Assembly (NCBI GenBank): GCA_030694985.1
Contig: JAUYTV010000020.1
Location: 62,001 to 126,000 of the forward strand
Reading direction: 5' to 3'
DNA: 64,000 nucleotides
Source: Methanoregula sp.
Lineage (GTDB): Archaea; Halobacteriota; Methanomicrobia; Methanomicrobiales; Methanospirillaceae
In this document: piece after piece, positions 1 to 64,000 of the stretch
Numbering within the stretch: the stretch's first letter is position 1
How the letters are laid out: every line of letters begins with the position of its first letter
Notes under the pieces: generated by a model
Databases searched by the model: none
What the model was told of the DNA's origin: nothing
The model's input: only the letters and a program-made list of their open reading frames with translations
Program-made: the position numbers and the translations under genes

Positions 1-166
1 GTGCGGCGAACGAATCGACAAGGTCCTGGGTTATGCCCTTTAAAAGAGACTCACGTCCTTCCCTCCCGTAAAGCAGGATCTCACTTACGTGAGGGATCGA
101 CGAAATCGCATGTGCGGCAAACATCCCGACATTGCCGGTTGCACCGATAATGGTCACTTTTGCCAT
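1..166 (-). CDS. mdh: Malate/lactate-type dehydrogenase, N-terminal part (cut by window edge)
   Basis: Only the first 55 residues lie in the window. They form the start of a Rossmann fold: a beta strand (AKVTIIG) followed by the dinucleotide-binding loop GATGNVG, as in the LDH/MDH family. The protein would interconvert malate and oxaloacetate with NAD(P)H in the cytoplasm. The GATGxVG spelling is typical of archaeal malate dehydrogenases. The ATG is only about 12 bases from the predicted 3' end of the SRP RNA gene on the same strand, so the two may share a transcript. The family is well supported; substrate specificity cannot be read because the catalytic half is outside the window. Confidence 0.85.
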   Translation of the reverse strand, partial: MAKVTIIGATGNVGMFAAHAISSIPHVSEILLYGREGRESLLKGITQDLVDSFAA

Positions 167-177
167 AATAATCGTAA

Positions 178-488
178 ATAGGGACGCGTTATCGGTCGAC
201 TGTACGTTACTACGTTTACCAAAGCATTCATCCTCCGCCCCGTTACCCCATGGGCGCCGAATGTCTACGGTAAGTCTGCTCCCTTCCGGGCCTGAACCGG
301 TCCCCGCAGCAACAGGTCGCCATTCCCTCCGGAATATTGATACCTGGCCATCGACCTCATGGGACGAGGTTTCACAGTCAGAACGCACAAGCTCCCGCAG
401 GCCGTTGCAGCCTTCCTCAAACTTCGCCCCCCGCGTAACGACGGTTTCAGGTTACAGGTGACGCCGAACCACCCGGGCTAGTCCCCAT
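178..488 (-). ncRNA. ffs: Archaeal signal recognition particle RNA (7S RNA)
   Basis: On the minus strand the 5' Alu-domain signature GGUUCGGCGUC followed by CUGUAACC is present near 470-445. The SRP54-binding helix 8 signature GACCGGUUCAGGCCCGGAAG with GGAGCAG follows near 275-300. The ends pair: AUGGGGAC (488-481) with GUCCCUAU (185-178) gives an 8-bp helix 1 with one G-U pair, so the RNA is about 311 nt, the usual archaeal length. It scaffolds SRP19 and SRP54 for co-translational membrane targeting. The exact ends are inferred from the helix and from an A/T-rich box about 25 bases upstream. The gene runs directly into mdh. Confidence 0.95.
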
Positions 489-507
489 ATACCTTTGTGC
501 ACAGCTC

Positions 508-513
508 AATAAA
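508..513 (-). promoter_or_regulatory. TATA-like box of the SRP RNA gene
   Basis: TTTATT on the minus strand is centred about 23-25 bases before the predicted 5' end of the SRP RNA (488), the spacing expected for archaeal TBP/TFB promoters. Confidence 0.55.
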
Positions 514-587
514 GGTTTTTTACCCGGCCATTTTTACCCGGTCATAATAATCGCCTCTGCAATCAGTCAGCCAAAAAGAAGAAAGAC

Positions 588-1619
588 TCATGGGACGAAC
601 AGATCCCCACCGATCTTTTCCTTCCACTCGCTTTCGATCTGCTGTAATCCCTGCTTGTCATTTTTATCAAAGAGATCCAGTGCAGTCACCATTGCGCTCT
701 GAGGGGGGATTACCGTGTAAAGTCTCCGGAAATCCCCCTGGTAGACTTCAATTTTCTGCTCACCTTCGGTCTCGGCAATTTTTATTGGGTTTTTCACAAC
801 CGGGTGCTTTTCCATATCCTCCATCTGTTCAAATATTTTAACCCGGCTGATCCTGAAATACTCCCGGTTCACTTCGAGATTGAAGGCGGACCAGAACGCT
901 GAGGCATACCATGCATCATTCATAATCACGTGCGGCACACCAAGGCATGCAGCGGTCAGCCCGAGTGTCCCTACACCTGAACAGGCATCGATAAAGATCT
1001 TTGCCGGTGGTATTCCCACATGCTGCTCCAATGCCCGGATCTTTGGCGCATATCCCCGTGAAAATTCGATGTGGACCAGTGACTGCTGTTTGTACATGAC
1101 AAGCGGACCGGTTCTGAGCGGGAAGATATCTGCCCGGACATCGCACCCTGCCAGAAGATCATACACTTTTGGCACAGATTTTAAATCTGCCTTTGCTATC
1201 CCCGGCACAAAGTTTCCGGTCTTTACCACCCCCCGCAGTTCGGGCACTTCGTTCATCAGCCGCACGGCAGTTTTTTTTATTGCTTTCTGGGTTAACAGCA
1301 CAAGGGATTTATCAGAAAGAAATGGCGGGCGTTCCATGGGAAATCCCGGGTGTATGAGCGGGGATCCCACCGCTATCAATGGTTCCGTGGGCTTCATATC
1401 CCCTTCTTCTACCATGATCACGTACAGGTGGGCAAAAACTTCATCAATAAACCGTTTCCCGCAGGAGCAGGGCTGGGCGTATTCGAGCGTTGGGAGCGGG
1501 GCACGTTTATTAAGCACGCGGGCACTGCAATTTCCACAGGGTTGGAACAATGACGGGAGTATAGTAAGAATATCTTTTGCTGATCTGACGCAGTCCGTCT
1601 GGCAGACAGGGCACTTCAT
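588..1619 (-). CDS. Zinc-ribbon SAM-dependent methyltransferase-like protein, conserved in methanogens
   Basis: 343 residues. The N-terminus carries cysteine pairs that look like a zinc ribbon (C3/C6, C28/C31, C51/C53). The C-terminal half holds a class I methyltransferase motif I, FIDACSGVGTLGL, at about residues 209-221, then a motif II-like IMNDAW. The layout resembles tRNA methyltransferases of the Trm5/TrmN type, but the target cannot be deduced. I chose ATG 1619, not the upstream codon at 1658, because GGGAG lies just before it and the cysteine-rich domain starts immediately. The gene stands alone between the SRP RNA and two tRNA genes, which fits but does not prove an RNA-related role. 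Confidence 0.6.
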   Translation of the reverse strand: MKCPVCQTDCVRSAKDILTILPSLFQPCGNCSARVLNKRAPLPTLEYAQPCSCGKRFIDEVFAHLYVIMVEEGDMKPTEPLIAVGSPLIHPGFPMERPPFLSDKSLVLLTQKAIKKTAVRLMNEVPELRGVVKTGNFVPGIAKADLKSVPKVYDLLAGCDVRADIFPLRTGPLVMYKQQSLVHIEFSRGYAPKIRALEQHVGIPPAKIFIDACSGVGTLGLTAACLGVPHVIMNDAWYASAFWSAFNLEVNREYFRISRVKIFEQMEDMEKHPVVKNPIKIAETEGEQKIEVYQGDFRRLYTVIPPQSAMVTALDLFDKNDKQGLQQIESEWKEKIGGDLFVP

Positions 1620-1708
1620 TATGCTCCCTTTGTGCTTCTTTGTTAGAAACTTTTTCAATCGGTTTTAAAAAAACCAGTTTATCCGCTGAATAAAATCTTA
1701 AAAAACAG

Positions 1709-1783
1709 TGGGCCCGAAGGGATTCGAACCCATGACCGCCCGGTTATGAGCCGGGCGCTCTAACCGGACTGAGCTACGGGCCC
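1709..1783 (-). tRNA. tRNA with CAU anticodon (Ile2 or elongator Met)
   Basis: Full cloverleaf of 75 nt: acceptor GGGCCCG/CGGGCCC with A73, D-arm with AGCTCAG, anticodon loop CTCATAA, T-arm GGTTCGAAT. CCA is not encoded. The anticodon stem lacks the three G-C pairs typical of initiators, so it is not the initiator. The G1-C72 acceptor and CAU anticodon fit either elongator tRNA-Met or the AUA-reading tRNA-Ile2 whose wobble C is changed to agmatidine; I cannot separate these from sequence alone. Confidence 0.95.
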
Positions 1784-1788
1784 AAAAA

Positions 1789-1861
1789 CGCCCCCCACAG
1801 GGCTCGAACCTGTGACATTCGGATTAACAGTCCGACACTCTACCAACTGAGTTAGGGAGGC
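1789..1861 (-). tRNA. tRNA-Asn (GUU)
   Basis: A 73-nt cloverleaf: acceptor GCCTCCC paired with GGGGGGC (one T-G pair), D-arm AACTCAG, anticodon loop CTGTTAA giving GUU, T-loop GGTTCGAGC, discriminator G73 as usual for tRNA-Asn. It lies 5 bases upstream of the CAU tRNA on the same strand, so both probably come from one transcript. A TTTAAAAG box about 40 bases upstream (1896-1903) is a possible promoter. Confidence 0.96.
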
Positions 1862-1959
1862 ACACTCGTGCGCCTTATTAGATTCTTTTTGGGGACTTTT
1901 AAAGGTAACTATGAGGTTGATCGAAGTTAAAAATGAGAAAAATCAGAGATCTGGCCAAA

Positions 1960-2244
1960 TCACTGTCGCTTCATCTCTGCGAGTAACCGTATCAGCTCAT
2001 CCAGATCCCCATTGAGATGCTCGAATAATTCAGCAGTCCGGGACGTGGCAACTGCACCTTCAGGTGATGCGCGTATATACCCGAATTGTTCCAGCACATG
2101 GAGAGAGTAGCGAATCCTGTGTGAAGGGAGGTTAAGCAGCTCGGCAAGTTTCATGATACCGATCGGCTCGTGATCTGCCACGGCTTTTGCCACCTCAATA
2201 TGGCGGCTCAGCAGTTCGATCTCATCCTTCATCTTCCTTAACAT
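1960..2244 (-). CDS. Small winged-helix transcriptional regulator
   Basis: 94 residues. The central part (IGIMKLAELLNLPSHRIRYS, then LHVLEQFGYI) reads as a helix-turn-helix followed by a recognition helix, and the end is a helical segment (LDELIRLLAEM) that could dimerise. The start ATG 2244 is preceded by AAAAGGAG at a 5-base gap, which decides against the GTG at 2271. It lies just after a small membrane protein gene on the same strand, so the two may be co-transcribed. Target genes are unknown; families of such short wHTH proteins are common in Methanomicrobiales. Confidence 0.6.
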   Translation of the reverse strand: MLRKMKDEIELLSRHIEVAKAVADHEPIGIMKLAELLNLPSHRIRYSLHVLEQFGYIRASPEGAVATSRTAELFEHLNGDLDELIRLLAEMKRQ

Positions 2245-2279
2245 AATTCTCCTTTTAAAAAACTCTGACACCAGATTAT

Positions 2280-2552
2280 TCAGTCTTCTCTTTTCTGTTT
2301 GGAGTCATCCCCTTCTTTACTCTTCTCCGGCTGCGCATAGAGCCAGCTTTTCGTTTTCCGGTATCTCTTTACAAAGTCAACGGAAAAAACCAGTGCAAGT
2401 ATGAGCATTACGATGACTGTAGGCAGAGTATACGGAGAATGGATTATGAAAAAGATAGCAATTGACATGGCTACGAGCAGCACAATAATATTGAGCTCAA
2501 CAGTGAGTCCATAAAATTTTAATTTGAACCGGGCTTTGGCATCCTCTTCCAT
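2280..2552 (-). CDS. Small membrane protein with two transmembrane segments
   Basis: 90 residues. A charged N-terminus is followed by two hydrophobic stretches (LNIIVLLVAMSIAIFFII and LPTVIVMLILALVFSV) and a basic, then acidic, hydrophilic tail (KRYRKTKSW...KSKEGDDSK). It is predicted to be a hairpin in the cytoplasmic membrane. ATG 2552 follows GTG 2555; either could start. It precedes the small wHTH gene with a gap of about 35 bases from that gene's ATG, suggesting a two-gene operon. I do not recognise a functional family. Confidence 0.5.
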   Translation of the reverse strand: MEEDAKARFKLKFYGLTVELNIIVLLVAMSIAIFFIIHSPYTLPTVIVMLILALVFSVDFVKRYRKTKSWLYAQPEKSKEGDDSKQKRED

Positions 2553-2612
2553 CACTGGAATGTCAACTCCGGAATAAAAGTACTTGACGTTTCAGCGCAT
2601 ATATCAATCCAG

Positions 2613-3740
2613 ATGGACCTCTTATCCAGTGCAGTCAGAAAAAGCGGTGCCAATGCATTTGTGATGTACGCATCCTCACGCGACGCAGATATGCGCTACC
2701 TGACACAATTTGTGACCAGCGACCCGTTTGTTTTTTTTAAAAAGGTGAACCGAGCAGGTGTGATCATTGTCTCCCAGATGGAGAGCGGCCGCGCATCGCG
2801 CGAGTCCACAGCATCTATTATAACCCGCACGCAGGCTGGGCTTCCCGATATCTTAAAAACCGAAAAAGATCCCTGGAAGGCAACCGCAAAGATGATTGCC
2901 GGGCAGGTAGGAAAAAAAGTGCTGGTTCCTCCAAACTTTCCGGTAGCACTGGCAAACGCGCTGGGTGAATTCTGCACAGTTGCAGTAGACAGCGGCACTG
3001 TTGCCTCAATTCGGGAAACCAAGAGCAGGGACGAGATAAAAGCAATGAAGCACGTCCAGAAAATAACAGAGACTGCAATGGGTGTGGCAGTCTCACTTAT
3101 CCGTAGCTCCACGATAAAAAAAGGCATACTGCTTTCGGATGGAAAACCGCTGACATCTGAGATGATCAAATTCTCCATGCACTCCCTGCTCCTCGAACAC
3201 GGGTGTACGGCAGTGGACTCAATTGTCTCATGCGGAGAAGACACCGCAGTGCCGCACATGACCGGCACCGGCCCCTTAAAAGCGCACGAACCGATCGTCA
3301 TCGACCTGTTCCCTTGTGAAGAGAAAACAGGATATTACGCAGATATGACGCGCACTGTGGTAAAAGGTGAACCCTCCACTGAAATCCGCGATATGTACTC
3401 CACTTTGCGTGAAGCAAAACAAGTGGGTATCTCACAGGTAAAAGCCGGAACATCGGGATCCGATATTTACCAATCTGTGGTGGACTTTTTTAAGGATCAC
3501 GGGTATGAAAGCGACACCCGTGGATTTGTCCATAACCTCGGTCACGGTGTAGGCCTTCAGGTACATGAACTGCCCACAGTTGGTCTGGCAGGAAAAGAAC
3601 TCAAAGCAGGTAGTGTGATCACTATCGAACCGGGACTCTACTATCCGGGTATCGGGGGAGTGCGCCTCGAAGATATCGGTGAGGTCACCAAAAAAGGGTT
3701 TAACAATTTCACGAAATTTCCTGAGGATCTTATCGTATGA
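2613..3740 (+). CDS. M24B peptidase, Xaa-Pro aminopeptidase type
   Basis: 375 residues with the pita-bread fold layout: an N-terminal creatinase-like domain (about 1-135) and a C-terminal catalytic domain. The metal ligands of the family are visible: aspartates in DLFPCEEKTGYYADMTR, histidine in HNLGHGVG, glutamates in TIEPGLYY and GVRLEDIG. It would cleave an N-terminal residue before proline using two metal ions in the cytoplasm. Its stop overlaps the start of the methionine aminopeptidase gene (ATGA at 3737-3740), so both are co-translated and probably work together on peptide N-termini. Confidence 0.85.
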   Translation: MDLLSSAVRKSGANAFVMYASSRDADMRYLTQFVTSDPFVFFKKVNRAGVIIVSQMESGRASRESTASIITRTQAGLPDILKTEKDPWKATAKMIAGQVGKKVLVPPNFPVALANALGEFCTVAVDSGTVASIRETKSRDEIKAMKHVQKITETAMGVAVSLIRSSTIKKGILLSDGKPLTSEMIKFSMHSLLLEHGCTAVDSIVSCGEDTAVPHMTGTGPLKAHEPIVIDLFPCEEKTGYYADMTRTVVKGEPSTEIRDMYSTLREAKQVGISQVKAGTSGSDIYQSVVDFFKDHGYESDTRGFVHNLGHGVGLQVHELPTVGLAGKELKAGSVITIEPGLYYPGIGGVRLEDIGEVTKKGFNNFTKFPEDLIV

Positions 3741-4612
3741 ATGACGAGAGCTTTGAAAAATACGTAGAAGCCGGTGCCATCGCTTCAAGGATTCTCCGGG
3801 AGGGCGCACGGGGCATCAGGATAGGAGAATCCTATTTCGATCTCGTAGAGAGCATCGAATCGCGGGTCTTAGAAGAAGGTGTTTCCTTAGCGTTTCCTCT
3901 CAATCTCTCCTTAAACGAGGATGCGGCCCATGACACCGCTTCCCCAGCAGATACACGAATATTTGAGAGAGGGGATGTGGCAAAACTTGATCTCGGCGTC
4001 CACATTGACGGGTATATCGCAGACACGGCAACCACTGTTGATCTGGGCAGTAACTCGCTGCTCCTTGCAGCATCAGAACAGGCGCTCGAAGCGGCGATAC
4101 GAAAGGTCCGGCCGGGCGCAACTAGTGGCGAACTCGGCGCCGCAGTCCAGAACGAGATCGAGAGCCGGGGCTACCGCCCGATCGCAAACCTGACCGGCCA
4201 CGGGCTTGACCGGTATGTTCTTCACCGCGCACCCACGATTCCCAATGTCGGCATCAACGGCGGAATGGTTCTCGAAGAAGGAATGGTCTTTGCAATCGAG
4301 CCGTTTTCAACTACAGGTAGCGGCCATGTGGGGGAGAAATCCCGGATGGAGATCTATTCTCAGATCTCACAAAAACCTGTGCGTATCCCGGCAGCGCGTG
4401 CCATCCTTGAAACGGTTAAAGATCGTCACGGGCTCCCGTTTTCGCGCCGCTGGCTTAAGGAACGGAAACAAGACATTGTACTCCCCGCACTGGTCAGATC
4501 CCAAACGCTTCATGTCTACCCGGTTCTCTCAGATATCCCCGGTTCACTCGTATCCCAGCACGAGCATACGGTCATTGTGACTGCTGATGGCTGCGTCGTC
4601 ACAACACGATGA
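3737..4612 (+). CDS. map: Methionine aminopeptidase, type II (archaeal)
   Basis: 291 residues. It removes the initiator methionine from nascent proteins. Metal-binding residues are seen in DLGVHIDGYIADTATT, TGHGLDRY, FAIEPFST and near the end in HEHTVIV. An inserted helical segment between the third and fourth ligand groups (about residues 205-265) marks the type II form used by archaea and eukaryotes. The ATGA overlap with the upstream M24B peptidase indicates translational coupling. Confidence 0.93.
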   Translation: MNDESFEKYVEAGAIASRILREGARGIRIGESYFDLVESIESRVLEEGVSLAFPLNLSLNEDAAHDTASPADTRIFERGDVAKLDLGVHIDGYIADTATTVDLGSNSLLLAASEQALEAAIRKVRPGATSGELGAAVQNEIESRGYRPIANLTGHGLDRYVLHRAPTIPNVGINGGMVLEEGMVFAIEPFSTTGSGHVGEKSRMEIYSQISQKPVRIPAARAILETVKDRHGLPFSRRWLKERKQDIVLPALVRSQTLHVYPVLSDIPGSLVSQHEHTVIVTADGCVVTTR

Positions 4613-4656
4613 GATAGCCTTATTCAATCTGAAAAAGAATAATTAAGGTTACACCC

Positions 4657-5931
4657 ATGTCTGGAGATTCTGAAGCCCTGCGCATAATGGATGTTGTTCT
4701 GACCGCTGAAATTTTCAACCAGAACCCCCAGCTCGATATCAATGACCTGACGCCAGCCTGCCGCGATATTTTTAGCATCACCAGTGCCGCTGATGTCAAG
4801 CGGCCGGTCTACGTGAGCAACGGTGTGATCAAACGCACACTGTCAATTGCAGATGCTCATCTTAAGATGTCTGCAAACCCCTTTGTTGCATACGAGGATT
4901 TCGGCCAGCGCCTCCGTATCACCGCGCTAGAATCTGCTGCCCAGTGGTTCCTCAAACAAGGCGGAAAGGCATTTATTGAGAAAAATCCGACCCTTGCATT
5001 TTATTTTGAAAAACTGGATACCCCTGGTGTGGTCTATAAAACCGTACGTGCAGCAAACCCGCCCTATGAAGACACAAAGGCACATCTCGACGCACGCCTC
5101 TCAAAGATGATAGGGGAAGACGAGAAACTTCGTGGGGCACTGGATCTTGTAATGATCAGCGCACCGGAGGAAGTGGAACAGAGAATGGATGATCTTGTCT
5201 GCTCACCCTCGCAGCTTGCAGTCATCTCAAAGATCCAGCACGCTATCGAACACCGCGAGTATCTGCACCGTCACCGCATCCACGAAGTGGGAAAACTCCT
5301 CTTTGTCGGTCCGCCCGGTACGGGAAAAACCTCAATTGCGCTAGCCATGTCCAACACCATGCATATGCCGGTGCTGGAAGTCCGCCTCTCGATGATCACC
5401 TCCCAATACCTCGGGGAGACCTCAAAAAACATCGACCGTATCTTCGAACTGGCAAAAAAACTCTCCCCATCCATCCTGTTTGTAGATGAATTCGACTTTG
5501 TGGCAAAGAGCCGGGTAGCCGATGACCATGGGGCCATGAAGCGCGCAGTCAATTCCCTGTTAAAAAATATCGACCGGATAAACCTGGTCAAAAACGGCGT
5601 GATCCTGATCGGTGCTACCAACCATCCCCAGCTGCTCGATGAGGCCGCATGGCGACGTTTTGACGAAGTAGTGGAGTTCTCTTTACCGGATGAAGATATG
5701 CGGAAAAATATTCTGAAAAAAGTGACTGCATCTCTTGGCTGCACCATAGACTACCAGATGCTCGCTTCAAAAACAGAGGGTTTTTCCGGTTCTGATCTCC
5801 GCATGATGATCAAAGAAGCAGTCCTTTCCGCTCTCATGGACAACCGCCAGTCCCTTTCCCGTGATGATATTAAAAAAGGCATTCATATGGTAAAGAAGCG
5901 TGACGCAATCCGGCACATGAACTGGTTGTAA
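4657..5931 (+). CDS. AAA-family ATPase
   Basis: 424 residues. The first 190 residues are a helical domain I do not recognise. The AAA module then shows Walker A GPPGTGKTS (about 218-226), Walker B ILFVDEFDF (about 272), sensor 1 GATNHP (about 318) and the arginine-finger region AAWRRFDE. A C-terminal lid with GFSGSDLRMM follows. The module resembles the proteasome-activating, Cdc48 and Vps4 class, but the N-domain of PAN or Cdc48 is absent, so the partner and substrate are unknown. The next gene starts one base after its stop. Confidence 0.8.
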   Translation: MSGDSEALRIMDVVLTAEIFNQNPQLDINDLTPACRDIFSITSAADVKRPVYVSNGVIKRTLSIADAHLKMSANPFVAYEDFGQRLRITALESAAQWFLKQGGKAFIEKNPTLAFYFEKLDTPGVVYKTVRAANPPYEDTKAHLDARLSKMIGEDEKLRGALDLVMISAPEEVEQRMDDLVCSPSQLAVISKIQHAIEHREYLHRHRIHEVGKLLFVGPPGTGKTSIALAMSNTMHMPVLEVRLSMITSQYLGETSKNIDRIFELAKKLSPSILFVDEFDFVAKSRVADDHGAMKRAVNSLLKNIDRINLVKNGVILIGATNHPQLLDEAAWRRFDEVVEFSLPDEDMRKNILKKVTASLGCTIDYQMLASKTEGFSGSDLRMMIKEAVLSALMDNRQSLSRDDIKKGIHMVKKRDAIRHMNWL

Positions 5932-5932
5932 C

Positions 5933-6655
5933 ATGAAGATCACGCTGCTGGGAACCGGCGACGCGATCGGCACACCAAAGGTTGGCTGCGCCTGTCCCCA
6001 GTGCACTCATGCCAAAGCAACCGGCAGGATGCGATTGCGCACCTCTTTGCTTGTAGAAAATGAGGGGCATCATCTCCTGATCGATTCATCCCCGGATCTA
6101 CGCCAGCAACTACTCTTAAACGGCTCGCCGCATATCGATGCCGTGATCTGGACGCATGGCCACTACGATCACTTCATCGGGTTTGGCGAGTTTTACCGTG
6201 TCCAGAACATTCCCCCGGTCTTTGCCGCACCACCGGTCCTGAACTACTGTGCAGAAGTATTCCGGTTTCTCACGTTTGACAAAGTCGCAATCCAGCCGTA
6301 CGAACCGTTTGAGATTTTTGGGATTACTGCCACACTGTTTCTTGTCAGACATCCCACTGCCTACACCTGCGGCGTACTCTTTGAAAGCGGCCAGTCACGC
6401 GTGGCATTCACTTCAGATACAAACATCAATATTCCACAACAGAGTCTTGATCTCTTACAGGATCTCGAACTCCTGCTTTTAGATACCCTTGTGCCATCGG
6501 ACATCTCGATTGGCAAACACATGAATTATCTCGAAGCCTGTTCCCTTGCCGAGCGCTTAAAACCCAAAGATTTTCGCTGTGTGCACATGAGCCACATGCT
6601 TCCGTGGGAGCTTCCCCACCTGGGTAGAGACGGGGAGACATTCGAATTTCCCTGA
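5933..6655 (+). CDS. Metallo-beta-lactamase fold hydrolase, PhnP-like
   Basis: 240 residues. The N-terminus has LLGTGDAIGTPKVGCACPQC, the pattern of PhnP-like phosphodiesterases including the CxCPQC pair, followed by DSSPDLR and the metal motif HGHYDHFIG. A further aspartate and histidines (AFTSDT, KHMNYLE, HMSHM) complete the dinuclear site. PhnP of bacteria opens cyclic ribose phosphates; methanogens carry many relatives whose substrates are untested. It is translated right behind the AAA ATPase (1-base gap), which may reflect an operon but not a shared pathway. Confidence 0.75.
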   Translation: MKITLLGTGDAIGTPKVGCACPQCTHAKATGRMRLRTSLLVENEGHHLLIDSSPDLRQQLLLNGSPHIDAVIWTHGHYDHFIGFGEFYRVQNIPPVFAAPPVLNYCAEVFRFLTFDKVAIQPYEPFEIFGITATLFLVRHPTAYTCGVLFESGQSRVAFTSDTNINIPQQSLDLLQDLELLLLDTLVPSDISIGKHMNYLEACSLAERLKPKDFRCVHMSHMLPWELPHLGRDGETFEFP

Positions 6656-6768
6656 TAATTTCCTGCCGCTTTTTTTACTATTCCGTAACAATGAGTATTT
6701 CCTGCAGCAATGCTGGCATGCTTCAGCACCCATACCTTAATGATTTTCAGGTGCCCAACCATAGGTGC

Positions 6769-7038
6769 ATGATTGTAAAAATGCTCGAGCTCGAGAAGGA
6801 CAAGGTGCGGCTCGTCATCCAGGGGCAGGGGCACACGTTCATGAACGCCCTTGTCGAGGAATTATTAACTGATTCCGATATTGATGTCGCCCGCTACGTG
6901 ATTGAGTTTCAGTTCTCAGATCCGGAACTCTTCGTCACCACCAAAGATAAGAAAAATCCCCTCCCCATCATCAAAAAGGCCTGCAAGCGGATCTCCGGTA
7001 ACTGCAATGATCTTATCAAGGGTTTAAAAAAGAAGTAA
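6769..7038 (+). CDS. rpoL: DNA-directed RNA polymerase subunit L (Rpb11-like)
   Basis: 89 residues from ATG 6769. It matches the archaeal RpoL pattern: a first strand LELEKDKVRLVIQG, then GHTFMNALVEELL, with a long C-terminal helix. It pairs with subunit D to form the assembly platform of RNA polymerase. An upstream in-frame ATG at 6691 would add 26 residues unlike the family; AGGTG directly before 6769 supports the shorter start. The gene ends facing aIF2 beta, with poly-T tracts downstream. Confidence 0.9.
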   Translation: MIVKMLELEKDKVRLVIQGQGHTFMNALVEELLTDSDIDVARYVIEFQFSDPELFVTTKDKKNPLPIIKKACKRISGNCNDLIKGLKKK

Positions 7039-7254
7039 TTTGAAAATTTTTTATATTTTTTTGCATGTAATGCACCAGCGCACTGCACTGACAATCCCTA
7101 AATGGATGTCCATGCAAACACCTTTGGGAGATGAACGTCCCGGCTGTTTTTATCAACCGTGTTCGATTGTCAATCTGACTCAAATGCCCGTCTGGCACAA
7201 AAAAAAGGATTTTTTTAAAATATGATGTGCTCCTGTAAAACAAGAGCAAAAAAA
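7039..7254. other. AT-rich convergent intergenic region
   Basis: This gap lies between the ends of rpoL and aIF2 beta. It has several oligo-T runs (near 7048-7062) and A/T runs near 7200-7220 that could serve as termination signals for both genes. Short open frames here have no recognisable content, and I see no RNA gene. Confidence 0.5.
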
Positions 7255-7872
7255 TTATTCTTCAGCCCGCTCGGTAAATACGATCGAACCGGAGATGCGC
7301 GAGATTCTTATCTTCACTTTCATGCCGGGCTTGGAATTTGCCACATACATGATGTAACGTCCCATCTTTACAACCCCGTCGCCCCGCTTGGAGATCGACT
7401 GGATCTCAACATCCATGATCTGGCCCTCTTCAAGATTCTCTGAGACGGGTTCGGTGCGGGCCTTTCTCTTTCTCACCGGGCGGTGACCACCACACGCATC
7501 GCAGCGGAGCAGCATGACGCGATCATCCTTGACAAGACGGGTGTCAGGTTTGCCGCACTCAGAACAGATCACGTAATCTTCTACATAACTCTTGATGATC
7601 ATCCTGATGAGCGTGATCTCAAACTTACCGTTAAAGATCGCGCGGTTACCATCGATCTTACCCGAAGTTCCCAGTTCGCCTAAGAGAAACTTCATCAGGT
7701 GATCCGGGTCACGGCGGACTTTACTGACAATATCGGTGAAATTTTCAAGGACTGTTGTCTTGCCCTCCACGTACGCTTTTGCCTCTGGAACTACAAAACG
7801 TTCCGAAGATTCGGATTTTTCCGTTATATTGGAATAGGCCTGTTTGAGGAGATTTTCATAAGAGTCCGTCAT
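7255..7872 (-). CDS. Translation initiation factor aIF2 subunit beta with C-terminal TRAM domain
   Basis: 205 residues. Residues about 1-135 are aIF2 beta: a helical N-terminus, the core [15 protein letters not shown], and a zinc ribbon ICSECGK...LRCDACGG. The last 65 residues form a TRAM domain ([18 protein letters not shown]...[12 protein letters not shown]), a small RNA-binding beta barrel. The factor joins alpha and gamma to bring initiator tRNA to the ribosome; the TRAM part presumably adds RNA contacts. The upstream in-frame ATGs at 7917 and 8013 add unrelated residues. No ribosome-binding site is visible at 7872. The gamma subunit is encoded elsewhere in the window (55371). Confidence 0.92.
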
Positions 7873-8074
7873 AGTTGTATAATATAAAGGCGCCCAGCAT
7901 CCAAAAGACTTTCTCATGATGGTTCGCTCACGAGAGCTGACAGGTTTTTTTAATCGTGCAGCAGTTGAGTCGGGTTTTTCTGACAGATTCAGGAATGAAT
8001 GTCCAACATTCACCGTTGGCAGGTTCGTGTGACAGACGAAAATAAAGGTTGTTTCATTTTTGGTTTTAAAAAAA

Positions 8075-8557
8075 TTATACTTTTATTGCGAAAGACACGA
8101 GCGCGACCAGCTCTTCATTCTTTTTTACATTTTCTATATCTTTCTGGTTAATGTTAGTCACTGCAGCCAACACCATTCCACGGGCTTCGATCCATTTTTT
8201 AAACGTCTCATCAGTCTGACCTGGTTTGCCGCCATGCGTGGAAAATGCAACCGCGGGTTTTCCCATGCATCCTTTCAGATTCGCAATTGCCGTATGGATT
8301 GCGGGGGTTGGCTTGAACGCCCAGACCGGAGAACCAAATACGATCAGGTCGTATTCCGATACATCAATGGATTCAGGCTCCGTCTTTGTCAGCTCTTCAC
8401 CGCGTGCCATCTTGCACCAGACAAGAAACTTTGTGAGTTGCATGTGGGGTGCAATGTCATTAATTTCCACAAGTTTTGAGTCGAATGCAGACGACAGGTG
8501 CTGGGCAACATGACGTGTGTTGCCGCTCTCGCTATGATAAATGATACAGATCTTCAT
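8075..8557 (-). CDS. Flavodoxin-family protein
   Basis: 160 residues. It begins [14 protein letters not shown], the FMN phosphate-binding loop, and continues with the isoalloxazine-loop region [15 protein letters not shown] and FSTHGG. It would be a cytoplasmic electron carrier or FMN reductase-like protein. The MKIC start (8557) is preferred to the codon two residues earlier because flavodoxins start directly with the first strand. It lies downstream of ilvC on the same strand with a gap of about 50 bases. Confidence 0.82.
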
Positions 8558-8609
8558 CCACACATGTGTAAGCAGCCGGATGTAAAAAAAGATATGAGAA
8601 AAAAGGGAA

Positions 8610-9677
8610 TTATTTCTTTTTGGCCGGTGCTTTTGCTGCTGTTTTCACTACCGTTTTTGCAGTGGATTTTACGGGTTTCTTTCCCTCGTTCTTCTGGAAC
8701 TGGGGCATCAGGCCACGGACTTCCCTTCCAACTTCTTCGATTAGATGATCCTCATCTGCTGCGGTTAGCGCATTAAAGACCGGGCGGTTTACCAGATTCT
8801 CAAGCATCCACTCCCGTGCAAACGTGCCGTTCTGGATTTCTTCGAGGATCTCTTCCATTGCGATATAACTCTCCTCTCCTATCACGCGGGGGCCCCTTGT
8901 GAGATCGCCATACTGCGCGGTGTTGCTGACGTACTTACGCATATTTGTCAACCCGCCTTCATAGATCAGGTCAACAATAAGTTTTGTCTCGTGAAGCACT
9001 TCGAGATATGCCATCTCAGGTGCATAACCCGCATCAACCAGAGTTTCAAATCCCGCTTTGATAAGCGAGGTTATACCCCCGCAAAGAACGGCCTGCTCAC
9101 CGAAAAGATCGGTCTCGGTCTCTTCGCGGAACGTTGTCTCTAACACAACTGCCCGTGTTGCCCCGATACCCTTTGCGTACGCGAGCGCGATCTTGTGCGC
9201 ATTGCCTGAATGATCCTGGTGTATTGCGATAAGTGCAGGTACCCCTTTGCCTTCCTCGTACTGGCGCCGCACCATGAAGCCGGGGCCTTTTGGCGCGACC
9301 ATGATCACGTCAATTGTGGAGGGAGGGACAATCTGGCCGAAGTGGATATTGAACCCGTGCGAGAACATCAGGCATTTGTTCGCAGTTAAGTACGGCAGGA
9401 TCTCTGCCCGGAAGACTGCACCCTGGCTCTCATCCGGCAGGAGAATCTGGATGATGTCTGAACGCTTGACAGCCTCTGCAACCGTCATCACTTTCATGCC
9501 ATCTTTGCTTGCCGCGTCCCAGCTCTTGCCTTTGCGCAGACCGATCACCACATCAAGCCCGCTGTCTTTTAAGTTCAGTGACTGTCCGCGTCCCTGGGAG
9601 CCATAGCCGATAACAGCGATGCGCTTGCCTTTCAGCACGCTAATATCTGCATCCGCCTCATAGTATTTTTCCATCAT
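8610..9677 (-). CDS. ilvC: Ketol-acid reductoisomerase with lysine/alanine-rich C-terminal tail
   Basis: 355 residues. It catalyses the NADPH- and Mg-dependent isomerisation and reduction of acetolactate in valine and isoleucine synthesis. The Rossmann motif [10 protein letters not shown] is near residue 27, and acidic Mg ligands occur in [12 protein letters not shown] and [13 protein letters not shown]. The family usually ends near residue 330. Here a tail of about 25 residues follows, made almost only of Lys, Ala, Thr, Val and Pro ([21 protein letters not shown]), like a histone H1 tail. Start 9677 follows AAAGGGA. The neighbours on both sides do not include other ilv genes. Confidence 0.95.
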
Positions 9678-9767
9678 GATGATTCCCTTTGATATCTGTA
9701 ACAAAGCACATAAATATTATATGAAAAAACTAAAGAAGCACACTAAAAAAAAAAGCGATAGGCTGCC
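9678..9767. promoter_or_regulatory. Divergent promoter region between ilvC and mptA
   Basis: Ninety bases separate two outward-facing genes. The stretch 9708-9724 contains overlapping TATA-like sequences: TTTATG on the minus strand, about 35 bases before the ilvC start, and ATTATATG on the plus strand, about 45 bases before mptA. The positions fit a promoter for each gene. Confidence 0.5.
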
Positions 9768-10769
9768 ATGACCATTACCACACCCACAGACCAGAATTCG
9801 GACAGATCATTTAACAGGGAACTGCCGGACGTACAGGCATCTTTTCCTGATGTCCGGATCAACCTCACCCGGGTCGGAGTGAAGAACGTAAAAAAACTTG
9901 TTGAAGTGCACAGGCATGAGAAACGTCCGGTTATTTTTATCTCCAATTTCGATGTCTACGTTGACCTGCCCGGTAGCTTAAAAGGGGCAAACCTTTCACG
10001 GAATTTTGAAGTGATCGATGAGGTGCTCCAGCAGGCGATCGATGGCGATGTGAACAAGATAGAAAAACTCTGCAGCGTGGTTGCAAGAAAACTGCTCGAC
10101 CGTCACGAATATGCGGACAGGACAGAAGTGTTCATGCGCAGCGAGTTCATGGTAAAGCGTGAAACTCCGGTGAGTCATACCGTCTGCCATGAAGTAGTAA
10201 AAGTTCACGCACGGGCAATCGCACGCCGTACATTCAGAGAACCAATCGTAAGAAAGAGTATCGGTGCTGAAGTAACCGGCATGACTGCGTGTCCCTGCGC
10301 ACAGAATATCATGAAAGAGCGGGCCATGCGGGTATTGCAGGGTCTCAACGTGGACAAGCACAGCATTGATGCGTTCTTCTCTGAAGTTCCCATGGCAACC
10401 CACAACCAGCGTGGTAAGGGTTTTCTCTGTATAGAAACGGACGATGACCAGCATGTGGATCTTGAAAAGATCATCAGCATCCTCAAAGACTCAATGAGCG
10501 CCGGGATATACGAACTCCTGAAACGAGGCGATGAAGGCCATGTCGTTCTTGCCGCGCACAAAAATCCCCGGTTTGTTGAAGACTGCGTCCGGCAGATGGC
10601 CAAAAAAGTCCTTGCGGAGTTTGAGTATCTCTCCGGGGATTCAGTTGTCATTATCAAGCAGACCAATGAAGAGAGCATTCACCAGCACGACGCCTATGCA
10701 GAACGAAGGGCAACCATTGCCGAACTGGTCGATGAAATGAACGGCGAAAACAGAAATGCTGACGAATAG
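9768..10769 (+). CDS. mptA: GTP cyclohydrolase MptA (FolE2 family)
   Basis: 333 residues. MptA converts GTP to 7,8-dihydroneopterin 2',3'-cyclic phosphate, the first step of tetrahydromethanopterin synthesis, with Fe(II). Family signs are the opening LPDVQASFPDVRINLTRVGV, the metal cysteine in GMTACPCAQN and conserved histidines in PMATHNQRG. Length is normal for the family. The gene is transcribed divergently from ilvC. In methanogens this C1-carrier pathway is essential for methanogenesis. Confidence 0.93.
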   Translation: MTITTPTDQNSDRSFNRELPDVQASFPDVRINLTRVGVKNVKKLVEVHRHEKRPVIFISNFDVYVDLPGSLKGANLSRNFEVIDEVLQQAIDGDVNKIEKLCSVVARKLLDRHEYADRTEVFMRSEFMVKRETPVSHTVCHEVVKVHARAIARRTFREPIVRKSIGAEVTGMTACPCAQNIMKERAMRVLQGLNVDKHSIDAFFSEVPMATHNQRGKGFLCIETDDDQHVDLEKIISILKDSMSAGIYELLKRGDEGHVVLAAHKNPRFVEDCVRQMAKKVLAEFEYLSGDSVVIIKQTNEESIHQHDAYAERRATIAELVDEMNGENRNADE

Positions 10770-10995
10770 ATCAGAGTAATTAAAGAAAAATGGTAACTGT
10801 TCATATACACCCTGAAAATTTACAAAAAAGATTCATTGCAACGGTCGGCACCGCAACCAACAATAGTGCTTCCCGCCCGGCCTCTTCAATTCCTGATTGG
10901 TATGAGTGGGGGGGAGTTGAGATAAACGGGGTTTGTCGTGAAAGATGGATAAGATTTGATGTAAAAAGGTGTGGAAAAATGTTGAGGTCAGGAGT

Positions 10996-11493
10996 TTATT
11001 GAACCTGCGGGGGGAACGGATAATCCTTATCAATGATAGTGTACTGACTCCCTGAAGTCATCGTCATGACAACAATAACACGATCGGTCCGGGTTGTTCC
11101 CATAAGTGTCACGGTATCACCCATAACAGGATTGTTCCGGTTTTGCTGTTCCCTGACACAATCTGACCGTATAACAGTGACATTCATCTTCGTGACCATC
11201 CCCAGTCCCAACCCACCATTGAACACAATGGCAATCGTGGGATTTTCTGTTATCGTATTCCGGTTAACAGTCACACTTACGGATTCATACTCTGGCACGA
11301 TCTGTATTGGACCGGGTATAAGTGAGCAGGCCTGTGGGGGCTGGGGGATTTGAGTTTGCTGGGGCGTGACGAACGCAACTGACGGTGTGGGTGCAGGAGT
11401 TGCAGGAGAAGGGGGTGAAGACTGAACACATCCCCCGATAAGAACACAGAGCATGAGGATTAAGGAAATAAAGACAAGAAAACATTTTTTCAT
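10996..11493 (-). CDS. Exported lipoprotein, unknown function
   Basis: 165 residues. A basic start (MKK), a hydrophobic stretch and the lipobox LIGGC (Cys near residue 22) indicate export and lipid anchoring. A Pro/Thr/Ser-rich linker (about 24-55) leads to a beta-rich domain of about 100 residues with no family I recognise; parts such as NPTIAIVFNGGLGLG and SGSQYTIIDKDY look immunoglobulin-like. It opens the block of exported proteins that runs to 19522. The 226 bases downstream, to mptA, hold nothing I recognise. Confidence 0.6.
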   Translation of the reverse strand: MKKCFLVFISLILMLCVLIGGCVQSSPPSPATPAPTPSVAFVTPQQTQIPQPPQACSLIPGPIQIVPEYESVSVTVNRNTITENPTIAIVFNGGLGLGMVTKMNVTVIRSDCVREQQNRNNPVMGDTVTLMGTTRTDRVIVVMTMTSGSQYTIIDKDYPFPPQVQ

Positions 11494-11661
11494 ATCAGGA
11501 AATCTGTTCCGGCGCGGATTAATTCTTCTCTCTTTTTTTACGATGTTTTTCTGGTAACAAAGATAGGATTACCTGCCCCTGTTAGTATGACCCACCCACC
11601 CCAAACACAGAAAATGTATATCAGACCACGGCAAAGATCAGTAACAAGTAAACCGTGGTGA

Positions 11662-12636
11662 ATGAACGTGAACATGAGTGCAATGCGTACCGTAATTATA
11701 ATATTCCTGCTTGCATGTATGGCAGTACCTGTTACGGCATCCGTATATTACACATCCAGCACCCACCAGATCATCACCAAAGGCGATACGTTCACAGTAA
11801 GCAGCACCGGTGCAAAGAATGGCCCGGTTGCCATCTGGATCATGGGAAGAGATTATTTTGATACCCTGTCAGTCACCCCGGACAGGAACGGGAATTTCTC
11901 GGTTGCCTTAAAACCCACAACAACAGAAAAATTCTCAAGCGGCCAGTATGCCATTGTAATTCAGGATCCCGGCCCAAATGGCCGGATGGAGATTGAACCC
12001 GGAACGGACGGCAGCGGAAATCTCACCATCATGAACCGCGGAAAAATAATTGAAAAGATCGGTGCCCGCAAGGATCTCAAAGGAAATGTCCAGCCGCTAG
12101 TTGCAGTCCTTTTAGATGCTGCAAACCTGCAGGGGGTTGATGACTCGTTCCTGCCAGAATATTTCTTTGTAGAAGAACCATCCTTGCAGTTCGATCAGAT
12201 GAACTCCATCTCCAAATCCCAGCTCCCCAACCAGATCACCGGCGAACCACTCATCATTTCCGGCACAACCAACATGGGACCGGAAAATTCCCTCCGGACC
12301 CACATCTACAACCGGGATACCAACGGACTTGTCATATCAAATACTATTCCCATTACCAGATGCTTCCAGATAAACCGCTGGTCTTATCAGATCGAAGCTC
12401 CCGGACTGCCACAAGGGAATTATTACCTGACTGTCGGGTGGGCGAAATCGAACACTACCAGCAGAGGGATGGCAAACTTCGATGTGGTAAAACCAGTCAT
12501 CCCCATACCACCTCCACCGGAAAGCCGTGGTATAGAAAAAGTCGTTCCGCATGAAGACTTCCCTACCTTCCTGTTCCTCACCATCAGCGGGGTGCTCATC
12601 ATCATCCTGATCATCTTTGCTGTCGGGAAAAAATGA
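11662..12636 (+). CDS. Exported, membrane-anchored surface protein, DUF3821-like
   Basis: 324 residues. A signal peptide (TVIIIFLLACMAVPVTA) precedes a beta-rich extracellular part beginning YYTSSTHQIITKGDTFTVS, typical of DUF3821 proteins abundant in Methanomicrobiales. A proline linker (PIPPPPES) then leads to one C-terminal membrane helix (FLFLTISGVLIIILIIFAVG) and a KK tail inside. The role is presumably structural or adhesive. The start is uncertain: ATG 11662, 11674 and 11683 all keep the signal peptide. TGTATATC near 11614 could be its TATA box. Confidence 0.6.
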   Translation: MNVNMSAMRTVIIIFLLACMAVPVTASVYYTSSTHQIITKGDTFTVSSTGAKNGPVAIWIMGRDYFDTLSVTPDRNGNFSVALKPTTTEKFSSGQYAIVIQDPGPNGRMEIEPGTDGSGNLTIMNRGKIIEKIGARKDLKGNVQPLVAVLLDAANLQGVDDSFLPEYFFVEEPSLQFDQMNSISKSQLPNQITGEPLIISGTTNMGPENSLRTHIYNRDTNGLVISNTIPITRCFQINRWSYQIEAPGLPQGNYYLTVGWAKSNTTSRGMANFDVVKPVIPIPPPPESRGIEKVVPHEDFPTFLFLTISGVLIIILIIFAVGKK

Positions 12637-12860
12637 GCAGGCAAACAGGTGAATGAACAAAAAGGAACATCACGTACTTTTTTTTACGGTAACCATGTCG
12701 ATAGCTGCATCATTCATCATGTCAAAGGAAACGGTATCCAGCCAACCGGCTTTCTCAAACAGGCTCATGAACCACAATACTTCCCAGACAAAAAATACAT
12801 GCGGGCGAAATGCTATACCGCAGGGTAACAAAGATCTACGGTAATTGAGGAGAGCACAGT

Positions 12861-13625
12861 GTGAAGAGCGGATTTTTTTTTACAAAAGGGCAGGCAAATA
12901 TCATCAACGAGGATCTCTTCACAACTAACGTTATTGCACCGGAAAGTATCGATCTCATCATCACATCACCACCCTACAATGTGGACATCCAGTACAACAG
13001 CCATGACGACCAGATCACTTATGAGAATTATCTCGAATTTTCACAGCGCTGGATGGAGCGCTGCTATGGCTGGCTGAAAGATGATGGCCGCTTCTGTCTC
13101 AATATCCCACTCGATAAGAACAAAGGCGGACAGCAGAGTGTTGGGGCTGATCTGACAACGATTGCAAAGAAATGCGGATTTTCGTACCATTCAACCATTA
13201 TCTGGAACGAAGGAAATATTTCGCGCCGGACAGCATGGGGTTCGTGGCTGAGTGCATCGGCACCCTATGTGATCGCACCCGTTGAACTGATCGTGATCCT
13301 CTACAAAAAATCATGGAAGAAGACGAGCGGATCAAAGAAATCCGACATCAGCCGCGAGGATTTCATGGAGTGGACCAACGGGCTCTGGACATTCAATGGC
13401 GAGCGTAAGACAAAGATTGGCCACCCCGCCCCTTTTCCCATAGAACTCCCGCTCAGGTGCATGAAACTCTTCTCGTTTGTTGGAGACACCGTGCTCGATC
13501 CGTTCATGGGAAGTGGGTCAACGCTCGTTGCAACGTCCCTTTGCAACCGGAAAGGTATCGGGATAGAGGTTGATCCTCACTACTGCGAAATTGCAGCAGC
13601 AAGGATAGAAAAAGAGGGGCCTTAA
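12861..13625 (+). CDS. Orphan DNA methyltransferase, SPPY type (probably N4-cytosine)
   Basis: 254 residues from GTG 12861, with GAGGAG upstream. The catalytic motif IV is TSPPYN (about residues 34-39), and the SAM-binding motif I comes last (LDPFMGSGSTLVA, about 213-225), which is the beta-class order. SPPY usually marks N4-cytosine methylation, though some adenine enzymes share it. No recognisable restriction endonuclease gene is adjacent, so it is an orphan. It resembles the second methyltransferase at 39020 (shared WGSW, HPA.FP.ELP and MKLFS blocks). The next gene encodes a putative nuclease-fold protein. Confidence 0.85.
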   Translation: MKSGFFFTKGQANIINEDLFTTNVIAPESIDLIITSPPYNVDIQYNSHDDQITYENYLEFSQRWMERCYGWLKDDGRFCLNIPLDKNKGGQQSVGADLTTIAKKCGFSYHSTIIWNEGNISRRTAWGSWLSASAPYVIAPVELIVILYKKSWKKTSGSKKSDISREDFMEWTNGLWTFNGERKTKIGHPAPFPIELPLRCMKLFSFVGDTVLDPFMGSGSTLVATSLCNRKGIGIEVDPHYCEIAAARIEKEGP

Positions 13626-13669
13626 GGATCGCAGGTATCCTGACAAGTGCCCCGCCAGTCATTCGTTAC

Positions 13670-14470
13670 ATGACCGCCACGCTTACCGCATACATAGACA
13701 TGGAGTTTGCCGGCATCTACGGAACACACCAGCGGATGCAGATCCCAATCGAGATCGGCGTGGTGCTGCACGATCCAAAAACCGATGCCCTGTCGTTTGC
13801 CGGAAAACCTTTCCAGGCAGATGTCGAAGTGGAACTCTGGAAGAATATCTTAAACAATGTGGGAAAACGGGTGGATTCCCGCAGGAGAGTCTTTAATCTT
13901 GCCGACACTTCCCGTACACAGCAGTTTGATCACCGGTTCCACTTAAGTCCTGATGGTGCCAGAAAAGCCCGCACGGCAATTGCCGCAGCAAATGCCGATC
14001 TCCGCCTCTTCATGCAGGCGTTAAACAGGAGGAACATCGGGACACTGGTCTTTTTTGCCCGGCAGCGGGAGATGGTGGCGTTCCGGCAGGCACGCGTTCG
14101 GACAGACGGGTTTCTCACCCGCGATATCCAGCACGAGATCGCCCATGCAATGCAGCTCAAAGAACAGATCTCACTTGACCGCATGTCACTTATCATCGGG
14201 TTTGGCATCACCAGCACCACAATAAAGTCAGCGCATCTCTCTTATACGATCCCTCCGCAGTTCCAGTATGTCATAAAACCGCACAAGGCGATCGGTGATG
14301 CCGCCCGGATGTTTCTTGTGGACATGGAGTTTAAAAAGTTCCAAAATGAGACCAGTGCCGGGATAAAAGACCATATCCTGCAGTACGAAAAGGCAAGAGA
14401 AGATGCACGAATCCAGAGAGAAGCAGAGCCGGGCGCTGTTTTGGATGAACGGGATCCGGACATGCCATGA
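13670..14470 (+). CDS. Putative DEDDh-type exonuclease-fold protein (divergent)
   Basis: 266 residues; I recognise no close family. The start reads TAYIDMEFAG with D10 and E12 followed by IEIGVV, like exonuclease motif I (DxE). Near the end KPHKAIGDAARM has H205 and D210 in the H-x4-D spacing of motif III. LVFFARQREMVAF could be motif II with E134 in place of Asp. Together this suggests an RNase H-like 3'-5' exonuclease fold, with possible loss or change of activity at motif II. It sits 44 bases behind the orphan methyltransferase. The assignment is inference from motif spacing. Confidence 0.4.
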   Translation: MTATLTAYIDMEFAGIYGTHQRMQIPIEIGVVLHDPKTDALSFAGKPFQADVEVELWKNILNNVGKRVDSRRRVFNLADTSRTQQFDHRFHLSPDGARKARTAIAAANADLRLFMQALNRRNIGTLVFFARQREMVAFRQARVRTDGFLTRDIQHEIAHAMQLKEQISLDRMSLIIGFGITSTTIKSAHLSYTIPPQFQYVIKPHKAIGDAARMFLVDMEFKKFQNETSAGIKDHILQYEKAREDARIQREAEPGAVLDERDPDMP

Positions 14471-14641
14471 TGAACTGGCGTTCCTGAAAACCGATCCCCT
14501 CGCAGCAATCACGGATACTACAAGTGAAACCATTGCACAAACGTGCTGATTGCAGGGGGTATGTGAAGAAAGGGTACCGGGCTTTTTTTCTCACGCGCAG
14601 TGCCGATCATGTATTTGTCCACCCATCGCCAATCTCAGACT

Positions 14642-15157
14642 ATGACCCGTGCAGAAGGGCAACTCATTACAAAGGAACTTGCGGATGCAGCAAAGAACTG
14701 GCTGGCAATCGACGGGCTCTGGTTCCAGGCAATCGAGCAGGAATACGGGATAGAGACTGCACTTGAGATGGACCGCCGGGTCTGGGAGCAGTTCTCGGTG
14801 ATCGAAGCGCGGAGGATCCTTACACGGCTGGATCTTCCAAGTGGGGGTGGACTGGATGCTCTTGAAACTGCACTGAAGAACCGGCTGTTTCACCTCATAA
14901 ACGAGCTGCAGATTGTGCGCCCCGATAAAAATACCCTCATCCTCACTATGAAGACCTGCCGGGTGCATGAAGCCCGCAAACGGAAGAAGATGCCACTATT
15001 TCCCTGCAAATCCATCGGGCTTGTGGATTTCCCTCTCTTTGCCCGTGAGATCGATGCACGGATCACAACTGAATGCATTTCCTGTCCTCCGGAATCGCTG
15101 CCCGGCATTCCGTACTGTTCGTGGAAATTTACCATTTCTGACAGTAGGACCACCTGA
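14642..15157 (+). CDS. Conserved hypothetical protein, DUF6125-like
   Basis: 171 residues from ATG 14642. The pattern AKNWLAIDGLWFQAIEQEYG, then RRVWEQFSVIEARRI and a cysteine-containing second half (CRVHEARKRKKMP, FPCKSIG, ECISCPP) resembles a family of small cytosolic proteins of anaerobes filed as DUF6125. Those are sometimes described as possible metal- or cofactor-related, but no reaction is established. The longer frame from 14600 adds 14 residues outside the conserved part. It precedes the aminotransferase by about 70 bases. Confidence 0.45.
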   Translation: MTRAEGQLITKELADAAKNWLAIDGLWFQAIEQEYGIETALEMDRRVWEQFSVIEARRILTRLDLPSGGGLDALETALKNRLFHLINELQIVRPDKNTLILTMKTCRVHEARKRKKMPLFPCKSIGLVDFPLFAREIDARITTECISCPPESLPGIPYCSWKFTISDSRTT

Positions 15158-15228
15158 ATGAAACGGGCACGGGTTTTTTGTTTTTGAATCGCCAATCAGG
15201 TATTGGATACATACAGCAGGAGAAGTTC

Positions 15229-16410
15229 ATGTCATTTAACTTCGCAGACAGGATCAAACAGGCACCGGTCTCATTTCTCTCTGAACTCTTTTTGGTATCA
15301 AACAATCCATCCATCATCTCGTTTGCCGGTGGCCTTCCGTCCTCTGCACTGATAGACACTAAAGGGATCGCACATGCAACACGTCAGGTGATGGAAGAAG
15401 AAGCCCACATCGCGCTTCAGTACACAACTACTGACGGATACCTGCCGCTGCGGGAGTCCATTGCAGACCGCTATCGTACTCGCCTCGGACTGCCGGCAAC
15501 CGCAGCAGAGATCCAGATCGTCAACGGATCGCAGCAGTGCCTTGATCTCTTTGCCAAGATTTTTCTCAATAAAGGTGACCATGTCGGCATGGAGCGGCCC
15601 GGCTATCTTGGCGCGATTGAAGCCTTCTCGCTCTATGAACCGGTCATCGATACCGTTCCGCTGCAAGACGATGGCCCTGATCTTGCATTGTTCGAACAGT
15701 TCGTCAAAAAGACCAATGCGAAATTCTTCTACGGCATTCCCAACTCCCAAAACCCGTCCGGCAGAACGTACTCGCAGGAGAAACGCCGGGCGATTGCAGA
15801 CATTCTCCAAAAGAGTAACACCGTATTTTACGAAGATGACGCATTCGGTGAACTCTTCTTTGATACAAAACCCCGTATGCCGGTTATGAAGTACCTGCCT
15901 GACCAGAGCGTCATCTCCGGATCATTTTCCAAGATCATCGCGCCAGGCATGCGAATCGGTTGGATCTATGCCAAAAAAGAGATCCTTGCACCGTTCAATG
16001 TCGCCAAGCAGGCAGCAGATCTGCATTCCAATTTCCTCTGCCAGAAGATCCTGCACCGGTACCTGACCACACATAATCTCGATGACCATATCGGGTATAT
16101 TACCCGTGTGTACGGCAGGAAGTGCCGGCTGATGTGCGATTTGCTCGATGACCAGTTGCCGCAGCTCTCCCACACTACTCCGGAAGGTGGGATGTTCCTG
16201 ATGGCAACCCTCCCGCCCGGCATCTCTTCCCGCAGAGTCTTTGATGAGGGCGTGAAGCAAAAAGTCGCCGTGCTCCCGGGCATGCCATTTTATGTGGATA
16301 GGGGAGGGGAAGATACCATAAGACTGAACTTTTCGAATCCGGATGAAGAGATGATAAAAGTCGGAATGTCGCGGCTCGCTGATGTGATTAAGGGGCTTGT
16401 TCATCAATAA
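15229..16410 (+). CDS. PLP-dependent aminotransferase, class I/II (2-aminoadipate/aromatic type)
   Basis: 393 residues. The fold type I pattern is clear: ISFAGGLPSSAL near the start, the cofactor ring-stacking region NGSQQCLDLF, the NPSG motif (IPNSQNPSGRTYS), the Asp in YEDDAFGEL and the PLP lysine in SGSFSKIIAPGMRIGW. This spelling is that of the LysN/Aro8/MocR aminotransferase group, without a DNA-binding domain. Likely substrates are branched-chain, aromatic or 2-aminoadipate-type amino acids; the exact one cannot be read. The start ATG 15229 follows CAGGAGAAG. Confidence 0.85.
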   Translation: MSFNFADRIKQAPVSFLSELFLVSNNPSIISFAGGLPSSALIDTKGIAHATRQVMEEEAHIALQYTTTDGYLPLRESIADRYRTRLGLPATAAEIQIVNGSQQCLDLFAKIFLNKGDHVGMERPGYLGAIEAFSLYEPVIDTVPLQDDGPDLALFEQFVKKTNAKFFYGIPNSQNPSGRTYSQEKRRAIADILQKSNTVFYEDDAFGELFFDTKPRMPVMKYLPDQSVISGSFSKIIAPGMRIGWIYAKKEILAPFNVAKQAADLHSNFLCQKILHRYLTTHNLDDHIGYITRVYGRKCRLMCDLLDDQLPQLSHTTPEGGMFLMATLPPGISSRRVFDEGVKQKVAVLPGMPFYVDRGGEDTIRLNFSNPDEEMIKVGMSRLADVIKGLVHQ

Positions 16411-16502
16411 TTTGGACAAAACCACTCTGCCATTCCAGTTCAAATAAAGCGTATGCTATAAATAGCGTATTCACCTGAAATTAGAGTACAGGAAGAGATA
16501 TA

Positions 16503-18125
16503 GTGAAAAGACAATTTTTTATGATAATCATCATCCTGGTACTGTGTGCAATATGTACCATCCCGGTATCAGCGGATTTTAGCGAAATTGAGGAGCCAAC
16601 AGAACCAACGACAATGCCGACATTTGTCACCCAGCCCACAACCGTTCCCACAACTGAGCCCACTCGCATACCGACTACAGAACCAACAGCGATTCCAACA
16701 GAACCCCCAACCACCGTTCCCACTACGGTTCCAACGAAGGGACCCACTACAAACCCAACAACAATGCCGACATTTGTCACCCCGCCCACAACCGTCCACA
16801 CCACTGAGCCCACACGCATACCGACTACAGAAATTACCATCACGATTGAACCAACATTCGGCGGAGGCAAAGGATGGATTGACACTTATTGCAATGTTGA
16901 CGGCGCCACGGTCTATTTCGATGGTTCCCCACAAGGAAATATTGCTGGGGGCATCCTCTCTGTTGGGGTATCTCCAACCGGTTCACCGGTCAGGACAATC
17001 TCCGTATCAAAAACCGGATATACCACATGGTCAGGCCCGCTCTCCCACATGCCGGAGAGTGAGGAACATGTGGCAGTCTACGCCACCATAAACCCAATCG
17101 CAACACCGACTACCGTACCACCGGTCCAGAACGGAGCGATCTATGCCCAGTCGAGCCCGTCTGGAGCGGCTATCTATATGAACGGCAATTATTACGGGTA
17201 TGCCCCGGTCACGATCCCAAACCTGCCACCGGGTTCTTACTCCATGAAAGCGACCCTGAACGGATACAGTCCCGACTCACAGTTGGTCAACGTGTATGCC
17301 GGTCAGACTGCGGCTTATTATCCCACACTCCAGCAGTCACCCCCGCCACCCCGCAGCACAGGAACCGTTTATGCAAGATCCAGCCCCAGCGGGGCATATG
17401 TATATGTTGACGGCACCTACAATGGCGTAACTCCGATAACACTCACACTCTTTCCCGGTAATCGCAATATCGTGCTGAAACTCTCCGGCTATAATGACTG
17501 GAGCACATCTGTTTATGTCAGTGCAGGAAGCTCACAAACGATCAATCCGGGCCTGACTTCGGCAATCTTTGGATCCCTCTCCATCGGTTCAGCGCCATCC
17601 GGTGCCAGCGTGTTTATGGACAGTGCCTACCAGGGGATCACAAACCCGTCAGGAGGTCTCACGCTCAACAACATACAGTCTGGAAGCCATATTATCAAAG
17701 TGACTGCCTCTGGGTACAACGATTGGATCGAGACTGTGTATGTCAAACCCAATGCCAACACGTACGTGCCCGTTGCCATGACCCGAATAGGTCCAAGCCC
17801 CACACCAGTACCGGCAGCTGGCGCAGTCAACATAGTATCGACACCGGCGGGAGCAGAGATCCTTATTGATAACATATTCCGTGGATATACACCGGCAACC
17901 ATTACCGAGATCGATCCGGGTGTGCACAAGATCCTGCTGACTTATACCGGTTATACCGCTTATTCTGGCACTGTCACTGTGGTCTCGGGACAGACAACCC
18001 CGCTTGCTATTGGGATGACTCCTGTACCTACCCCCACACCGCAGAGTGCCACATCCCCGGCACTCCTGATCGGAGGATTGGTAACCATTCTGGGGATTGT
18101 AATCGGGATAAGGAGGCGAAGCTGA
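16503..18125 (+). CDS. Surface-anchored protein with Thr/Pro linker and five PEGA domains
   Basis: 540 residues from GTG 16503. A signal peptide (FFMIIIILVLCAICTIPVSA) is followed by a Thr/Pro-rich stretch (about 30-118), probably glycosylated, containing an in-frame duplication of 25 residues at a 50-residue offset. Five PEGA-like repeats of about 70 residues follow (e.g. GAIYAQSSPSGAAIYMNG, GTVYARSSPSGAYVYVDG). One C-terminal membrane helix (ALLIGGLVTILGIVIGI) ends in RRRS on the inside. Such proteins are S-layer-associated or adhesive in Methanomicrobiales. The next gene begins one base after its stop, suggesting co-expression. Confidence 0.75.
   Translation: MKRQFFMIIIILVLCAICTIPVSADFSEIEEPTEPTTMPTFVTQPTTVPTTEPTRIPTTEPTAIPTEPPTTVPTTVPTKGPTTNPTTMPTFVTPPTTVHTTEPTRIPTTEITITIEPTFGGGKGWIDTYCNVDGATVYFDGSPQGNIAGGILSVGVSPTGSPVRTISVSKTGYTTWSGPLSHMPESEEHVAVYATINPIATPTTVPPVQNGAIYAQSSPSGAAIYMNGNYYGYAPVTIPNLPPGSYSMKATLNGYSPDSQLVNVYAGQTAAYYPTLQQSPPPPRSTGTVYARSSPSGAYVYVDGTYNGVTPITLTLFPGNRNIVLKLSGYNDWSTSVYVSAGSSQTINPGLTSAIFGSLSIGSAPSGASVFMDSAYQGITNPSGGLTLNNIQSGSHIIKVTASGYNDWIETVYVKPNANTYVPVAMTRIGPSPTPVPAAGAVNIVSTPAGAEILIDNIFRGYTPATITEIDPGVHKILLTYTGYTAYSGTVTVVSGQTTPLAIGMTPVPTPTPQSATSPALLIGGLVTILGIVIGIRRRS
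16608..16832 (+). repeat. In-frame direct duplication in the Thr/Pro-rich linker
   Basis: The 75 bp at 16608-16682 recur at 16758-16832 with a few substitutions, exactly 150 bp apart (50 codons). Both copies encode the TTMPTFVT...TEPTRIPTTE pattern. The duplication lengthens the presumed cell-wall-spanning linker. Confidence 0.85.
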
Positions 18126-18126
18126 A

Positions 18127-18804
18127 ATGACATGTACCTGTTCAAAATCAACTATACTCTGGGTGAGTGCGGTCGTAGTGATCATCATCATCGGAGCACT
18201 CACAGCACTTGCATACACAAGTTCGACTTCAGCAATCAAGACCTCAGTCCGTACAGGACTTGAGTCAACTGCAGGAGTTATGGCAACTCAGATCAATGGC
18301 AGTGATGTAGTCCTGTTCAAAGCCGGGGATGAAGGATCACCGAAATATCTGGCAGTAGTAAAGAAACTCCGCACGCTCCGCAGCATGGATGATCACATCC
18401 TCAACGCGTATATCTTAAAAGTGAACCCTGACCGGTCCGTTACGTTCCTTGTCGATGACCTGTATCCCGATGATCCGCAGGGTTCTGCAAAGATTGGTGA
18501 GCGGTCAACAGCCCCTGATTCATTGGAGATCTTTTCAGCACTCTCCCGCCCGACTTCATCCAGAGAGCCGTATACCACAAAATACGGATCGTTCATGTCC
18601 GCGTATGCACCGATCGATGATTCCATGGACGATTCAAACGGCAACACAAAAGCCGTGCTCGCCATTGATATGTCAGCTACCGATTACACGAATTCCATAG
18701 GTGGGAAGGGATACCTCATCCTCATTACCGGGCTGGTCTCGATGGTAATTGCAATTGGCCTGATCTTCTGGTTAGGACGCCGTAACGAGACGAAAGGCGA
18801 GTAA
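18127..18804 (+). CDS. Membrane-anchored extracytoplasmic sensor-like protein without output domain
   Basis: 225 residues. A first membrane helix (VVVIIIIGALTALAYT), an outer domain of about 150 residues and a second helix (GYLILITGLVSMVIAIGLIFWLG) with a short charged tail. The outer domain contains TAGVMATQINGSDVV, FKAGDEGSPKYLAVVKKL and IDDSMDDSNGN, resembling the CACHE-like sensor part of membrane histidine kinases in methanogens, but no HAMP, PAS or kinase follows. It starts one base after the PEGA gene, so the two may form a surface complex. Function otherwise unknown. Confidence 0.55.
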   Translation: MTCTCSKSTILWVSAVVVIIIIGALTALAYTSSTSAIKTSVRTGLESTAGVMATQINGSDVVLFKAGDEGSPKYLAVVKKLRTLRSMDDHILNAYILKVNPDRSVTFLVDDLYPDDPQGSAKIGERSTAPDSLEIFSALSRPTSSREPYTTKYGSFMSAYAPIDDSMDDSNGNTKAVLAIDMSATDYTNSIGGKGYLILITGLVSMVIAIGLIFWLGRRNETKGE

Positions 18805-18871
18805 AGAACACTCATAACGCGGGGCTAATTGTCCCAAAACTTCTATTTTCTTATCATTCCAACACTTTACT

Positions 18872-19522
18872 ATGTCATCACCAGTGCGCACCGTACTGCT
18901 GGTATGTATGCTCGTTGCGGCTCTTATTTTCGCTGCAGGGTGTACCCAGCAATCGGCATCACCAGTCAAGACCGAATCGGGAACCGGGAACATACCAGTA
19001 ACACCCGTAATAACAGTGGCTGCTGCCACATCCCCTGCAACTGCCACAGTTTCTTTGGAGTCCTGGAAACGAGTACGGCTTTCAACTAATATGGGAGACA
19101 TCGTTATCGCGCTCGATCCCGCTATGCCCATAACTGCGGGAAATTTCGAGACGCTCGTGAACAAAGGGTTCTACAACAACCTAACCTTCCAACGCGTCAT
19201 CGATGGATTCATGCTACAGGGTGGCGATCCGACCGGCACCGGTCGTGGCGGCCCGGGGTACACGATCAAGGACGAATTTTCCACCAGTAACCGGAACAAC
19301 CGGGGGACCATTTCAATGGCTAATGCCGGCCCCAACACTGGCGGGTCGCAGTTCTTTATCAACCTTGTAAACAACAATTACCTTGATACCAAGCACCCGG
19401 TCTTTGGCAAAGTGGTTGAAGGTATGGATGTTGTCGATAAGATCGGGAAAGTCCCAACTTCTGGCGGACAGGAAAACCGTCCGCTCCAGACCGTTATTAT
19501 CATCAAGGCAGAGATGATCTAA
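18872..19522 (+). CDS. Exported lipoprotein cyclophilin (peptidyl-prolyl isomerase)
   Basis: 216 residues. A signal with lipobox (MLVAALIFAAGC) anchors the protein outside, followed by a short Thr/Ser linker and a full cyclophilin domain (about 60-216). Catalytic motifs are NLTFQRVIDGFMLQGGDPTG and NTGGSQFFINLVN. It would catalyse cis-trans isomerisation of proline bonds in exported proteins, fitting the Pro-rich surface proteins encoded just upstream. The next gene is a cytosolic copy of the same domain. Confidence 0.9.
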   Translation: MSSPVRTVLLVCMLVAALIFAAGCTQQSASPVKTESGTGNIPVTPVITVAAATSPATATVSLESWKRVRLSTNMGDIVIALDPAMPITAGNFETLVNKGFYNNLTFQRVIDGFMLQGGDPTGTGRGGPGYTIKDEFSTSNRNNRGTISMANAGPNTGGSQFFINLVNNNYLDTKHPVFGKVVEGMDVVDKIGKVPTSGGQENRPLQTVIIIKAEMI

Positions 19523-19528
19523 TATTCC

Positions 19529-19536
19529 TTTTTTTT
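19529..19536 (+). terminator. Oligo-T terminator after the lipoprotein cyclophilin
   Basis: T8 directly downstream of the stop codon; archaeal polymerases terminate at such runs. Confidence 0.45.
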
Positions 19537-19603
19537 CCCGCCAGCAAGGGACGGGAATTCACAACACAGAAGAATAAAAAGACCCAATATCTTACAGCAT
19601 ACC

Positions 19604-20071
19604 ATGACAGCACAAGCAGGAAATACCGTGCGGCTCGAGACGAACATGGGTAATATCACCATAGCACTCGATCCCACTATGCCCGTCACTGCGGGCAACT
19701 TTGAATCGCTCGTGAAAAAAGGCTTCTATGACGGCGTAATTTTCCACAGGGTCATCAACGGGTTCATGTTGCAGGGCGGCGATCCGACCGGCACCGGCAT
19801 GGGCGATCCCGGGTACATGATCAAGGACGAGTTCGGACCGCAAAACCGGAACAACCGCGGGACGATTTCGATGGCAAATGCCGGTCCTAATACCGGGGGC
19901 TCCCAGTTCTTCATCAACCTTGTTAACAACAACTTCCTTGACAGCAAGCACCCGGTCTTTGGAAAAGTGGTTGAAGGTATGGACGTTGTCGATAAGATCG
20001 GCAAAGTAAAGACCGGTGCGGGCGATCGCCCGGTCCAGAACGTGACGATCATCCGTGCAGTGATGGTCTGA
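19604..20071 (+). CDS. Cytosolic cyclophilin-type peptidyl-prolyl isomerase
   Basis: 155 residues, essentially one cyclophilin domain without signal peptide. Catalytic motifs VIFHRVINGFMLQGGDPTG and NTGGSQFFINLV match the exported neighbour almost word for word, and the DNA is also similar, so the pair looks like a fairly recent duplication. This copy would help fold cytoplasmic proteins. A T8 run follows at 20079-20086. Confidence 0.92.
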   Translation: MTAQAGNTVRLETNMGNITIALDPTMPVTAGNFESLVKKGFYDGVIFHRVINGFMLQGGDPTGTGMGDPGYMIKDEFGPQNRNNRGTISMANAGPNTGGSQFFINLVNNNFLDSKHPVFGKVVEGMDVVDKIGKVKTGAGDRPVQNVTIIRAVMV

Positions 20072-20078
20072 AAAAATC

Positions 20079-20086
20079 TTTTTTTT
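20079..20086 (+). terminator. Oligo-T terminator after the cytosolic cyclophilin
   Basis: A6-TC-T8 shortly after the stop codon at 20071. Confidence 0.5.
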
Positions 20087-20375
20087 CGGGCAGTGGGTAT
20101 TTTTACTTTTACTGGGCTCATGCCGGGATGACCACAAAAATGGCCGGTGTGTTTGCGGTTTTCCGTTTGGGATCATACAGTTGGACAGGGTAGATCGCGT
20201 TCGCGTTCATAAGGTGCTGCGTTCTTTGTTCCTACCTAAGCTAAAGATGCTTGCGTTCGAAAATTCAAAAAAAAAATTCAGATGAGATGAAAAAGAGCAG
20301 ATACCTTTACAGCTCCAGCATAGAGAAATATAAAAATCGGCCAGACTGGGATACCGTTTACCAACTCCCCGGATC

Positions 20376-20713
20376 TGCACCAGATTTTTCCCGGTGGGTG
20401 CAGATCGGGTTAAGATGCGGGTTAAGCAAATTCCCGCCCGGTGCTGATATTTTTTGATTATCTCCAAAAATTTTCGTTTTTCAAATAACTGCACCCATTG
20501 CACCCGGATCGCAGGAGCACACAATATCCTGCACACACAGCAGTATGTAATGAAGATCCACTCATGCTTTCTGATTTCCGGGTGCAGATAGTACCCATAG
20601 TACTACTATCTTCAATATTCAAAGCAGGATTATCGTTTGCGTTCATTTCCACATCTTTTGATCTTAACCCGTACCTGCACCCAATCAGCACCCGACCTGC
20701 ACCCGCGGGTGCA
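20376..20713. repeat. Tandem unit copy A with WGCACC/GGTGCW sites
   Basis: Sites of WGCACC or its complement lie at 20376, 20397(-), 20490, 20499, 20581(-), 20676, 20687, 20698 and 20708(-). Framework blocks between them include CCAGATTTTTC (20380), GTGGG (20394), CCCATT (20494), CCCAATC (20680), CCCGACC (20691) and CCCGCGGG (20702). The same framework recurs in copy B 440-441 bp downstream. The last four sites form a compact array at 10-11 bp spacing. Confidence 0.8.
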
Positions 20714-20873
20714 GCACCATCAGACAATTCAGGATCAACTTTCAAACTCTGTGACAAAAGAGAAAGACCGGGCAACTTGACTACACCGCTTTGGGTCACA
20801 GAATTATTTTTTAAAATTGCCAGAATTTTCTTTGTGGGCAAAGGTTGGGCAAAGGTCATGGCAATTCTGAACT

Positions 20874-20896
20874 GCGCGTTGCATCGCGCGTTTTTT
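20874..20896 (+). terminator. Hairpin followed by T6 inside copy B
   Basis: GCGCG (20874-20878) and CGCGC (20885-20889) form a 5-bp stem around a 6-base loop and are followed by G and six T. This resembles a factor-independent terminator on the plus strand. Copy A has no equivalent. Confidence 0.35.
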
Positions 20897-20976
20897 ATTC
20901 CGGGCAATTTCATGCGTTTTTGGATCATCGTTGCCCATTTTGCCAGAACAGTAAGTGAGCAATTGAATATGATCAC

Positions 20977-21009
20977 ACGTAAAAGTACCCGTACTTAGTG
21001 GTCTTACGT
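20977..21009. repeat. Nested inverted repeat inside copy B
   Basis: Inner arms AAGTAC (20983-20988) and GTACTT (20991-20996) are separated by CC. Outer arms ACGTAA (20977-20982) and TTACGT (21004-21009) enclose them, with a 7-base asymmetric bulge. It could be an RNA hairpin or a protein site. Confidence 0.45.
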
Positions 21010-21366
21010 TTTTATAATCTGGGCAAAGGTGGTACTTGTATTACTCTTATTCTAAGTATCTGAACCCGGATTGGAAGAAAAAACCCCAAAATCATTTTCC
21101 GAGAATTGCCAATTGCTTTGCCCAATCATTGCCCGACCATTGCCCATGGGCAAAGGTGCCGGCCCGGAATCACACCGCTCTGGTGCAATGGAGATTTCCC
21201 CGCATTTAATGGGGGTGGTGATGATGAGGTGATTCTTCCGGCGCTTAACCCGATCATGTTATCCTCATCGGTCGTTACTGTCTCCACAACATAAAGCATG
21301 GGGCACTTCAAAGCCCCCGCTGGATTGAACACAATTTAAAAAAAATGGGAAACTGGGGGTAAAAAA

Positions 21367-23562
21367 TTATGCCGAAAGGTAATCTGCCGGGGTTGGCATC
21401 TGCTCTTTTAAACCCTTGCGCTTGCGGATTGCCACTACAACTTCCTTGACCATGTTGTTGGGCACGAGTTCAAATCCAGCAAACTCCGTGTTCCACATGG
21501 CACGGCCTTCAGTTGCAGAGCGGATATCGCCTGCAAACCCGAAGAGCTCGGCAACCGGTGCCTTACCAACTACGGTGATCGTGTCACCCTCGCTCTGCAT
21601 ATCAAAGACCTGACCGCGCCGACCCTGGATCTGGGAGGTTGCTGCCCCCATCTGGTCCATCGGGACTGTGATCTGGATCTTCTGGACGGGCTCGAGTAAT
21701 GAGTCGCCGGCGATCAGCATACCTGCCTTGATCGCACTGCGCACCGCCGGGATAACCTGTGCCGGGCCGCGGTGAATTGCATCCTCGTGCAGCTTGACAT
21801 CGACAAGCGTCATCTTGAGATTCTGGACCGGCTCATCTGCAAGGGGACCACCGGCAAGTGCCTCATGGATACCTTCGATGATCAGTTCCATAGTCTCATT
21901 GAGGTACTGGACACCTTTGGTCCGGTCAATGAGCATGTTGGTGGCCTTGATGTCCTTGATGCTCTTGGCGTCATCCTTCTCCATACCTGCTTTCATGAGG
22001 ATGTCACGGCGCTCAAGCATCGGCTGGTTCATCGAAATCTCGCCTTTCTTGATCAGGTCAACAATCTCATCGGGCAGAATTTCGAGGTCGAAATAGAACC
22101 GGTTGTGACGGTTCGGGGACTTCCCTTCAACGGACTCAATCTTCTGGGTTACGGTCTCTCGGTAAACCACGATTGGCTCGGAGGTGATGATCTCAACACC
22201 CTTGTCACGCTTGATACGTCCGGTAACGATCTCGAGGTGCAGTTCGCCCATACCCGAGATCAGGTGCTCACCGGTCTCTTCGTTGATGGTGATGATAAGC
22301 GTCGGGTCTTCCTTTGCAACCTGCCGGAGCACTTCAACGAGCTTTGGCAGATCCTTCATGTTCTTTGCCTCTACTGCAACGGTCATGACCGGTTCAGAGT
22401 AGTGCTTGAGTGACTCAAACGGCGTGATTTCCAAAAGAGAAGTAACAGTTGAGCCGACCATTGCGTCCCGGAGGCCGGTAACTGCAGCGATATTTCCACC
22501 GACAATCTCTTCGACTTCGACACGCTTGGGGCCCATGAAGATACCTACCTGCTGGAGCCGGTTCTCTTTCATTGCCGAGCCTATGACATAGAGGCTGTCA
22601 CCACGCTTGATGCGTCCTGAAAAGAGACGGCCGGTTGCAACTTCACCTGCATGGGGATCGAACGAAATATCAGTAACCATCAGGGTAACCGGACCGTTCG
22701 GATCGCAGGTGATCATGGCCTTGCCTTCCTTTGTCTCCTTATCCCCATGCCAGATGACCGGGATACGGCGCTTCTGGGCTTCGAGGGGGTTTGGAAGCTG
22801 GTTAACTACGATATCGAGAAGAACATCGGATAGTGGACTGTTCTTTGCCAGGTACTTCATATCGCCTGCACGGCACTTGTCGAACACGTCTTTAAATGAG
22901 ATACCGCTCTTCTTCATGAAGGGGGCAGAGACTGCCCAGTTGTAGAGTGCAGAGCCAAACGCAACTGTGCCTTTTGCAGCATCGAGTTTCCAGCCATTGT
23001 TGTAGGCTTCCTCGTTCATACCCTTGATCAGCTTGTTGACCTTGTCGATCACTTTGCCGAGCCGGATCTGCATCTCCATCTCATCAACCTTAAGCTCGTT
23101 GACGAGACGATCCACTTTGTTGATGAAAAGAATGGGGCGCACCTGTTCCTTGAGTGCCTGACGGAGCACAGTCTCGGTCTGGGGCATGGTGCCTTCGACT
23201 GCATCGACAAGCACTACTGCACCGTCAACCGCACGCATTGCACGGGTCACATCACCACCAAAATCAACGTGACCGGGCGTGTCGATCATGTTGATTAAGT
23301 AATCCTGACCTTCATATTCGTGCACCATCGAGACGTTCGAAGCGTCTATCGTAATGCCACGTGCCTGTTCCTCGGCATCTGAATCCATGAAGAGCTGCTT
23401 TCCTGCGAGTTCTTCAGAGATGATACCGGCACCTGCGAGCAGGTTGTCGGAAAGGGTTGTCTTACCATGGTCGATGTGTGCCACAATACCGATGTTCCGA
23501 ATGTGCTTCGGATCCTTCATGAGCTCAGTTACGCGCTCAACTGATTTTTTGCCGCGGGACAT
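21367..23562 (-). CDS. fusA: Elongation factor 2 (aEF-2)
   Basis: 731 residues. This GTPase translocates tRNAs and mRNA on the ribosome. The P-loop region reads [12 protein letters not shown], switch [20 protein letters not shown] follows and NKVDRL gives guanine specificity. The C-terminal domain has the diphthamide-bearing region [17 protein letters not shown], with the histidine to be modified. The start is preceded by GAGGTTATTT. It is the last gene of an S12-S7-EF-2 operon and converges on the gene-free region downstream. Confidence 0.98.
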
Positions 23563-23586
23563 GAAATAACCTCAAAAAAAAGATGT

Positions 23587-24177
23587 TTAACGGGCGGATT
23601 TAGCAATGCGCTCGCGTTCTTCCTTTTTCCCTACCGAGTAACACTTCATGTCGCCTTTTGAGGCAGCGATGAGTTCGTCGGCGAGAACCGCACTTGCGCT
23701 CTTCTTGCTCGTGCTTGAGCCTTTAAGCGTTGCTTCTGCAAGGAAACCAATAGCCGTGTCAACCCTGCGCAGCGGTGCTGTGTCAACAGATTTCGGGACA
23801 TTGATACCACCGTATTTCAGGCGGACGGTCTCTTCACGGGGACCAGAGTTTCCGATTGCTTCAACCAGCACTTCCACCGGGTTGCGCTTGGTCTTTCTGT
23901 TGATGATCTCGAATGCATCCCGGACAATCCGGATGGCAAGCTGCTTCTTTCCGGTGTTCTTCTCGGTCTGCATCAGGCGGTTGATCAACCGCTCGACGAT
24001 CATCATATTGCTCTTATTGAACTCCTGCTTGGAAAATTTACCACAGGAGTGGGGGATGATTAATGAGGTGAGAGTCACATAGCGCATAAGGCTGGGATCG
24101 GTTACTTTGACTTCGGCAACGTCCCACTTGTTGAACAGCAGTTTCTGGCCTGCTGTCTTTGATTCGGTTTCTGTCAT
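23587..24177 (-). CDS. rps7: 30S ribosomal protein S7
   Basis: 196 residues from ATG 24177, with AGGTGA at a suitable distance; the GTG at 24186 would overlap the end of S12. S7 nucleates assembly of the small-subunit head and lies near the E site. The family pattern is clear in KQEFNKSNMMIVERLINRLM, NPVEVLVEAIGNSGPREETV and the conserved C-terminal KKEERERIAKSAR. Middle gene of the S12-S7-EF-2 operon. Confidence 0.97.
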   Translation of the reverse strand: MTETESKTAGQKLLFNKWDVAEVKVTDPSLMRYVTLTSLIIPHSCGKFSKQEFNKSNMMIVERLINRLMQTEKNTGKKQLAIRIVRDAFEIINRKTKRNPVEVLVEAIGNSGPREETVRLKYGGINVPKSVDTAPLRRVDTAIGFLAEATLKGSSTSKKSASAVLADELIAASKGDMKCYSVGKKEERERIAKSAR

Positions 24178-24182
24178 CTCAA

Positions 24183-24611
24183 TCACCTGCGCGGTTTCTC
24201 TTTCCTGCCAATGACCATTTCATGGAGGCAGACATTATTCACTTTGGTAACTACGTACCGGACACCTGGGATATCTCCCATGGAACGCCCTAGACGACCG
24301 CCAATGCCTTCGATCTCAACTTCGTCGTGCTCATCGATGAAGTTAATCGCACCGTCGCCCACTGCAAACGCTGTGACCTGGCGTCCGTTCTTGATCAGCT
24401 GCACGCGCACGCACTTCCGGATAGCTGAGTTGGGCTGTTTTGCCTCAACACCGACCTTCTCCAGCACGATACCTCTCGCTTGCGGAGCCCCCTCACACGG
24501 GTCCGACTTCACATCGAGATTGAGCTCGCGGCGGGCGTAGTTCTTGTCTGCCCACCGGAACTTATTTGAGTCCCGAACCATCTTTCTGGCTGCAAATTTA
24601 CCCTGTCCCAT
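24183..24611 (-). CDS. rps12: 30S ribosomal protein S12
   Basis: 142 residues, the archaeal/eukaryal S23 type. Conserved blocks are [36 protein letters not shown] and [15 protein letters not shown]12 guards decoding accuracy in the A site. The ATG is preceded by GAGGT at a 6-base gap. As first gene of the operon it has a TATATA box at 24664-24669 and a 14-bp palindrome between the box and the start. Confidence 0.98.
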
Positions 24612-24639
24612 TAAATAACCTCATTTTAGTTGTTTTTGT

Positions 24640-24653
24640 GGTTATCGATAACC
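24640..24653. promoter_or_regulatory. 14-bp perfect palindrome in the promoter of the S12-S7-EF-2 operon
   Basis: GGTTATCGATAACC lies about 18 bases downstream of the TATATA box (24664-24669, minus strand) and 29 bases before the S12 start, so it probably covers the transcription start. It could be an operator for a dimeric regulator. Chance cannot be excluded from one occurrence. Confidence 0.45.
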
Positions 24654-24745
24654 CACACTGAGATATATACAATCGCGGGGGTCCGATTTATAAATTGTGG
24701 CACTCCACCTGCCTGTCTTATACTATTATCCCGCACTCATAATAA

Positions 24746-24753
24746 TATTATAT
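24746..24753 (+). promoter_or_regulatory. TATA box of the queD-queE-queC operon
   Basis: TATTATAT is centred about 28 bases before ATG 24778, so transcription would begin at or within a few bases of the start codon (leaderless mRNA). Confidence 0.55.
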
Positions 24754-24777
24754 CCTGCGAAGGCTAATGCATATGCA

Positions 24778-25179
24778 ATGAAAATCGGGATCTATAAAGA
24801 GGTGCAGATCGATACAAGCCACCGTCTGCTCTATTACAAGGGAAAGTGCGCCAACCTCCATGGGCACCGGTGGAAGATAGAAGTCTGGATGGAAGGGGAG
24901 CCGGACCCGGTAACGCAAATACTGATCGATTACAGTCTGATCAAGCAGGTCATCAACAAGTACGATCACCAGATCATCCTGAACCGCAAAGACCCGATGG
25001 TTCCCCGCATTGAAGAGTTCCACCCGGTTATTACGACCCCCGGGGAACCAACCAGTGAATTGATGGCAGTCCTTATCCGGGATGATCTCCACGCGGTCTG
25101 CCGTGAGAGAGGAATAAAGGCAACTGTAACTAAGATCAGGGTCTGGGAATCCCCCACCGCTTTTGCTGAGCTTACTTAA
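24778..25179 (+). CDS. queD: 6-carboxytetrahydropterin synthase family protein QueD
   Basis: 133 residues. Family COG0720: zinc histidines in TSHRLLYYKGKCANLHGHRW and a conserved DH pair in KYDHQIILN. A cysteine stands before NLHGH, and a conserved glutamate follows in RVWESPTAFAE. In archaeosine synthesis QueD makes 6-carboxy-5,6,7,8-tetrahydropterin. The longer frame from 24697 adds hydrophobic residues unlike the family. queE starts directly after its stop codon, and queC overlaps queE, so all three are one operon. Confidence 0.92.
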   Translation: MKIGIYKEVQIDTSHRLLYYKGKCANLHGHRWKIEVWMEGEPDPVTQILIDYSLIKQVINKYDHQIILNRKDPMVPRIEEFHPVITTPGEPTSELMAVLIRDDLHAVCRERGIKATVTKIRVWESPTAFAELT

Positions 25180-25788
25180 ATGAAAGTCACTGAAATTTTT
25201 AAGAGCCTTCAGGGGGAGGGGAAAAACCAGGGCAAAGGCTGCCTCTTTATCCGTCTTTCTGGCTGCAACCTGAACTGCCACTGGTGCGATACGGAATACG
25301 CCAGGACGGGCGGAAAGGAGATGAGCCTCGACGCAATCCTTGAGCAGGTCTGGCGTATCAACCCCCCGTACATCTGCATCACGGGCGGCGAACCACTCAT
25401 GCAGGAAGAATCACTTGAGCCACTGCTCCAATCACTGCACAAGCGGGGCGCGCTGATCGATATTGAGACAAACGGCACCTATGCATTTACCCGTTTGCAG
25501 CCGTATGCCTCGATCTGCATGGATGTGAAATGCCCCTCCTCCGGAGAGCAGAGCGATCTTTTACTGCTCAATGCCATCCGCCCGCAGGACAGCGTGAAGT
25601 TTGTTCTCAAGGATGAAACGGATTGCCAATACGCACAGCAGGTAATGGAGTTGCATAAGATTGCCGGAGAGATATTCTTCTCTCCGGTTGCTGGCAGCAA
25701 TTACGCCACGATTGCACAATTCATACTGGCCAACAACCTGCCTGTCAGGTTCCAGTTACAGCTGCATAAGATCATCGGAGTGAAATGA
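25180..25788 (+). CDS. queE: 7-carboxy-7-deazaguanine synthase QueE (radical SAM)
   Basis: 202 residues. The radical SAM cluster motif is CNLNCHWC, preceded by [21 protein letters not shown] as in QueE, and the GGEP motif follows (ITGGEPLM). It rearranges the QueD product to 7-carboxy-7-deazaguanine using SAM, Mg and a 4Fe-4S cluster. It starts the base after the queD stop and overlaps queC by ATGA. Confidence 0.94.
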
Positions 25789-26450
25789 AAGCCGTATGTT
25801 TACTTTCAGGAGGCATGGACTCATCCACGCTCGCGTACCTTGCAAAAAGCGAGGGATACGATATCTGTGCCCTGCACCTGAACTACGGGCAGCGGACGGA
25901 ATCAAAAGAACTGGCATGCGCACAAAAGATTGCCTCCCTTCTCCGAGCAAAAGATTTCATCGCAGTCAACGTAGGTTATTTTTCACAATTTGGGGAGAAC
26001 AGCCTCACGGATAAAAAAATTACCGTAGAAAAATTTGATTCCGCGCGGGCGCACGTTCCCAACACGTACGTTCCGTTCCGGAATGCGAACCTGCTCTCGA
26101 TTGCCACCAGTTTTGCCGAGGCAAAAGACGCAGAGGCGATCTTCATCGGGGTCCAGTCGCTCGATTACAGTGGTTACCCGGACTGCCGTCCGCAGTTTAT
26201 CGAGGCGTTCCAGCGCGTGATTGATCTGGGTACAAAGGACACCACATCGATCACTCTCAAAACCCCCTTCATCAGGATGACCAAAACAGACATCTTAAAC
26301 GTGGGATTGAAACTCGGAGTTCCGTACGAGCACACATGGTCCTGTTACCAGAATGAAGAAAAAGCCTGTGGAACCTGTGGATCGTGCCATTTCCGGAAGG
26401 ATGCCTTTGCCGCAATCGGAAAACAAGATCCAATCGCGTACGAGGAATAA
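25785..26450 (+). CDS. queC: 7-cyano-7-deazaguanine (preQ0) synthase QueC
   Basis: 221 residues. The PP-loop SGGMDSS near the start binds [16 protein letters not shown] is family-typical, and the C-terminal zinc site is [17 protein letters not shown] with further cysteine upstream (WSCYQ). It converts the QueE product to preQ0 with ammonia and ATP. In archaea preQ0 is put into position 15 of tRNA and becomes archaeosine. It overlaps queE by four bases. Confidence 0.95.
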
Positions 26451-26948
26451 ATGGAGATCTTTTCCGGAAGAAGCCTATGGATAGAGAGCCGTATGATCCG
26501 GCTCCCGAACGGAATTGAAAAAGAGAGGGTGATCGTCCACCCGAGCAATGCCGTGGCAATACTTCCCATTGCAGGAGAGCGGTGCAAACTGGTAAAACAA
26601 TACCGGTATGCGATCGACCAGTATATACTAGAAGCCCCGGCAGGAACAATGGAACCGGGCGAAGACCCGTTGCAGACCGCTCACCGCGAACTGATCGAAG
26701 AGACGGGTTTTGCAGCGCAGAAGATGCTTGAAAAAGGGTTCATTTATACAACACCTGGCTATACTGATGAGAAGATCTTCTTGTTTGAGGCCAGGGATCT
26801 TTTTACCTCAACGGAGTTTGGGAAAGATGAGGATGAAGTGATCGAGGTGGTGGATGTGGCCATAAGCGATCTCAGTGAGATGATCCGCAATGGAACGATC
26901 GTTGATGCAAAGACCATCTGCCTGATCCACCACTGTTTCGGGTGCTGA
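26451..26948 (+). CDS. NUDIX hydrolase, ADP-ribose pyrophosphatase-like
   Basis: 165 residues. The NUDIX box fits exactly: G-x5-E-x7-REL-x-EE-x-GF in GTMEPGEDPLQTAHRELIEE followed by TGF. Strands before it (VKQYRYAIDQYILEAPAG) are as in ADP-ribose pyrophosphatases, the likely activity. It begins directly after the queC stop, so it is probably co-transcribed with the preQ0 genes, though a functional link is not evident. Confidence 0.85.
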   Translation: MEIFSGRSLWIESRMIRLPNGIEKERVIVHPSNAVAILPIAGERCKLVKQYRYAIDQYILEAPAGTMEPGEDPLQTAHRELIEETGFAAQKMLEKGFIYTTPGYTDEKIFLFEARDLFTSTEFGKDEDEVIEVVDVAISDLSEMIRNGTIVDAKTICLIHHCFGC

Positions 26949-26950
26949 TC

Positions 26951-27874
26951 ATGCGTTCATTGCTTACTATTGGAGTCATCATGGTCCTGCTCCTTGCATC
27001 TGCCGGATGTACGGGCACACCCGGTACTACAGGTACATCAGGTAATAGTGTGAAGCCTGCATACTCAGTAGATAACAAGGGTATCCTTTCTGTAGCCTGC
27101 GCTCCGGTGACGACAAGTGAAGAGATGATCTTCTCCAATGAATCATATACTAAAACCCGTATCGTCATGCACACCCAGAGCAGCGATGTGGTCACTTATC
27201 TTGCTGCACCTAAAAACCCGAAAGCAGCAATGGTGTATGCCCCAGGAGCGGGAGAGAAGATCACCGGCCATGATGAGCGGATGGTACGGTATGCAGCAGC
27301 CAGCTATGCGTTCATGTTTACCGATACACGGGGCAATGGTGCAGAAACCCCCGGCCTTCCATTCAGCCCGCAACTGGTCCAGCTGGATTACAGCCGGTTT
27401 GAAAACGGAGAATGGCCACAATATTATCTCTCGGTCTGCGATCTGGTCAATGCGCAGAAGATCGTTTCTGACCGGTTCTCTGTCCCGGTCTATGTGATGG
27501 GGTCGAGTAATGGGGGACGGTATGCAGCAGTTGCTGCCGGTGTTGAACCACAGTTCGCCGGGTACGTGGGAATCTCCACTTCCGATTGGGGATTGCTGGA
27601 TTCAACGATTCAGCAGGGTTACACAAGAGACCCTGTACGATTCGCCACATCCGTTGAGCCCAGCACATATTTCACAAAAATTACCCCGCGCACGGTCTGG
27701 ATCTTCCATGCGGTGAGTGACCCGTTCATCCCGTTTGCAAACGGAAAACAGTTCTTTGACTCGGCAAAGGAACCCAAGAAATTCATCGAATTTTATGGCG
27801 ACCATGGCATCAACAGCGATGTTGATACACAGATCATTATGCACATGAGGCAAATTTATGCCACACGCGAGTGA
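26951..27874 (+). CDS. Exported lipoprotein of the alpha/beta hydrolase fold
   Basis: 307 residues from ATG 26951; a GTG at 26942 would overlap the NUDIX gene. A signal with lipobox (LLLASAGC) anchors it outside. The mature part has an alpha/beta hydrolase layout: nucleophile serine in GSSNGGRY, an aspartate in HAVSDPFIPF and a histidine in FYGDHGIN near the end. It may be an esterase or peptidase-like enzyme acting at the cell surface; the substrate is unknown. It is likely the last gene of the preceding run. Confidence 0.7.
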   Translation: MRSLLTIGVIMVLLLASAGCTGTPGTTGTSGNSVKPAYSVDNKGILSVACAPVTTSEEMIFSNESYTKTRIVMHTQSSDVVTYLAAPKNPKAAMVYAPGAGEKITGHDERMVRYAAASYAFMFTDTRGNGAETPGLPFSPQLVQLDYSRFENGEWPQYYLSVCDLVNAQKIVSDRFSVPVYVMGSSNGGRYAAVAAGVEPQFAGYVGISTSDWGLLDSTIQQGYTRDPVRFATSVEPSTYFTKITPRTVWIFHAVSDPFIPFANGKQFFDSAKEPKKFIEFYGDHGINSDVDTQIIMHMRQIYATRE

Positions 27875-27911
27875 ATAAGTAATAGCTCAATAGAGAGGTT
27901 TGAGACCGGCA

Positions 27912-29183
27912 ATGGCAGAAGAACGGGAGATGGACGACGCGCGAAAGCGTTATGAGTTCAAAAAGGCGCTCGAAAAGCTCGAGTTACAACAGGGAGACGG
28001 CACAGAACTTATCACGATCTACATTCCCCCTGACAAGCAGATCTACGATGTTACCAATCAGCTGAAAGACGAGTTTGGCCAGTGCGCAAACATCAAGAGC
28101 AAGCAGACCAAAACCAATGTCCAGAGTGCCATCTCCTCCATTCTCTCACGGCTCAAATACTACAAGCGCCCGCCACTGCATGGACTCGCAGTCTTCTGCG
28201 GTACGGTCAAAACCTATGGTGATCGCACTGATCTCCAGTGCACGATCGTAGAGCCCCCTGAACCTCTCAACCTCTACATGTACCGCTGCAGCTCGAACTT
28301 CGAACTCGAGCCGCTCAAGCAGATGCTCGAAGAAAAGTCCATCTACGGGCTTCTCGTTCTTGATCGCAGGGAAGCGTACTGGGGCTTTTTACGCGGCAAC
28401 CGGATCGAACCTGTTGGCGGAACAACTTCAACAGTTCCGGGAAAAACCCGCAAAGGTGGCCAGTCCGCTGCCCGGTTCGGACGTCTCAGGGAGATTGCGA
28501 TCGCCGAGTTCTATTCCAGAATAGGGGAGCGAGCCAGTGCGATATTCCTTGCAGAGAAGGATTTTTTCGAGCGCTTCAAGGGTGTGCTGATCGGGGGCCC
28601 CAGCCCGACAAAAGAGGAGTTTGAAGCCGGTAGCTTTCTCCACCACGAAGTCCAGAAACGGATCATCGGAATCTATGATGTAGCCTATACCAACGAAGAC
28701 GGACTCTCCGAACTGGTGGATGCAGCAAAGGACGCGCTCAAAGGCATGGGCGTTATCAAAGAAAAAGCATTCATGGACCGATTCTTAAGAGAACTTGTCA
28801 AGGATGCCAGCATAGCTGCCTATGGAGAAGAGAGCATCAGGAAAAATCTTGAACTGGGCGCTGTCGATATCCTGCTTCTCTCAGCAAACCTCAGAAAATC
28901 CCGGCTCCGGATAAAATGCCAGAACTGTGATTTCACCGATGAGAAGACCGTTCACATCGATGCAGGAAAAACGGTCCGGGACATCCCCCTTGGTTCATGT
29001 CCGAAATGTACCGCACCGATCATCCTCGAAGAGGAGATAGATATCGTCGATGAACTAACCAAACTCGCTGAACAGAGCAGTGCCAAAGTCGAGCTCATAT
29101 CCGATGATTTTGAAGAGGGGTCGATCCTCTTCTCTGCATTCGGAGGGATTGCCGCAATACTTCGCTACAGGACGGGGTGCTGA
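27912..29183 (+). CDS. prf1: Peptide chain release factor aRF1
   Basis: 423 residues. It recognises all three stop codons and triggers peptide release. The stop-codon motif NIKS is in CANIKSKQTKTNV, and the catalytic GGQ is in GKTRKGGQSAARF. A C-terminal zinc-type pair (CQNCDFT...CPKC) is present. ATG 27912 is chosen over the TTG at 27900; ATG 27930 is also possible. The stop overlaps the start of argS by one base (TGATG). Confidence 0.97.
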   Translation: MAEEREMDDARKRYEFKKALEKLELQQGDGTELITIYIPPDKQIYDVTNQLKDEFGQCANIKSKQTKTNVQSAISSILSRLKYYKRPPLHGLAVFCGTVKTYGDRTDLQCTIVEPPEPLNLYMYRCSSNFELEPLKQMLEEKSIYGLLVLDRREAYWGFLRGNRIEPVGGTTSTVPGKTRKGGQSAARFGRLREIAIAEFYSRIGERASAIFLAEKDFFERFKGVLIGGPSPTKEEFEAGSFLHHEVQKRIIGIYDVAYTNEDGLSELVDAAKDALKGMGVIKEKAFMDRFLRELVKDASIAAYGEESIRKNLELGAVDILLLSANLRKSRLRIKCQNCDFTDEKTVHIDAGKTVRDIPLGSCPKCTAPIILEEEIDIVDELTKLAEQSSAKVELISDDFEEGSILFSAFGGIAAILRYRTGC

Positions 29184-30847
29184 TGCTCCTTGAGAAACGA
29201 AAATTTTTAGAACGCGTGCTTAAGGAGAGCACCGGCATGGATGATGTGCAGCTGGCCGAAGGTGGCGAGCACGCCGATCTTGCCACTACTGTCGCATTCG
29301 CACTTGCAAAACAGAAGAAACAGGCACCGGTCAAAATCGCACAGGATCTTGTGGCTGAACTTTTGAAACATCCTGATCTCGCGGGAATCCAAGTTGAAGC
29401 AAAAGGCCCCTATATCAATTTCATTTTCGGTAAGGAATACGTCAGCGATACCATAAAAGCAGCAGTGAAACCGGGATACGGTTCGCTTGAGAAAAAAACA
29501 ACCCGCGTGGTGCTCGAACACACGAGCGCCAACCCAAACGGCCCCCTCCATGTAGGACATATCAGGAACTCGATCATCGGAGACACCCTTGCCCGGGCAT
29601 TCCGAAAGGCTGGTTACCGGCTCGAAGTGCAGTACTATGTCAATGACATGGGCCGGCAGATCGCCATTGTGGTCTGGGGTTTTATTCACCTCGACAATAC
29701 TCAGGAAAAGGGCGAGAAAGAGGATGCCCATATCGCCCGCATCTACATAGCCGCAAACCGTAAGATCGAGGAAGATCCGGAGATCACCCAGCAGGTCAAT
29801 GAACTGATGCAACTGGTGGAGAAGGGTGATACAGCGACGGTCAAGAAGTTCAGGAACGAGGTCACACGCTGCCTTGAAGGATTTGAGGTCACTATGAAGA
29901 ACCTCAATGTATCGCACGACCGGTTTGTCTGGGAGAGCGATTTCATCCGGAATGGCTACACCGAGCGGATCATCAACAGGATCAAAAAACTCCCGCAGGC
30001 AAGACAGGAAGAGACCCTGGCCCTTGATTTGTCAGAGTTCGGGTTCGAGAACAAGTATGTGATCCGGCGCAGTGACGGCACTTCAGTCTATGCAGCCCGT
30101 GACCTTGCGTTCCATGCATGGAAAGGGGCAAACTTTGACCGGATGATTGATGTGCTCGGAGCTGACCACAAGCTGATTGGCGCACAACTCCAGTGCACCC
30201 TGAAACTTCTTGGAGATAAGGTACCGGAGATTGTCCACTTCGAGTTCGTATCCCTGCCTGAAGGGGCGATGAGTACGAGGGCGGGCAAATTCGTTTCGGC
30301 CGACGACCTGATCACCGAGATCAACAAGCGGGCATTCGATGAAGTGACCGCTCGGAGACCGGAACTCGATGAACCGGCCCGCAGATCAATTGCCCGGTCG
30401 GTGGGTCTTGCAGCTGTACGGTATGATATCGTAAAAGTGTCTCCCGAAAAAAGCACGGTCTTTGACTGGAAGGAAGCACTGGATTTCGAACGCCAGAGCG
30501 GCCCGTACATCCAGTACTCCCATGCCCGTGCCTGTAGTATTTTAGACAAAGCAGGGCCGTTTGAGGAATGCTACGATCTCGAAACCCCGGCAGAGATCGC
30601 CCTTGCCAAACAGATCGCAAAGCTGCCCATGGTCATCGAGCGGGTGATCGCGGAGCTCCGCCCACATATCCTTGCCACGTACTCCCGCGAACTGGCAGAC
30701 ACCTTCAACTCGTTCTACCATTTCGATCCGGTACTGAAAAGCGAGGGAAAGGTTCGCAATCGCCGGCTTACACTTGTGAAAGCAGCGCAGAACACGCTCA
30801 AAGAATCGTTAGAGACGCTTGGGATCGATGCCATCCGCACCATGTGA
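29183..30847 (+). CDS. argS: Arginyl-tRNA synthetase
   Basis: 554 residues, class I. The HIGH-like motif reads LHVGHIRNSIIGD after the family signature EHTSANPNGP, and the KMSK-equivalent region is GAMSTRAGKFV. The N-terminal Add-1 domain (LAEGGEHADLATTVAF) and the anticodon-binding C-terminus (DTFNSFYHFDPVL) are present. It overlaps aRF1 by one base and taw1 by 20 bases, a compact translation-related run. Confidence 0.97.
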   Translation: MLLEKRKFLERVLKESTGMDDVQLAEGGEHADLATTVAFALAKQKKQAPVKIAQDLVAELLKHPDLAGIQVEAKGPYINFIFGKEYVSDTIKAAVKPGYGSLEKKTTRVVLEHTSANPNGPLHVGHIRNSIIGDTLARAFRKAGYRLEVQYYVNDMGRQIAIVVWGFIHLDNTQEKGEKEDAHIARIYIAANRKIEEDPEITQQVNELMQLVEKGDTATVKKFRNEVTRCLEGFEVTMKNLNVSHDRFVWESDFIRNGYTERIINRIKKLPQARQEETLALDLSEFGFENKYVIRRSDGTSVYAARDLAFHAWKGANFDRMIDVLGADHKLIGAQLQCTLKLLGDKVPEIVHFEFVSLPEGAMSTRAGKFVSADDLITEINKRAFDEVTARRPELDEPARRSIARSVGLAAVRYDIVKVSPEKSTVFDWKEALDFERQSGPYIQYSHARACSILDKAGPFEECYDLETPAEIALAKQIAKLPMVIERVIAELRPHILATYSRELADTFNSFYHFDPVLKSEGKVRNRRLTLVKAAQNTLKESLETLGIDAIRTM

Positions 30848-31727
30848 TGCCCTGCGGAAGCAGGGATACCAGTTTTTTTCAAAGACTTCGGGTGCCGCTC
30901 TTAAGCCCTGCATGTGGTGCAAACGGGCGCTCATGGGCGGCGACATGTGCTACAAGCACCAGTTCTACGGGATTGACAGCCACCGCTGCATCCAGATGAC
31001 TCCTACCCTGCGCTGCAACCAGCGCTGTCTCTTCTGCTGGCGATCGTTTGAACATGAAGTGCCGGATGTGGAGGAATGCTCTCCTGAAACGATTATTGCC
31101 GGGGTACACAAGTTCCAGAAAAAGGCTCTTGCCGGGTATAATGCGGTTCTTTACAATACAGTCACTCCTGAACGGTGGCAGGAAGCGCTGGATCCAAAGC
31201 ATGTCGCTATCTCGCTCTCCGGAGAGCCTACGCTCTACAGTCAGCTCCCTGCGCTAATCGATCTCTTCAACGATAAGGGCTACACCACATTTCTCGTGAG
31301 TAACGGTACCAATCCTGACATGCTTCGGCAATGCCACTCGTACCAGATGTATGTCTCGCTTGATGCACCGGATCGGGAGACCTACATGAAGATATGTCGT
31401 CCGCAGGAGGATTACTGGGAACGAGTGAACGAGAGCCTTGCCCTGCTGGGAACACGACGGTCCGCAGTGCGGATCACCCTTGTTAAGGGTCTCAACGATT
31501 TCGCACCGGAAAAATATGCTGCAATCCTGCAGGATTCGGGGGCGTCATTTGTGGAAGTGAAGGGATATATGTATCTGGGATACAGTAGAAACCGGTTGGC
31601 TAGAGAGAGTATGCCGGAGCATGTGCATGTGCGATCGTTTGCAGAGAAGATCGCAGCATCGTGCGATTACCGGCTCAAAGATGAGAATATACTGAGCAGA
31701 GTGGTCTGCCTGGAGCGTAAAACATGA
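30828..31727 (+). CDS. taw1: 4-demethylwyosine synthase Taw1 (TYW1 core, radical SAM)
   Basis: 299 residues. It makes the tricyclic imidazopurine of wyosine at position 37 of tRNA-Phe from 1-methylguanosine and pyruvate. The radical SAM motif is [10 protein letters not shown], with the Taw1-typical [19 protein letters not shown] before it and extra cysteines for a second cluster. The best start is ATG 30828 inside argS; TTG 30819 is possible. Its end overlaps sepS (ATGA). Confidence 0.92.
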
Positions 31728-33376
31728 GGTTCAATCCTGAAGAATGGAAACGAAAGTCGCATGAGAATTTTGAAGATGCATGGCACGAAGGCCCGTCTGT
31801 TGTAACACCCCCGGGACATGCGGCAACCTATCCGTGTCTCTCGTTCAAACGGGCTCAGGCACACCCGATCTTTGCAACGATAAACCGGCTTCGCGAGACC
31901 TACCTTTCACTGGGATTCGATGAGGCGGAGAACCCGGTCATCATCGAGGAACAGGACATCTACCGCCAGTTCGGCCCTGAAGCAATGGCTGTGCTTGACC
32001 GTGTCTTCTATCTCGGGGGTCTCCCTCGTCCGAACGTAGGGATTGCACGAAAACAGCTCGATGAGATCAACGAAATCCTGATGAGTCACCGGAGCCCGCT
32101 CGTCCACCACGATGCGGTTCCGGTTGCACAAGCCCATCACCATGAGCATTACCAGCCCATGACGACAGAGACCGAGGAGCACTTGCGGGAGACACTTCAT
32201 GCATACAAAAAATCGGAGATTGACGGGGATGAACTGACCTTCGAACTCTCCAAGGTGTTGGGTGTGGATGATGCACTGGTTGTGCACATCCTTGACGCAG
32301 TCTTTCCGGAGTTCCGGGCGCTTGTCCCGGAATCCTCGCGTTCCACGCTGCGCAGTCACATGACGAGCGGCTGGTTCATGACGCTCGGTGCCATCTGGGA
32401 GAAAACAGCGCTTCCAATCCGTATGTTCTCGGTTGACCGGTGTTTCCGGCGCGAGCAGGCCGAAGGACCGACACGGCTCATGACCTACCACTCGGCATCG
32501 TGTATCATTGCCGGAGAAGATGTCACCATAGAAGACGGTAAAGCAGTGAGTGAGGCGCTCCTCTCCGCTTTCGGGTACACAGATTTCCGGTTCCAGCCTG
32601 ACGAGAAACGGTCCAAGTATTATATGCCGGATTCCCAGACCGAAGTATACGCCCGCCACCCGGTGCACGGATGGGTCGAAGTGGCAACATTCGGTATGTA
32701 CTCCCCATCTGCACTTGCTGAGTACGGCATCGGGGTACCGGTTATGAATCTCGGCTTGGGTGTTGAGCGGCTTGCGATGATCGCGTATAATTCCAACGAT
32801 GTCCGGCAACTCTGTTTCCCCCAGTTCTTCCCAAAAACGATCACGGACAGGGAGATCGCCCGTGCAGTTCATGTGCGGGAAGAGCCGGTGTCCCCGGAAG
32901 GAAAACAGCTTGCAGCAGCGATCTTACGTGTCGCTACCGCAAATGGATCTGCAGCCGGGCCATGCTCGTTTGATGCATGGGAAGGCACTCTTGGGGGAGT
33001 GGCGATAAAAGTGGCTGTGGAAGAGCCGGAATCCAATGCAAAACTATGTGGTCCTGCCTGTGCCAATGAAATATTCGTCCACGAGGGATCAATTCTGGGA
33101 GTGCCGGATGTTGAGAAGTGGAAACAGGTGCGGACAGAGGGAGTGGCAACCGGCATCAGCTACCTGAGTGCAGTTGCAGCACTCGCTGCAGCCCGGATTG
33201 AAGAAGCAGCCCGATGCGGGAAGTCTACCACTGTGCAGGTGAAGATGGGAAAACTCCCCAGTGATATCAACTTGAAGATAGAGGAGTTTGCGATGCGAGC
33301 CGTGACAGACAATAACAAGAAAGTGGATGTGCGGGGGCCGGTGTTTCTTTCCGTTCGTTCTACAATCACGGAATAA
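31724..33376 (+). CDS. sepS: O-phosphoseryl-tRNA(Cys) synthetase (SepRS)
   Basis: 550 residues, class II. It charges tRNA-Cys with phosphoserine, which SepCysS later turns into cysteine. The family opening [20 protein letters not shown], class II motif 2 ([16 protein letters not shown]) and motif 3 ([12 protein letters not shown]) are clear. The enzyme is largely restricted to methanogens and close relatives. It overlaps taw1 by four bases. No SepCysS gene is in the window. Confidence 0.97.
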
Positions 33377-33380
33377 ATTC

Positions 33381-33388
33381 TTTTTTTT
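33381..33388 (+). terminator. Oligo-T terminator after sepS
   Basis: T8 starts five bases after the sepS stop codon and leads into the 18-bp tandem repeat. Confidence 0.5.
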
Positions 33389-33442
33389 ATCCGATCCTGT
33401 ATTTTTATCAGATCCTGTATTTTTATCAGATCCTGTATGAGG
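33389..33442. repeat. Three tandem 18-bp repeats
   Basis: The unit ATCAGATCCTGTATTTTT occurs at 33389 (one change), 33407 and 33425 (last four bases changed). Each unit adds a T5 run, so it may strengthen termination between the convergent sepS and helicase genes. Too short and regular for CRISPR. Confidence 0.85.
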
Positions 33443-33504
33443 ACCCCGTGTGAGTGGGAACTCGAAATCCCTTCACCTCATTATCATGGACTTTCGTACT
33501 ATCG

Positions 33505-35814
33505 CTATGAGAGAACTGCCCCACCAGCGTCAACGTATCCGGCAGAGTCACTTTTTTCCGGTTCTTTACAAAGATCGTTGAGGATCAAAACTGTCGCGAT
33601 CTTATCTAGCGGCTGATTATCATTACCGCATTTGGGTGAGTAAATGCAGGATGGGCATCCCTCATCGCACCGGCAGTCCCGCACTAACGCATGGGCAGTG
33701 GCAAACAGATCGTTCAGGATCTCGTAGGCTTTCTCAGCAAGCCCGATACCCCCTTCATATCCATCGTACACAAATATTACAGGCTCTCTGTTTTCACCGT
33801 ATGCGGCTGATGATAACCCGCCAATGTCCCAGCGATCGCACATCACATGCAGGGGCATGAGGGAAATGAGGGCATGCTCTGCACCATGCAGTCCGCCAGC
33901 GAAATCCAGATCCCTTTTTAAAACATTCTGTTCCGTATCGGAAGAGGGGATGAGCCAGAATGCTTTTGTCCTGAAGGTGAGCGGCGGGAGAGTGAGGGGC
34001 TCAATACCGAGGATGGTATCGCCGCGTTTGATCTTGTAACCAGTATATTGTTCGGTTACTTCCACCACCCCAAAGGCACATTTCACGCCATTCACTTCGC
34101 GGGTTTCGATCATCTCGATGACCGTTAAGTTCACCTCCTTTAATGGCTGTGTATAATAATCCACATCGGCCTCAGTAACGCGCACCGTATGGGTTTCCAG
34201 ATCCATCTCTTTGACAAGGAACATCTCCCCCTGGTGGAGAAGAATCGCACCATTGTGTGCTTCCCGGTATGCCTGCGCACGGTCCATGGTTTCCAGCATT
34301 TTGCCGTGACACATGATCCGGAATGTTTCACCAGGTATGCCCCCAAGACTTACCAGTTCAGCTGCCCTGCCCCGCCCGGAGTACACCCAGCCACGGGCAG
34401 TCTTCCTGACAAGATCGGTGGATGCAAGTTCCGGAAGCAATTGCGGGAATGAATCCCCGAAAAAAACACGGTCTTTGTCTTCTCGCAGGGGAAGCTCAGC
34501 CGCAGCGCAGAGCAGGTGCCCGGATAGGATATAGGGATTTTCCGTATCAACAATTGCGTGCTCGTTTGAACGCGAAAAGAACTGTTCCGGATGGTTCATG
34601 AAGTACTGGTCGAGCGGATTTGCCTGCGCAACGAGGAGGGCAAGGGATACATCCCCCTTCCTCCCGGCCCTGCCGGCCTGCTGCCAGGTGGACATCATGG
34701 TACCCGGGTAACCGGAAATAATCACGGCATCGAGCGATCCGATATCGATGCCAAGCTCGAGCGCATTTGTTGATACAACGCCCTTCATTGCCCCATCCTT
34801 GAGATGTGCCTCGATTGCACGCCTGTCTTCAGGAAGATAGCCGGCCCGGTACGCGCAGATCGCATCTGCGAGCTGTGCACTCGAACGCCGTGCATCCTCC
34901 CGCGCCCAGAGAGTAACGAGTTCTGCCATCTTCCGTGAGCCGGTGAAACACAGGGTCTGAAGATCATTTTTCACGCAGGATACCAGAAGATCTTTTGTTT
35001 CCTCGTGAGCGGAACGTTCTCCTACGCCATCATAGAACGGGTTGTAGAGGACGAAGTGTTTCCTGCCATGAGGTGATCCATTACCGTCAACAAGCTCGAA
35101 TTGATGACCGGTCAATCGACAGGAAAATTCCACCGGGTTTGCCAGAGTTGCAGTGGACAGGATGAACTGCGGACGTGAACCGTAATGAAGGCAAAGCCGT
35201 GACAACCTTCGAATCAGCATCGCGATGTGCGAACCGAATACCCCACGGTACCGGTGTGCCTCATCGATTACAATATACCGGAGATTTGCAAACAACAGAC
35301 GCCATTTCATATGCCAGGACAAAACATGGTGAATCTCATAGGGATTTGATATGATGATCCGCGAGTTATCCCGTATCGCTGCTCGTCGCGACTGAGTTGT
35401 ATCCCCGTCATAGATCGCAGGTTTAGCTGAAATACCGGTATAGTGTGCCATCTCCTCAAGGGTGCCAAGTTGATCATTTGACAGCGCTTTTGTCGGATAT
35501 AGATACAGTGCACGGGCATCCGGGTCTGAGTTCAGCGCGGTAAATACCGGAATGTTAAACGCCAGTGTCTTACCGCTGGCTGTAGGTGTTGTGAGGATCA
35601 CATTTTTACCGGCCCGGATGCGGTTGATGGCATCACACTGGTGCGTGTAGAGCCTGATGCCATGCTGATCAAGGTATGAAGTGATACTGTCGGGAAGGGA
35701 TGTGTCAAGTGTGCCGTAGTGGGGAGTTTCGGATTCGAGAATATGGGTGTGCACCACTCGATCACGATAGACCGGATTGGTGGTAAGGAGCCGGAGTACA
35801 TCCTCAACAGCCAT
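33505..35814 (-). CDS. DEAD/DEAH-box helicase with C-terminal DUF1998 cysteine domain, MrfA/YprA-like
   Basis: 769 residues. Superfamily 2 helicase with Q-motif-like LYTHQCDAIN, Walker A TPTASGKT (about 77-84), DEAH box (IVIDEAHRYRG), STATL (motif III) and motif VI QQAGRAGRKG. The C-terminal DUF1998 region holds the cysteine group CRCDEGCPSC plus a later KCG, which binds zinc in the bacterial relative. In Bacillus subtilis MrfA (YprA) with the exonuclease MrfB (YprB) repairs mitomycin C damage. The MrfB-like gene lies directly upstream and overlaps by about 11 bases, as in bacteria. Start ATG 35814 follows GGGTGAG. Confidence 0.88.
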   Translation of the reverse strand: MAVEDVLRLLTTNPVYRDRVVHTHILESETPHYGTLDTSLPDSITSYLDQHGIRLYTHQCDAINRIRAGKNVILTTPTASGKTLAFNIPVFTALNSDPDARALYLYPTKALSNDQLGTLEEMAHYTGISAKPAIYDGDTTQSRRAAIRDNSRIIISNPYEIHHVLSWHMKWRLLFANLRYIVIDEAHRYRGVFGSHIAMLIRRLSRLCLHYGSRPQFILSTATLANPVEFSCRLTGHQFELVDGNGSPHGRKHFVLYNPFYDGVGERSAHEETKDLLVSCVKNDLQTLCFTGSRKMAELVTLWAREDARRSSAQLADAICAYRAGYLPEDRRAIEAHLKDGAMKGVVSTNALELGIDIGSLDAVIISGYPGTMMSTWQQAGRAGRKGDVSLALLVAQANPLDQYFMNHPEQFFSRSNEHAIVDTENPYILSGHLLCAAAELPLREDKDRVFFGDSFPQLLPELASTDLVRKTARGWVYSGRGRAAELVSLGGIPGETFRIMCHGKMLETMDRAQAYREAHNGAILLHQGEMFLVKEMDLETHTVRVTEADVDYYTQPLKEVNLTVIEMIETREVNGVKCAFGVVEVTEQYTGYKIKRGDTILGIEPLTLPPLTFRTKAFWLIPSSDTEQNVLKRDLDFAGGLHGAEHALISLMPLHVMCDRWDIGGLSSAAYGENREPVIFVYDGYEGGIGLAEKAYEILNDLFATAHALVRDCRCDEGCPSCIYSPKCGNDNQPLDKIATVLILNDLCKEPEKSDSAGYVDAGGAVLS

Positions 35815-36892
35815 AGGACTCACCCATCAGATGGAAGAACAACAGGGCAAGCGAGAGGATATCCTGCCGGTTGTGCTCAACAATAGGTACAAGAGGACCA
35901 CAATTGCCGGTACGCAGGTATGTCTCATAAAATTCCGGCACCATCTGGCCGGGGATGTCATCTTCGCGGTAGATATGAAGGATTTCCCGTTCGAGTGCGG
36001 TGAGGCGCAAAGAGGGGAACTGGTTTCTCCACCTCCTGCGGCTGAAATGAAGGACATCAAAATGCGGTATACGGGTAATGGCAGGAATATTCATACCATA
36101 GTAGCCTAGCCGGTCATTGATGTAGGGAAGATCGAACGCTTTGCCGTTAAATGTCACCAGTGCTTTTCGCCCGCCCGACAAGTGGCTGATCGTCTCATAT
36201 AGGGCTGCCTGCTCCTCATCGATATCGCTGAGCAGGTACTGATGAACATCCAGGGCTCTGTTTTTCATCACGCCAATGCCAAAGAGAATGATCGGCCGGG
36301 AGAACAGGCCCATTGTCTCGATATCAAGAAAGACATAATCTTCGTGTTCATGCAATCCTGCTGCCCCCAGCACCAAAGGGTGTGATTTTGCATGCCTTTT
36401 ACCAACCAGATCGATGATATCATACGAATCCTCACGAGACGTGCAGTCAATGACAGGCTGGACATGCGATCTGTACTTAGGATGCCCGGCGAGATCATAC
36501 AGGGTCTGGTAACCACGGGCACGGAGTTGTTTTTCCGTTTCCCGGCCAATCCCCCTTACAAGGGTTAAATCGCGGATAATCGTGTTCCTGTAGTAAGTGA
36601 GATCAAATGCGGGAGGGTGAATTGGGTGAGTGGTTGTTAACGAAAAGCAGGTTCCGCAATCATTGGAGATCTCTTTTCCTGAAAAAACTTTTTCAAAAGA
36701 TCGATTCTGGTAACTGGAGAGCAGATGATCGAGCTGCTGCCGCGCCTGTTCATACTCTGATGAGAAAACAACACTGTTTGAAAAACCCGCCCCGAATATG
36801 TTACCGTCACGAACAACTTCGTATTCCTTCAGCGTCTGCATGCGCTGGTGCCAGAGGTCCCCGATGCGGGTAGGTGCATGTGTTGCAGTCAT
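35804..36892 (-). CDS. RNase H-like DEDD exonuclease, MrfB/YprB-like
   Basis: 362 residues. A helix-hairpin-helix-like stretch (LVRGIGRETEKQLRARGY, about 111-128) precedes the YprB-type RNase H fold: D190 and E192 in FLDIETMG, D254 in FNGKAFDLPYI, and H340 and D344 in EHNRQDIL, a complete DEDDh set. In bacteria MrfB is the 3'-5' exonuclease partner of the MrfA helicase. The gene overlaps the helicase gene and leads the pair. A TTTATA box at 36921-36926 is 31 bases before the ATG, so the mRNA is nearly leaderless. Confidence 0.85.
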   Translation of the reverse strand: MTATHAPTRIGDLWHQRMQTLKEYEVVRDGNIFGAGFSNSVVFSSEYEQARQQLDHLLSSYQNRSFEKVFSGKEISNDCGTCFSLTTTHPIHPPAFDLTYYRNTIIRDLTLVRGIGRETEKQLRARGYQTLYDLAGHPKYRSHVQPVIDCTSREDSYDIIDLVGKRHAKSHPLVLGAAGLHEHEDYVFLDIETMGLFSRPIILFGIGVMKNRALDVHQYLLSDIDEEQAALYETISHLSGGRKALVTFNGKAFDLPYINDRLGYYGMNIPAITRIPHFDVLHFSRRRWRNQFPSLRLTALEREILHIYREDDIPGQMVPEFYETYLRTGNCGPLVPIVEHNRQDILSLALLFFHLMGESYGC

Positions 36893-36920
36893 CGTCAGAA
36901 TAGCAATCCAGAAATGAACA

Positions 36921-36926
36921 TATAAA
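36921..36926 (-). promoter_or_regulatory. TATA box of the MrfB-MrfA-like operon
   Basis: TTTATA on the minus strand is centred about 31 bases upstream of the exonuclease start codon. Confidence 0.55.
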
Positions 36927-37078
36927 TTTCCGGGCGTGCAGTGCGAAAGTTAAAAAAAACGTTCCTGTCCACTGGCCCAATGAGACGTTTAATCATTGCG
37001 GGGACACAATTCTTCTGGTATAGTGTGATGCCGTTAAACCGGGCATTTGGTTGAGACAATGATGCGGGTCGGGAAACC

Positions 37079-37870
37079 ATGAAAGGAATAAAGGGCATTC
37101 TCATTGATCTTGACGGGGTTCTCTACGTGGGTGACCACCCTGTTGAGGGAGCGCAGGCCACTATCGAATCTCTTATGCAAAAAGACTACACCCTCCGGTT
37201 TGTCTCCAATACAACGCAGAAATGTAAAAAGTCCATTGCCAACCGGTTATCCGCCATGGGGTTTAGCATACCTGAGGAATTTATTTTCACTCCGCCCATT
37301 GCAGCCGTTGCTCATATGAAAAAAACCGGCAAACAGCATTGCTATCTTCTCACAACCGGTGACGTTGACCGGGATTTTGAGCAGGTTTGTGCGCAGGATA
37401 CCTGTGCAAAGAAAGATTACGTGATTGTCGGGGATGCAGGAGAGACGATTACCTATGAACGTCTCAATGCTGCTTTCCGCTACCTCATGGAGGGAGCTGA
37501 ACTGATTGCACTTGAAAAAGACCGGTACTGGATGGCACATGATGGTCTATCCCTTTCAGCCGGGCCATTTGTGCAGGCACTTGAATTTGCATCAGGAAAG
37601 ACAGCAACGATTATGGGGAAACCATCAAGAGCGTTCTTTGATCTTGCCCTGCGTGACATGGGTTTACAATCCGAACAGGTTGCGATGATTGGAGACGACA
37701 TTATCACTGACATTGGGGGAGCTCAAAATGCCGGGATGAGGAGCATTCTGGTCAGAACAGGAAAATTCCGTGAAGATACATTGAAGAATACGATGATAAA
37801 ACCAACGCATATCATAGATTCCATTGCTAACCTGAAAAATTTTTTATGCCCGGCACTTATTATACACTAA
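37079..37870 (+). CDS. HAD-superfamily phosphatase, NagD/HDHD2-like
   Basis: 263 residues. The nucleophile motif is LIDLDGVLYVGD, motif II FVSNTT, and motifs III/IV MGKPSRAFF with MIGDDIITDIGGAQNAGM. This is the cap-C2 NagD type, which acts on small sugar or nucleotide phosphates; the substrate cannot be told. It is followed by the transglutaminase-like gene 16 bases on, probably the same transcript. Confidence 0.88.
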   Translation: MKGIKGILIDLDGVLYVGDHPVEGAQATIESLMQKDYTLRFVSNTTQKCKKSIANRLSAMGFSIPEEFIFTPPIAAVAHMKKTGKQHCYLLTTGDVDRDFEQVCAQDTCAKKDYVIVGDAGETITYERLNAAFRYLMEGAELIALEKDRYWMAHDGLSLSAGPFVQALEFASGKTATIMGKPSRAFFDLALRDMGLQSEQVAMIGDDIITDIGGAQNAGMRSILVRTGKFREDTLKNTMIKPTHIIDSIANLKNFLCPALIIH

Positions 37871-37885
37871 AACAAGGACAGGCAC

Positions 37886-39004
37886 ATGACAAATAAAAAT
37901 ATAGTTTTTTTCATAGGTTTTTTATTTGTATTTGCAGTAGTCGTATCGGCAGCGTATATTGGAGGAATTCTTCTGCCCCGTGCGTCTGTTGTTTCACCAC
38001 AGATTGTGCCTTTATCTTCTGATTTACCACCCATACTCTCAACGCACTCGTATCCTTTTTTGCAGGAGATCATTACGATCACGGTACCGGTCAGCGACTC
38101 TGTGTACCGTGGTGCAAAAAATACCGATAAAGAGGTTACCCTCTACGGAAACGTATCCGAAGAGATCTGGGTTGCAGAAAGTTACCGCTCCATGGTAAAT
38201 GACCCGGCACAGGACGATTTTTACCGTACTCTGGCAGGAGGATTTAAAAATCTTAAAGACAGCAACGGACTTTCTGATGATGAATACCTTGAACTGATAA
38301 CCACGTTTGTCCAGTCACTCCGGTACGAGACACTTACTGACAATCCCGCAAAATTTCCAATTGAGACTGTTGTTGATGGTTCGGGAGACTGTGATGACAA
38401 AAGCCTGCTTCTGGCCGGACTCCTTTCCCGTGAAGGTTACAGGGTTGCCCTGATGTCGTTTGGACCAGAGGCGCATATGGCAGTCGGTGTAGCCGCTGAC
38501 GATTATCTCTATAAAAACACCGGTTACACCTACATCGAGACCACAAATATCTCTTTTGTCGGGGTCCCCGCTGAAACACTTAGAGGGGGTCTTACGCTGC
38601 AATCAAACCCGATTATTATTCCGATAGGTAATGGCACAAAGATCTATACCAGCGGTAAAGAAACACGTTATATAAACAATGCATATCTTCAATCTCAACA
38701 GAAATCAAATGAACTTGGACAACAGCTAAAGAGCCTTGGGTTGAATCTCAAGGAGCGGCAGGAAAGAATCACTCAACTCGAATCACAGATGCAGAGCATG
38801 AGGGGTTCAGGCAATATCCAGAATTATAATGCACAGGTATCAGTGCACAACGGGTTGGTTTCTGATTACAATACACATCTGAGCACGTACCGGGCACTCT
38901 TTGCCCAGTATGAAAAAACGGTTCAGGTACACAACTATATCCTCGCACATGAGTTTAACAGGCCAGGCGTTTATGAATATTTGAAACAGAATATGGAGGG
39001 ATGA
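37886..39004 (+). CDS. Exported transglutaminase-like protein with C-terminal coiled coil
   Basis: 372 residues. An N-terminal membrane helix (IVFFIGFLFVFAVVVSAAYIG) anchors an outer domain. The transglutaminase-like core has Cys in DGSGDCDDKSLLLAGLL, His in GPEAHMAVGV and an acidic residue in YTYIETT, the usual triad order. From about residue 255 the chain becomes a long helix (KSNELGQQLKSLGLNLKERQ, then ITQLESQMQSM) likely to form a coiled coil. It may cleave or crosslink surface proteins. Its partner is unknown. Confidence 0.72.
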   Translation: MTNKNIVFFIGFLFVFAVVVSAAYIGGILLPRASVVSPQIVPLSSDLPPILSTHSYPFLQEIITITVPVSDSVYRGAKNTDKEVTLYGNVSEEIWVAESYRSMVNDPAQDDFYRTLAGGFKNLKDSNGLSDDEYLELITTFVQSLRYETLTDNPAKFPIETVVDGSGDCDDKSLLLAGLLSREGYRVALMSFGPEAHMAVGVAADDYLYKNTGYTYIETTNISFVGVPAETLRGGLTLQSNPIIIPIGNGTKIYTSGKETRYINNAYLQSQQKSNELGQQLKSLGLNLKERQERITQLESQMQSMRGSGNIQNYNAQVSVHNGLVSDYNTHLSTYRALFAQYEKTVQVHNYILAHEFNRPGVYEYLKQNMEG

Positions 39005-39019
39005 CTGCAGATCTTCTGC

Positions 39020-39943
39020 TCATGTTTCTTTTTTCAGATCATTTATTGTGAGAATCGCTGGAATCGGATACCCTGCTGATGATTCCGTTACCACATCTGC
39101 CCAGTTCAAACGTTTAAGTGCCATGTTGCAGTACTGCTCCGAGATATCGATTCCAATAAAACGGCGCCCTAGTTTCCAGGCTACAAGACTTGTAGTGCCT
39201 GCACCGTTGAAAGGATCGAGTACGATATCATTTTTGTACGAGAAGAGTTTCATTAATCTCCGTGGGAGTTCTTCAGGAAACATGGCCGGATGTTCGTAAT
39301 CCTTCATACGTATCTCTGAAGCAAAGGTCCATTTTCCGAGCACCCACTCCTTGAACTCCTCGCTTGTGATATCCATATCCTCACGTCTGCCGCTCTTCTT
39401 GTGAGTCTCCTTGTCAAAGACCTCGATGAATTCCCATGTGTATTTGATATAGGGCATAGATGGGGATTTCCAGCTTCCCCATGCAGTGAACTTTGCATTG
39501 TAGTTGTTCTTCTCCCAGAGAAACTCTGCTTTCCAGAGAAGCCCGAGCCGGGCAAGCTGTTGGGAGATGATGTGATGGGTAGGGACATAATCAGAAAAGA
39601 GTGGCTGGACGTTTACGGCCATACGACCACCCGGTTTGAGCACGCGCTCACATTCTTTCCAGACCAAAAGAAGCTTGTCAAAATATTTATTCCATTCATG
39701 CGTGTCATCGTGGGGATCCTGCGCATAGGTGTGCCCGAAGTTGTATGGCGGAGATGTGATGATCAGATCGATACTACGGTTCGGAATAAGGGAAAGAACC
39801 TCCTGTGCATCCCCGCGTATGATACGGTTCACAAACGGGTTGATCTCCGGTGATTCATCGGTTAGAAATTTCTTATTGGCATTCTTTGAACCCTGCCTGA
39901 CTCTTGTCTTACCGCCCTTATTCTGAACTTTATCTACTCTCAT
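39020..39943 (-). CDS. Second orphan DNA methyltransferase, SPPY type
   Basis: 307 residues from ATG 39943; in-frame codons upstream to 40015 add unlike residues. Motif IV is TSPPYNFGH, followed by a target-recognition region and, late in the chain, motif I LDPFNGAGTTSLVA: the beta-class order. SPPY favours N4-cytosine methylation. Blocks WGSW, HPAMFPEELPRR and MKLFSY match the other methyltransferase at 12861, so the two are distant paralogs. No nuclease gene adjoins. It converges on the transglutaminase-like gene and diverges from sufC. Confidence 0.87.
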   Translation of the reverse strand: MRVDKVQNKGGKTRVRQGSKNANKKFLTDESPEINPFVNRIIRGDAQEVLSLIPNRSIDLIITSPPYNFGHTYAQDPHDDTHEWNKYFDKLLLVWKECERVLKPGGRMAVNVQPLFSDYVPTHHIISQQLARLGLLWKAEFLWEKNNYNAKFTAWGSWKSPSMPYIKYTWEFIEVFDKETHKKSGRREDMDITSEEFKEWVLGKWTFASEIRMKDYEHPAMFPEELPRRLMKLFSYKNDIVLDPFNGAGTTSLVAWKLGRRFIGIDISEQYCNMALKRLNWADVVTESSAGYPIPAILTINDLKKET

Positions 39944-40079
39944 AAAATTACAATCCCGTGTGTAAATTGCCATCCGAGAGGTTAAAAGATGCCGAAATAC
40001 CAGATATCCCCCCATACCGGTTGATAGTAAGGTGAAAAGCGTTTAATGCAGCAATCGACATATTCTTACCGATTAACTT

Positions 40080-40811
40080 ATGTTGCAGATCAAAAACCTG
40101 TATGTCAATGTCGGAGACAAAGAAGTTTTGCACGACATAAATCTCCATATTGACGATGGAGAAACACATGTTCTGCTGGGTCCTAATGGGTCAGGAAAGA
40201 CAACACTTCTCATGACCCTGATGGGTTATTCCAACTACACGGTGACAAAAGGTACGATCACTTATAATGGTGAAGATGTAACGAACATGCATTCAAACGA
40301 ACGGGCAAAACGCGGGATCGGCATGCTCTTCCAGCGCCCTCCCACGATTTCTGGATTAAAACTGGGAAAGATGCTCACCGCCATCTCCCGGACCAAGAAG
40401 GAAAATATTCCGGAACTGGCAAAATCAGTTCACATGGATAAATTCCTTGAGCGCGATATCAATAAGGGATTTTCCGGGGGCGAGATAAAGCGCAGCGAAG
40501 TGCTGCAGCTGATGATCCAGAACCCTGACTTTGTCATGCTCGATGAACCGGAGAGCGGCGTAGATCTGGAAAATATTTCACTTATCGGTACAACGATTGG
40601 CACGCTTCTCGAAAAAGACAAACACCGCGCCAACAGGAAAAAAAGCGGCCTTGTCATTACCCATACTGGATACATCCTAGATTACCTTGATGCAGATAAA
40701 GGTCATGTGATGTGCGACGGGCAGATCAGGTGTCATGGAAATCCCCGTGAAATCTTAAAAGATATTAAACAGCGCGGATACAAGGAGTGTCTAGAATGCC
40801 GTCACACATAA
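40080..40811 (+). CDS. sufC: Fe-S cluster assembly ATPase SufC
   Basis: 243 residues. ABC-type ATPase with Walker A LGPNGSGKTT, the SufC-type signature FSGGEIKRSE, Walker B FVMLDEPESGVDLE and the H-loop VITHTG. It drives the SufB scaffold that builds Fe-S clusters in the cytoplasm. Methanogens use this minimal SufB-SufC pair. sufB starts within its last 16 bases. Confidence 0.95.
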   Translation: MLQIKNLYVNVGDKEVLHDINLHIDDGETHVLLGPNGSGKTTLLMTLMGYSNYTVTKGTITYNGEDVTNMHSNERAKRGIGMLFQRPPTISGLKLGKMLTAISRTKKENIPELAKSVHMDKFLERDINKGFSGGEIKRSEVLQLMIQNPDFVMLDEPESGVDLENISLIGTTIGTLLEKDKHRANRKKSGLVITHTGYILDYLDADKGHVMCDGQIRCHGNPREILKDIKQRGYKECLECRHT

Positions 40812-41911
40812 CTACACCGGAACTCTCAAAGGTTGACCAGGAACGACTCACCCAGTCAGGAATAGATCTCGATATGAAGAACCGGTGCGGCAGCTTCCTC
40901 CAGATGGATCAGGACGTTGTACACGCAGAATGCTCACAAGAGGGGATTGAAGTCCTCTCGTATTCAAATGCATTTGAAAAATATGCATGGCTTAAAGATT
41001 ACAACTGGAAGATGGTCTCTCCGGATAAAGATGATGTAACAAAATATGTTGCTGCACAAAAAAATCCTAAAGGGTATGTGATTATTGCCCATAAGGGTTC
41101 GAGCAATATCCTTCCCATACAGGCATGCCTGTATCTCGGCAAAGATCAGATCCAGCACGTCCATAATATCATTATCGCAGAAGAAGGCGCTGAGCTTCAT
41201 ATCATCTCCGGCTGCACTAGCGGGGCACACGTGGGTAAAGGCGGGGCACATTACGGTATATCTGAATTCTATGTAAAAAAGAATGCAAAGATCAGCTTTA
41301 CCATGATCCACAACTGGAGTGAAAATATCGAAGTCTACCCCAGAAGCGCTTCAGTAGTTGAGGAGAACGGAGTGTTCCTGTCAAACTATGTCTGCATGCA
41401 ACCGGTGAAAAAGGTGCAGATGTACCCGACTGCAACGCTCAAAGGTGCGAACTCGGTTGCCAGGTTCAGCAGCATTGTGATCGCTACTCCGGGTTCACTG
41501 ATGGATCTCGGTTCCCGTGCGATACTCGAAGGTGTCGGTGCAAGCGCGGAATTGATAACGCGTGCCATCACCAAGGGTGGCACAATCATCTCGCGTGGTC
41601 ATATCAACGGCAAGACTGCCGGCACCCGAGGGCATCTCGAATGCAAGGGGCTGATCCTGAAAGACGGGGTGATTTATGCAATTCCGGAGATTGAGGGATC
41701 TGTCGTGGGCACCGAACTTTCTCACGAGGCAGCAGTGGGAAAACTCGCAAAAGACGAGATTGAATACCTCATGTCCCGGGGGCTCGACGAGGATGAAGCA
41801 ACCGCAACCATTATTCGTGGTTTTTTGGACGTGAAGATCACGGGTCTTCCCGAAGCATTACAAAAGCAGATCGATGCCTCCATTGATGAGGCGGAGAAGT
41901 CGGGGTTCTAA
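40796..41911 (+). CDS. sufB: Fe-S cluster scaffold SufB/SufD-type protein
   Basis: 371 residues from ATG 40796, preceded by GGAGTG; the gene overlaps sufC by 16 bases. The long beta-helix core (e.g. HVHNIIIAEEGAELHIISGC, KKNAKISFTMIHNW) and the C-terminal block ISRGHINGKTAGTRGHLEC are those of SufB/D. It is the cluster scaffold that works with SufC. Being the only such gene here, it probably forms a homodimer. Confidence 0.94.
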   Translation: MPSHITTPELSKVDQERLTQSGIDLDMKNRCGSFLQMDQDVVHAECSQEGIEVLSYSNAFEKYAWLKDYNWKMVSPDKDDVTKYVAAQKNPKGYVIIAHKGSSNILPIQACLYLGKDQIQHVHNIIIAEEGAELHIISGCTSGAHVGKGGAHYGISEFYVKKNAKISFTMIHNWSENIEVYPRSASVVEENGVFLSNYVCMQPVKKVQMYPTATLKGANSVARFSSIVIATPGSLMDLGSRAILEGVGASAELITRAITKGGTIISRGHINGKTAGTRGHLECKGLILKDGVIYAIPEIEGSVVGTELSHEAAVGKLAKDEIEYLMSRGLDEDEATATIIRGFLDVKITGLPEALQKQIDASIDEAEKSGF

Positions 41912-41921
41912 TCGGGTAAAC

Positions 41922-42572
41922 ATGTCTCCCTATCCACGAGCAGAAGAGCGGCGCATGATGGTAAAACGCCAGATCGAAGCCCGTGGAATCCACAATCCCC
42001 GCGTTCTTGCAGCAATGCGGGAGATTCCCCGCCACGTTTTTATCCCTCCCCCCTATGATCAATCCGCATACGATGACAACCCGCTTCCCATTGGGAACGG
42101 ACAGACCATTTCCCAACCCTATATCGTTGCGTTGATGACAGAACTCCTCTGTCCGAAACCTTCCGACAATGTCCTTGAGATCGGAGCGGGATACGGGTAC
42201 CAGGCAGCTGTTCTGTCCCGGCTCGTACACCGGTTGACCACTATAGAACGGATACCGGCAGTCGCAACTCTTGCCCGGAATAACTTAACATCATCAGGGA
42301 TTCAGAATGTTGAGGTCATTGACGGCGATGGAACTCAAGGGTATCCGCAAAATGCCCCTTATGATGGAATCATTGTCACTGCAGCGGCCCCTGAAATCCC
42401 TAAAGCCCTTACCGATCAGCTGGCGGATGGGGGCAGGTTGGTAGCCCCTGTGGGGGGACGTGATATTCAGGAACTGGTAACTCTTGAAAAACAGGGAGAC
42501 CGAATGATCTCTGAATCCCATGGGGGCGTCAGGTTTGTTCCCCTCATTGGCAGGCATGGCTGGGAGAACTGA
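41922..42572 (+). CDS. pcm: Protein-L-isoaspartate O-methyltransferase
   Basis: 216 residues. It methylates damaged isoaspartyl residues with SAM to start their repair. The family pattern is complete: VLAAMREIPRHVFIP, the TISQPYIVALMTELL block, and motif I VLEIGAGYGYQAAVL. ATG 41922 was chosen; the frame from 41874 would overlap sufB and lacks similarity. The cyclase-family gene starts five bases after its stop. Confidence 0.95.
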   Translation: MSPYPRAEERRMMVKRQIEARGIHNPRVLAAMREIPRHVFIPPPYDQSAYDDNPLPIGNGQTISQPYIVALMTELLCPKPSDNVLEIGAGYGYQAAVLSRLVHRLTTIERIPAVATLARNNLTSSGIQNVEVIDGDGTQGYPQNAPYDGIIVTAAAPEIPKALTDQLADGGRLVAPVGGRDIQELVTLEKQGDRMISESHGGVRFVPLIGRHGWEN

Positions 42573-42576
42573 TGAT

Positions 42577-43179
42577 ATGGAAATTTTTGATATAACCCGA
42601 CCACTCTACGGTAAAACGCTGGTATACCCCGGGGATGTGAAACCGTCATTCAGGCAGCGGGATGAGGGCAAGTACCTGATCAGTGACCTGCACATGAGTA
42701 CCCACACGGGTACCCACATCGATGCTCCGGTGCATTATCTTAAATCCGGTGATACGATTGATACCATTCCCCTCATCAACCTGATTGGAAGATGCCGGGT
42801 GGTGGATGTGAGCGGTGCGGGCAGTAACATCACTGCAGAACACCTGGCAGGAAAGACAGACAATACCCCCAGACTTCTGCTTAAAACATCATTTTCTGGA
42901 CAAAACCATTTCATCGAGAATTATCCCTCCCTCTCGTTTGACGCGGCCCGCCTCATTACCGGTAAAGGGATTTGCTGTGTCGGGATTGACTCGCCCTCCA
43001 TTGAATCCTATCTCTGCGATGGCACGGTTCACCAGGAACTTCTCGGGAAAGGCTGTATCATCATTGAACTTCTCGACCTGTCAGCAGTTCCTGAAGGAGA
43101 TTACGATATGATTGCGCTCCCCCTGCGCCTTGAAGGACTTGACGGGTCCCCGGCCCGCGTTGTGCTTATAAAAAATTAA
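42577..43179 (+). CDS. Cyclase-family metal hydrolase, kynurenine formamidase-like
   Basis: 200 residues. The metal-binding signature HTGTHIDAPVH is present, with the opening FDITRPLYGKTLVYPGD of the family. Members hydrolyse amide or lactone bonds (e.g. formylkynurenine, polyketide precursors); in methanogens the substrate is unknown. Start ATG 42577 follows the pcm stop by four bases, so these two genes form an operon, possibly with the next one. Confidence 0.82.
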   Translation: MEIFDITRPLYGKTLVYPGDVKPSFRQRDEGKYLISDLHMSTHTGTHIDAPVHYLKSGDTIDTIPLINLIGRCRVVDVSGAGSNITAEHLAGKTDNTPRLLLKTSFSGQNHFIENYPSLSFDAARLITGKGICCVGIDSPSIESYLCDGTVHQELLGKGCIIIELLDLSAVPEGDYDMIALPLRLEGLDGSPARVVLIKN

Positions 43180-43194
43180 CAAAAAGGAAAAATT

Positions 43195-43806
43195 ATGGAT
43201 ATTCTCATCGACTCAGTCAACAAACTTGAAACGATCCTCAAACACAGCGGGTGTGAAGAGGTGGGCGTACTCCTTGATGTGAATCCGGATGCGGTGAACT
43301 GCCAGTTTGACCGGGGTGCATGCATGACGGCATCGTTTGGGGGAAGGAGTGCAGAATTTGTCACCAGCGATCCTATCCGGGCGCAGACAAAAATTTCGTT
43401 TATGTTCGGAGCTCCGCTTGACACTGCAGCAGTCAGGAGCGCAGCTTGTGCAATGATCAATGTGGCTACAGGTTTTTTCTGCCTCTCGCGTGTTCTTCAT
43501 GCTTGTTCGGGTTCACAACACGCAGATTGTATGAGAGAACTCGGCACGGTGATTCAGGGAAAGAAAATCCTCTGCATTGGCAGCATTCCGACAATCGAAG
43601 ATACTTTTTGCACATATATTGTCACTGATCCAAAGGAAGCGGATCTGATGCTTATCAATGCTGAAGGAATTATTGATGCAGGAGTAGGAGAACTGATAGC
43701 AGAATTCAAAGATACTAAAAGGATTATCTGTCTCGGACCTTCAACTGCCGGAGTTGCCCGGCTCCAGCAGCTCGAACACTGGTGTCTGTATGGAACGGGT
43801 GTGTAA
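43195..43806 (+). CDS. Conserved hypothetical protein, possibly DUF364-like
   Basis: 203 residues. The first half is mixed alpha/beta with several cysteines (C20, C38, C43 region). The second half reads like a Rossmann-type domain ending in RIICLGPSTAGVARLQQL, which recalls the GPS motif of DUF364 proteins, proposed to be heavy-metal chelation domains. This link is weak. It lies 15 bases after the cyclase-family gene, with AAAAAGGAAA before the ATG. No function can be given. Confidence 0.4.
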   Translation: MDILIDSVNKLETILKHSGCEEVGVLLDVNPDAVNCQFDRGACMTASFGGRSAEFVTSDPIRAQTKISFMFGAPLDTAAVRSAACAMINVATGFFCLSRVLHACSGSQHADCMRELGTVIQGKKILCIGSIPTIEDTFCTYIVTDPKEADLMLINAEGIIDAGVGELIAEFKDTKRIICLGPSTAGVARLQQLEHWCLYGTGV

Positions 43807-43892
43807 GCACTGCACGCAGATGGATTCGTGACCCGCTATCGAACAAAAAAGGAACGGTAAAACTCTTGTTTACAGCATTCCAATAATTCCTC

Positions 43893-45143
43893 ATGCTTTT
43901 TGGGTCATCGGGGATACGCAGAAAATTTGACCAGACGCTGGTTGATACTGCACTAAAAGTCGGGTCTGTACTGGCCGCTCACTCTTCAGATTGTATTGTC
44001 GGAATGGACACCCGCACAACAAGCCCCCTGCTTGCACATCTGGTTGTATCCGGCATAATGGGAAATGGTGGAACCGCACATGTTGCCGGCATTGTCCCCA
44101 CTCCCACAGTTGCATTCAGCACCCGTACCGCAAAATCCGGCTGCATGATCACTGCTTCCCATAACCCGGAGGAATACAATGGCCTGAAACTGTTCAATCC
44201 CGATGGTTCATCCTTCACCCTTGCACAACAGGCAGAGATGGAGACACTCCTGCAAACACCGCACTGGGCAGACTGGCAGCACCAGGGAACCGAACAGACT
44301 TTTGATGCCATCACCCCACATAAAAATGCAATTCTCGATATGATCGACATCAAACGGAATCTCTCCGTTGTTGTTGACTGCGGTAACGGTGCGGGTTGCA
44401 CACTTACCCCATCACTTCTTGCAGATGCAGGTGCAAAAACCACCTGTATCAATTGCAATACCTCCGGTCATTTCGCCCGACCCTCTGAGCCACTTAAAGA
44501 ACATATCAGCTACATAGGGGAAATGGTTAAAAAAACTCAATCCGCCTGTGCGGTTGTTCACGATGGGGATGCTGACCGGATGATGGCATTTGATAACCGT
44601 GGAAGATATATTGACGGGGATCACCTGCTCATGCTCTTTACTCGCTATCTCAATGCAAAAAAGGTTGTCACAACAAGCGATGCCTCAATGATCATCGAGG
44701 GTATTGCTGAGGTCAGGCGCACTTCTGTCGGGGACTCCTATGTATCTGAAGAGCTCCTGAAGTGGGGGGATTTCGGGGGGGAACCATCCGGCGCATGGAT
44801 CTTCCCAAAGATTTCACTATGTCCCGATGGCCCGTACGCAGCAGCACTCTTCTGCGAGATCGCATCAGAATGGGATGTTGCTTCCGAACTCGATGCAATG
44901 CCAACCTACCCGATACTCCGGGAATCGTTCGTGTATGAAAATGCACGAGAGATTGTTTCATCGCTTGGTGCATCAAGCCCGACGGACGGTATCCGGGTTG
45001 CCGATGAGAATGGATGGTACCTGATCCGGGCAAGTGGCACTGAACCAAAGATTCGTATAACAGCCGAAGGAAAAACCCTTGTGAAAGCAAAGGAGATGCT
45101 TTCAATGGGGCGTAACAGGATTCAACAGGGGAAAACTGCTTAA
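43893..45143 (+). CDS. glmM: Phosphoglucosamine mutase/phosphohexomutase
   Basis: 416 residues. Catalytic serine in MITASHNPEEYNGLK, metal loop DGDADRMMAF, sugar-binding GGEPSGAWIF and phosphate-binding RASGTEPKIRI are all present. In this context it would turn glucosamine-6-phosphate into glucosamine-1-phosphate for UDP-GlcNAc. It opens a run of sugar-nucleotide genes leading to glycosyltransferase and AglB. Phosphomannomutase activity is an alternative. Confidence 0.9.
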   Translation: MLFGSSGIRRKFDQTLVDTALKVGSVLAAHSSDCIVGMDTRTTSPLLAHLVVSGIMGNGGTAHVAGIVPTPTVAFSTRTAKSGCMITASHNPEEYNGLKLFNPDGSSFTLAQQAEMETLLQTPHWADWQHQGTEQTFDAITPHKNAILDMIDIKRNLSVVVDCGNGAGCTLTPSLLADAGAKTTCINCNTSGHFARPSEPLKEHISYIGEMVKKTQSACAVVHDGDADRMMAFDNRGRYIDGDHLLMLFTRYLNAKKVVTTSDASMIIEGIAEVRRTSVGDSYVSEELLKWGDFGGEPSGAWIFPKISLCPDGPYAAALFCEIASEWDVASELDAMPTYPILRESFVYENAREIVSSLGASSPTDGIRVADENGWYLIRASGTEPKIRITAEGKTLVKAKEMLSMGRNRIQQGKTA

Positions 45144-45166
45144 ATGTTGTAAGAGGAGCTGTACGT

Positions 45167-46366
45167 ATGGAATGTGTCGTGCTCGCCGCAGGGGAGGGGA
45201 AGCGGATGCGTCCTCTCACGGCGAAGCGCCCTAAGGTGATGCTCCCGCTCGCGAACCGCCCGATGATGGAGCACCTGGTTCTTGCAGCTCGTGATGCAGG
45301 AATCGCGGATTTTGTTTTTGTTGTCGGGTATGGAGAACGGGAGATCCGGAAATATTTTGGTAACGGGTCAGAATGGGGGATCCATATTTCCTATGCTGCA
45401 CAACGACACCAGTATGGGACTGCGGATGCGGTTCGATCAGCCCGGGATCTTGTTACGGGACCATTTCTTCTCATGAACGGCGATATGATCCTGAAAACCG
45501 GTGATATCGCAAACCTGTGCAACCAGCAGGCCCCTTGTATGGGTATCAGCACAACCGATCATCCCGGGGATTACGGTGTGGTTTTAGAAAGAGAGGGTTT
45601 TGTAACTTCCCTTGAAGAGAAATCAAAACAGCCCAAATCCAACCTGATCAATGCCGGGGCATATCTTTTCACTCAGGAGATTTTCGATCTCATCGATCAG
45701 GTGCACCCGTCTCCAAGAGGTGAACTGGAACTCACTGATGCCCTTGCCGGGTTAATTGCGGAAAAGATGCTGAAAGCCTATCACCTGTCCTACTGGCTGG
45801 ACGTAGGGCACCCGTGGGATATGCTTGATGCCAATACTACCTTAATGGGATCTCTTGATGCGAAAAATGCCGGCACGGTTGAAGAGGGCGTATTCATTCA
45901 GGGCTCAGTGGATATCGGAAAAGGAAGCGTAATAAAATCGGGAACGTATATTGAAGGGCCCTGTGTTATAGGGAAAAATTGCCGTATCGGACCTCACGCA
46001 TATATCCGCGGGGCTTCAAGTATTGGCGATGATTGCCATATCGGGCATTGCTCTGAGATCAAAAATTCAATTATTATGAATGGAACAAAAATTCCCCATT
46101 TCAACTATATCGGGGATTCTGTGATTGGATCCGGGTGTAACTTTGGTGCAGGAACCAAACTTGCAAACCTCCGGCATGATCATCAGAACGTCAAAGTGTG
46201 CGGCAAAGATACACGAAGGAAAAAATTTGGGGCTGTCATTGGAGATGATGTTTCATTTGGAATCAATTGTTCCATCAACGTTGGCTCGATGATCGGGAGC
46301 GGGGCACAGTTTGCGCCAAATTCCTCAATTGAGGGATGTATCGGGGATAAAGCAACAATCCGTTAG
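45167..46366 (+). CDS. Bifunctional sugar-1-phosphate nucleotidylyltransferase/acetyltransferase, GlmU-like (copy 1)
   Basis: 399 residues. The N-terminal part is a nucleotidyltransferase: LAAGEGKRMRPLTAKRPK binds the NTP and LMNGDMI holds the metal aspartate. From about residue 245 hexapeptide repeats form a left-handed beta helix (IGKGSVIKSGTYI, CVIGKNCRIGP). The archaeal type makes UDP-GlcNAc from glucosamine-1-phosphate. A second related gene follows nine bases later; which one makes UDP-GlcNAc and which another nucleotide sugar cannot be read. Confidence 0.88.
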   Translation: MECVVLAAGEGKRMRPLTAKRPKVMLPLANRPMMEHLVLAARDAGIADFVFVVGYGEREIRKYFGNGSEWGIHISYAAQRHQYGTADAVRSARDLVTGPFLLMNGDMILKTGDIANLCNQQAPCMGISTTDHPGDYGVVLEREGFVTSLEEKSKQPKSNLINAGAYLFTQEIFDLIDQVHPSPRGELELTDALAGLIAEKMLKAYHLSYWLDVGHPWDMLDANTTLMGSLDAKNAGTVEEGVFIQGSVDIGKGSVIKSGTYIEGPCVIGKNCRIGPHAYIRGASSIGDDCHIGHCSEIKNSIIMNGTKIPHFNYIGDSVIGSGCNFGAGTKLANLRHDHQNVKVCGKDTRRKKFGAVIGDDVSFGINCSINVGSMIGSGAQFAPNSSIEGCIGDKATIR

Positions 46367-46374
46367 GTGAGAAG

Positions 46375-47529
46375 ATGCAGGCAGTCATTTTAGCAGCAGG
46401 AGAGGGAAAACGGGTGCGCCCGCTCACAAGGGGCCGACCCAAAGCAATGATCCCGGTAGCAAACCGGCCAATCATCGAATATGTGATTGAAGCACTATTG
46501 AAAAATGGTATACGAGATATTGTAGTTGTTGTCGGGTACAGAAAAGAGCAGGTAACCCGTTTTTTAAACCAGCTCGATATCCCCATAGAAGTGGTGGTTC
46601 AGACCAAGCAACTGGGCACTGCACATGCTCTTTTATGTGCGGAGTCCAAAATTTTTGGGGATTTTCTCGTCCTGCCGGGGGATAATTACATTGACCCCCA
46701 GTCAATTGCACATATCAAAAATATTCCCAATGCGATGCTGGTAAAAGAACATCCCAATCCCTCAAATTTCGGGGTTGTGATGTTGGAAGACGGTTGTGTA
46801 TCACAGATTATTGAAAAACCTGAACATGCCCCCAGCTTCATTGTGAGTACCGGCATTTATTCCTTAAAAAAGGATTTCTTCTCCAAAATTCACGGAAATG
46901 ACATCACGGATGCAATCTCCTTAATGATCGATGAAGGTGAGCATATTCGGGCAATCCCCGCTGATGACTGGCAGGATGCAATCTTTGCATGGGATCTCCT
47001 CAAGATGAACCGTCGCCTTTTGAGCACTCTAGCCCCCGCTAGGGAGGGGACTGTAAGCCGGCAGACTATCATTCAGGGTGCTGTAAAAATCGGGAAGGGT
47101 ACATCAATAGGTCCCAACACCGTCATCGCCGGGCCGGTTATTATTGGAAATGATTGCACCATAGGTCCAAACTGTTGCATATTGCCCAACACAAGCATCG
47201 GTTCGCGGGTCACTATCGAACCATTCACATCCATTGGAAATACCTTAATCATGGATGATTCCATGATTGGATCACATTCCCTGATCAAGGATACTGTGCT
47301 GGGTGAGCGGTGTAATCTTGCGGATCACACCTCTGCAAGCACGGCGAATGGTCTTCTGGAGATTGAAGGTTGTGTGACACGATCGGAATTCGGAGCAATC
47401 TTTGGAGATGGTGTAAAAGCTGGATCGTTTTCCCTCTTTCACAACAGCATTATCGGAAACAATGTAACAATTGAGGAACAGGGCTGTCTGAAATCCCGGA
47501 ATATCCCGGACGGCTCTGCGGTGATGTAA
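46375..47529 (+). CDS. Bifunctional sugar-1-phosphate nucleotidylyltransferase/acetyltransferase, GlmU-like (copy 2)
   Basis: 384 residues. Same two-domain design as its neighbour: LAAGEGKRVRPLTRGRPK and LPGDNYI in the transferase part, then hexapeptide repeats from about 235 (IGKGTSIGPNTVI, IGNDCTIGPNC). The transferase part differs enough from copy 1 (e.g. LPGDN against MNGDM) to suggest another sugar or dTTP/UTP choice. It lies nine bases after copy 1 and one base before glmS. Confidence 0.86.
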   Translation: MQAVILAAGEGKRVRPLTRGRPKAMIPVANRPIIEYVIEALLKNGIRDIVVVVGYRKEQVTRFLNQLDIPIEVVVQTKQLGTAHALLCAESKIFGDFLVLPGDNYIDPQSIAHIKNIPNAMLVKEHPNPSNFGVVMLEDGCVSQIIEKPEHAPSFIVSTGIYSLKKDFFSKIHGNDITDAISLMIDEGEHIRAIPADDWQDAIFAWDLLKMNRRLLSTLAPAREGTVSRQTIIQGAVKIGKGTSIGPNTVIAGPVIIGNDCTIGPNCCILPNTSIGSRVTIEPFTSIGNTLIMDDSMIGSHSLIKDTVLGERCNLADHTSASTANGLLEIEGCVTRSEFGAIFGDGVKAGSFSLFHNSIIGNNVTIEEQGCLKSRNIPDGSAVM

Positions 47530-47530
47530 C

Positions 47531-49276
47531 GTGTGCGGTATTGTCGGATATGTCGGCAGAAGAGAGGCAGCACCACTAATAGTTGAAGGATTGAAAAAAC
47601 TTGAGTATCGGGGATACGATTCATTCGGAGTGGCAACGATCGGAAAGTCCCTTGAATTGGATAAACACAAGGGAAGAATCTCTGAAAATGCCCGATCGGC
47701 TATACGGTTAAAAGGAAAGATTGGCATAGGTCACACGCGATGGGCAACCCATGGTATCCCGAATGATGTAAACGCACATCCCCATCTGGACTGTTCAGGA
47801 AAGATCGCCGTTGTCCATAATGGGATCATTGAAAATTATGCAGAATTAAAAAGACAACTCAAGGCCAGTGGGCATACGTTTAGTTCGGACACGGATACTG
47901 AAGTTGTTGTTCACCTGATAGAAGAGGAATATGGAACGAAAAAAGACCTCCTACTTGCGGTCCAGACAGTTGTCCCAAAACTTGAAGGTTCCTATGCCCT
48001 GCTCGTTATCGCTGATAAGGAAGAACAGATGATCGTGGCACGAAACGCAAGTCCGCTTGTGATTGGCATTGGTGACGGGGAAATATTTGCTGCATCGGAT
48101 ATGACACCCATACTCGAACACACTGAACGCGCTATGTTTCTTGAAGATGGAGATGTTGCCGCCATAAGCCGGGGGGAGGTGACGATATTTAACAAGGGTA
48201 CGGTTGTAAAACGGCCGCTGGAACTCATAGACTGGTCACTTGAAGATGTTAAAAAAGGCGGGTTTGCGCATTATATGCTCAAAGAGATCTACGAGCAGCC
48301 ACAGGCATTCTATAATACCATCCGTGCAGTAAATCCAGAAACCGTTTCGGAGTTTGTCCGCCATCCCACATCAATCACCGTTGTGGCTTGTGGCTCCTCA
48401 TATCACGCAGGGCTTATCTTCAAGTATCTCCTTGAAGAATCCTGCAGGGTTCCTGTCCGGCTTGAATTCGCATCTGAGTTCAAATATTATCCACCCCCAA
48501 TCGAAGGGCTTGTGATTGGTATCACCCAGTCAGGAGAGACTGCCGATACACTCACTGCGCTTAAACAGGCAAAGACACACAACTGCAAAACTCTTGCAAT
48601 CACAAATATTTTAGGAAGTAGTGTGAGCCGGCTTGCCGATGCAACCATATTCATGAGGGCAGGACCTGAGATCAGCGTAGCTGCAACAAAATCATTTATC
48701 GCTCAGCTTGCTGTGCTGATGCAGATCGTCAACAATATATCCGGCACAAAGTGCAATGATATGCTCCTGCATGCCCACCAGGCAATTGAGGAGATCCTGC
48801 TGATCGATCTAGCCGATGCCGTTACTGTTTGCACATCTGCAAAAGATATTTTTTATGTGGGTCGCGGTCCATTCTATGCAGTTGCACTTGAAGGGGCGCT
48901 GAAGATGAAGGAGATCTCGTACATCCATGCCGAAGGATATGCAGCCGGAGAACTCAAACACGGCCCGTTTGCCCTGCTCTCATCTGAAACACCGGTCATT
49001 GCACTCTGCACACCGGGTGATACCTACGGCGTGATGATCTCCAACATAAAAGAGATGAAGGCACGAGGTGCCCCGGTGATTGCTATTGGAGGCGAAGGGG
49101 ATAGTGAACTTCTGGATATTGTTGATATTTTTATCCCAATTCCCAAAACTACCCCCTTTGTTCAGGTACTTACAAGCCTTGTGGTGCTCCAGCTTCTAGC
49201 TTATCATACAGCGGTTGCATTGGGGCGGGATGTTGATAAACCCAGAAATCTTGCAAAGAGCGTGACCGTTGAATGA
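47531..49276 (+). CDS. glmS: Glutamine-fructose-6-phosphate aminotransferase
   Basis: 581 residues from GTG 47531. The nucleophile Cys2 follows the start (CGIVGYVG), with GHTRWATHG in the glutaminase domain. Two SIS domains follow (CGSSYHAGLIF, GITQSGETADT), and the C-terminal KSVTVE tail is conserved. It supplies glucosamine-6-phosphate, the first step of UDP-GlcNAc synthesis, directly next to the genes for the later steps. Confidence 0.97.
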   Translation: MCGIVGYVGRREAAPLIVEGLKKLEYRGYDSFGVATIGKSLELDKHKGRISENARSAIRLKGKIGIGHTRWATHGIPNDVNAHPHLDCSGKIAVVHNGIIENYAELKRQLKASGHTFSSDTDTEVVVHLIEEEYGTKKDLLLAVQTVVPKLEGSYALLVIADKEEQMIVARNASPLVIGIGDGEIFAASDMTPILEHTERAMFLEDGDVAAISRGEVTIFNKGTVVKRPLELIDWSLEDVKKGGFAHYMLKEIYEQPQAFYNTIRAVNPETVSEFVRHPTSITVVACGSSYHAGLIFKYLLEESCRVPVRLEFASEFKYYPPPIEGLVIGITQSGETADTLTALKQAKTHNCKTLAITNILGSSVSRLADATIFMRAGPEISVAATKSFIAQLAVLMQIVNNISGTKCNDMLLHAHQAIEEILLIDLADAVTVCTSAKDIFYVGRGPFYAVALEGALKMKEISYIHAEGYAAGELKHGPFALLSSETPVIALCTPGDTYGVMISNIKEMKARGAPVIAIGGEGDSELLDIVDIFIPIPKTTPFVQVLTSLVVLQLLAYHTAVALGRDVDKPRNLAKSVTVE

Positions 49277-49875
49277 TTGAGTACGGCATCAATTCCGTTG
49301 GCCCTGATGCACAGATATTCGAACCGGTAACCCTTGGTTTTCCTTCACGGGACAAGATGCAGAAAAACGGTTTTACCGGAACTAAAATAGGAAAAAATTC
49401 TGTGATTCGATCAGGTACTATCCTCTATTGCGATGTGATCGCAGGTAATTTTTTTCAGACGGGTCATAACGTGGTGATCCGCGAAGAGACCCGGATCGGG
49501 GATCGTGTTTCCATTGGTACGGCAACAGTGATTGATGGTCACACCACCATAGGAAACGATGTAAACCTCCAGAGCCGGGTATACTTACCGACAAATACCC
49601 GAATAGGGAATCATGTTTTCATAGGACCAAATGCAATCTTCACAAACGACCGGTATCCTCCAAGCCGTATCGGTGGACTTGATGGACCCCATGTTATGGA
49701 TGGTGCAGCAATCGGGGCAAATGCTACCTTATTACCCGGAGTGTGTATTGGAGAGGGCGCACTCGTTGCTGCAGGTGCTATCGTGACCCGTGATGTACCC
49801 GATCACATGATGGCGATTGGCGCACCGGCAAAGATCAGGGAATTACCAAAGACAATGAAACCTGATAAAAGGTAA
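49273..49875 (+). CDS. Hexapeptide-repeat N-acetyltransferase, WbpD-like
   Basis: 200 residues. Left-handed beta-helix repeats (IGKNSVIRSGTIL, IGDRVSIGTATVI, IGNDVNLQSRVYL) and the acetyl-CoA region LLPGVCIGEGALVAAGAIV. The pattern NAIFTNDRYPPS resembles enzymes that acetylate 3-amino groups of UDP-sugars, such as UDP-GlcNAc3NA. It overlaps glmS by four bases. A 2,3-diacetamido sugar in the N-glycan is therefore plausible, as known in other archaea. Confidence 0.8.
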   Translation: MIEYGINSVGPDAQIFEPVTLGFPSRDKMQKNGFTGTKIGKNSVIRSGTILYCDVIAGNFFQTGHNVVIREETRIGDRVSIGTATVIDGHTTIGNDVNLQSRVYLPTNTRIGNHVFIGPNAIFTNDRYPPSRIGGLDGPHVMDGAAIGANATLLPGVCIGEGALVAAGAIVTRDVPDHMMAIGAPAKIRELPKTMKPDKR

Positions 49876-49924
49876 AACGGTCAAACCGCTAATCACATCA
49901 ATAAAATATAATCCCGGATGTCTC

Positions 49925-51058
49925 ATGAAGATTCTTCTTGTATCAACACAGGACTATATTCACCATCCAATACCTTCACGCCACCATTACATATTCGAAG
50001 AACTGGCACGTTGCCATGAGGTGCACGTTGCCCACTTTCATGTCAGCCGTGGAAAAACCCGGCCTACCCGCCTCATCGTAGAAGAGGCAACACAATTCCC
50101 CTTTACCAGTCCACTATTGCATTATACTTGTAATACTCCGTATCATTTCCATATCTTCAAAAAAATTATCCGGGACAATGGGATCGAAGTAGTGGTTGCT
50201 GCCCATGTGCTTGCCGGCACAGCAGTCATACATGCAGCAAAAAAATACCAGGTACCAGTTGTATTTGATCTCAAGGACTGGTTCCCGGACTCTGCTGCTG
50301 CGTATTTTAAAAACAGTTTAGTACAGGAAGCAGTCAGAAGAAGTGTCTGGGAAATCACGAAAAGAAACCTGACTCACAGCAACAAAATTACCACCGTCTC
50401 ACCTTCGCTTGTGGAAAAACTAAAAGGACACGGTTTTTCAGCAGATTTGATCACAAATGGCGTGGATACGGATATTTTCAAACCAATGGAGGGGAGTGAA
50501 AAAAGAAAGGAACTCGGTCTTCATGCTGATGATTTTGTCATCGGGTTCTGCGGGAGTGTTGAACGCTGGTATGCCATTGATGAGATGATTAAGGCTCTTC
50601 CGGAATTGATCCGATATCATCCATCCACAAAAATGCTGGTGGTTGGAGGTTCGCTGTTCACTAATTACGAAGCTGAACTAAAGAAACAGGCTATGGACCT
50701 TAAAGTTTCAGAACATGTAATTTTTACCGGGACCAAACCCTATGCCAAACTCCCGGGATACATCGCCTGCATGGATATCTGCACCATCCCCCTCTCTCCA
50801 CCACAGTGGGGAGATATTGCACTCCCAAATAAATTCTTTGAATATTCTGCCTGTGGAAAACCGATCCTTATGCGACCGATTCCCGACGTTACCCGTATAG
50901 GGGGGCCAAATTTGTCAGTCTACCGAACGCAGGAAGATTACATAAAAGAGATTAAAAACCTGATGACTAACCCGGTCACTTTTTCCATTAATCTTGAAGA
51001 ATACAGTTGGAAAGAAAAAGCACACCAGTTTGAAACTCTTTTGCAATCGATCCTATGA
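49925..51058 (+). CDS. Glycosyltransferase family 4
   Basis: 377 residues. GT-B fold: the donor domain shows FVIGFCGSVERWYAIDEMI, GTKPYAKLPGYIACMDIC and the nucleotide-sugar region LPNKFFEYSACGKPI, with the retaining-family E-x7-E pattern. No membrane helix is seen; it would work at the inner membrane face on a lipid-linked acceptor. The context before AglB suggests assembly of the N-linked glycan. Confidence 0.88.
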   Translation: MKILLVSTQDYIHHPIPSRHHYIFEELARCHEVHVAHFHVSRGKTRPTRLIVEEATQFPFTSPLLHYTCNTPYHFHIFKKIIRDNGIEVVVAAHVLAGTAVIHAAKKYQVPVVFDLKDWFPDSAAAYFKNSLVQEAVRRSVWEITKRNLTHSNKITTVSPSLVEKLKGHGFSADLITNGVDTDIFKPMEGSEKRKELGLHADDFVIGFCGSVERWYAIDEMIKALPELIRYHPSTKMLVVGGSLFTNYEAELKKQAMDLKVSEHVIFTGTKPYAKLPGYIACMDICTIPLSPPQWGDIALPNKFFEYSACGKPILMRPIPDVTRIGGPNLSVYRTQEDYIKEIKNLMTNPVTFSINLEEYSWKEKAHQFETLLQSIL

Positions 51059-51092
51059 GAGGCATTAATCCAAATTTATTAATGATCACAAC

Positions 51093-51100
51093 TTTAAATT
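51093..51100 (+). promoter_or_regulatory. TATA box of aglB
   Basis: TTTAAATT is centred about 28 bases before ATG 51125, suggesting that aglB has its own nearly leaderless transcript. Confidence 0.5.
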
Positions 51101-51124
51101 TAATACCCACGAAAGGTTGGCCTT

Positions 51125-53710
51125 ATGGTACTTTTAAATTTAAAAAACCGCCGAGCGTATCTGATCATCGGCCTTGTAACCCTGTTCTCACTCTTCGCCC
51201 TCTGGCTCCGTCTCATTCCTATGTTCATGATGGGAAACACAGATATCCTGATGATGGTCGGAAGCGATGACCCGCTCTATAGACTGCGTCAGGTTGAACA
51301 GATGCTTGCCAATAATCTCGGATATGCCTGGTTTGATCCAATGACCCTGTATCCCTCGGGTTCGACGATATACTGGGGTCCTCTCTTTCCCATGATTATC
51401 GCTATTGGCTGTATGATCACTGGTGCAACAACACGGCCGGAGATTATTGCAGTGGGTCTTGTGATTCCAGCTATTATGGCAGCAGCAATTGTTGTAATCA
51501 TGTACTGGGTGGGAAAGACCTGCGGGGACTGGAAGACCGGACTGCTGGCATCCGGCTTTACAGCCATAGTTGCAGGACAGTTTTTTTATCGCTCGTTATA
51601 TGGCTATATGGATCACCATATCGCAGAAGTCCTCTTTTCCACCCTCTTCTGCCTGTTCTACATGTATGCCCTCCTTTCAGAGAAAGAGAAGATAATTGAT
51701 CTGAAAAATTTTCATACTTACAAAAAAACATTCGTATTCTCCGCATTAGCGGGCATTGCATACCTGCTAGGTCTCTTTGTGATGCCGACAATGATCCTTT
51801 TTGCGATGATTGCAGGAATATTTACAATAATACAGTTCGTCATCGATGTTCACAAAAAGCGGATGAGCGAGTATCTGGTAATCATCAACTTTGTTGTATT
51901 TGCCATTGCATCACTGGGACTCCTTTTATTTGGTTTCAGAGACTCCGGCATGGGTCTTTCCACCTACTCGATTGGGCACATATTCGCATATCTCAGCCTC
52001 ATCATTGGTACAGTTGTGCTCTATGTTATTGCCCGCTACTTAAGAGGGAAAGAGTGGTACTTCTATCCCGCCACACTTCTTGGATGTGGAATCTTCTTTG
52101 CACTGGTACTGTTTGTAGTCAGCCCTGCTCTCTTTAACCTGATCATTGGTAATCTCTTCGCATTCTTCGGGCAGCAGGAGGTAACAAACACGGTCCAGGA
52201 AGCCCGTGGATGGGGATTGGGCATGGCATGGATGACCTTTAACTATGGTCTCGTTCTGATGGTTGGGGGAATTTTAGTCATGGCGTATAATAACCTGCGG
52301 GATGAACATCCTGAACAGGTATTTGCCCTTGTCTGGTCGCTTCTCATGCTGTTATCTACCTGGCAGCATGTCAGGTATGAATATTATCTTGCCATAAATG
52401 TCGCCCTGCTCTCGGCGGTCTGTGTAAGTTTTGTCTGGACAAGAGGGAAAGATGATCTCTGCCGGCTTGGATCCGGTATCTCCACAAACACTCGTCCCGA
52501 AGAACCAATAGATGATGCCCCTACACGGGGCAAAAAATCGAAAAAATCAATTAAAAAGAGTGCGGGCCATCCACGAACCAATTACCTGATGGTGGGATTG
52601 ATTTTTATCATCGTTATTTTGGGTATATTATTTGCTTATACTTCGGTTTCATTTAGTTATTCCAATGCAGTAGCAAACCCAATAAGCATGAACCCGGACT
52701 GGCGTGAGTCCCTTGACTGGTTGGGGAATAACACACCAGATCCGGGAGTGAATTATTACACCATATTCGATCAAAAGACTTTCAAATTCCCGGAAGGGTC
52801 GTATGGAGTCATGTCCTGGTGGGACTATGGCCATATGATTACTTACATCTCTAAAAGGATTCCAAACGCCAATCCGTTCCAGCAGGGTGTTGCTGGTGAT
52901 CCTGGATCTGCTGCATATTTCATGTCCATCTCTGAGGAAAAAGCAAATGTTATGCTCGATCATCTTGGCACCCGGTACGTAATCACCGATATCGAGATGG
53001 ACACGGGGAAGTTCTGGGCAATGTCAACATGGTATAACAGCTCACTTGCCACTGCTCCTTACCAGATGACACTGCTTGCTCCCTCACAGAACAATCCCAG
53101 TAGTTATGACCCCGTCCTGATGAACAAGCAGGCCTATTATCTTACAACAGTATCCCGGCTCCATAACTTTGATGGTTCAATGACCCTTGCTTCTAATGTT
53201 TACTACATTGAGTATGCTGATCCGGAAATTACCCGGGTCACGATGCCTGTAATCACTGGAGCAGAAGCAATGAACGCCTCTGAAGCAAAACGTCGCGTTG
53301 ATGCATATAATCTCAAAGCACCGGCCGGATATCATGCAGTCGCACTTAGCCCTGCAATCACACTCCCAATCGAAACCGTGCCGGCACTGCGTCACTACCG
53401 GCTCATCCATGAGTCCCCCACCAATGTCTTCAATGCAAAGACACCTGATGTAAAGTATGTGAAAGTCTTTGAATACGTCAAAGGAGCGCACATAAAAGGA
53501 GACGGAATTATCGAAGTCCCTGTGATCTCTAACACTGGAAGAGAGTATATCTACCGACAGGAGAGTATCAACGGTGAGTTTATTGTCCCCTACTCCACTT
53601 CAGGCAATCCTTATGATGTCAGGACTACCGGAAAATACAAGGTCATCAGCAGCGGGAAGCAATACGATGTACCGGAATCTGCGGTAATGCAGGGAACACT
53701 TATCCAGTGA
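51125..53710 (+). CDS. aglB: Dolichyl-phosphate oligosaccharyltransferase AglB (STT3)
   Basis: 861 residues. The N-terminal two thirds hold about a dozen membrane helices. Catalytic acidic motifs are in GSDDPLYRLRQVEQM (first outer loop) and YMDHHIAEV. The soluble C-terminal part has the WWDYG motif in MSWWDYGHMITYIS (about residue 565). A charged loop (KKSKKSIKKS) lies before the last helix. The enzyme moves the lipid-linked glycan to Asn of exported proteins at the outer face. It ends the UDP-sugar and glycosyltransferase run. Confidence 0.96.
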   Translation: MVLLNLKNRRAYLIIGLVTLFSLFALWLRLIPMFMMGNTDILMMVGSDDPLYRLRQVEQMLANNLGYAWFDPMTLYPSGSTIYWGPLFPMIIAIGCMITGATTRPEIIAVGLVIPAIMAAAIVVIMYWVGKTCGDWKTGLLASGFTAIVAGQFFYRSLYGYMDHHIAEVLFSTLFCLFYMYALLSEKEKIIDLKNFHTYKKTFVFSALAGIAYLLGLFVMPTMILFAMIAGIFTIIQFVIDVHKKRMSEYLVIINFVVFAIASLGLLLFGFRDSGMGLSTYSIGHIFAYLSLIIGTVVLYVIARYLRGKEWYFYPATLLGCGIFFALVLFVVSPALFNLIIGNLFAFFGQQEVTNTVQEARGWGLGMAWMTFNYGLVLMVGGILVMAYNNLRDEHPEQVFALVWSLLMLLSTWQHVRYEYYLAINVALLSAVCVSFVWTRGKDDLCRLGSGISTNTRPEEPIDDAPTRGKKSKKSIKKSAGHPRTNYLMVGLIFIIVILGILFAYTSVSFSYSNAVANPISMNPDWRESLDWLGNNTPDPGVNYYTIFDQKTFKFPEGSYGVMSWWDYGHMITYISKRIPNANPFQQGVAGDPGSAAYFMSISEEKANVMLDHLGTRYVITDIEMDTGKFWAMSTWYNSSLATAPYQMTLLAPSQNNPSSYDPVLMNKQAYYLTTVSRLHNFDGSMTLASNVYYIEYADPEITRVTMPVITGAEAMNASEAKRRVDAYNLKAPAGYHAVALSPAITLPIETVPALRHYRLIHESPTNVFNAKTPDVKYVKVFEYVKGAHIKGDGIIEVPVISNTGREYIYRQESINGEFIVPYSTSGNPYDVRTTGKYKVISSGKQYDVPESAVMQGTLIQ

Positions 53711-53750
53711 TTTCTTAATTCTTTTTCTCAATTTAAAAAAGCCAACCATT

Positions 53751-53757
53751 TTTAAAA
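53751..53757 (+). promoter_or_regulatory. TATA-like box of the HDAC-family gene
   Basis: TTTAAAA is centred about 33 bases before ATG 53787, giving a leader of only a few bases. Confidence 0.45.
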
Positions 53758-53786
53758 GATTGGAAGTAAATTAACGATCAGCAATT

Positions 53787-54764
53787 ATGGTAAAGTGTTC
53801 AGCAATTACCGGGGGTATTTTTTCCCGTCATGATTTTGAAAACCATGACGAGAGCAACTCCCGCCTCTATGCAGCATGTTCTGGTATACCTGATGGAGTA
53901 CCAATCATTGAACCGGGAATTGCACAAGAAGAAGATCTGCTCCGCGTCCACACCCGTTCACACGTCCACATGATACGCGAGTTTTCCTCACATGGGGGAC
54001 AACATTTTATTGACCAGAGCACCTATGTCAACGGCGAGTCATTCGAAGTTGCCTCCTTTGCGGCCGGTGCTGCAATTGATGCAGTGCACCGTTCAATCGA
54101 TGGCGAACATAGTTTTGCTCTGGTCCGCCCGCCGGGACACCATGCAGAACCGGACAGGGCAATGGGATTCTGTCTTTTTAATAATGCTGCGATTGCAGCT
54201 GCAGAGGCACTTGATCGGGTAGACCGGGTTGCAATTATTGACTGGGATCTTCACCACGGAAACGGAACTCAGAAGATCTTTTACACAGATAACCGGGTGC
54301 TCTATTGTTCAATCCACCAGGGAAACACATTTCCCCACACCGGCTGGGTAGATGAGATCGGTATGGGGAAAGGAAAAGGCTACACCATCAATGCACCTCT
54401 GCGATCAGGATCCACTATTGCCGATTACAGGTTTGTCTTTGAGCGGGTGTTTGTTCCCGCACTGGAACAGTTCAGACCGGATGTCGTGATTATTTCAGCT
54501 GGTCAGGACACACTTACTGATGATCCAAAAAGTGGGATGTTGTTATTTCCCGGAGATTTCAGCACACTTACACAGATGGTGCAGGATGCAACAGATCATC
54601 CTCTCGCTCTTGTTCTTGAAGGGGGATATGGACCCTCGCATGGCGATGCGATCTCCGCGATATTCTCTGCACTCAAAGGGTCTTTTGATCTTCCGGAACA
54701 TGAGGGAGAGCCACATAGGACAACCCAGGAAATTGTTGCTGCACTCAATAAACTGACAACCTGA
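53787..54764 (+). CDS. Histone deacetylase/acetoin-utilisation family deacetylase
   Basis: 325 residues. Active-site signature VRPPGHHAEPDRAMGFCLFN, zinc ligands in IIDWDLHHGNGTQ and in ISAGQDTLTDDP, and the LEGGYGP block. These enzymes remove acyl groups from lysines, polyamines or small amides. In archaea targets may be Alba, histones or polyamines; none can be assigned here. Confidence 0.9.
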   Translation: MVKCSAITGGIFSRHDFENHDESNSRLYAACSGIPDGVPIIEPGIAQEEDLLRVHTRSHVHMIREFSSHGGQHFIDQSTYVNGESFEVASFAAGAAIDAVHRSIDGEHSFALVRPPGHHAEPDRAMGFCLFNNAAIAAAEALDRVDRVAIIDWDLHHGNGTQKIFYTDNRVLYCSIHQGNTFPHTGWVDEIGMGKGKGYTINAPLRSGSTIADYRFVFERVFVPALEQFRPDVVIISAGQDTLTDDPKSGMLLFPGDFSTLTQMVQDATDHPLALVLEGGYGPSHGDAISAIFSALKGSFDLPEHEGEPHRTTQEIVAALNKLTT

Positions 54765-54793
54765 GCTACGGATTGGGCGCACAAGAAAAATGT

Positions 54794-54801
54794 CTTTATA
54801 G
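54794..54801 (+). promoter_or_regulatory. TATA box of the DUF2098 gene
   Basis: CTTTATAG is centred 27 bases before ATG 54825, the distance expected for a leaderless transcript. Confidence 0.5.
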
Positions 54802-54824
54802 ATTGGGAGTTATCATTCTTCGGT

Positions 54825-55118
54825 ATGTTACCTGAAGAGATTGTCCAGGGAATGCGAGTGAGGTACCCACGGACCGGGACATCAGGCACCATCCTTCGAA
54901 TCGAAAACATTCGTGGGGATGTATTTGCCGAACTGGACAGTACTAATCTCATGTACCGTGTTGACCAGCTGATCACGGCATCCGGTTCTGACAAAGCATC
55001 AGTTGCCATCATTGAGGATGCAAAAAAAGTCATTGAGAGGGAAATGGCGTTTGCTGCGGGAAATGAAATGGCAGAAGCGCTAAAAAATATCGACCAGAGC
55101 TGCGAGGGCGGGGGTTAA
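54825..55118 (+). CDS. DUF2098 protein, conserved in methanogens
   Basis: 97 residues. The pattern GMRVRYPRTGTSGTILRIEN, followed by LDSTNLMYRVDQL and a C-terminal helix, fits DUF2098, small proteins found mainly in methanogens. The first half looks like a small beta barrel. Function is unknown. It is followed by 252 bases without a gene before aIF2 gamma, in which I see only AT-rich promoter-like sequence (TAATTAAA near 55304, TTTTTATA at 55341). Confidence 0.65.
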   Translation: MLPEEIVQGMRVRYPRTGTSGTILRIENIRGDVFAELDSTNLMYRVDQLITASGSDKASVAIIEDAKKVIEREMAFAAGNEMAEALKNIDQSCEGGG

Positions 55119-55370
55119 GCAGCTCATCCATAAGTGAACATTTTCCGATTCAATCTTTTTTTGGATCTCTGGTTTTATCAGATTCATAAACGATTTCCTG
55201 ATCTGCGGGATTGTATTTATGTATCAAGCGATCTATATGATGATCAGCTATGCGTCGATATTTGGTGGGATCTGGTAGTACTACGGTATCCCATGCGGCG
55301 CATAATTAAACATTCGTAATAAGGTGGTCAGGTTGGCAACTTTTTATAGAGTAAGGAGGTTTGATTTCAT

Positions 55371-56606
55371 TTGCATGATGTAACAGTTCCCAGTGTCAAT
55401 ATAGGAGTTGTGGGTCATGTCGACCATGGCAAAACCACGCTCGTCAATGCGCTTACCGGTACATGGACAGACCGGCACAGCGAGGAGGTGAAGCGAGGCA
55501 TCTCAATCCGACTCGGATATGCTGACGCGACATTTTACCGGTGCGACAAATGTGAAGGAGCGGGAGCCTTTTCCACAAACTCAGAATGCCCGGCCTGTGG
55601 TGGAACCGGCACACCATTCCGTTCCATATCATTTGTGGATGCACCCGGGCACGAGACACTCATGGCAACTATGTTGTCCGGCTCTGCTCTGATGGATGGG
55701 GCAATGCTTGTGATTGCTGCAAGCGAAAAATGTCCGCAGCCACAGACAAAAGAACATTTAATGGCACTGGAACTTGTCGGCATAAAAAATATCGTCATTG
55801 TCCAGAGCAAGATCGATGTGGTAAGCCAGAAAGAGGCCATCGATAACTACCACGAGATCAAGGCATTTATCAAGGGTACCATTGCAGAAAATGCACCCAT
55901 TGTACCTGTATCGTCCCAGAAGGGGATCAATATGGGGGCGCTTGTACAGGCACTTGACGGTACAATTCCTGAACCGGTGCGGGATCCGGATGCAGAACCC
56001 TTAATGCTGATCGCACGTTCATTCGATGTAAATAAACCGGGCTGCAACTGGAAAGATGTGAAAGGCGGAGTCGTCGGAGGGTCTCTTATACGGGGCATCC
56101 TCCGCGCAGATGAGAAGATCGAGATCCGCCCCGGGAGACAGGTGCAGGTCGAAAACAAGATCAAATGGATTCCCATCACTACAACAATCACATCCATCAA
56201 TGCAGGTTCCAGTCATGTGGAAGCAGCAACACCCGGAGGACTCCTCGGTGTTGGCACAAAACTCGACCCGGCACTGACCAAAAGCGATGCGCTTGCCGGT
56301 CAGGTGCTTGGACATGAGGGGAAACTTCCCCCGGTCTGGGAAAAGATCCGGTGCAGCGTCACCCTGATGGAGCGGGTTGTAGGAGCTACAAGTGAGCTTA
56401 TCATCGAACCGCTCAAGCACAGCGAGCCACTGATGCTCTCTGTCGGTACAGCAGTTACCGTAGGAGTTGTGAGCAATACAAAGAAAGATCACGTTGAGAT
56501 TGCGCTGAAGCGACCCGTATGTGCAGAAATCGGTTCGAGGATCGCTATCAGCCGGCAGGTGGGAGCACGCTGGCGGTTAATCGGGATGGGTGTGCTGGGA
56601 GAGTAA
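55371..56606 (+). CDS. Translation initiation factor aIF2 subunit gamma
   Basis: 411 residues from TTG 55371, backed by a strong AAGGAGG ten bases upstream. GTPase motifs: [27 protein letters not shown] zinc knuckle with CDKC and CPACGG (about residues 61-82) is typical of the gamma subunit. It carries initiator Met-tRNA to the small subunit. It heads the conserved cluster gamma - PIN protein - RpoE' - RpoE'' - dephospho-CoA kinase - S24e - S27ae - Kae1. Confidence 0.96.
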
Positions 56607-56986
56607 AGGTCCTCCTGGACGCAAACGCCCTCATGATGCCGGTACAGTTCCAGATCGATCTCTTCGATGAGCTTCGAATGCTCGTCGGGGGATTTGACCC
56701 GGTTGTACTCCCCGGAGTATTACAGGAGTTAAACGGACTTACCCGGGCAAAAGGCCGTAATGGTGCCGCTGCACGCTGTGCACTTACGCTTGCTGAAAAA
56801 TGCACTATTGTACAGAATACAGATCTGAAAGCTGGAACGGTCGATGCACAGGTAATCGAATATGCAGCCCAGAACAAGTGTCTGGTAGTTACAAATGACC
56901 GGCGCGTGAGAGATGCGCTGTTTGCACAGGGTATTGGTGTAATTTCATTGAGGAATCAGAAAAAACTGGAGATATTAAGGAGGTAA
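56519..56986 (+). CDS. PIN-domain protein (UTP24/Fcf1-like)
   Basis: The PIN fold begins at [16 protein letters not shown] and continues with acidic residues in VLPGVLQEL, DAQVIEYA and TNDRRVRDAL, the metal site of PIN nucleases. Relatives take part in rRNA processing, and the place behind aIF2 gamma is conserved in methanogens. The start is a problem. The domain begins at about 56603, right at the aIF2 gamma stop, but no in-frame ATG, GTG or TTG is nearby; the only one in the frame is ATG 56519, which adds 28 unlikely residues inside aIF2 gamma. Confidence 0.8.
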   Translation: MCRNRFEDRYQPAGGSTLAVNRDGCAGRVKVLLDANALMMPVQFQIDLFDELRMLVGGFDPVVLPGVLQELNGLTRAKGRNGAAARCALTLAEKCTIVQNTDLKAGTVDAQVIEYAAQNKCLVVTNDRRVRDALFAQGIGVISLRNQKKLEILRR

Positions 56987-56990
56987 AAAA

Positions 56991-57629
56991 ATGTATCACA
57001 AATTGATGCTTGAGGACAAGGTGCGGGTTCCCCCCCAGAGGCTGGGCGAAAAACTCGAAAAAGTGATCCTTGAGGTTCTGCAGGAGCAGCTGGAAGGTAG
57101 CATCGATAAAGAGATCGGGATCTTTATCTGTGTAACAAAAGTGCAGGACGTAGGAGAGGGAGAACTCGTAGCAGGCGACGGCGGCGTCTATTATGATGTG
57201 AAGTTTGAGGCAATGGTACTCAGGCTCGGGTTACAAGAAGTCATCGAAGGGCTGGTTGTCGAAACCACAAGTTTCGGTGCATTCGTGAGTCTTGGGCCCA
57301 TCGATGCAATGCTTCACGTGAGCCAGATTTCAGACGAGTATATCAACTACGATGAGAAGAATGCCCGTCTCATCTGCCAGGAGTCCAAAAGATTTATCGG
57401 TGTGGGCGATGTCGTCCGCGTTCGCGTTGTGACACTCTCCTTAAACGAGCGCGAACCGCGTGACAGCAAGATTGGTCTGACCATGCGGCAGGCAGGACTT
57501 GGCACCGCACTCTGGCTCGAAGAAGAGATGAACAAGGAAAAAGAGAGGGCAAACCAACCTGAAGGTGCAGTAAAAGAAACGCCGATGAAATCAAAAGGCA
57601 AGGGGAAGAAGCATGCCTCCGGCGAATAA
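56991..57629 (+). CDS. rpoE: DNA-directed RNA polymerase subunit E' (Rpb7-like)
   Basis: 212 residues. The N-terminal RNP-like domain starts MYHKLMLEDKVRVPP, and an S1 domain follows (EGLVVETTSFGAFVSLGPID). The Lys-rich tail after about 185 is longer than in most relatives. With subunit F it forms the polymerase stalk that binds emerging RNA. An AAGGAGG box precedes the ATG. It overlaps the next gene by 17 bases. Confidence 0.95.
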   Translation: MYHKLMLEDKVRVPPQRLGEKLEKVILEVLQEQLEGSIDKEIGIFICVTKVQDVGEGELVAGDGGVYYDVKFEAMVLRLGLQEVIEGLVVETTSFGAFVSLGPIDAMLHVSQISDEYINYDEKNARLICQESKRFIGVGDVVRVRVVTLSLNEREPRDSKIGLTMRQAGLGTALWLEEEMNKEKERANQPEGAVKETPMKSKGKGKKHASGE

Positions 57630-57819
57630 GAAGAAGCAGGGAAAGGTCTGCCGCGACTGTCACCGTGTAGTTGACGGTGAGAGTTGTGTTATATGCGGTA
57701 CAAACAACTTAAGCGAGGACTGGTCCGGTTACCTTGTTATCATTGATCCGGAAAATTCCGAAGTGGCAAAACGGATGAGCATCAAACTTCCGGGCCGCTA
57801 CGCATTGAAGGTTCGTTAA
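57613..57819 (+). CDS. spt4: Transcription elongation factor Spt4 (RpoE'')
   Basis: 68 residues. A small zinc protein with VCRDCHRVV and CVICGTNNLSEDWSGYLV, the Spt4 pattern. It pairs with Spt5 to keep polymerase processive. It begins inside the end of rpoE and shares one base with the following gene, so the order is tightly coupled. Confidence 0.95.
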   Translation: MPPANKKKQGKVCRDCHRVVDGESCVICGTNNLSEDWSGYLVIIDPENSEVAKRMSIKLPGRYALKVR

Positions 57820-58310
57820 TGCTCACCCTTCCTAAAGAGCACAGGAAGCTCTTCAGGGAACCATTCGGGGAATTACACCAGAGTATTGAGGAGATCATTC
57901 CCCTCATTTCCAAAAGTTGCGTATACGCTGTGGGAGATGTGGTCACACACAATCTCCATAGGAACGGGATCACTCCTGCGATTGCCGTGATCGACGGGCA
58001 TACCATGAGATCCCCGTGCAACCAGATGCCGGCACTCAGGGGTGAGTGTATCAATGTCAAAAACCCTGCCGGCACCCTCACTGATGAATTGATCCAGGCG
58101 CTCACTTATGCGGTTCTCCATCCCCCGGTAACAATCAATGTGGATGGTGAAGAAGATCTCGCGGTTATTCCGCTAATTCTCGTTGCACCTCTTGGGGCAA
58201 TCGTACTCTATGGTCAACCGCATAAGGGTGTTGTAATGCGCACGGTGAACCGAAAAGCACAGCAGACTGCACAGCATTTTCTTAACCATTTTATACGCTC
58301 CGATGCATAA
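57819..58310 (+). CDS. GTP-dependent dephospho-CoA kinase (DUF359)
   Basis: 163 residues. The pattern LRGECINVKNPAGTLTDELI with VYAVGDVVTHN and VIDGHTMRSP matches the archaeal DUF359 family, shown in Thermococcus to phosphorylate dephospho-CoA with GTP, the last step of CoA synthesis. It shares one base with spt4. A T7 run after the stop (58344-58350) may end the transcript. Confidence 0.9.
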   Translation: MLTLPKEHRKLFREPFGELHQSIEEIIPLISKSCVYAVGDVVTHNLHRNGITPAIAVIDGHTMRSPCNQMPALRGECINVKNPAGTLTDELIQALTYAVLHPPVTINVDGEEDLAVIPLILVAPLGAIVLYGQPHKGVVMRTVNRKAQQTAQHFLNHFIRSDA

Positions 58311-58397
58311 ATTCTCATTTTAACCACAAAGCGGGCATTTTTCTTTTTTTAGTATCGTTTATAACGAAGAATTGTCATTCTCCAAAAAAGGTCATAG

Positions 58398-58405
58398 TTT
58401 AAATA
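58398..58405 (+). promoter_or_regulatory. TATA box before rps24e
   Basis: TTTAAATA is centred about 33 bases before ATG 58435, giving the ribosomal protein genes and kae1-bud32 their own promoter. Confidence 0.5.
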
Positions 58406-58434
58406 AACCGGTTTCCAATAATTACAGGATATCG

Positions 58435-58728
58435 ATGGACTTTGAGATCACCAATGATAAAAGAAATGAGCTTTTATCCAGAAGAGAGGTTCAGTTTACC
58501 CTCAAATACGAAGGAGCAACGCCCTCCCGCATGCAGATCATTGGAAAACTCTGCGCACTGCTCAACATGAAGGAGCACCAGATCACCCTTGATACGCTGC
58601 ACAGCAGCTTCGGTAAAACTGAAATCAGCGGTTCAGCCCGCATCTACGAGACCGAAGAGGTCAGGAACAAGACCGAGCGACCGCACCTTGCCGCGCGCGG
58701 TATGCCAAAGCCCAAGGAAGAGGCATAA
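58435..58728 (+). CDS. rps24e: 30S ribosomal protein S24e
   Basis: 97 residues from ATG 58435. Family pattern: [19 protein letters not shown] at the start, [19 protein letters not shown] and the [10 protein letters not shown] strand near the end. The upstream frame to 58372 lies before the TATA box and is not translated. S27ae follows two bases after the stop. Confidence 0.94.
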
Positions 58729-58730
58729 CA

Positions 58731-58916
58731 ATGGCAGCACCAAAGAAAGGAGCAAAAGCCAAAGGACCGCAGAGGGGTGCACACTTCAAGGTTGAAGGAG
58801 CAAAGGTCACCACCGCAAAGAAATACTGCCCTCGCTGCGGACCCGGTATCATGATGGCGGACCACAAGGATCGCCTTACCTGCGGTAAGTGCGGATACAC
58901 TGAATTCAGAAAATAG
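58731..58916 (+). CDS. rps27ae: 30S ribosomal protein S27ae
   Basis: 61 residues. A basic Lys/Gly-rich start ([13 protein letters not shown]) is followed by a zinc ribbon, [20 protein letters not shown] with GKCGYTEF. It is the usual partner of S24e in archaeal gene order. kae1-bud32 starts four bases on. Confidence 0.95.
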
Positions 58917-58920
58917 ATCA

Positions 58921-60504
58921 ATGCCTGTTTTTGGGCAGATACTCGGAATTGAGGGCACGGCCTGGAACCTCAGTGCCGCTCTTTTTGATCGCGATCTTAT
59001 CGCGCTGGTTTCCCGACCCTATAGCCCGGCAACGGGAGGCATTCACCCAAGGGAAGCAGCCCAGCATCATGCCTCGGTGATGAAAGAACTGATCGGTTCA
59101 GTACTCACTGAGCCAGATAAAATTACCGGCATTGCTTTTTCCCAGGGGCCAGGGCTTGGTCCCTGCCTGCGGACGGTGGCAACAGCAGCCCGGTCCCTTG
59201 CGCTTGCTCTTAATGTCCCCCTGATTGGAGTCAATCACTGTGTTGCCCATATTGAGATAGGGTGTTTTGCTACAGGCTGCCGCGATCCTATTGTGCTGTA
59301 CGCAAGCGGGGCAAATACACAAGTGATTGGTTACCTTAACGGGCGGTACCGGATCTTTGGAGAGACGCTCGATATCGGGATTGGTAATGCGCTCGATAAA
59401 TTTGCCCGTTCAAAAAACCTTCCGCATCCCGGCGGTCCAATCATTGAGACGCAGGGAAAGCAGGGGCAGTACATCGAACTCCCGTACACCGTAAAGGGAA
59501 TGGATCTTGCCTTCTCCGGCCTGGTCTCTGCTGCTAAGGATAGTAAAGCACCGCTGCCGGATGTCTGCTACAGCCTGCAGGAGACCGCATTTGCAATGTG
59601 CGTGGAAGTCACAGAACGGGCACTCTCACTTGCCGGGAAAAATGAGGTGCTCCTTGTGGGAGGTGTCGGGGCAAACAGGCGCCTACAGGAAATGATCCGG
59701 ATAATGTGCGAGGATCGCGGTGCAGAGTTCTTTGTACCTGAGCAGAAATATCTTGGTGACAACGGCGCGATGATCGCCTATACAGGAAAACTGATGCTGG
59801 AAAGCGGAATCACAATCCCCGTTGAAGCTTCCCAGATCAATCCCTCATTCCGCTCAGATGAGGTTGCGGTGACCTGGAAGCATGAAACCCCCTCTGCTCC
59901 AGTTCGGGTTCAGCCTGGTGATAGCACACAGAAACGGGGTGCAGAGGCAATCATCACATTCCATAAAGGTGTTGCAGAGAAACGCCGTATCCCAAAACGC
60001 TACCGGGTGCCTGCACTGGATAGAAGGCTTATTGCTGAACGGACACGAGCAGAAGCACGCCTTATCCATACCGCAAGAAAGGGAGGTGTACCCACACCGA
60101 TAATAAGCGACATCACTGCTGATACCATTGTGATGGAGGAAGTGCAGGGAACGCTTCTTACTCATGCACTGATTGAGTCCAATGTTCTGGAAGCGGGCAG
60201 GATGATTGGCAGGCTGCATAAGGCGGGGATTATGCATGGCGATCTCACGACAAGCAACCTTATACTGCGAAATGGCGATGGGAAATGTGTTCTAATAGAC
60301 TTCGGACTGGCACAGGCAACGAGCGAGATCGAGCAGCGGGGCGTGGATATTCATGTGCTGTTCCAGACACTTAAAAGCACAGCACCAGACCATGCCGATG
60401 CCCTTAAGACATCATTCACAACAGGATACACAGAAACATTTGATGGCGCGGCTGATGTCATCCATCGTGAACATGAGATCGAGCTGAGAGGAAGATACTT
60501 ATGA
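58921..60504 (+). CDS. Kae1-Bud32 fusion protein (tRNA t6A threonylcarbamoyltransferase and kinase)
   Basis: 527 residues. Kae1 (about 1-325): the metal histidines are in VNHCVAHIEIG, and nucleotide-binding GGVGANRRLQEMI is present. Bud32 (about 335-527) is a small atypical kinase with IMHGDLTTSNLIL (catalytic Asp near 440) and VLIDFGLAQ. Both belong to KEOPS, which adds threonylcarbamoyl to A37 of ANN-decoding tRNAs. The fusion is known from many euryarchaea. It overlaps the next gene by ATGA. Confidence 0.96.
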   Translation: MPVFGQILGIEGTAWNLSAALFDRDLIALVSRPYSPATGGIHPREAAQHHASVMKELIGSVLTEPDKITGIAFSQGPGLGPCLRTVATAARSLALALNVPLIGVNHCVAHIEIGCFATGCRDPIVLYASGANTQVIGYLNGRYRIFGETLDIGIGNALDKFARSKNLPHPGGPIIETQGKQGQYIELPYTVKGMDLAFSGLVSAAKDSKAPLPDVCYSLQETAFAMCVEVTERALSLAGKNEVLLVGGVGANRRLQEMIRIMCEDRGAEFFVPEQKYLGDNGAMIAYTGKLMLESGITIPVEASQINPSFRSDEVAVTWKHETPSAPVRVQPGDSTQKRGAEAIITFHKGVAEKRRIPKRYRVPALDRRLIAERTRAEARLIHTARKGGVPTPIISDITADTIVMEEVQGTLLTHALIESNVLEAGRMIGRLHKAGIMHGDLTTSNLILRNGDGKCVLIDFGLAQATSEIEQRGVDIHVLFQTLKSTAPDHADALKTSFTTGYTETFDGAADVIHREHEIELRGRYL

Positions 60505-61073
60505 AACTGACGATGGTCACCAGTAACACAAACAAAGCAGTGGAAGTTGCTGCCTTTTTTGGAGGTATAATTGATGTAACGCACATATCGCTCGATATAC
60601 CGGAGCACCGCTCCGATGATGTCGGTGAGATTGCGAGAGGCAAGGCACAGTATGCGTATGAACATCTCCATACGCCACTCATTGTGGACGATACCGGTTT
60701 TTCCATCGATGCCCTGAACGGATTTCCCGGGCCCTATGCGGCATATGTCCTGCACTCGATCGGCAATGCCGGTATCCTGAAACTTATGGACGGTGTAAAA
60801 AACCGGGGTGCACACTTCACCACTGCTATCGCATTTGCAGATGATGCCGGTATTCACGTATTCACCGGAACAATACATGGTAATGTCATCTCCACTCCAC
60901 GGGGCGATAATGGGTTTGGCTACGATCCGATCGTTGACATTAACGGGAGGACTCTTGCAGAGATGTCCCTTGAAGAGAAGAGCATTATCTCGCACCGTGC
61001 TCTTGCCCTGTCAAAATTCCGCGACTGGTATCTTAAAAAATCCAATCCGGCAGCCAATAACGCAAATGGTTAA
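60501..61073 (+). CDS. rdgB: XTP/dITP diphosphatase (HAM1/RdgB family)
   Basis: 190 residues. It hydrolyses non-canonical purine triphosphates. Family motifs: MVTSNTNKAVE at the start, IVDDTGFSIDALNGFPGPYA and DNGFGYDPIVDI in the middle, SHRALALSKF at the end. It overlaps kae1-bud32 by four bases, so it is co-translated with it. Confidence 0.95.
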   Translation: MKLTMVTSNTNKAVEVAAFFGGIIDVTHISLDIPEHRSDDVGEIARGKAQYAYEHLHTPLIVDDTGFSIDALNGFPGPYAAYVLHSIGNAGILKLMDGVKNRGAHFTTAIAFADDAGIHVFTGTIHGNVISTPRGDNGFGYDPIVDINGRTLAEMSLEEKSIISHRALALSKFRDWYLKKSNPAANNANG

Positions 61074-61118
61074 TATGTCTTACAGCTTTGTTATAAGGGC
61101 ATACAGGAGTGTATTTCA

Positions 61119-61265
61119 ATGGCAAAATTTCCAGAAGCCGAAGCCCGGTTACTCAATGTAAAGATATGTATGCATTGCAACGCCCGCAATGCAATCCGCG
61201 CAACCAGCTGCCGCAAGTGCGGTTACCAGAACCTGCGCCCCAAGAACAAAGAGCGAAAAGCGTAA
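61119..61265 (+). CDS. rpl40e: 50S ribosomal protein L40e
   Basis: 48 residues. The start [12 protein letters not shown] is followed by a zinc ribbon ICMHCNARN...[17 protein letters not shown], which identifies L40e. AGGAGTG lies nine bases before the ATG. The gene is easy to miss because it is so short; it closes the translation cluster that began at aIF2 gamma. T-rich sequence follows (61281-61299). Confidence 0.93.
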
Positions 61266-61398
61266 TTGAAATTTTCAATATTTTTTTCTCTCTTTTTTGG
61301 TTTTCTTAATGAAAACTGAAATTTAAAAAATGGTATAAAAGTCACCATGACTTTCATGCACGTTTGATGAACGGACCTTGTGTATCTACAGGTCAAAA

Positions 61399-62049
61399 TT
61401 ATGCGGTGTAATACGTGACCCGTTTTCCTTTCTTTGCGTATTCTCCCGCAAATGTTTCGATGTTGCGCTTGTAACCAATCCGGTCGACAAAACCCAGTTC
61501 GCGCAGTTTCTCGCGCACCCGTAAAACATCCTCTTCATCAGCCCAGTCCTTTGTATATATGTAGACTACCTTGCGGTTATCGCGCGAGTCCGGGTTGGGT
61601 TTTGCCGTGCTCACCTTAGCCGAGATCCCCAGTTCGAGCGCTACTGTTGCATTGCGCACTTTTGTCCAGACCGCATCTACCAGATCCGGTTCCTGGAAGA
61701 TCAACCACTTGCCTGCTTTCTCATCCTCGATTGCTTCGGGTGCACTCCCCGGTGCATCCTGAACAATCCAGTACATCTGCGTAGTTTTTGTAGGAACCAC
61801 ACCTTCACCTTTGCAGAGCTGCTGGTATATGGTGTCAAGACTGGAAAAATGGGAGAGCATTGCCTCAGCCAGCTGCGGGTATTCTTCCGAGAATTTTAAA
61901 AAAATTGCCGCAAGATCCGGTTTGAAGTCAATACCTCCTTCGACAAGCGCATAAAGATATTTACCCTGTGCCTGGAGGCTCCTGTTTAAGAGGTGCTCGA
62001 AGATGCCATATGCCACATCAGCCAGCGCTTCGGGATCGACTTCCGCCAT
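61399..62049 (-). CDS. DUF1917/BLES03-like protein
   Basis: 216 residues. The C-terminal part has GKWLIFQEPDLVDAVWTKV, LGISAKVSTAKPNPDSRDN and VVYIYTKDWADEEDVLRVRE, then YKRNIETFAGEYA, the pattern of DUF1917, which also includes human C11orf68 (BLES03), sometimes listed as a putative phosphothreonine-lyase-fold protein. The first 75 residues are a helical addition. The eukaryotic protein may bind nucleic acid or nucleotides; activity is unproven. TTATAT at 62073-62078 is 26 bases before the ATG, so the mRNA is probably leaderless. Confidence 0.65.
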   Translation of the reverse strand: MAEVDPEALADVAYGIFEHLLNRSLQAQGKYLYALVEGGIDFKPDLAAIFLKFSEEYPQLAEAMLSHFSSLDTIYQQLCKGEGVVPTKTTQMYWIVQDAPGSAPEAIEDEKAGKWLIFQEPDLVDAVWTKVRNATVALELGISAKVSTAKPNPDSRDNRKVVYIYTKDWADEEDVLRVREKLRELGFVDRIGYKRNIETFAGEYAKKGKRVTYYTA

Positions 62050-62258
62050 GCGTACCTTTCAGATGTTACAAAATATAAGCTTGTGTTATTGATTTTTGGT
62101 TTGTCGGGCGGTTTTGTCTGGCAACAATGTTTTTTTAGGGTCTCTTTCTTTTACACTACTCCACAAATATCAGGAATACAAAAACAGGTTCAGATTAAAG
62201 CCTGATTTTTGTAACTGTCGAATACTATAAGAGCGCCACCATCGAAAATGTACCAATT

Positions 62259-63146
62259 ATGGAATGGAAACGTGACTGGGGTCTAACCTCACGGGTCTGG
62301 CTGACAGGCCTGCTATTATTATTTCTATACCTTGTCTTCATGGCGATCCTCATATTCATATTCCCAAGTGCCAGCATCTGGTTATTTGTCATCCTGGCAG
62401 TTGGTATGGGATCAGTCCAATACTTTTTCTCTGATAAAATGGTGCTCTGGTCAACCGGGGCACGTGTCATAGAAGAGGATGAATATCCTGAACTCCACAG
62501 AACCGTAGAAAAACTCTGTAGGGAAGCTGATCTCCCAAAGCCAAGAATTGCCATCATGCAGAGTCCTGTGCCAAACGCATTTGCAACCGGCAGGAGCCCG
62601 AAGCACGCAGTGGTTGCCTGCACAGATTCGATCATGCGACTGCTCACGCGGGATGAACTGGAAGCAGTACTTGCCCACGAACTTGCACATATAAAGAACC
62701 GGGATATCCTTACCATGACCCTTGCCAGTTTTATTGCTATGATCGCTTCGATGATCATGCAGAGCTTCTTCTTTTCCGCAATGTTTGGCGGACGTGATCG
62801 CGAAGGGGGCAGTTGGATCATCATCTGGGTAGTCTCGATCGTTGTGTATGCTGTAAGTACGCTGCTCATTCTCGCTCTTTCAAGGTACCGCGAGTTTGCA
62901 GCAGATCGCGGCAGTGCGCTCATCACGAAAAATCCCCGGGCACTCATCTCTGCGCTCAGCAAGATCAGCGGACGGATGGACGCGGTTCCACCGGAATTCA
63001 AGGCAAAGATCGAGAGTGCAAATGCATTTTTTATCATCCCTGCAATCTCTGGCAAATCCTTCATGGAACTCTTATCCACGCACCCGCCACTCGAAAAGCG
63101 GATAGCCAATCTCGAAAAAGTCGAATCCGAGATGCGGGGATATTAA
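62259..63146 (+). CDS. htpX: Membrane zinc metalloprotease HtpX
   Basis: 295 residues. Two membrane helices at the N-terminus (LTGLLLLFLYLVFMAILIF and IWLFVILAVGMGSVQYFF), the zinc motif HELAHIKNRD with a later glutamate in REFAADRGSA, and two further helices between them. It degrades misfolded membrane proteins, with the active site on the cytoplasmic side. The C-terminal STHPPLEKRIANL block is typical of the family. Confidence 0.95.
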   Translation: MEWKRDWGLTSRVWLTGLLLLFLYLVFMAILIFIFPSASIWLFVILAVGMGSVQYFFSDKMVLWSTGARVIEEDEYPELHRTVEKLCREADLPKPRIAIMQSPVPNAFATGRSPKHAVVACTDSIMRLLTRDELEAVLAHELAHIKNRDILTMTLASFIAMIASMIMQSFFFSAMFGGRDREGGSWIIIWVVSIVVYAVSTLLILALSRYREFAADRGSALITKNPRALISALSKISGRMDAVPPEFKAKIESANAFFIIPAISGKSFMELLSTHPPLEKRIANLEKVESEMRGY

Positions 63147-63242
63147 AACCATCTCATTTTTCCCATACGGTATTCCTGTTCCGTTCGATGAACTGAGTTT
63201 TTTGCTACGGTTGTTTCACAGCACTACAAGTGAACGGTTCAA

Positions 63243-63250
63243 TTTATATC
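63243..63250 (+). promoter_or_regulatory. TATA box of the response-regulator gene
   Basis: TTTATATC lies about 43 bases before the TTG start. The predicted transcript would begin near 63272, just before the ribosome-binding site GAGGAGAGG (63273-63281). Confidence 0.5.
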
Positions 63251-63289
63251 ATCAGGGGCTTATTTTGATCATGAGGAGAGGATATTCCA

Positions 63290-64000
63290 TTGCTATCAGT
63301 GCTTCTCATAGATGACGAATCCAGCCTGCTGGAAATTATCAAACTCGTCTCCGAACAGTCGAATGAGATGACCGTTCAGACTGTACTGTCTGCGCAAGAG
63401 GCCCTCAATATCCTGCAGGGAAAAACGTTCGATGCTATCATTGTTGATTACGCGATGCCTGATATCAACGGCATTGAGTTTTTAAAAATTCTTCGCTCGA
63501 AGGGCAATGCAACACCAATCATCATCTTTACAGCTGTTGGACATGAGCAGGCAGCGATAGATGCACTAAACAATGGTGCAAACTTTTTCTTAAAAAAAGG
63601 AGATTCGCCGCGGATGCAGTTCCGCGAACTGGTCACTATCGTTAAGCAGACCATTGAGCAGAATTATATCGGGCGATCAATGGGAACAACCCAGCGGATC
63701 ATATCTGATATTATCAACTTTTCATCAGATCCCAGCTTTGCCATCGATCGTGATGGAAAAGTGATGGCATGGAACGATTCTATGGAGCAACTCACCGGTG
63801 TTCCTGCAAGTTTCATCATGGGCAAGGGGGATCTTGCGTACTCAGAACCGTTCTTTGGAGTCCGGAAAAAGATGCTGGTGGATCTGCTCTTTGAACCGGA
63901 TGATGAGATCAAGCGGTTGGAGTACATGCTGGTCAGCCGGGTTACAAAAGGTATGGTCATTGCAGTGACACGGGGACAGAAAAAAAATGGGGGCAGCTGG
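63290..64000 (+). CDS. Response regulator receiver with PAS domain (C-terminus outside window)
   Basis: 237 residues are visible. Receiver domain: acidic pair in LLIDDES, phospho-acceptor Asp in AIIVDYAMPDI, Thr in IIFTAVG and Lys in FFLKKGD. After a linker a PAS domain begins (PSFAIDRDGKVMAWNDSMEQ) and is cut by the window end. In Methanomicrobiales such proteins often continue with more PAS domains and a histidine kinase. The start is TTG 63290, chosen for GAGGAGAGG nine bases before; GTG 63299 is possible. Confidence 0.85.
   Translation, partial: MLSVLLIDDESSLLEIIKLVSEQSNEMTVQTVLSAQEALNILQGKTFDAIIVDYAMPDINGIEFLKILRSKGNATPIIIFTAVGHEQAAIDALNNGANFFLKKGDSPRMQFRELVTIVKQTIEQNYIGRSMGTTQRIISDIINFSSDPSFAIDRDGKVMAWNDSMEQLTGVPASFIMGKGDLAYSEPFFGVRKKMLVDLLFEPDDEIKRLEYMLVSRVTKGMVIAVTRGQKKNGGSW

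Follow-up and report, generated by a model that had tools for sequence, protein, structure and literature searches.

Relics of two initiator genes with gene-specific words in a Methanoregula genome, and a putative family of archaeal iteron origins

The locus consists of two segments in tandem, copy A and copy B (Table 1), lying within the window, i.e. the whole 64,000-nt stretch of Methanoregula sp. DNA that was analysed. They are adjoined by two tandem peptidyl-prolyl isomerase genes (window 18872-19522 and 19604-20071; cyclophilin type by reading). Elsewhere in the window (33384-33438), an 18-bp unit, TTTTTATCAGATCCTGTA, is present in three tandem copies. Each segment carries its own short word in high density. 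Counted on both strands, copy A (20370-20725) contains 11 GCACC cores and no TTGCC, and copy B (20810-21165) contains 13 TTGCC cores and a single GCACC. Across the full 64 kb, copies A and B are the densest 356-bp intervals for GCACC and TTGCC, respectively.

A preliminary description of this DNA had reported tandem 440-bp units in which a recognition word was switched at nine paired sites. All nine pairs lie at the positions given there, and the constant offset of 440-441 bp is recovered in the best ungapped A/B diagonals, at 440 and 441. Both copies harbor further sites, two in copy A and four in copy B (marked in Table 1), so that the nine represent the subset common to both. The comparison with shuffled sequence, named there as a check, gave a divided result: the global A/B alignment scores -39, far above all of 200 dinucleotide shuffles (mean -90.6 +/- 8.8, best -60; z of about +5.8), whereas the local alignment (21 vs. 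20.3 expected by chance) shows no excess. The relation between the copies thus resides in scattered framework blocks. Since TRF calls no tandem repeat at this location, the "tandem units" hold only in part: A and B are two diverged homologous gene segments in tandem, not a simple tandem repeat. The region was also considered as an RNA element; this was rejected, with no Rfam match here at the gathering threshold.

Table 1. Features of the two copies (positions in the window)
Feature	Positions	Strand	Remark
Copy A	20376..20713	-	remnant of rep word-bearing linker (by homology); word TGCACCCA, core GCACC, both strands
Copy B	20816..21154	-	remnant of second rep gene's word-bearing linker; word TTTGCCCA, core TTGCC, both strands
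Rep C-terminal fragment of B gene	20725..20815	-	reads QSGVVKLPGLSLLSQSLKVDPEL; tblastn of G010 Rep
Rep remnant upstream of B words	21100..21310	-	two frames, KCPMLYVVETVTTDED and following; tblastn frames -2, -3
AT-rich stretch, copy A	20588..20632		place homologous to that of copy B stretch
AT-rich stretch, copy B	21033..21063		TCAGATACTTAGAATAAGAGTAATACAAGTA on gene strand; putative unwinding element position, by AT peak in 41 homologues
Copy A core GCACC	20377..20381	+	
Copy A core GCACC	20397..20401	-	
Copy A core GCACC	20440..20444	-	outside the nine
Copy A core GCACC	20491..20495	+	
Copy A core GCACC	20500..20504	+	
Copy A core GCACC	20581..20585	-	
Copy A core GCACC	20677..20681	+	
Copy A core GCACC	20688..20692	+	
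Copy A core GCACC	20699..20703	+	
Copy A core GCACC	20708..20712	-	
Copy A core GCACC	20714..20718	+	outside the nine
Copy B core TTGCC	20817..20821	+	
Copy B core TTGCC	20837..20841	-	
Copy B core TTGCC	20848..20852	-	extra
Copy B core TTGCC	20860..20864	-	extra
Copy B core TTGCC	20903..20907	-	extra
Copy B core TTGCC	20931..20935	+	
Copy B core TTGCC	20940..20944	+	
Copy B core TTGCC	21022..21026	-	
Copy B core TTGCC	21106..21110	+	extra
Copy B core TTGCC	21118..21122	+	
Copy B core TTGCC	21129..21133	+	
Copy B core TTGCC	21140..21144	+	
Copy B core TTGCC	21149..21153	-	

The origin of the segments was revealed by their homologues. A DNA search with the 861-bp unit against 40 relatives yielded one true homologue, in the MAG of another Methanoregula sp. 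(G010). There, the counterpart of B belongs to the 3' portion of a long open frame that runs on the opposite strand. Copy B is 75% identical at the DNA level, over 452 bp, to L002:1501-1952, inside an intact rep gene. A tblastn search of the window with the Rep protein of G010 (P0002) gives a match of E 1e-18 at 20725-21310 on the minus strand, in broken frames, which identifies copy B as a pseudogene remnant of a rep gene. From the remnant upstream of its words, the recognition helix of the winged-helix domain has been lost. The C-terminal piece of the B gene stops at 20725, before the zinc finger, and copy A is joined directly after it. Copy A shows a layout matching that of copy B and a short matching peptide in frame, 'SKDVEMNANDNPALNIEDSSTMGT' in ORF 20458-20976(-), which resembles 'SKTNPEGSSSNPGSDTENNSSTGT' of the L022 Rep. 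The abutting of the two segments, together with layout and peptide, indicates that A and B are the linkers of two related rep genes joined by deletion. Most of the coding sequence of copy A is gone, and its assignment rests on the alignment to B and the short peptide resemblance; judged from sequence alone, rep identity is thus established for B, and for A by homology. Few DNA homologues were found because words and linkers diverge fast, and a protein search was productive instead.

Related remnants were encountered at other places. In the genome of the window, L056 1349-2480 (G000:C34) is a Rep C-terminal remnant with the word TTTGCAGCA. It starts about 80 bp 3' of a degenerate tRNA, which at 27.7 bits narrowly misses the Rfam threshold, an arrangement reminiscent of an old integration site. 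Downstream of the intact rep of L063, at a distance of about 1.8 kb (approximately 11759-12046, rep orientation), a second Rep zinc-finger-like fragment is found, possibly another tandem relic. A further locus of the window's genome (L053; G000:C12, about 42.5 kb) encodes a primase half 68% identical to P0002 but joined to another helicase that reads like a phage/plasmid-type (P4/D5) enzyme. Just after this primase-helicase, at 4085-4200, a stretch of about 110 bp holds four copies of GTGACGCAA/TTGCGTCAC (core TGACGCA); this other Rep type may have its words downstream of the gene, not inside it.

Rep is a protein of about 1000 amino acids in the order primase, helicase, winged helix, linker, and C-terminal zinc finger, with the domain names, the winged helix excepted, assigned by reading. 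P0002 shows a primase-like N-terminus, cysteine motifs (CPF..CHHASC), and a P-loop region (GDSGKGKS), followed by the winged helix, the linker, and a CxxC..CxxC finger at the C-terminus. The known families are of little help. Pfam gives no match above cut-off for P0001 (the C-terminal 709 aa) or two full-length members, NCBIfam none for P0002 and one member, and the PDB sequence search none; PHROGs returns a single weak match, in the primase part. Residues 16-340 match proteins of many viral contigs as well as a phage gene with a DNA polymerase annotation, and the assignment as an archaeo-eukaryotic primase (AEP) is by reading.

In the protein search, Rep homologues were detected in 144 of 232 genomes of the order, many of which contain several copies, and near-full-length matches (primase and C-terminal part, high identity) in a phylum-wide sample of 393 genomes fall in the same order; many of the genomes surveyed are draft MAGs. 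A tyrosine integrase is encoded 1.9-6.7 kb upstream of rep in 17 of 80 loci, with a tRNA gene directly upstream of the integrase in six (L068, L076, L080, L094, L126, L133), neighbors that point to integrated elements. Orc1/Cdc6 homologues lie near rep in 18 of the 80 loci. Matches in plasmid and phage collections are confined to the primase part, and a search of 72,556 plasmid records found no circular plasmid with this Rep. With the viral contigs matched first, Rep has only the primase domain in common, and a search with the helicase adds three distant viral homologues. Two of these, on the IMG/VR viral contigs L218 and L220, correspond to the helicase/winged-helix part with about 34% identity and carry differing repeated words (GGTATCAGT; CTATCACA) in the gene's 3' part, so that the embedded origin may have a greater age and spread; L218 also encodes a terminase-like protein (by reading).

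The intact genes contain words as well. In 97 of 107 rep genes, a gene-specific word of 8-9 bp is found just after the winged-helix codons, scoring above all 30 dinucleotide shuffles made per gene (z up to 27); the remaining ten show no clear word. The search took the best 9-mer on both strands, with up to two mismatches, from the winged-helix end onward. The words, about 10-12 copies per gene (median 11), occupy the open frame between winged helix and zinc finger. As each word is the best of many candidates, the shuffles and the words of other families served as controls. The own core reaches 13.65/kb in the 480-bp linker vs. 0.66 in the rest of the gene, 0.71 in the flanks, and 0.63 at the rep start, an approximately 20-fold enrichment, and a linker contains on average 6.6 own cores and 0.37 cores of other families. 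About 25 distinct word cores are known; the words have a loose frame yTTxCxxCA in common, e.g. TTTACAGCA, TTTTCAGCA, TTTGCAGCA, TTTGCAACA, and TGACAGCA, or TGGCAGCA, CCTTCAGCA, ACTTCCGCA, TTTGCACC, and TTTGCCCA. The expectation of the preliminary description that copies with a third word would exist beside Rep or primase genes was thereby met.

The sites follow a common order over about 330 bp: four forward sites and a reverse one, then, set off by a gap on either side, a single forward site, and finally a reverse site and a mixed cluster. When the maps are superposed, the preferred positions are 55>, 65>, 75>, 85>, 100<, 185>, 260<, 335>, and 350-370. This layout is common to genes with different words, as in 19% of 1381 pairs at least 70% of the sites coincide (random 0.1%). 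The likeness between families is partly due to common descent, with the words replaced in place. Across 41 aligned maps, a peak of AT content, 30 points higher than in the gene, lies just before site 185; the AT-rich stretch is frequently AATAATAATA with GTACA/TGTAC blocks. Dyads of the type GTACA...TGTAC or TAGTAC...GTACTA recur in this stretch, immediately 5' of the middle forward site, in many rep linkers, A and B included. They are a second conserved origin feature that none of the readings offered here explains.

Words and protein change together. The Rep tree was built from residues 15-690 only, i.e. outside the winged helix, and word and residue changes were mapped onto its branches. 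Word position 4 changes with residue 719 (13 shared branches, p 1.6e-7), position 6 with residue 723 (p 6.6e-5), and position 7 with residue 730 (12 of 13 changes shared, p 3.4e-14), each partner ranking first of 733 columns. In this run, two registers were hand-set and a few doubtful genes dropped; without these edits (59 genes at z of at least 8, columns upstream of the words only), columns 719, 723, and 730 again rank first, with p 4.1e-5, 4.0e-6, and 7.6e-7. The p-values presume independent branches and are guides only. For word position 2, no clear single helix-residue partner remained after phylogeny was handled, and L049, with mixed A/G at position 4, deviates from the rule for that position. 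A plain mutual-information ranking without tree had been tried and was replaced by the co-change test, as phylogeny dominated word positions 1 and 2.

AlphaFold predicts the domain as a winged helix (mean pLDDT 75) with a third helix at 718-726 and a strand pair at 728-735, so that residues 719, 723, and 730 fall in the predicted recognition helix and the following wing. The model of the helicase part is poor (mean pLDDT 42.5), and the winged helix alone is usable. Its fold matches in the PDB are nearly all winged helices, albeit weak (none with E of 0.001 or below). Close pairs display the same covariation at small scale. L047 and L051, 92% identical over residues 15-690, differ in the recognition helix (SYQQTY to SYHQTY) and in the word (TTTCAGCA to TTGCAGCA, T to G at position 4); in L031 and L061, 88% identical, SYLSIY to SYMGIY goes along with a T to A change in the word. 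That the winged helix binds the words is inferred from this covariation. To this extent there is support for the suggestion of the preliminary description, an element recognized by a factor with different specificities in the two copies. Its guess of iterons of two related replicons gains support from the homologue of B within the 3' part of a primase-helicase gene, with origin activity remaining an inference.

Other explanations of the words have to be weighed against this evidence. A linker that appears disordered and encodes weakly conserved protein could contain words merely as a side effect of codon bias or short repeated peptides, with A and B differing by drift, and counting of top 7-mers indeed produced 20 codon-type false positives in 5' control windows, the reason for adopting a strand and frame test. 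In the 85 best-marked genes, however, 50% of the sites lie on the plus strand, and in 83 of them four to six of the six strand/frame combinations are used, a mix which codon bias cannot produce and which already refutes this account. Neither would it accommodate the enrichment of one gene-specific word or the covariation with residues coded outside the linker; it is scarcely tenable. The preliminary description would have been overturned by a decayed protein gene explained by codons: the region is a decayed protein gene, but codons fail to explain the words.

Winged helices are often part of repressors. The words might accordingly be operators through which the winged helix represses its own gene or controls copy number, with the origin elsewhere, and the closest PDB folds are MarR/ArsR-type regulators (none significant). 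Yet the words reside at the 3' end of the gene while the rep start is at background, primase and helicase domains belong to the same protein, and an AT-rich stretch separates two site clusters, which leaves operators an unlikely choice. The latter two features also speak against partition (centromere-like) or packaging sites for the same winged helix, a very improbable option; AspA of pNOB8, an archaeal plasmid winged-helix centromere binder, is among the weak fold matches, but no ParA-like partner was noted beside the rep genes in a search that was not systematic. Covariation is no direct proof of contact, and another element-coded protein co-inherited with Rep could bind the words. This is considered improbable, since the top co-changing columns of more than 730 land exactly in the recognition helix and wing.

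An origin inside its initiator gene has a precedent. In lambda, the iterons of the origin and the AT-rich segment next to them lie inside the initiator gene O, whose product binds the origin (PMC4488673), and this is the nearest model by function. Lambda differs in having four 19-bp repeats and in O recruiting a separate helicase, whereas Rep, encoded by archaeal elements, fuses primase and helicase, ends in a zinc finger, and has about 11 words, each 8-9 bp long, in either orientation. Searches of Pfam and NCBIfam found no sequence relation of Rep to the lambda O family, nor did PHROGs, with its one weak primase match. By protein plan, the nearest system is ORF904 of pRN1, which combines an archaeo-eukaryotic primase, a helicase, and a winged helix and presumably binds close to the gene that encodes it (PMC4234260). 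The pRN1 origin is, in contrast to words inside rep, a 100-nt stem-loop downstream of the gene, and its authors were unable to find iterons (PMC4234260); moreover, the Rep helicase matches no Pfam family.

In geminiviruses, type-specific short iterons vary among close relatives, and the iteron-related protein domain was identified via sequence comparison, as far as the work is reported in a later article (Arguello-Astorga and Ruiz-Medrano 2001, cited in PMC12548392). The rep family is alike in both respects, but geminiviruses are eukaryotic ssDNA viruses with a rolling-circle Rep and few iterons, upstream of the gene. Integrated elements of Thaumarchaeota also encode primase-helicase fusions (PrimPol modules), there with a superfamily 3 helicase, and no description of origins with covarying iterons was found in that report (PMC6563490).

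The reading we favor, with a probability of about 0.82 and without binding or replication data, places an iteron origin within the initiator gene, where the initiator's own winged helix reads it, and takes A and B as relics of two such replicons. The linker codons would double as replication origin, with about 10-12 words in a fixed two-sided layout around the AT-rich stretch. The winged helix, whose codons immediately precede the words, would bind them and assemble the initiator; the AT-rich stretch would then open, and helicase and primase would load, steps inferred from lambda O and pRN1. When specificity changes in a lineage, helix residues and every word copy would change together. A and B would stem from two integrated replicon types, later truncated and joined, and their words may differ because these types had different specificities. 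As reader and sites are placed on one DNA stretch, a replicon exchanged by recombination would, in our interpretation, keep a matched pair. It is also probable, though held with less confidence, that these genes constitute an undescribed and widespread archaeal replicon family, with the origin directly after the reader-domain codons and at least 25 word types that arose as the winged helix and about 10 sites changed in concert. The Rep/origin family is unannotated in archaea as far as the open-access literature goes, an absence that is no proof of novelty.

How an initiator and a dozen scattered sites switch specificity jointly without loss of function is an open question of replicon evolution. 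The family offers more than 60 non-redundant gene/origin pairs with many specificities on one scaffold, some differing by one helix residue and one base, which makes the code directly testable. Native replicons and vectors are, to our knowledge, few for this methanogen order, and the linkers provide candidate origins for its members, with the word as a marker for sorting replicons. Incompatibility between word types is inferred; if the reading is true, the family would provide, for a single winged-helix scaffold, a naturally evolved recognition code, and with it a likely basis of replicon compatibility.
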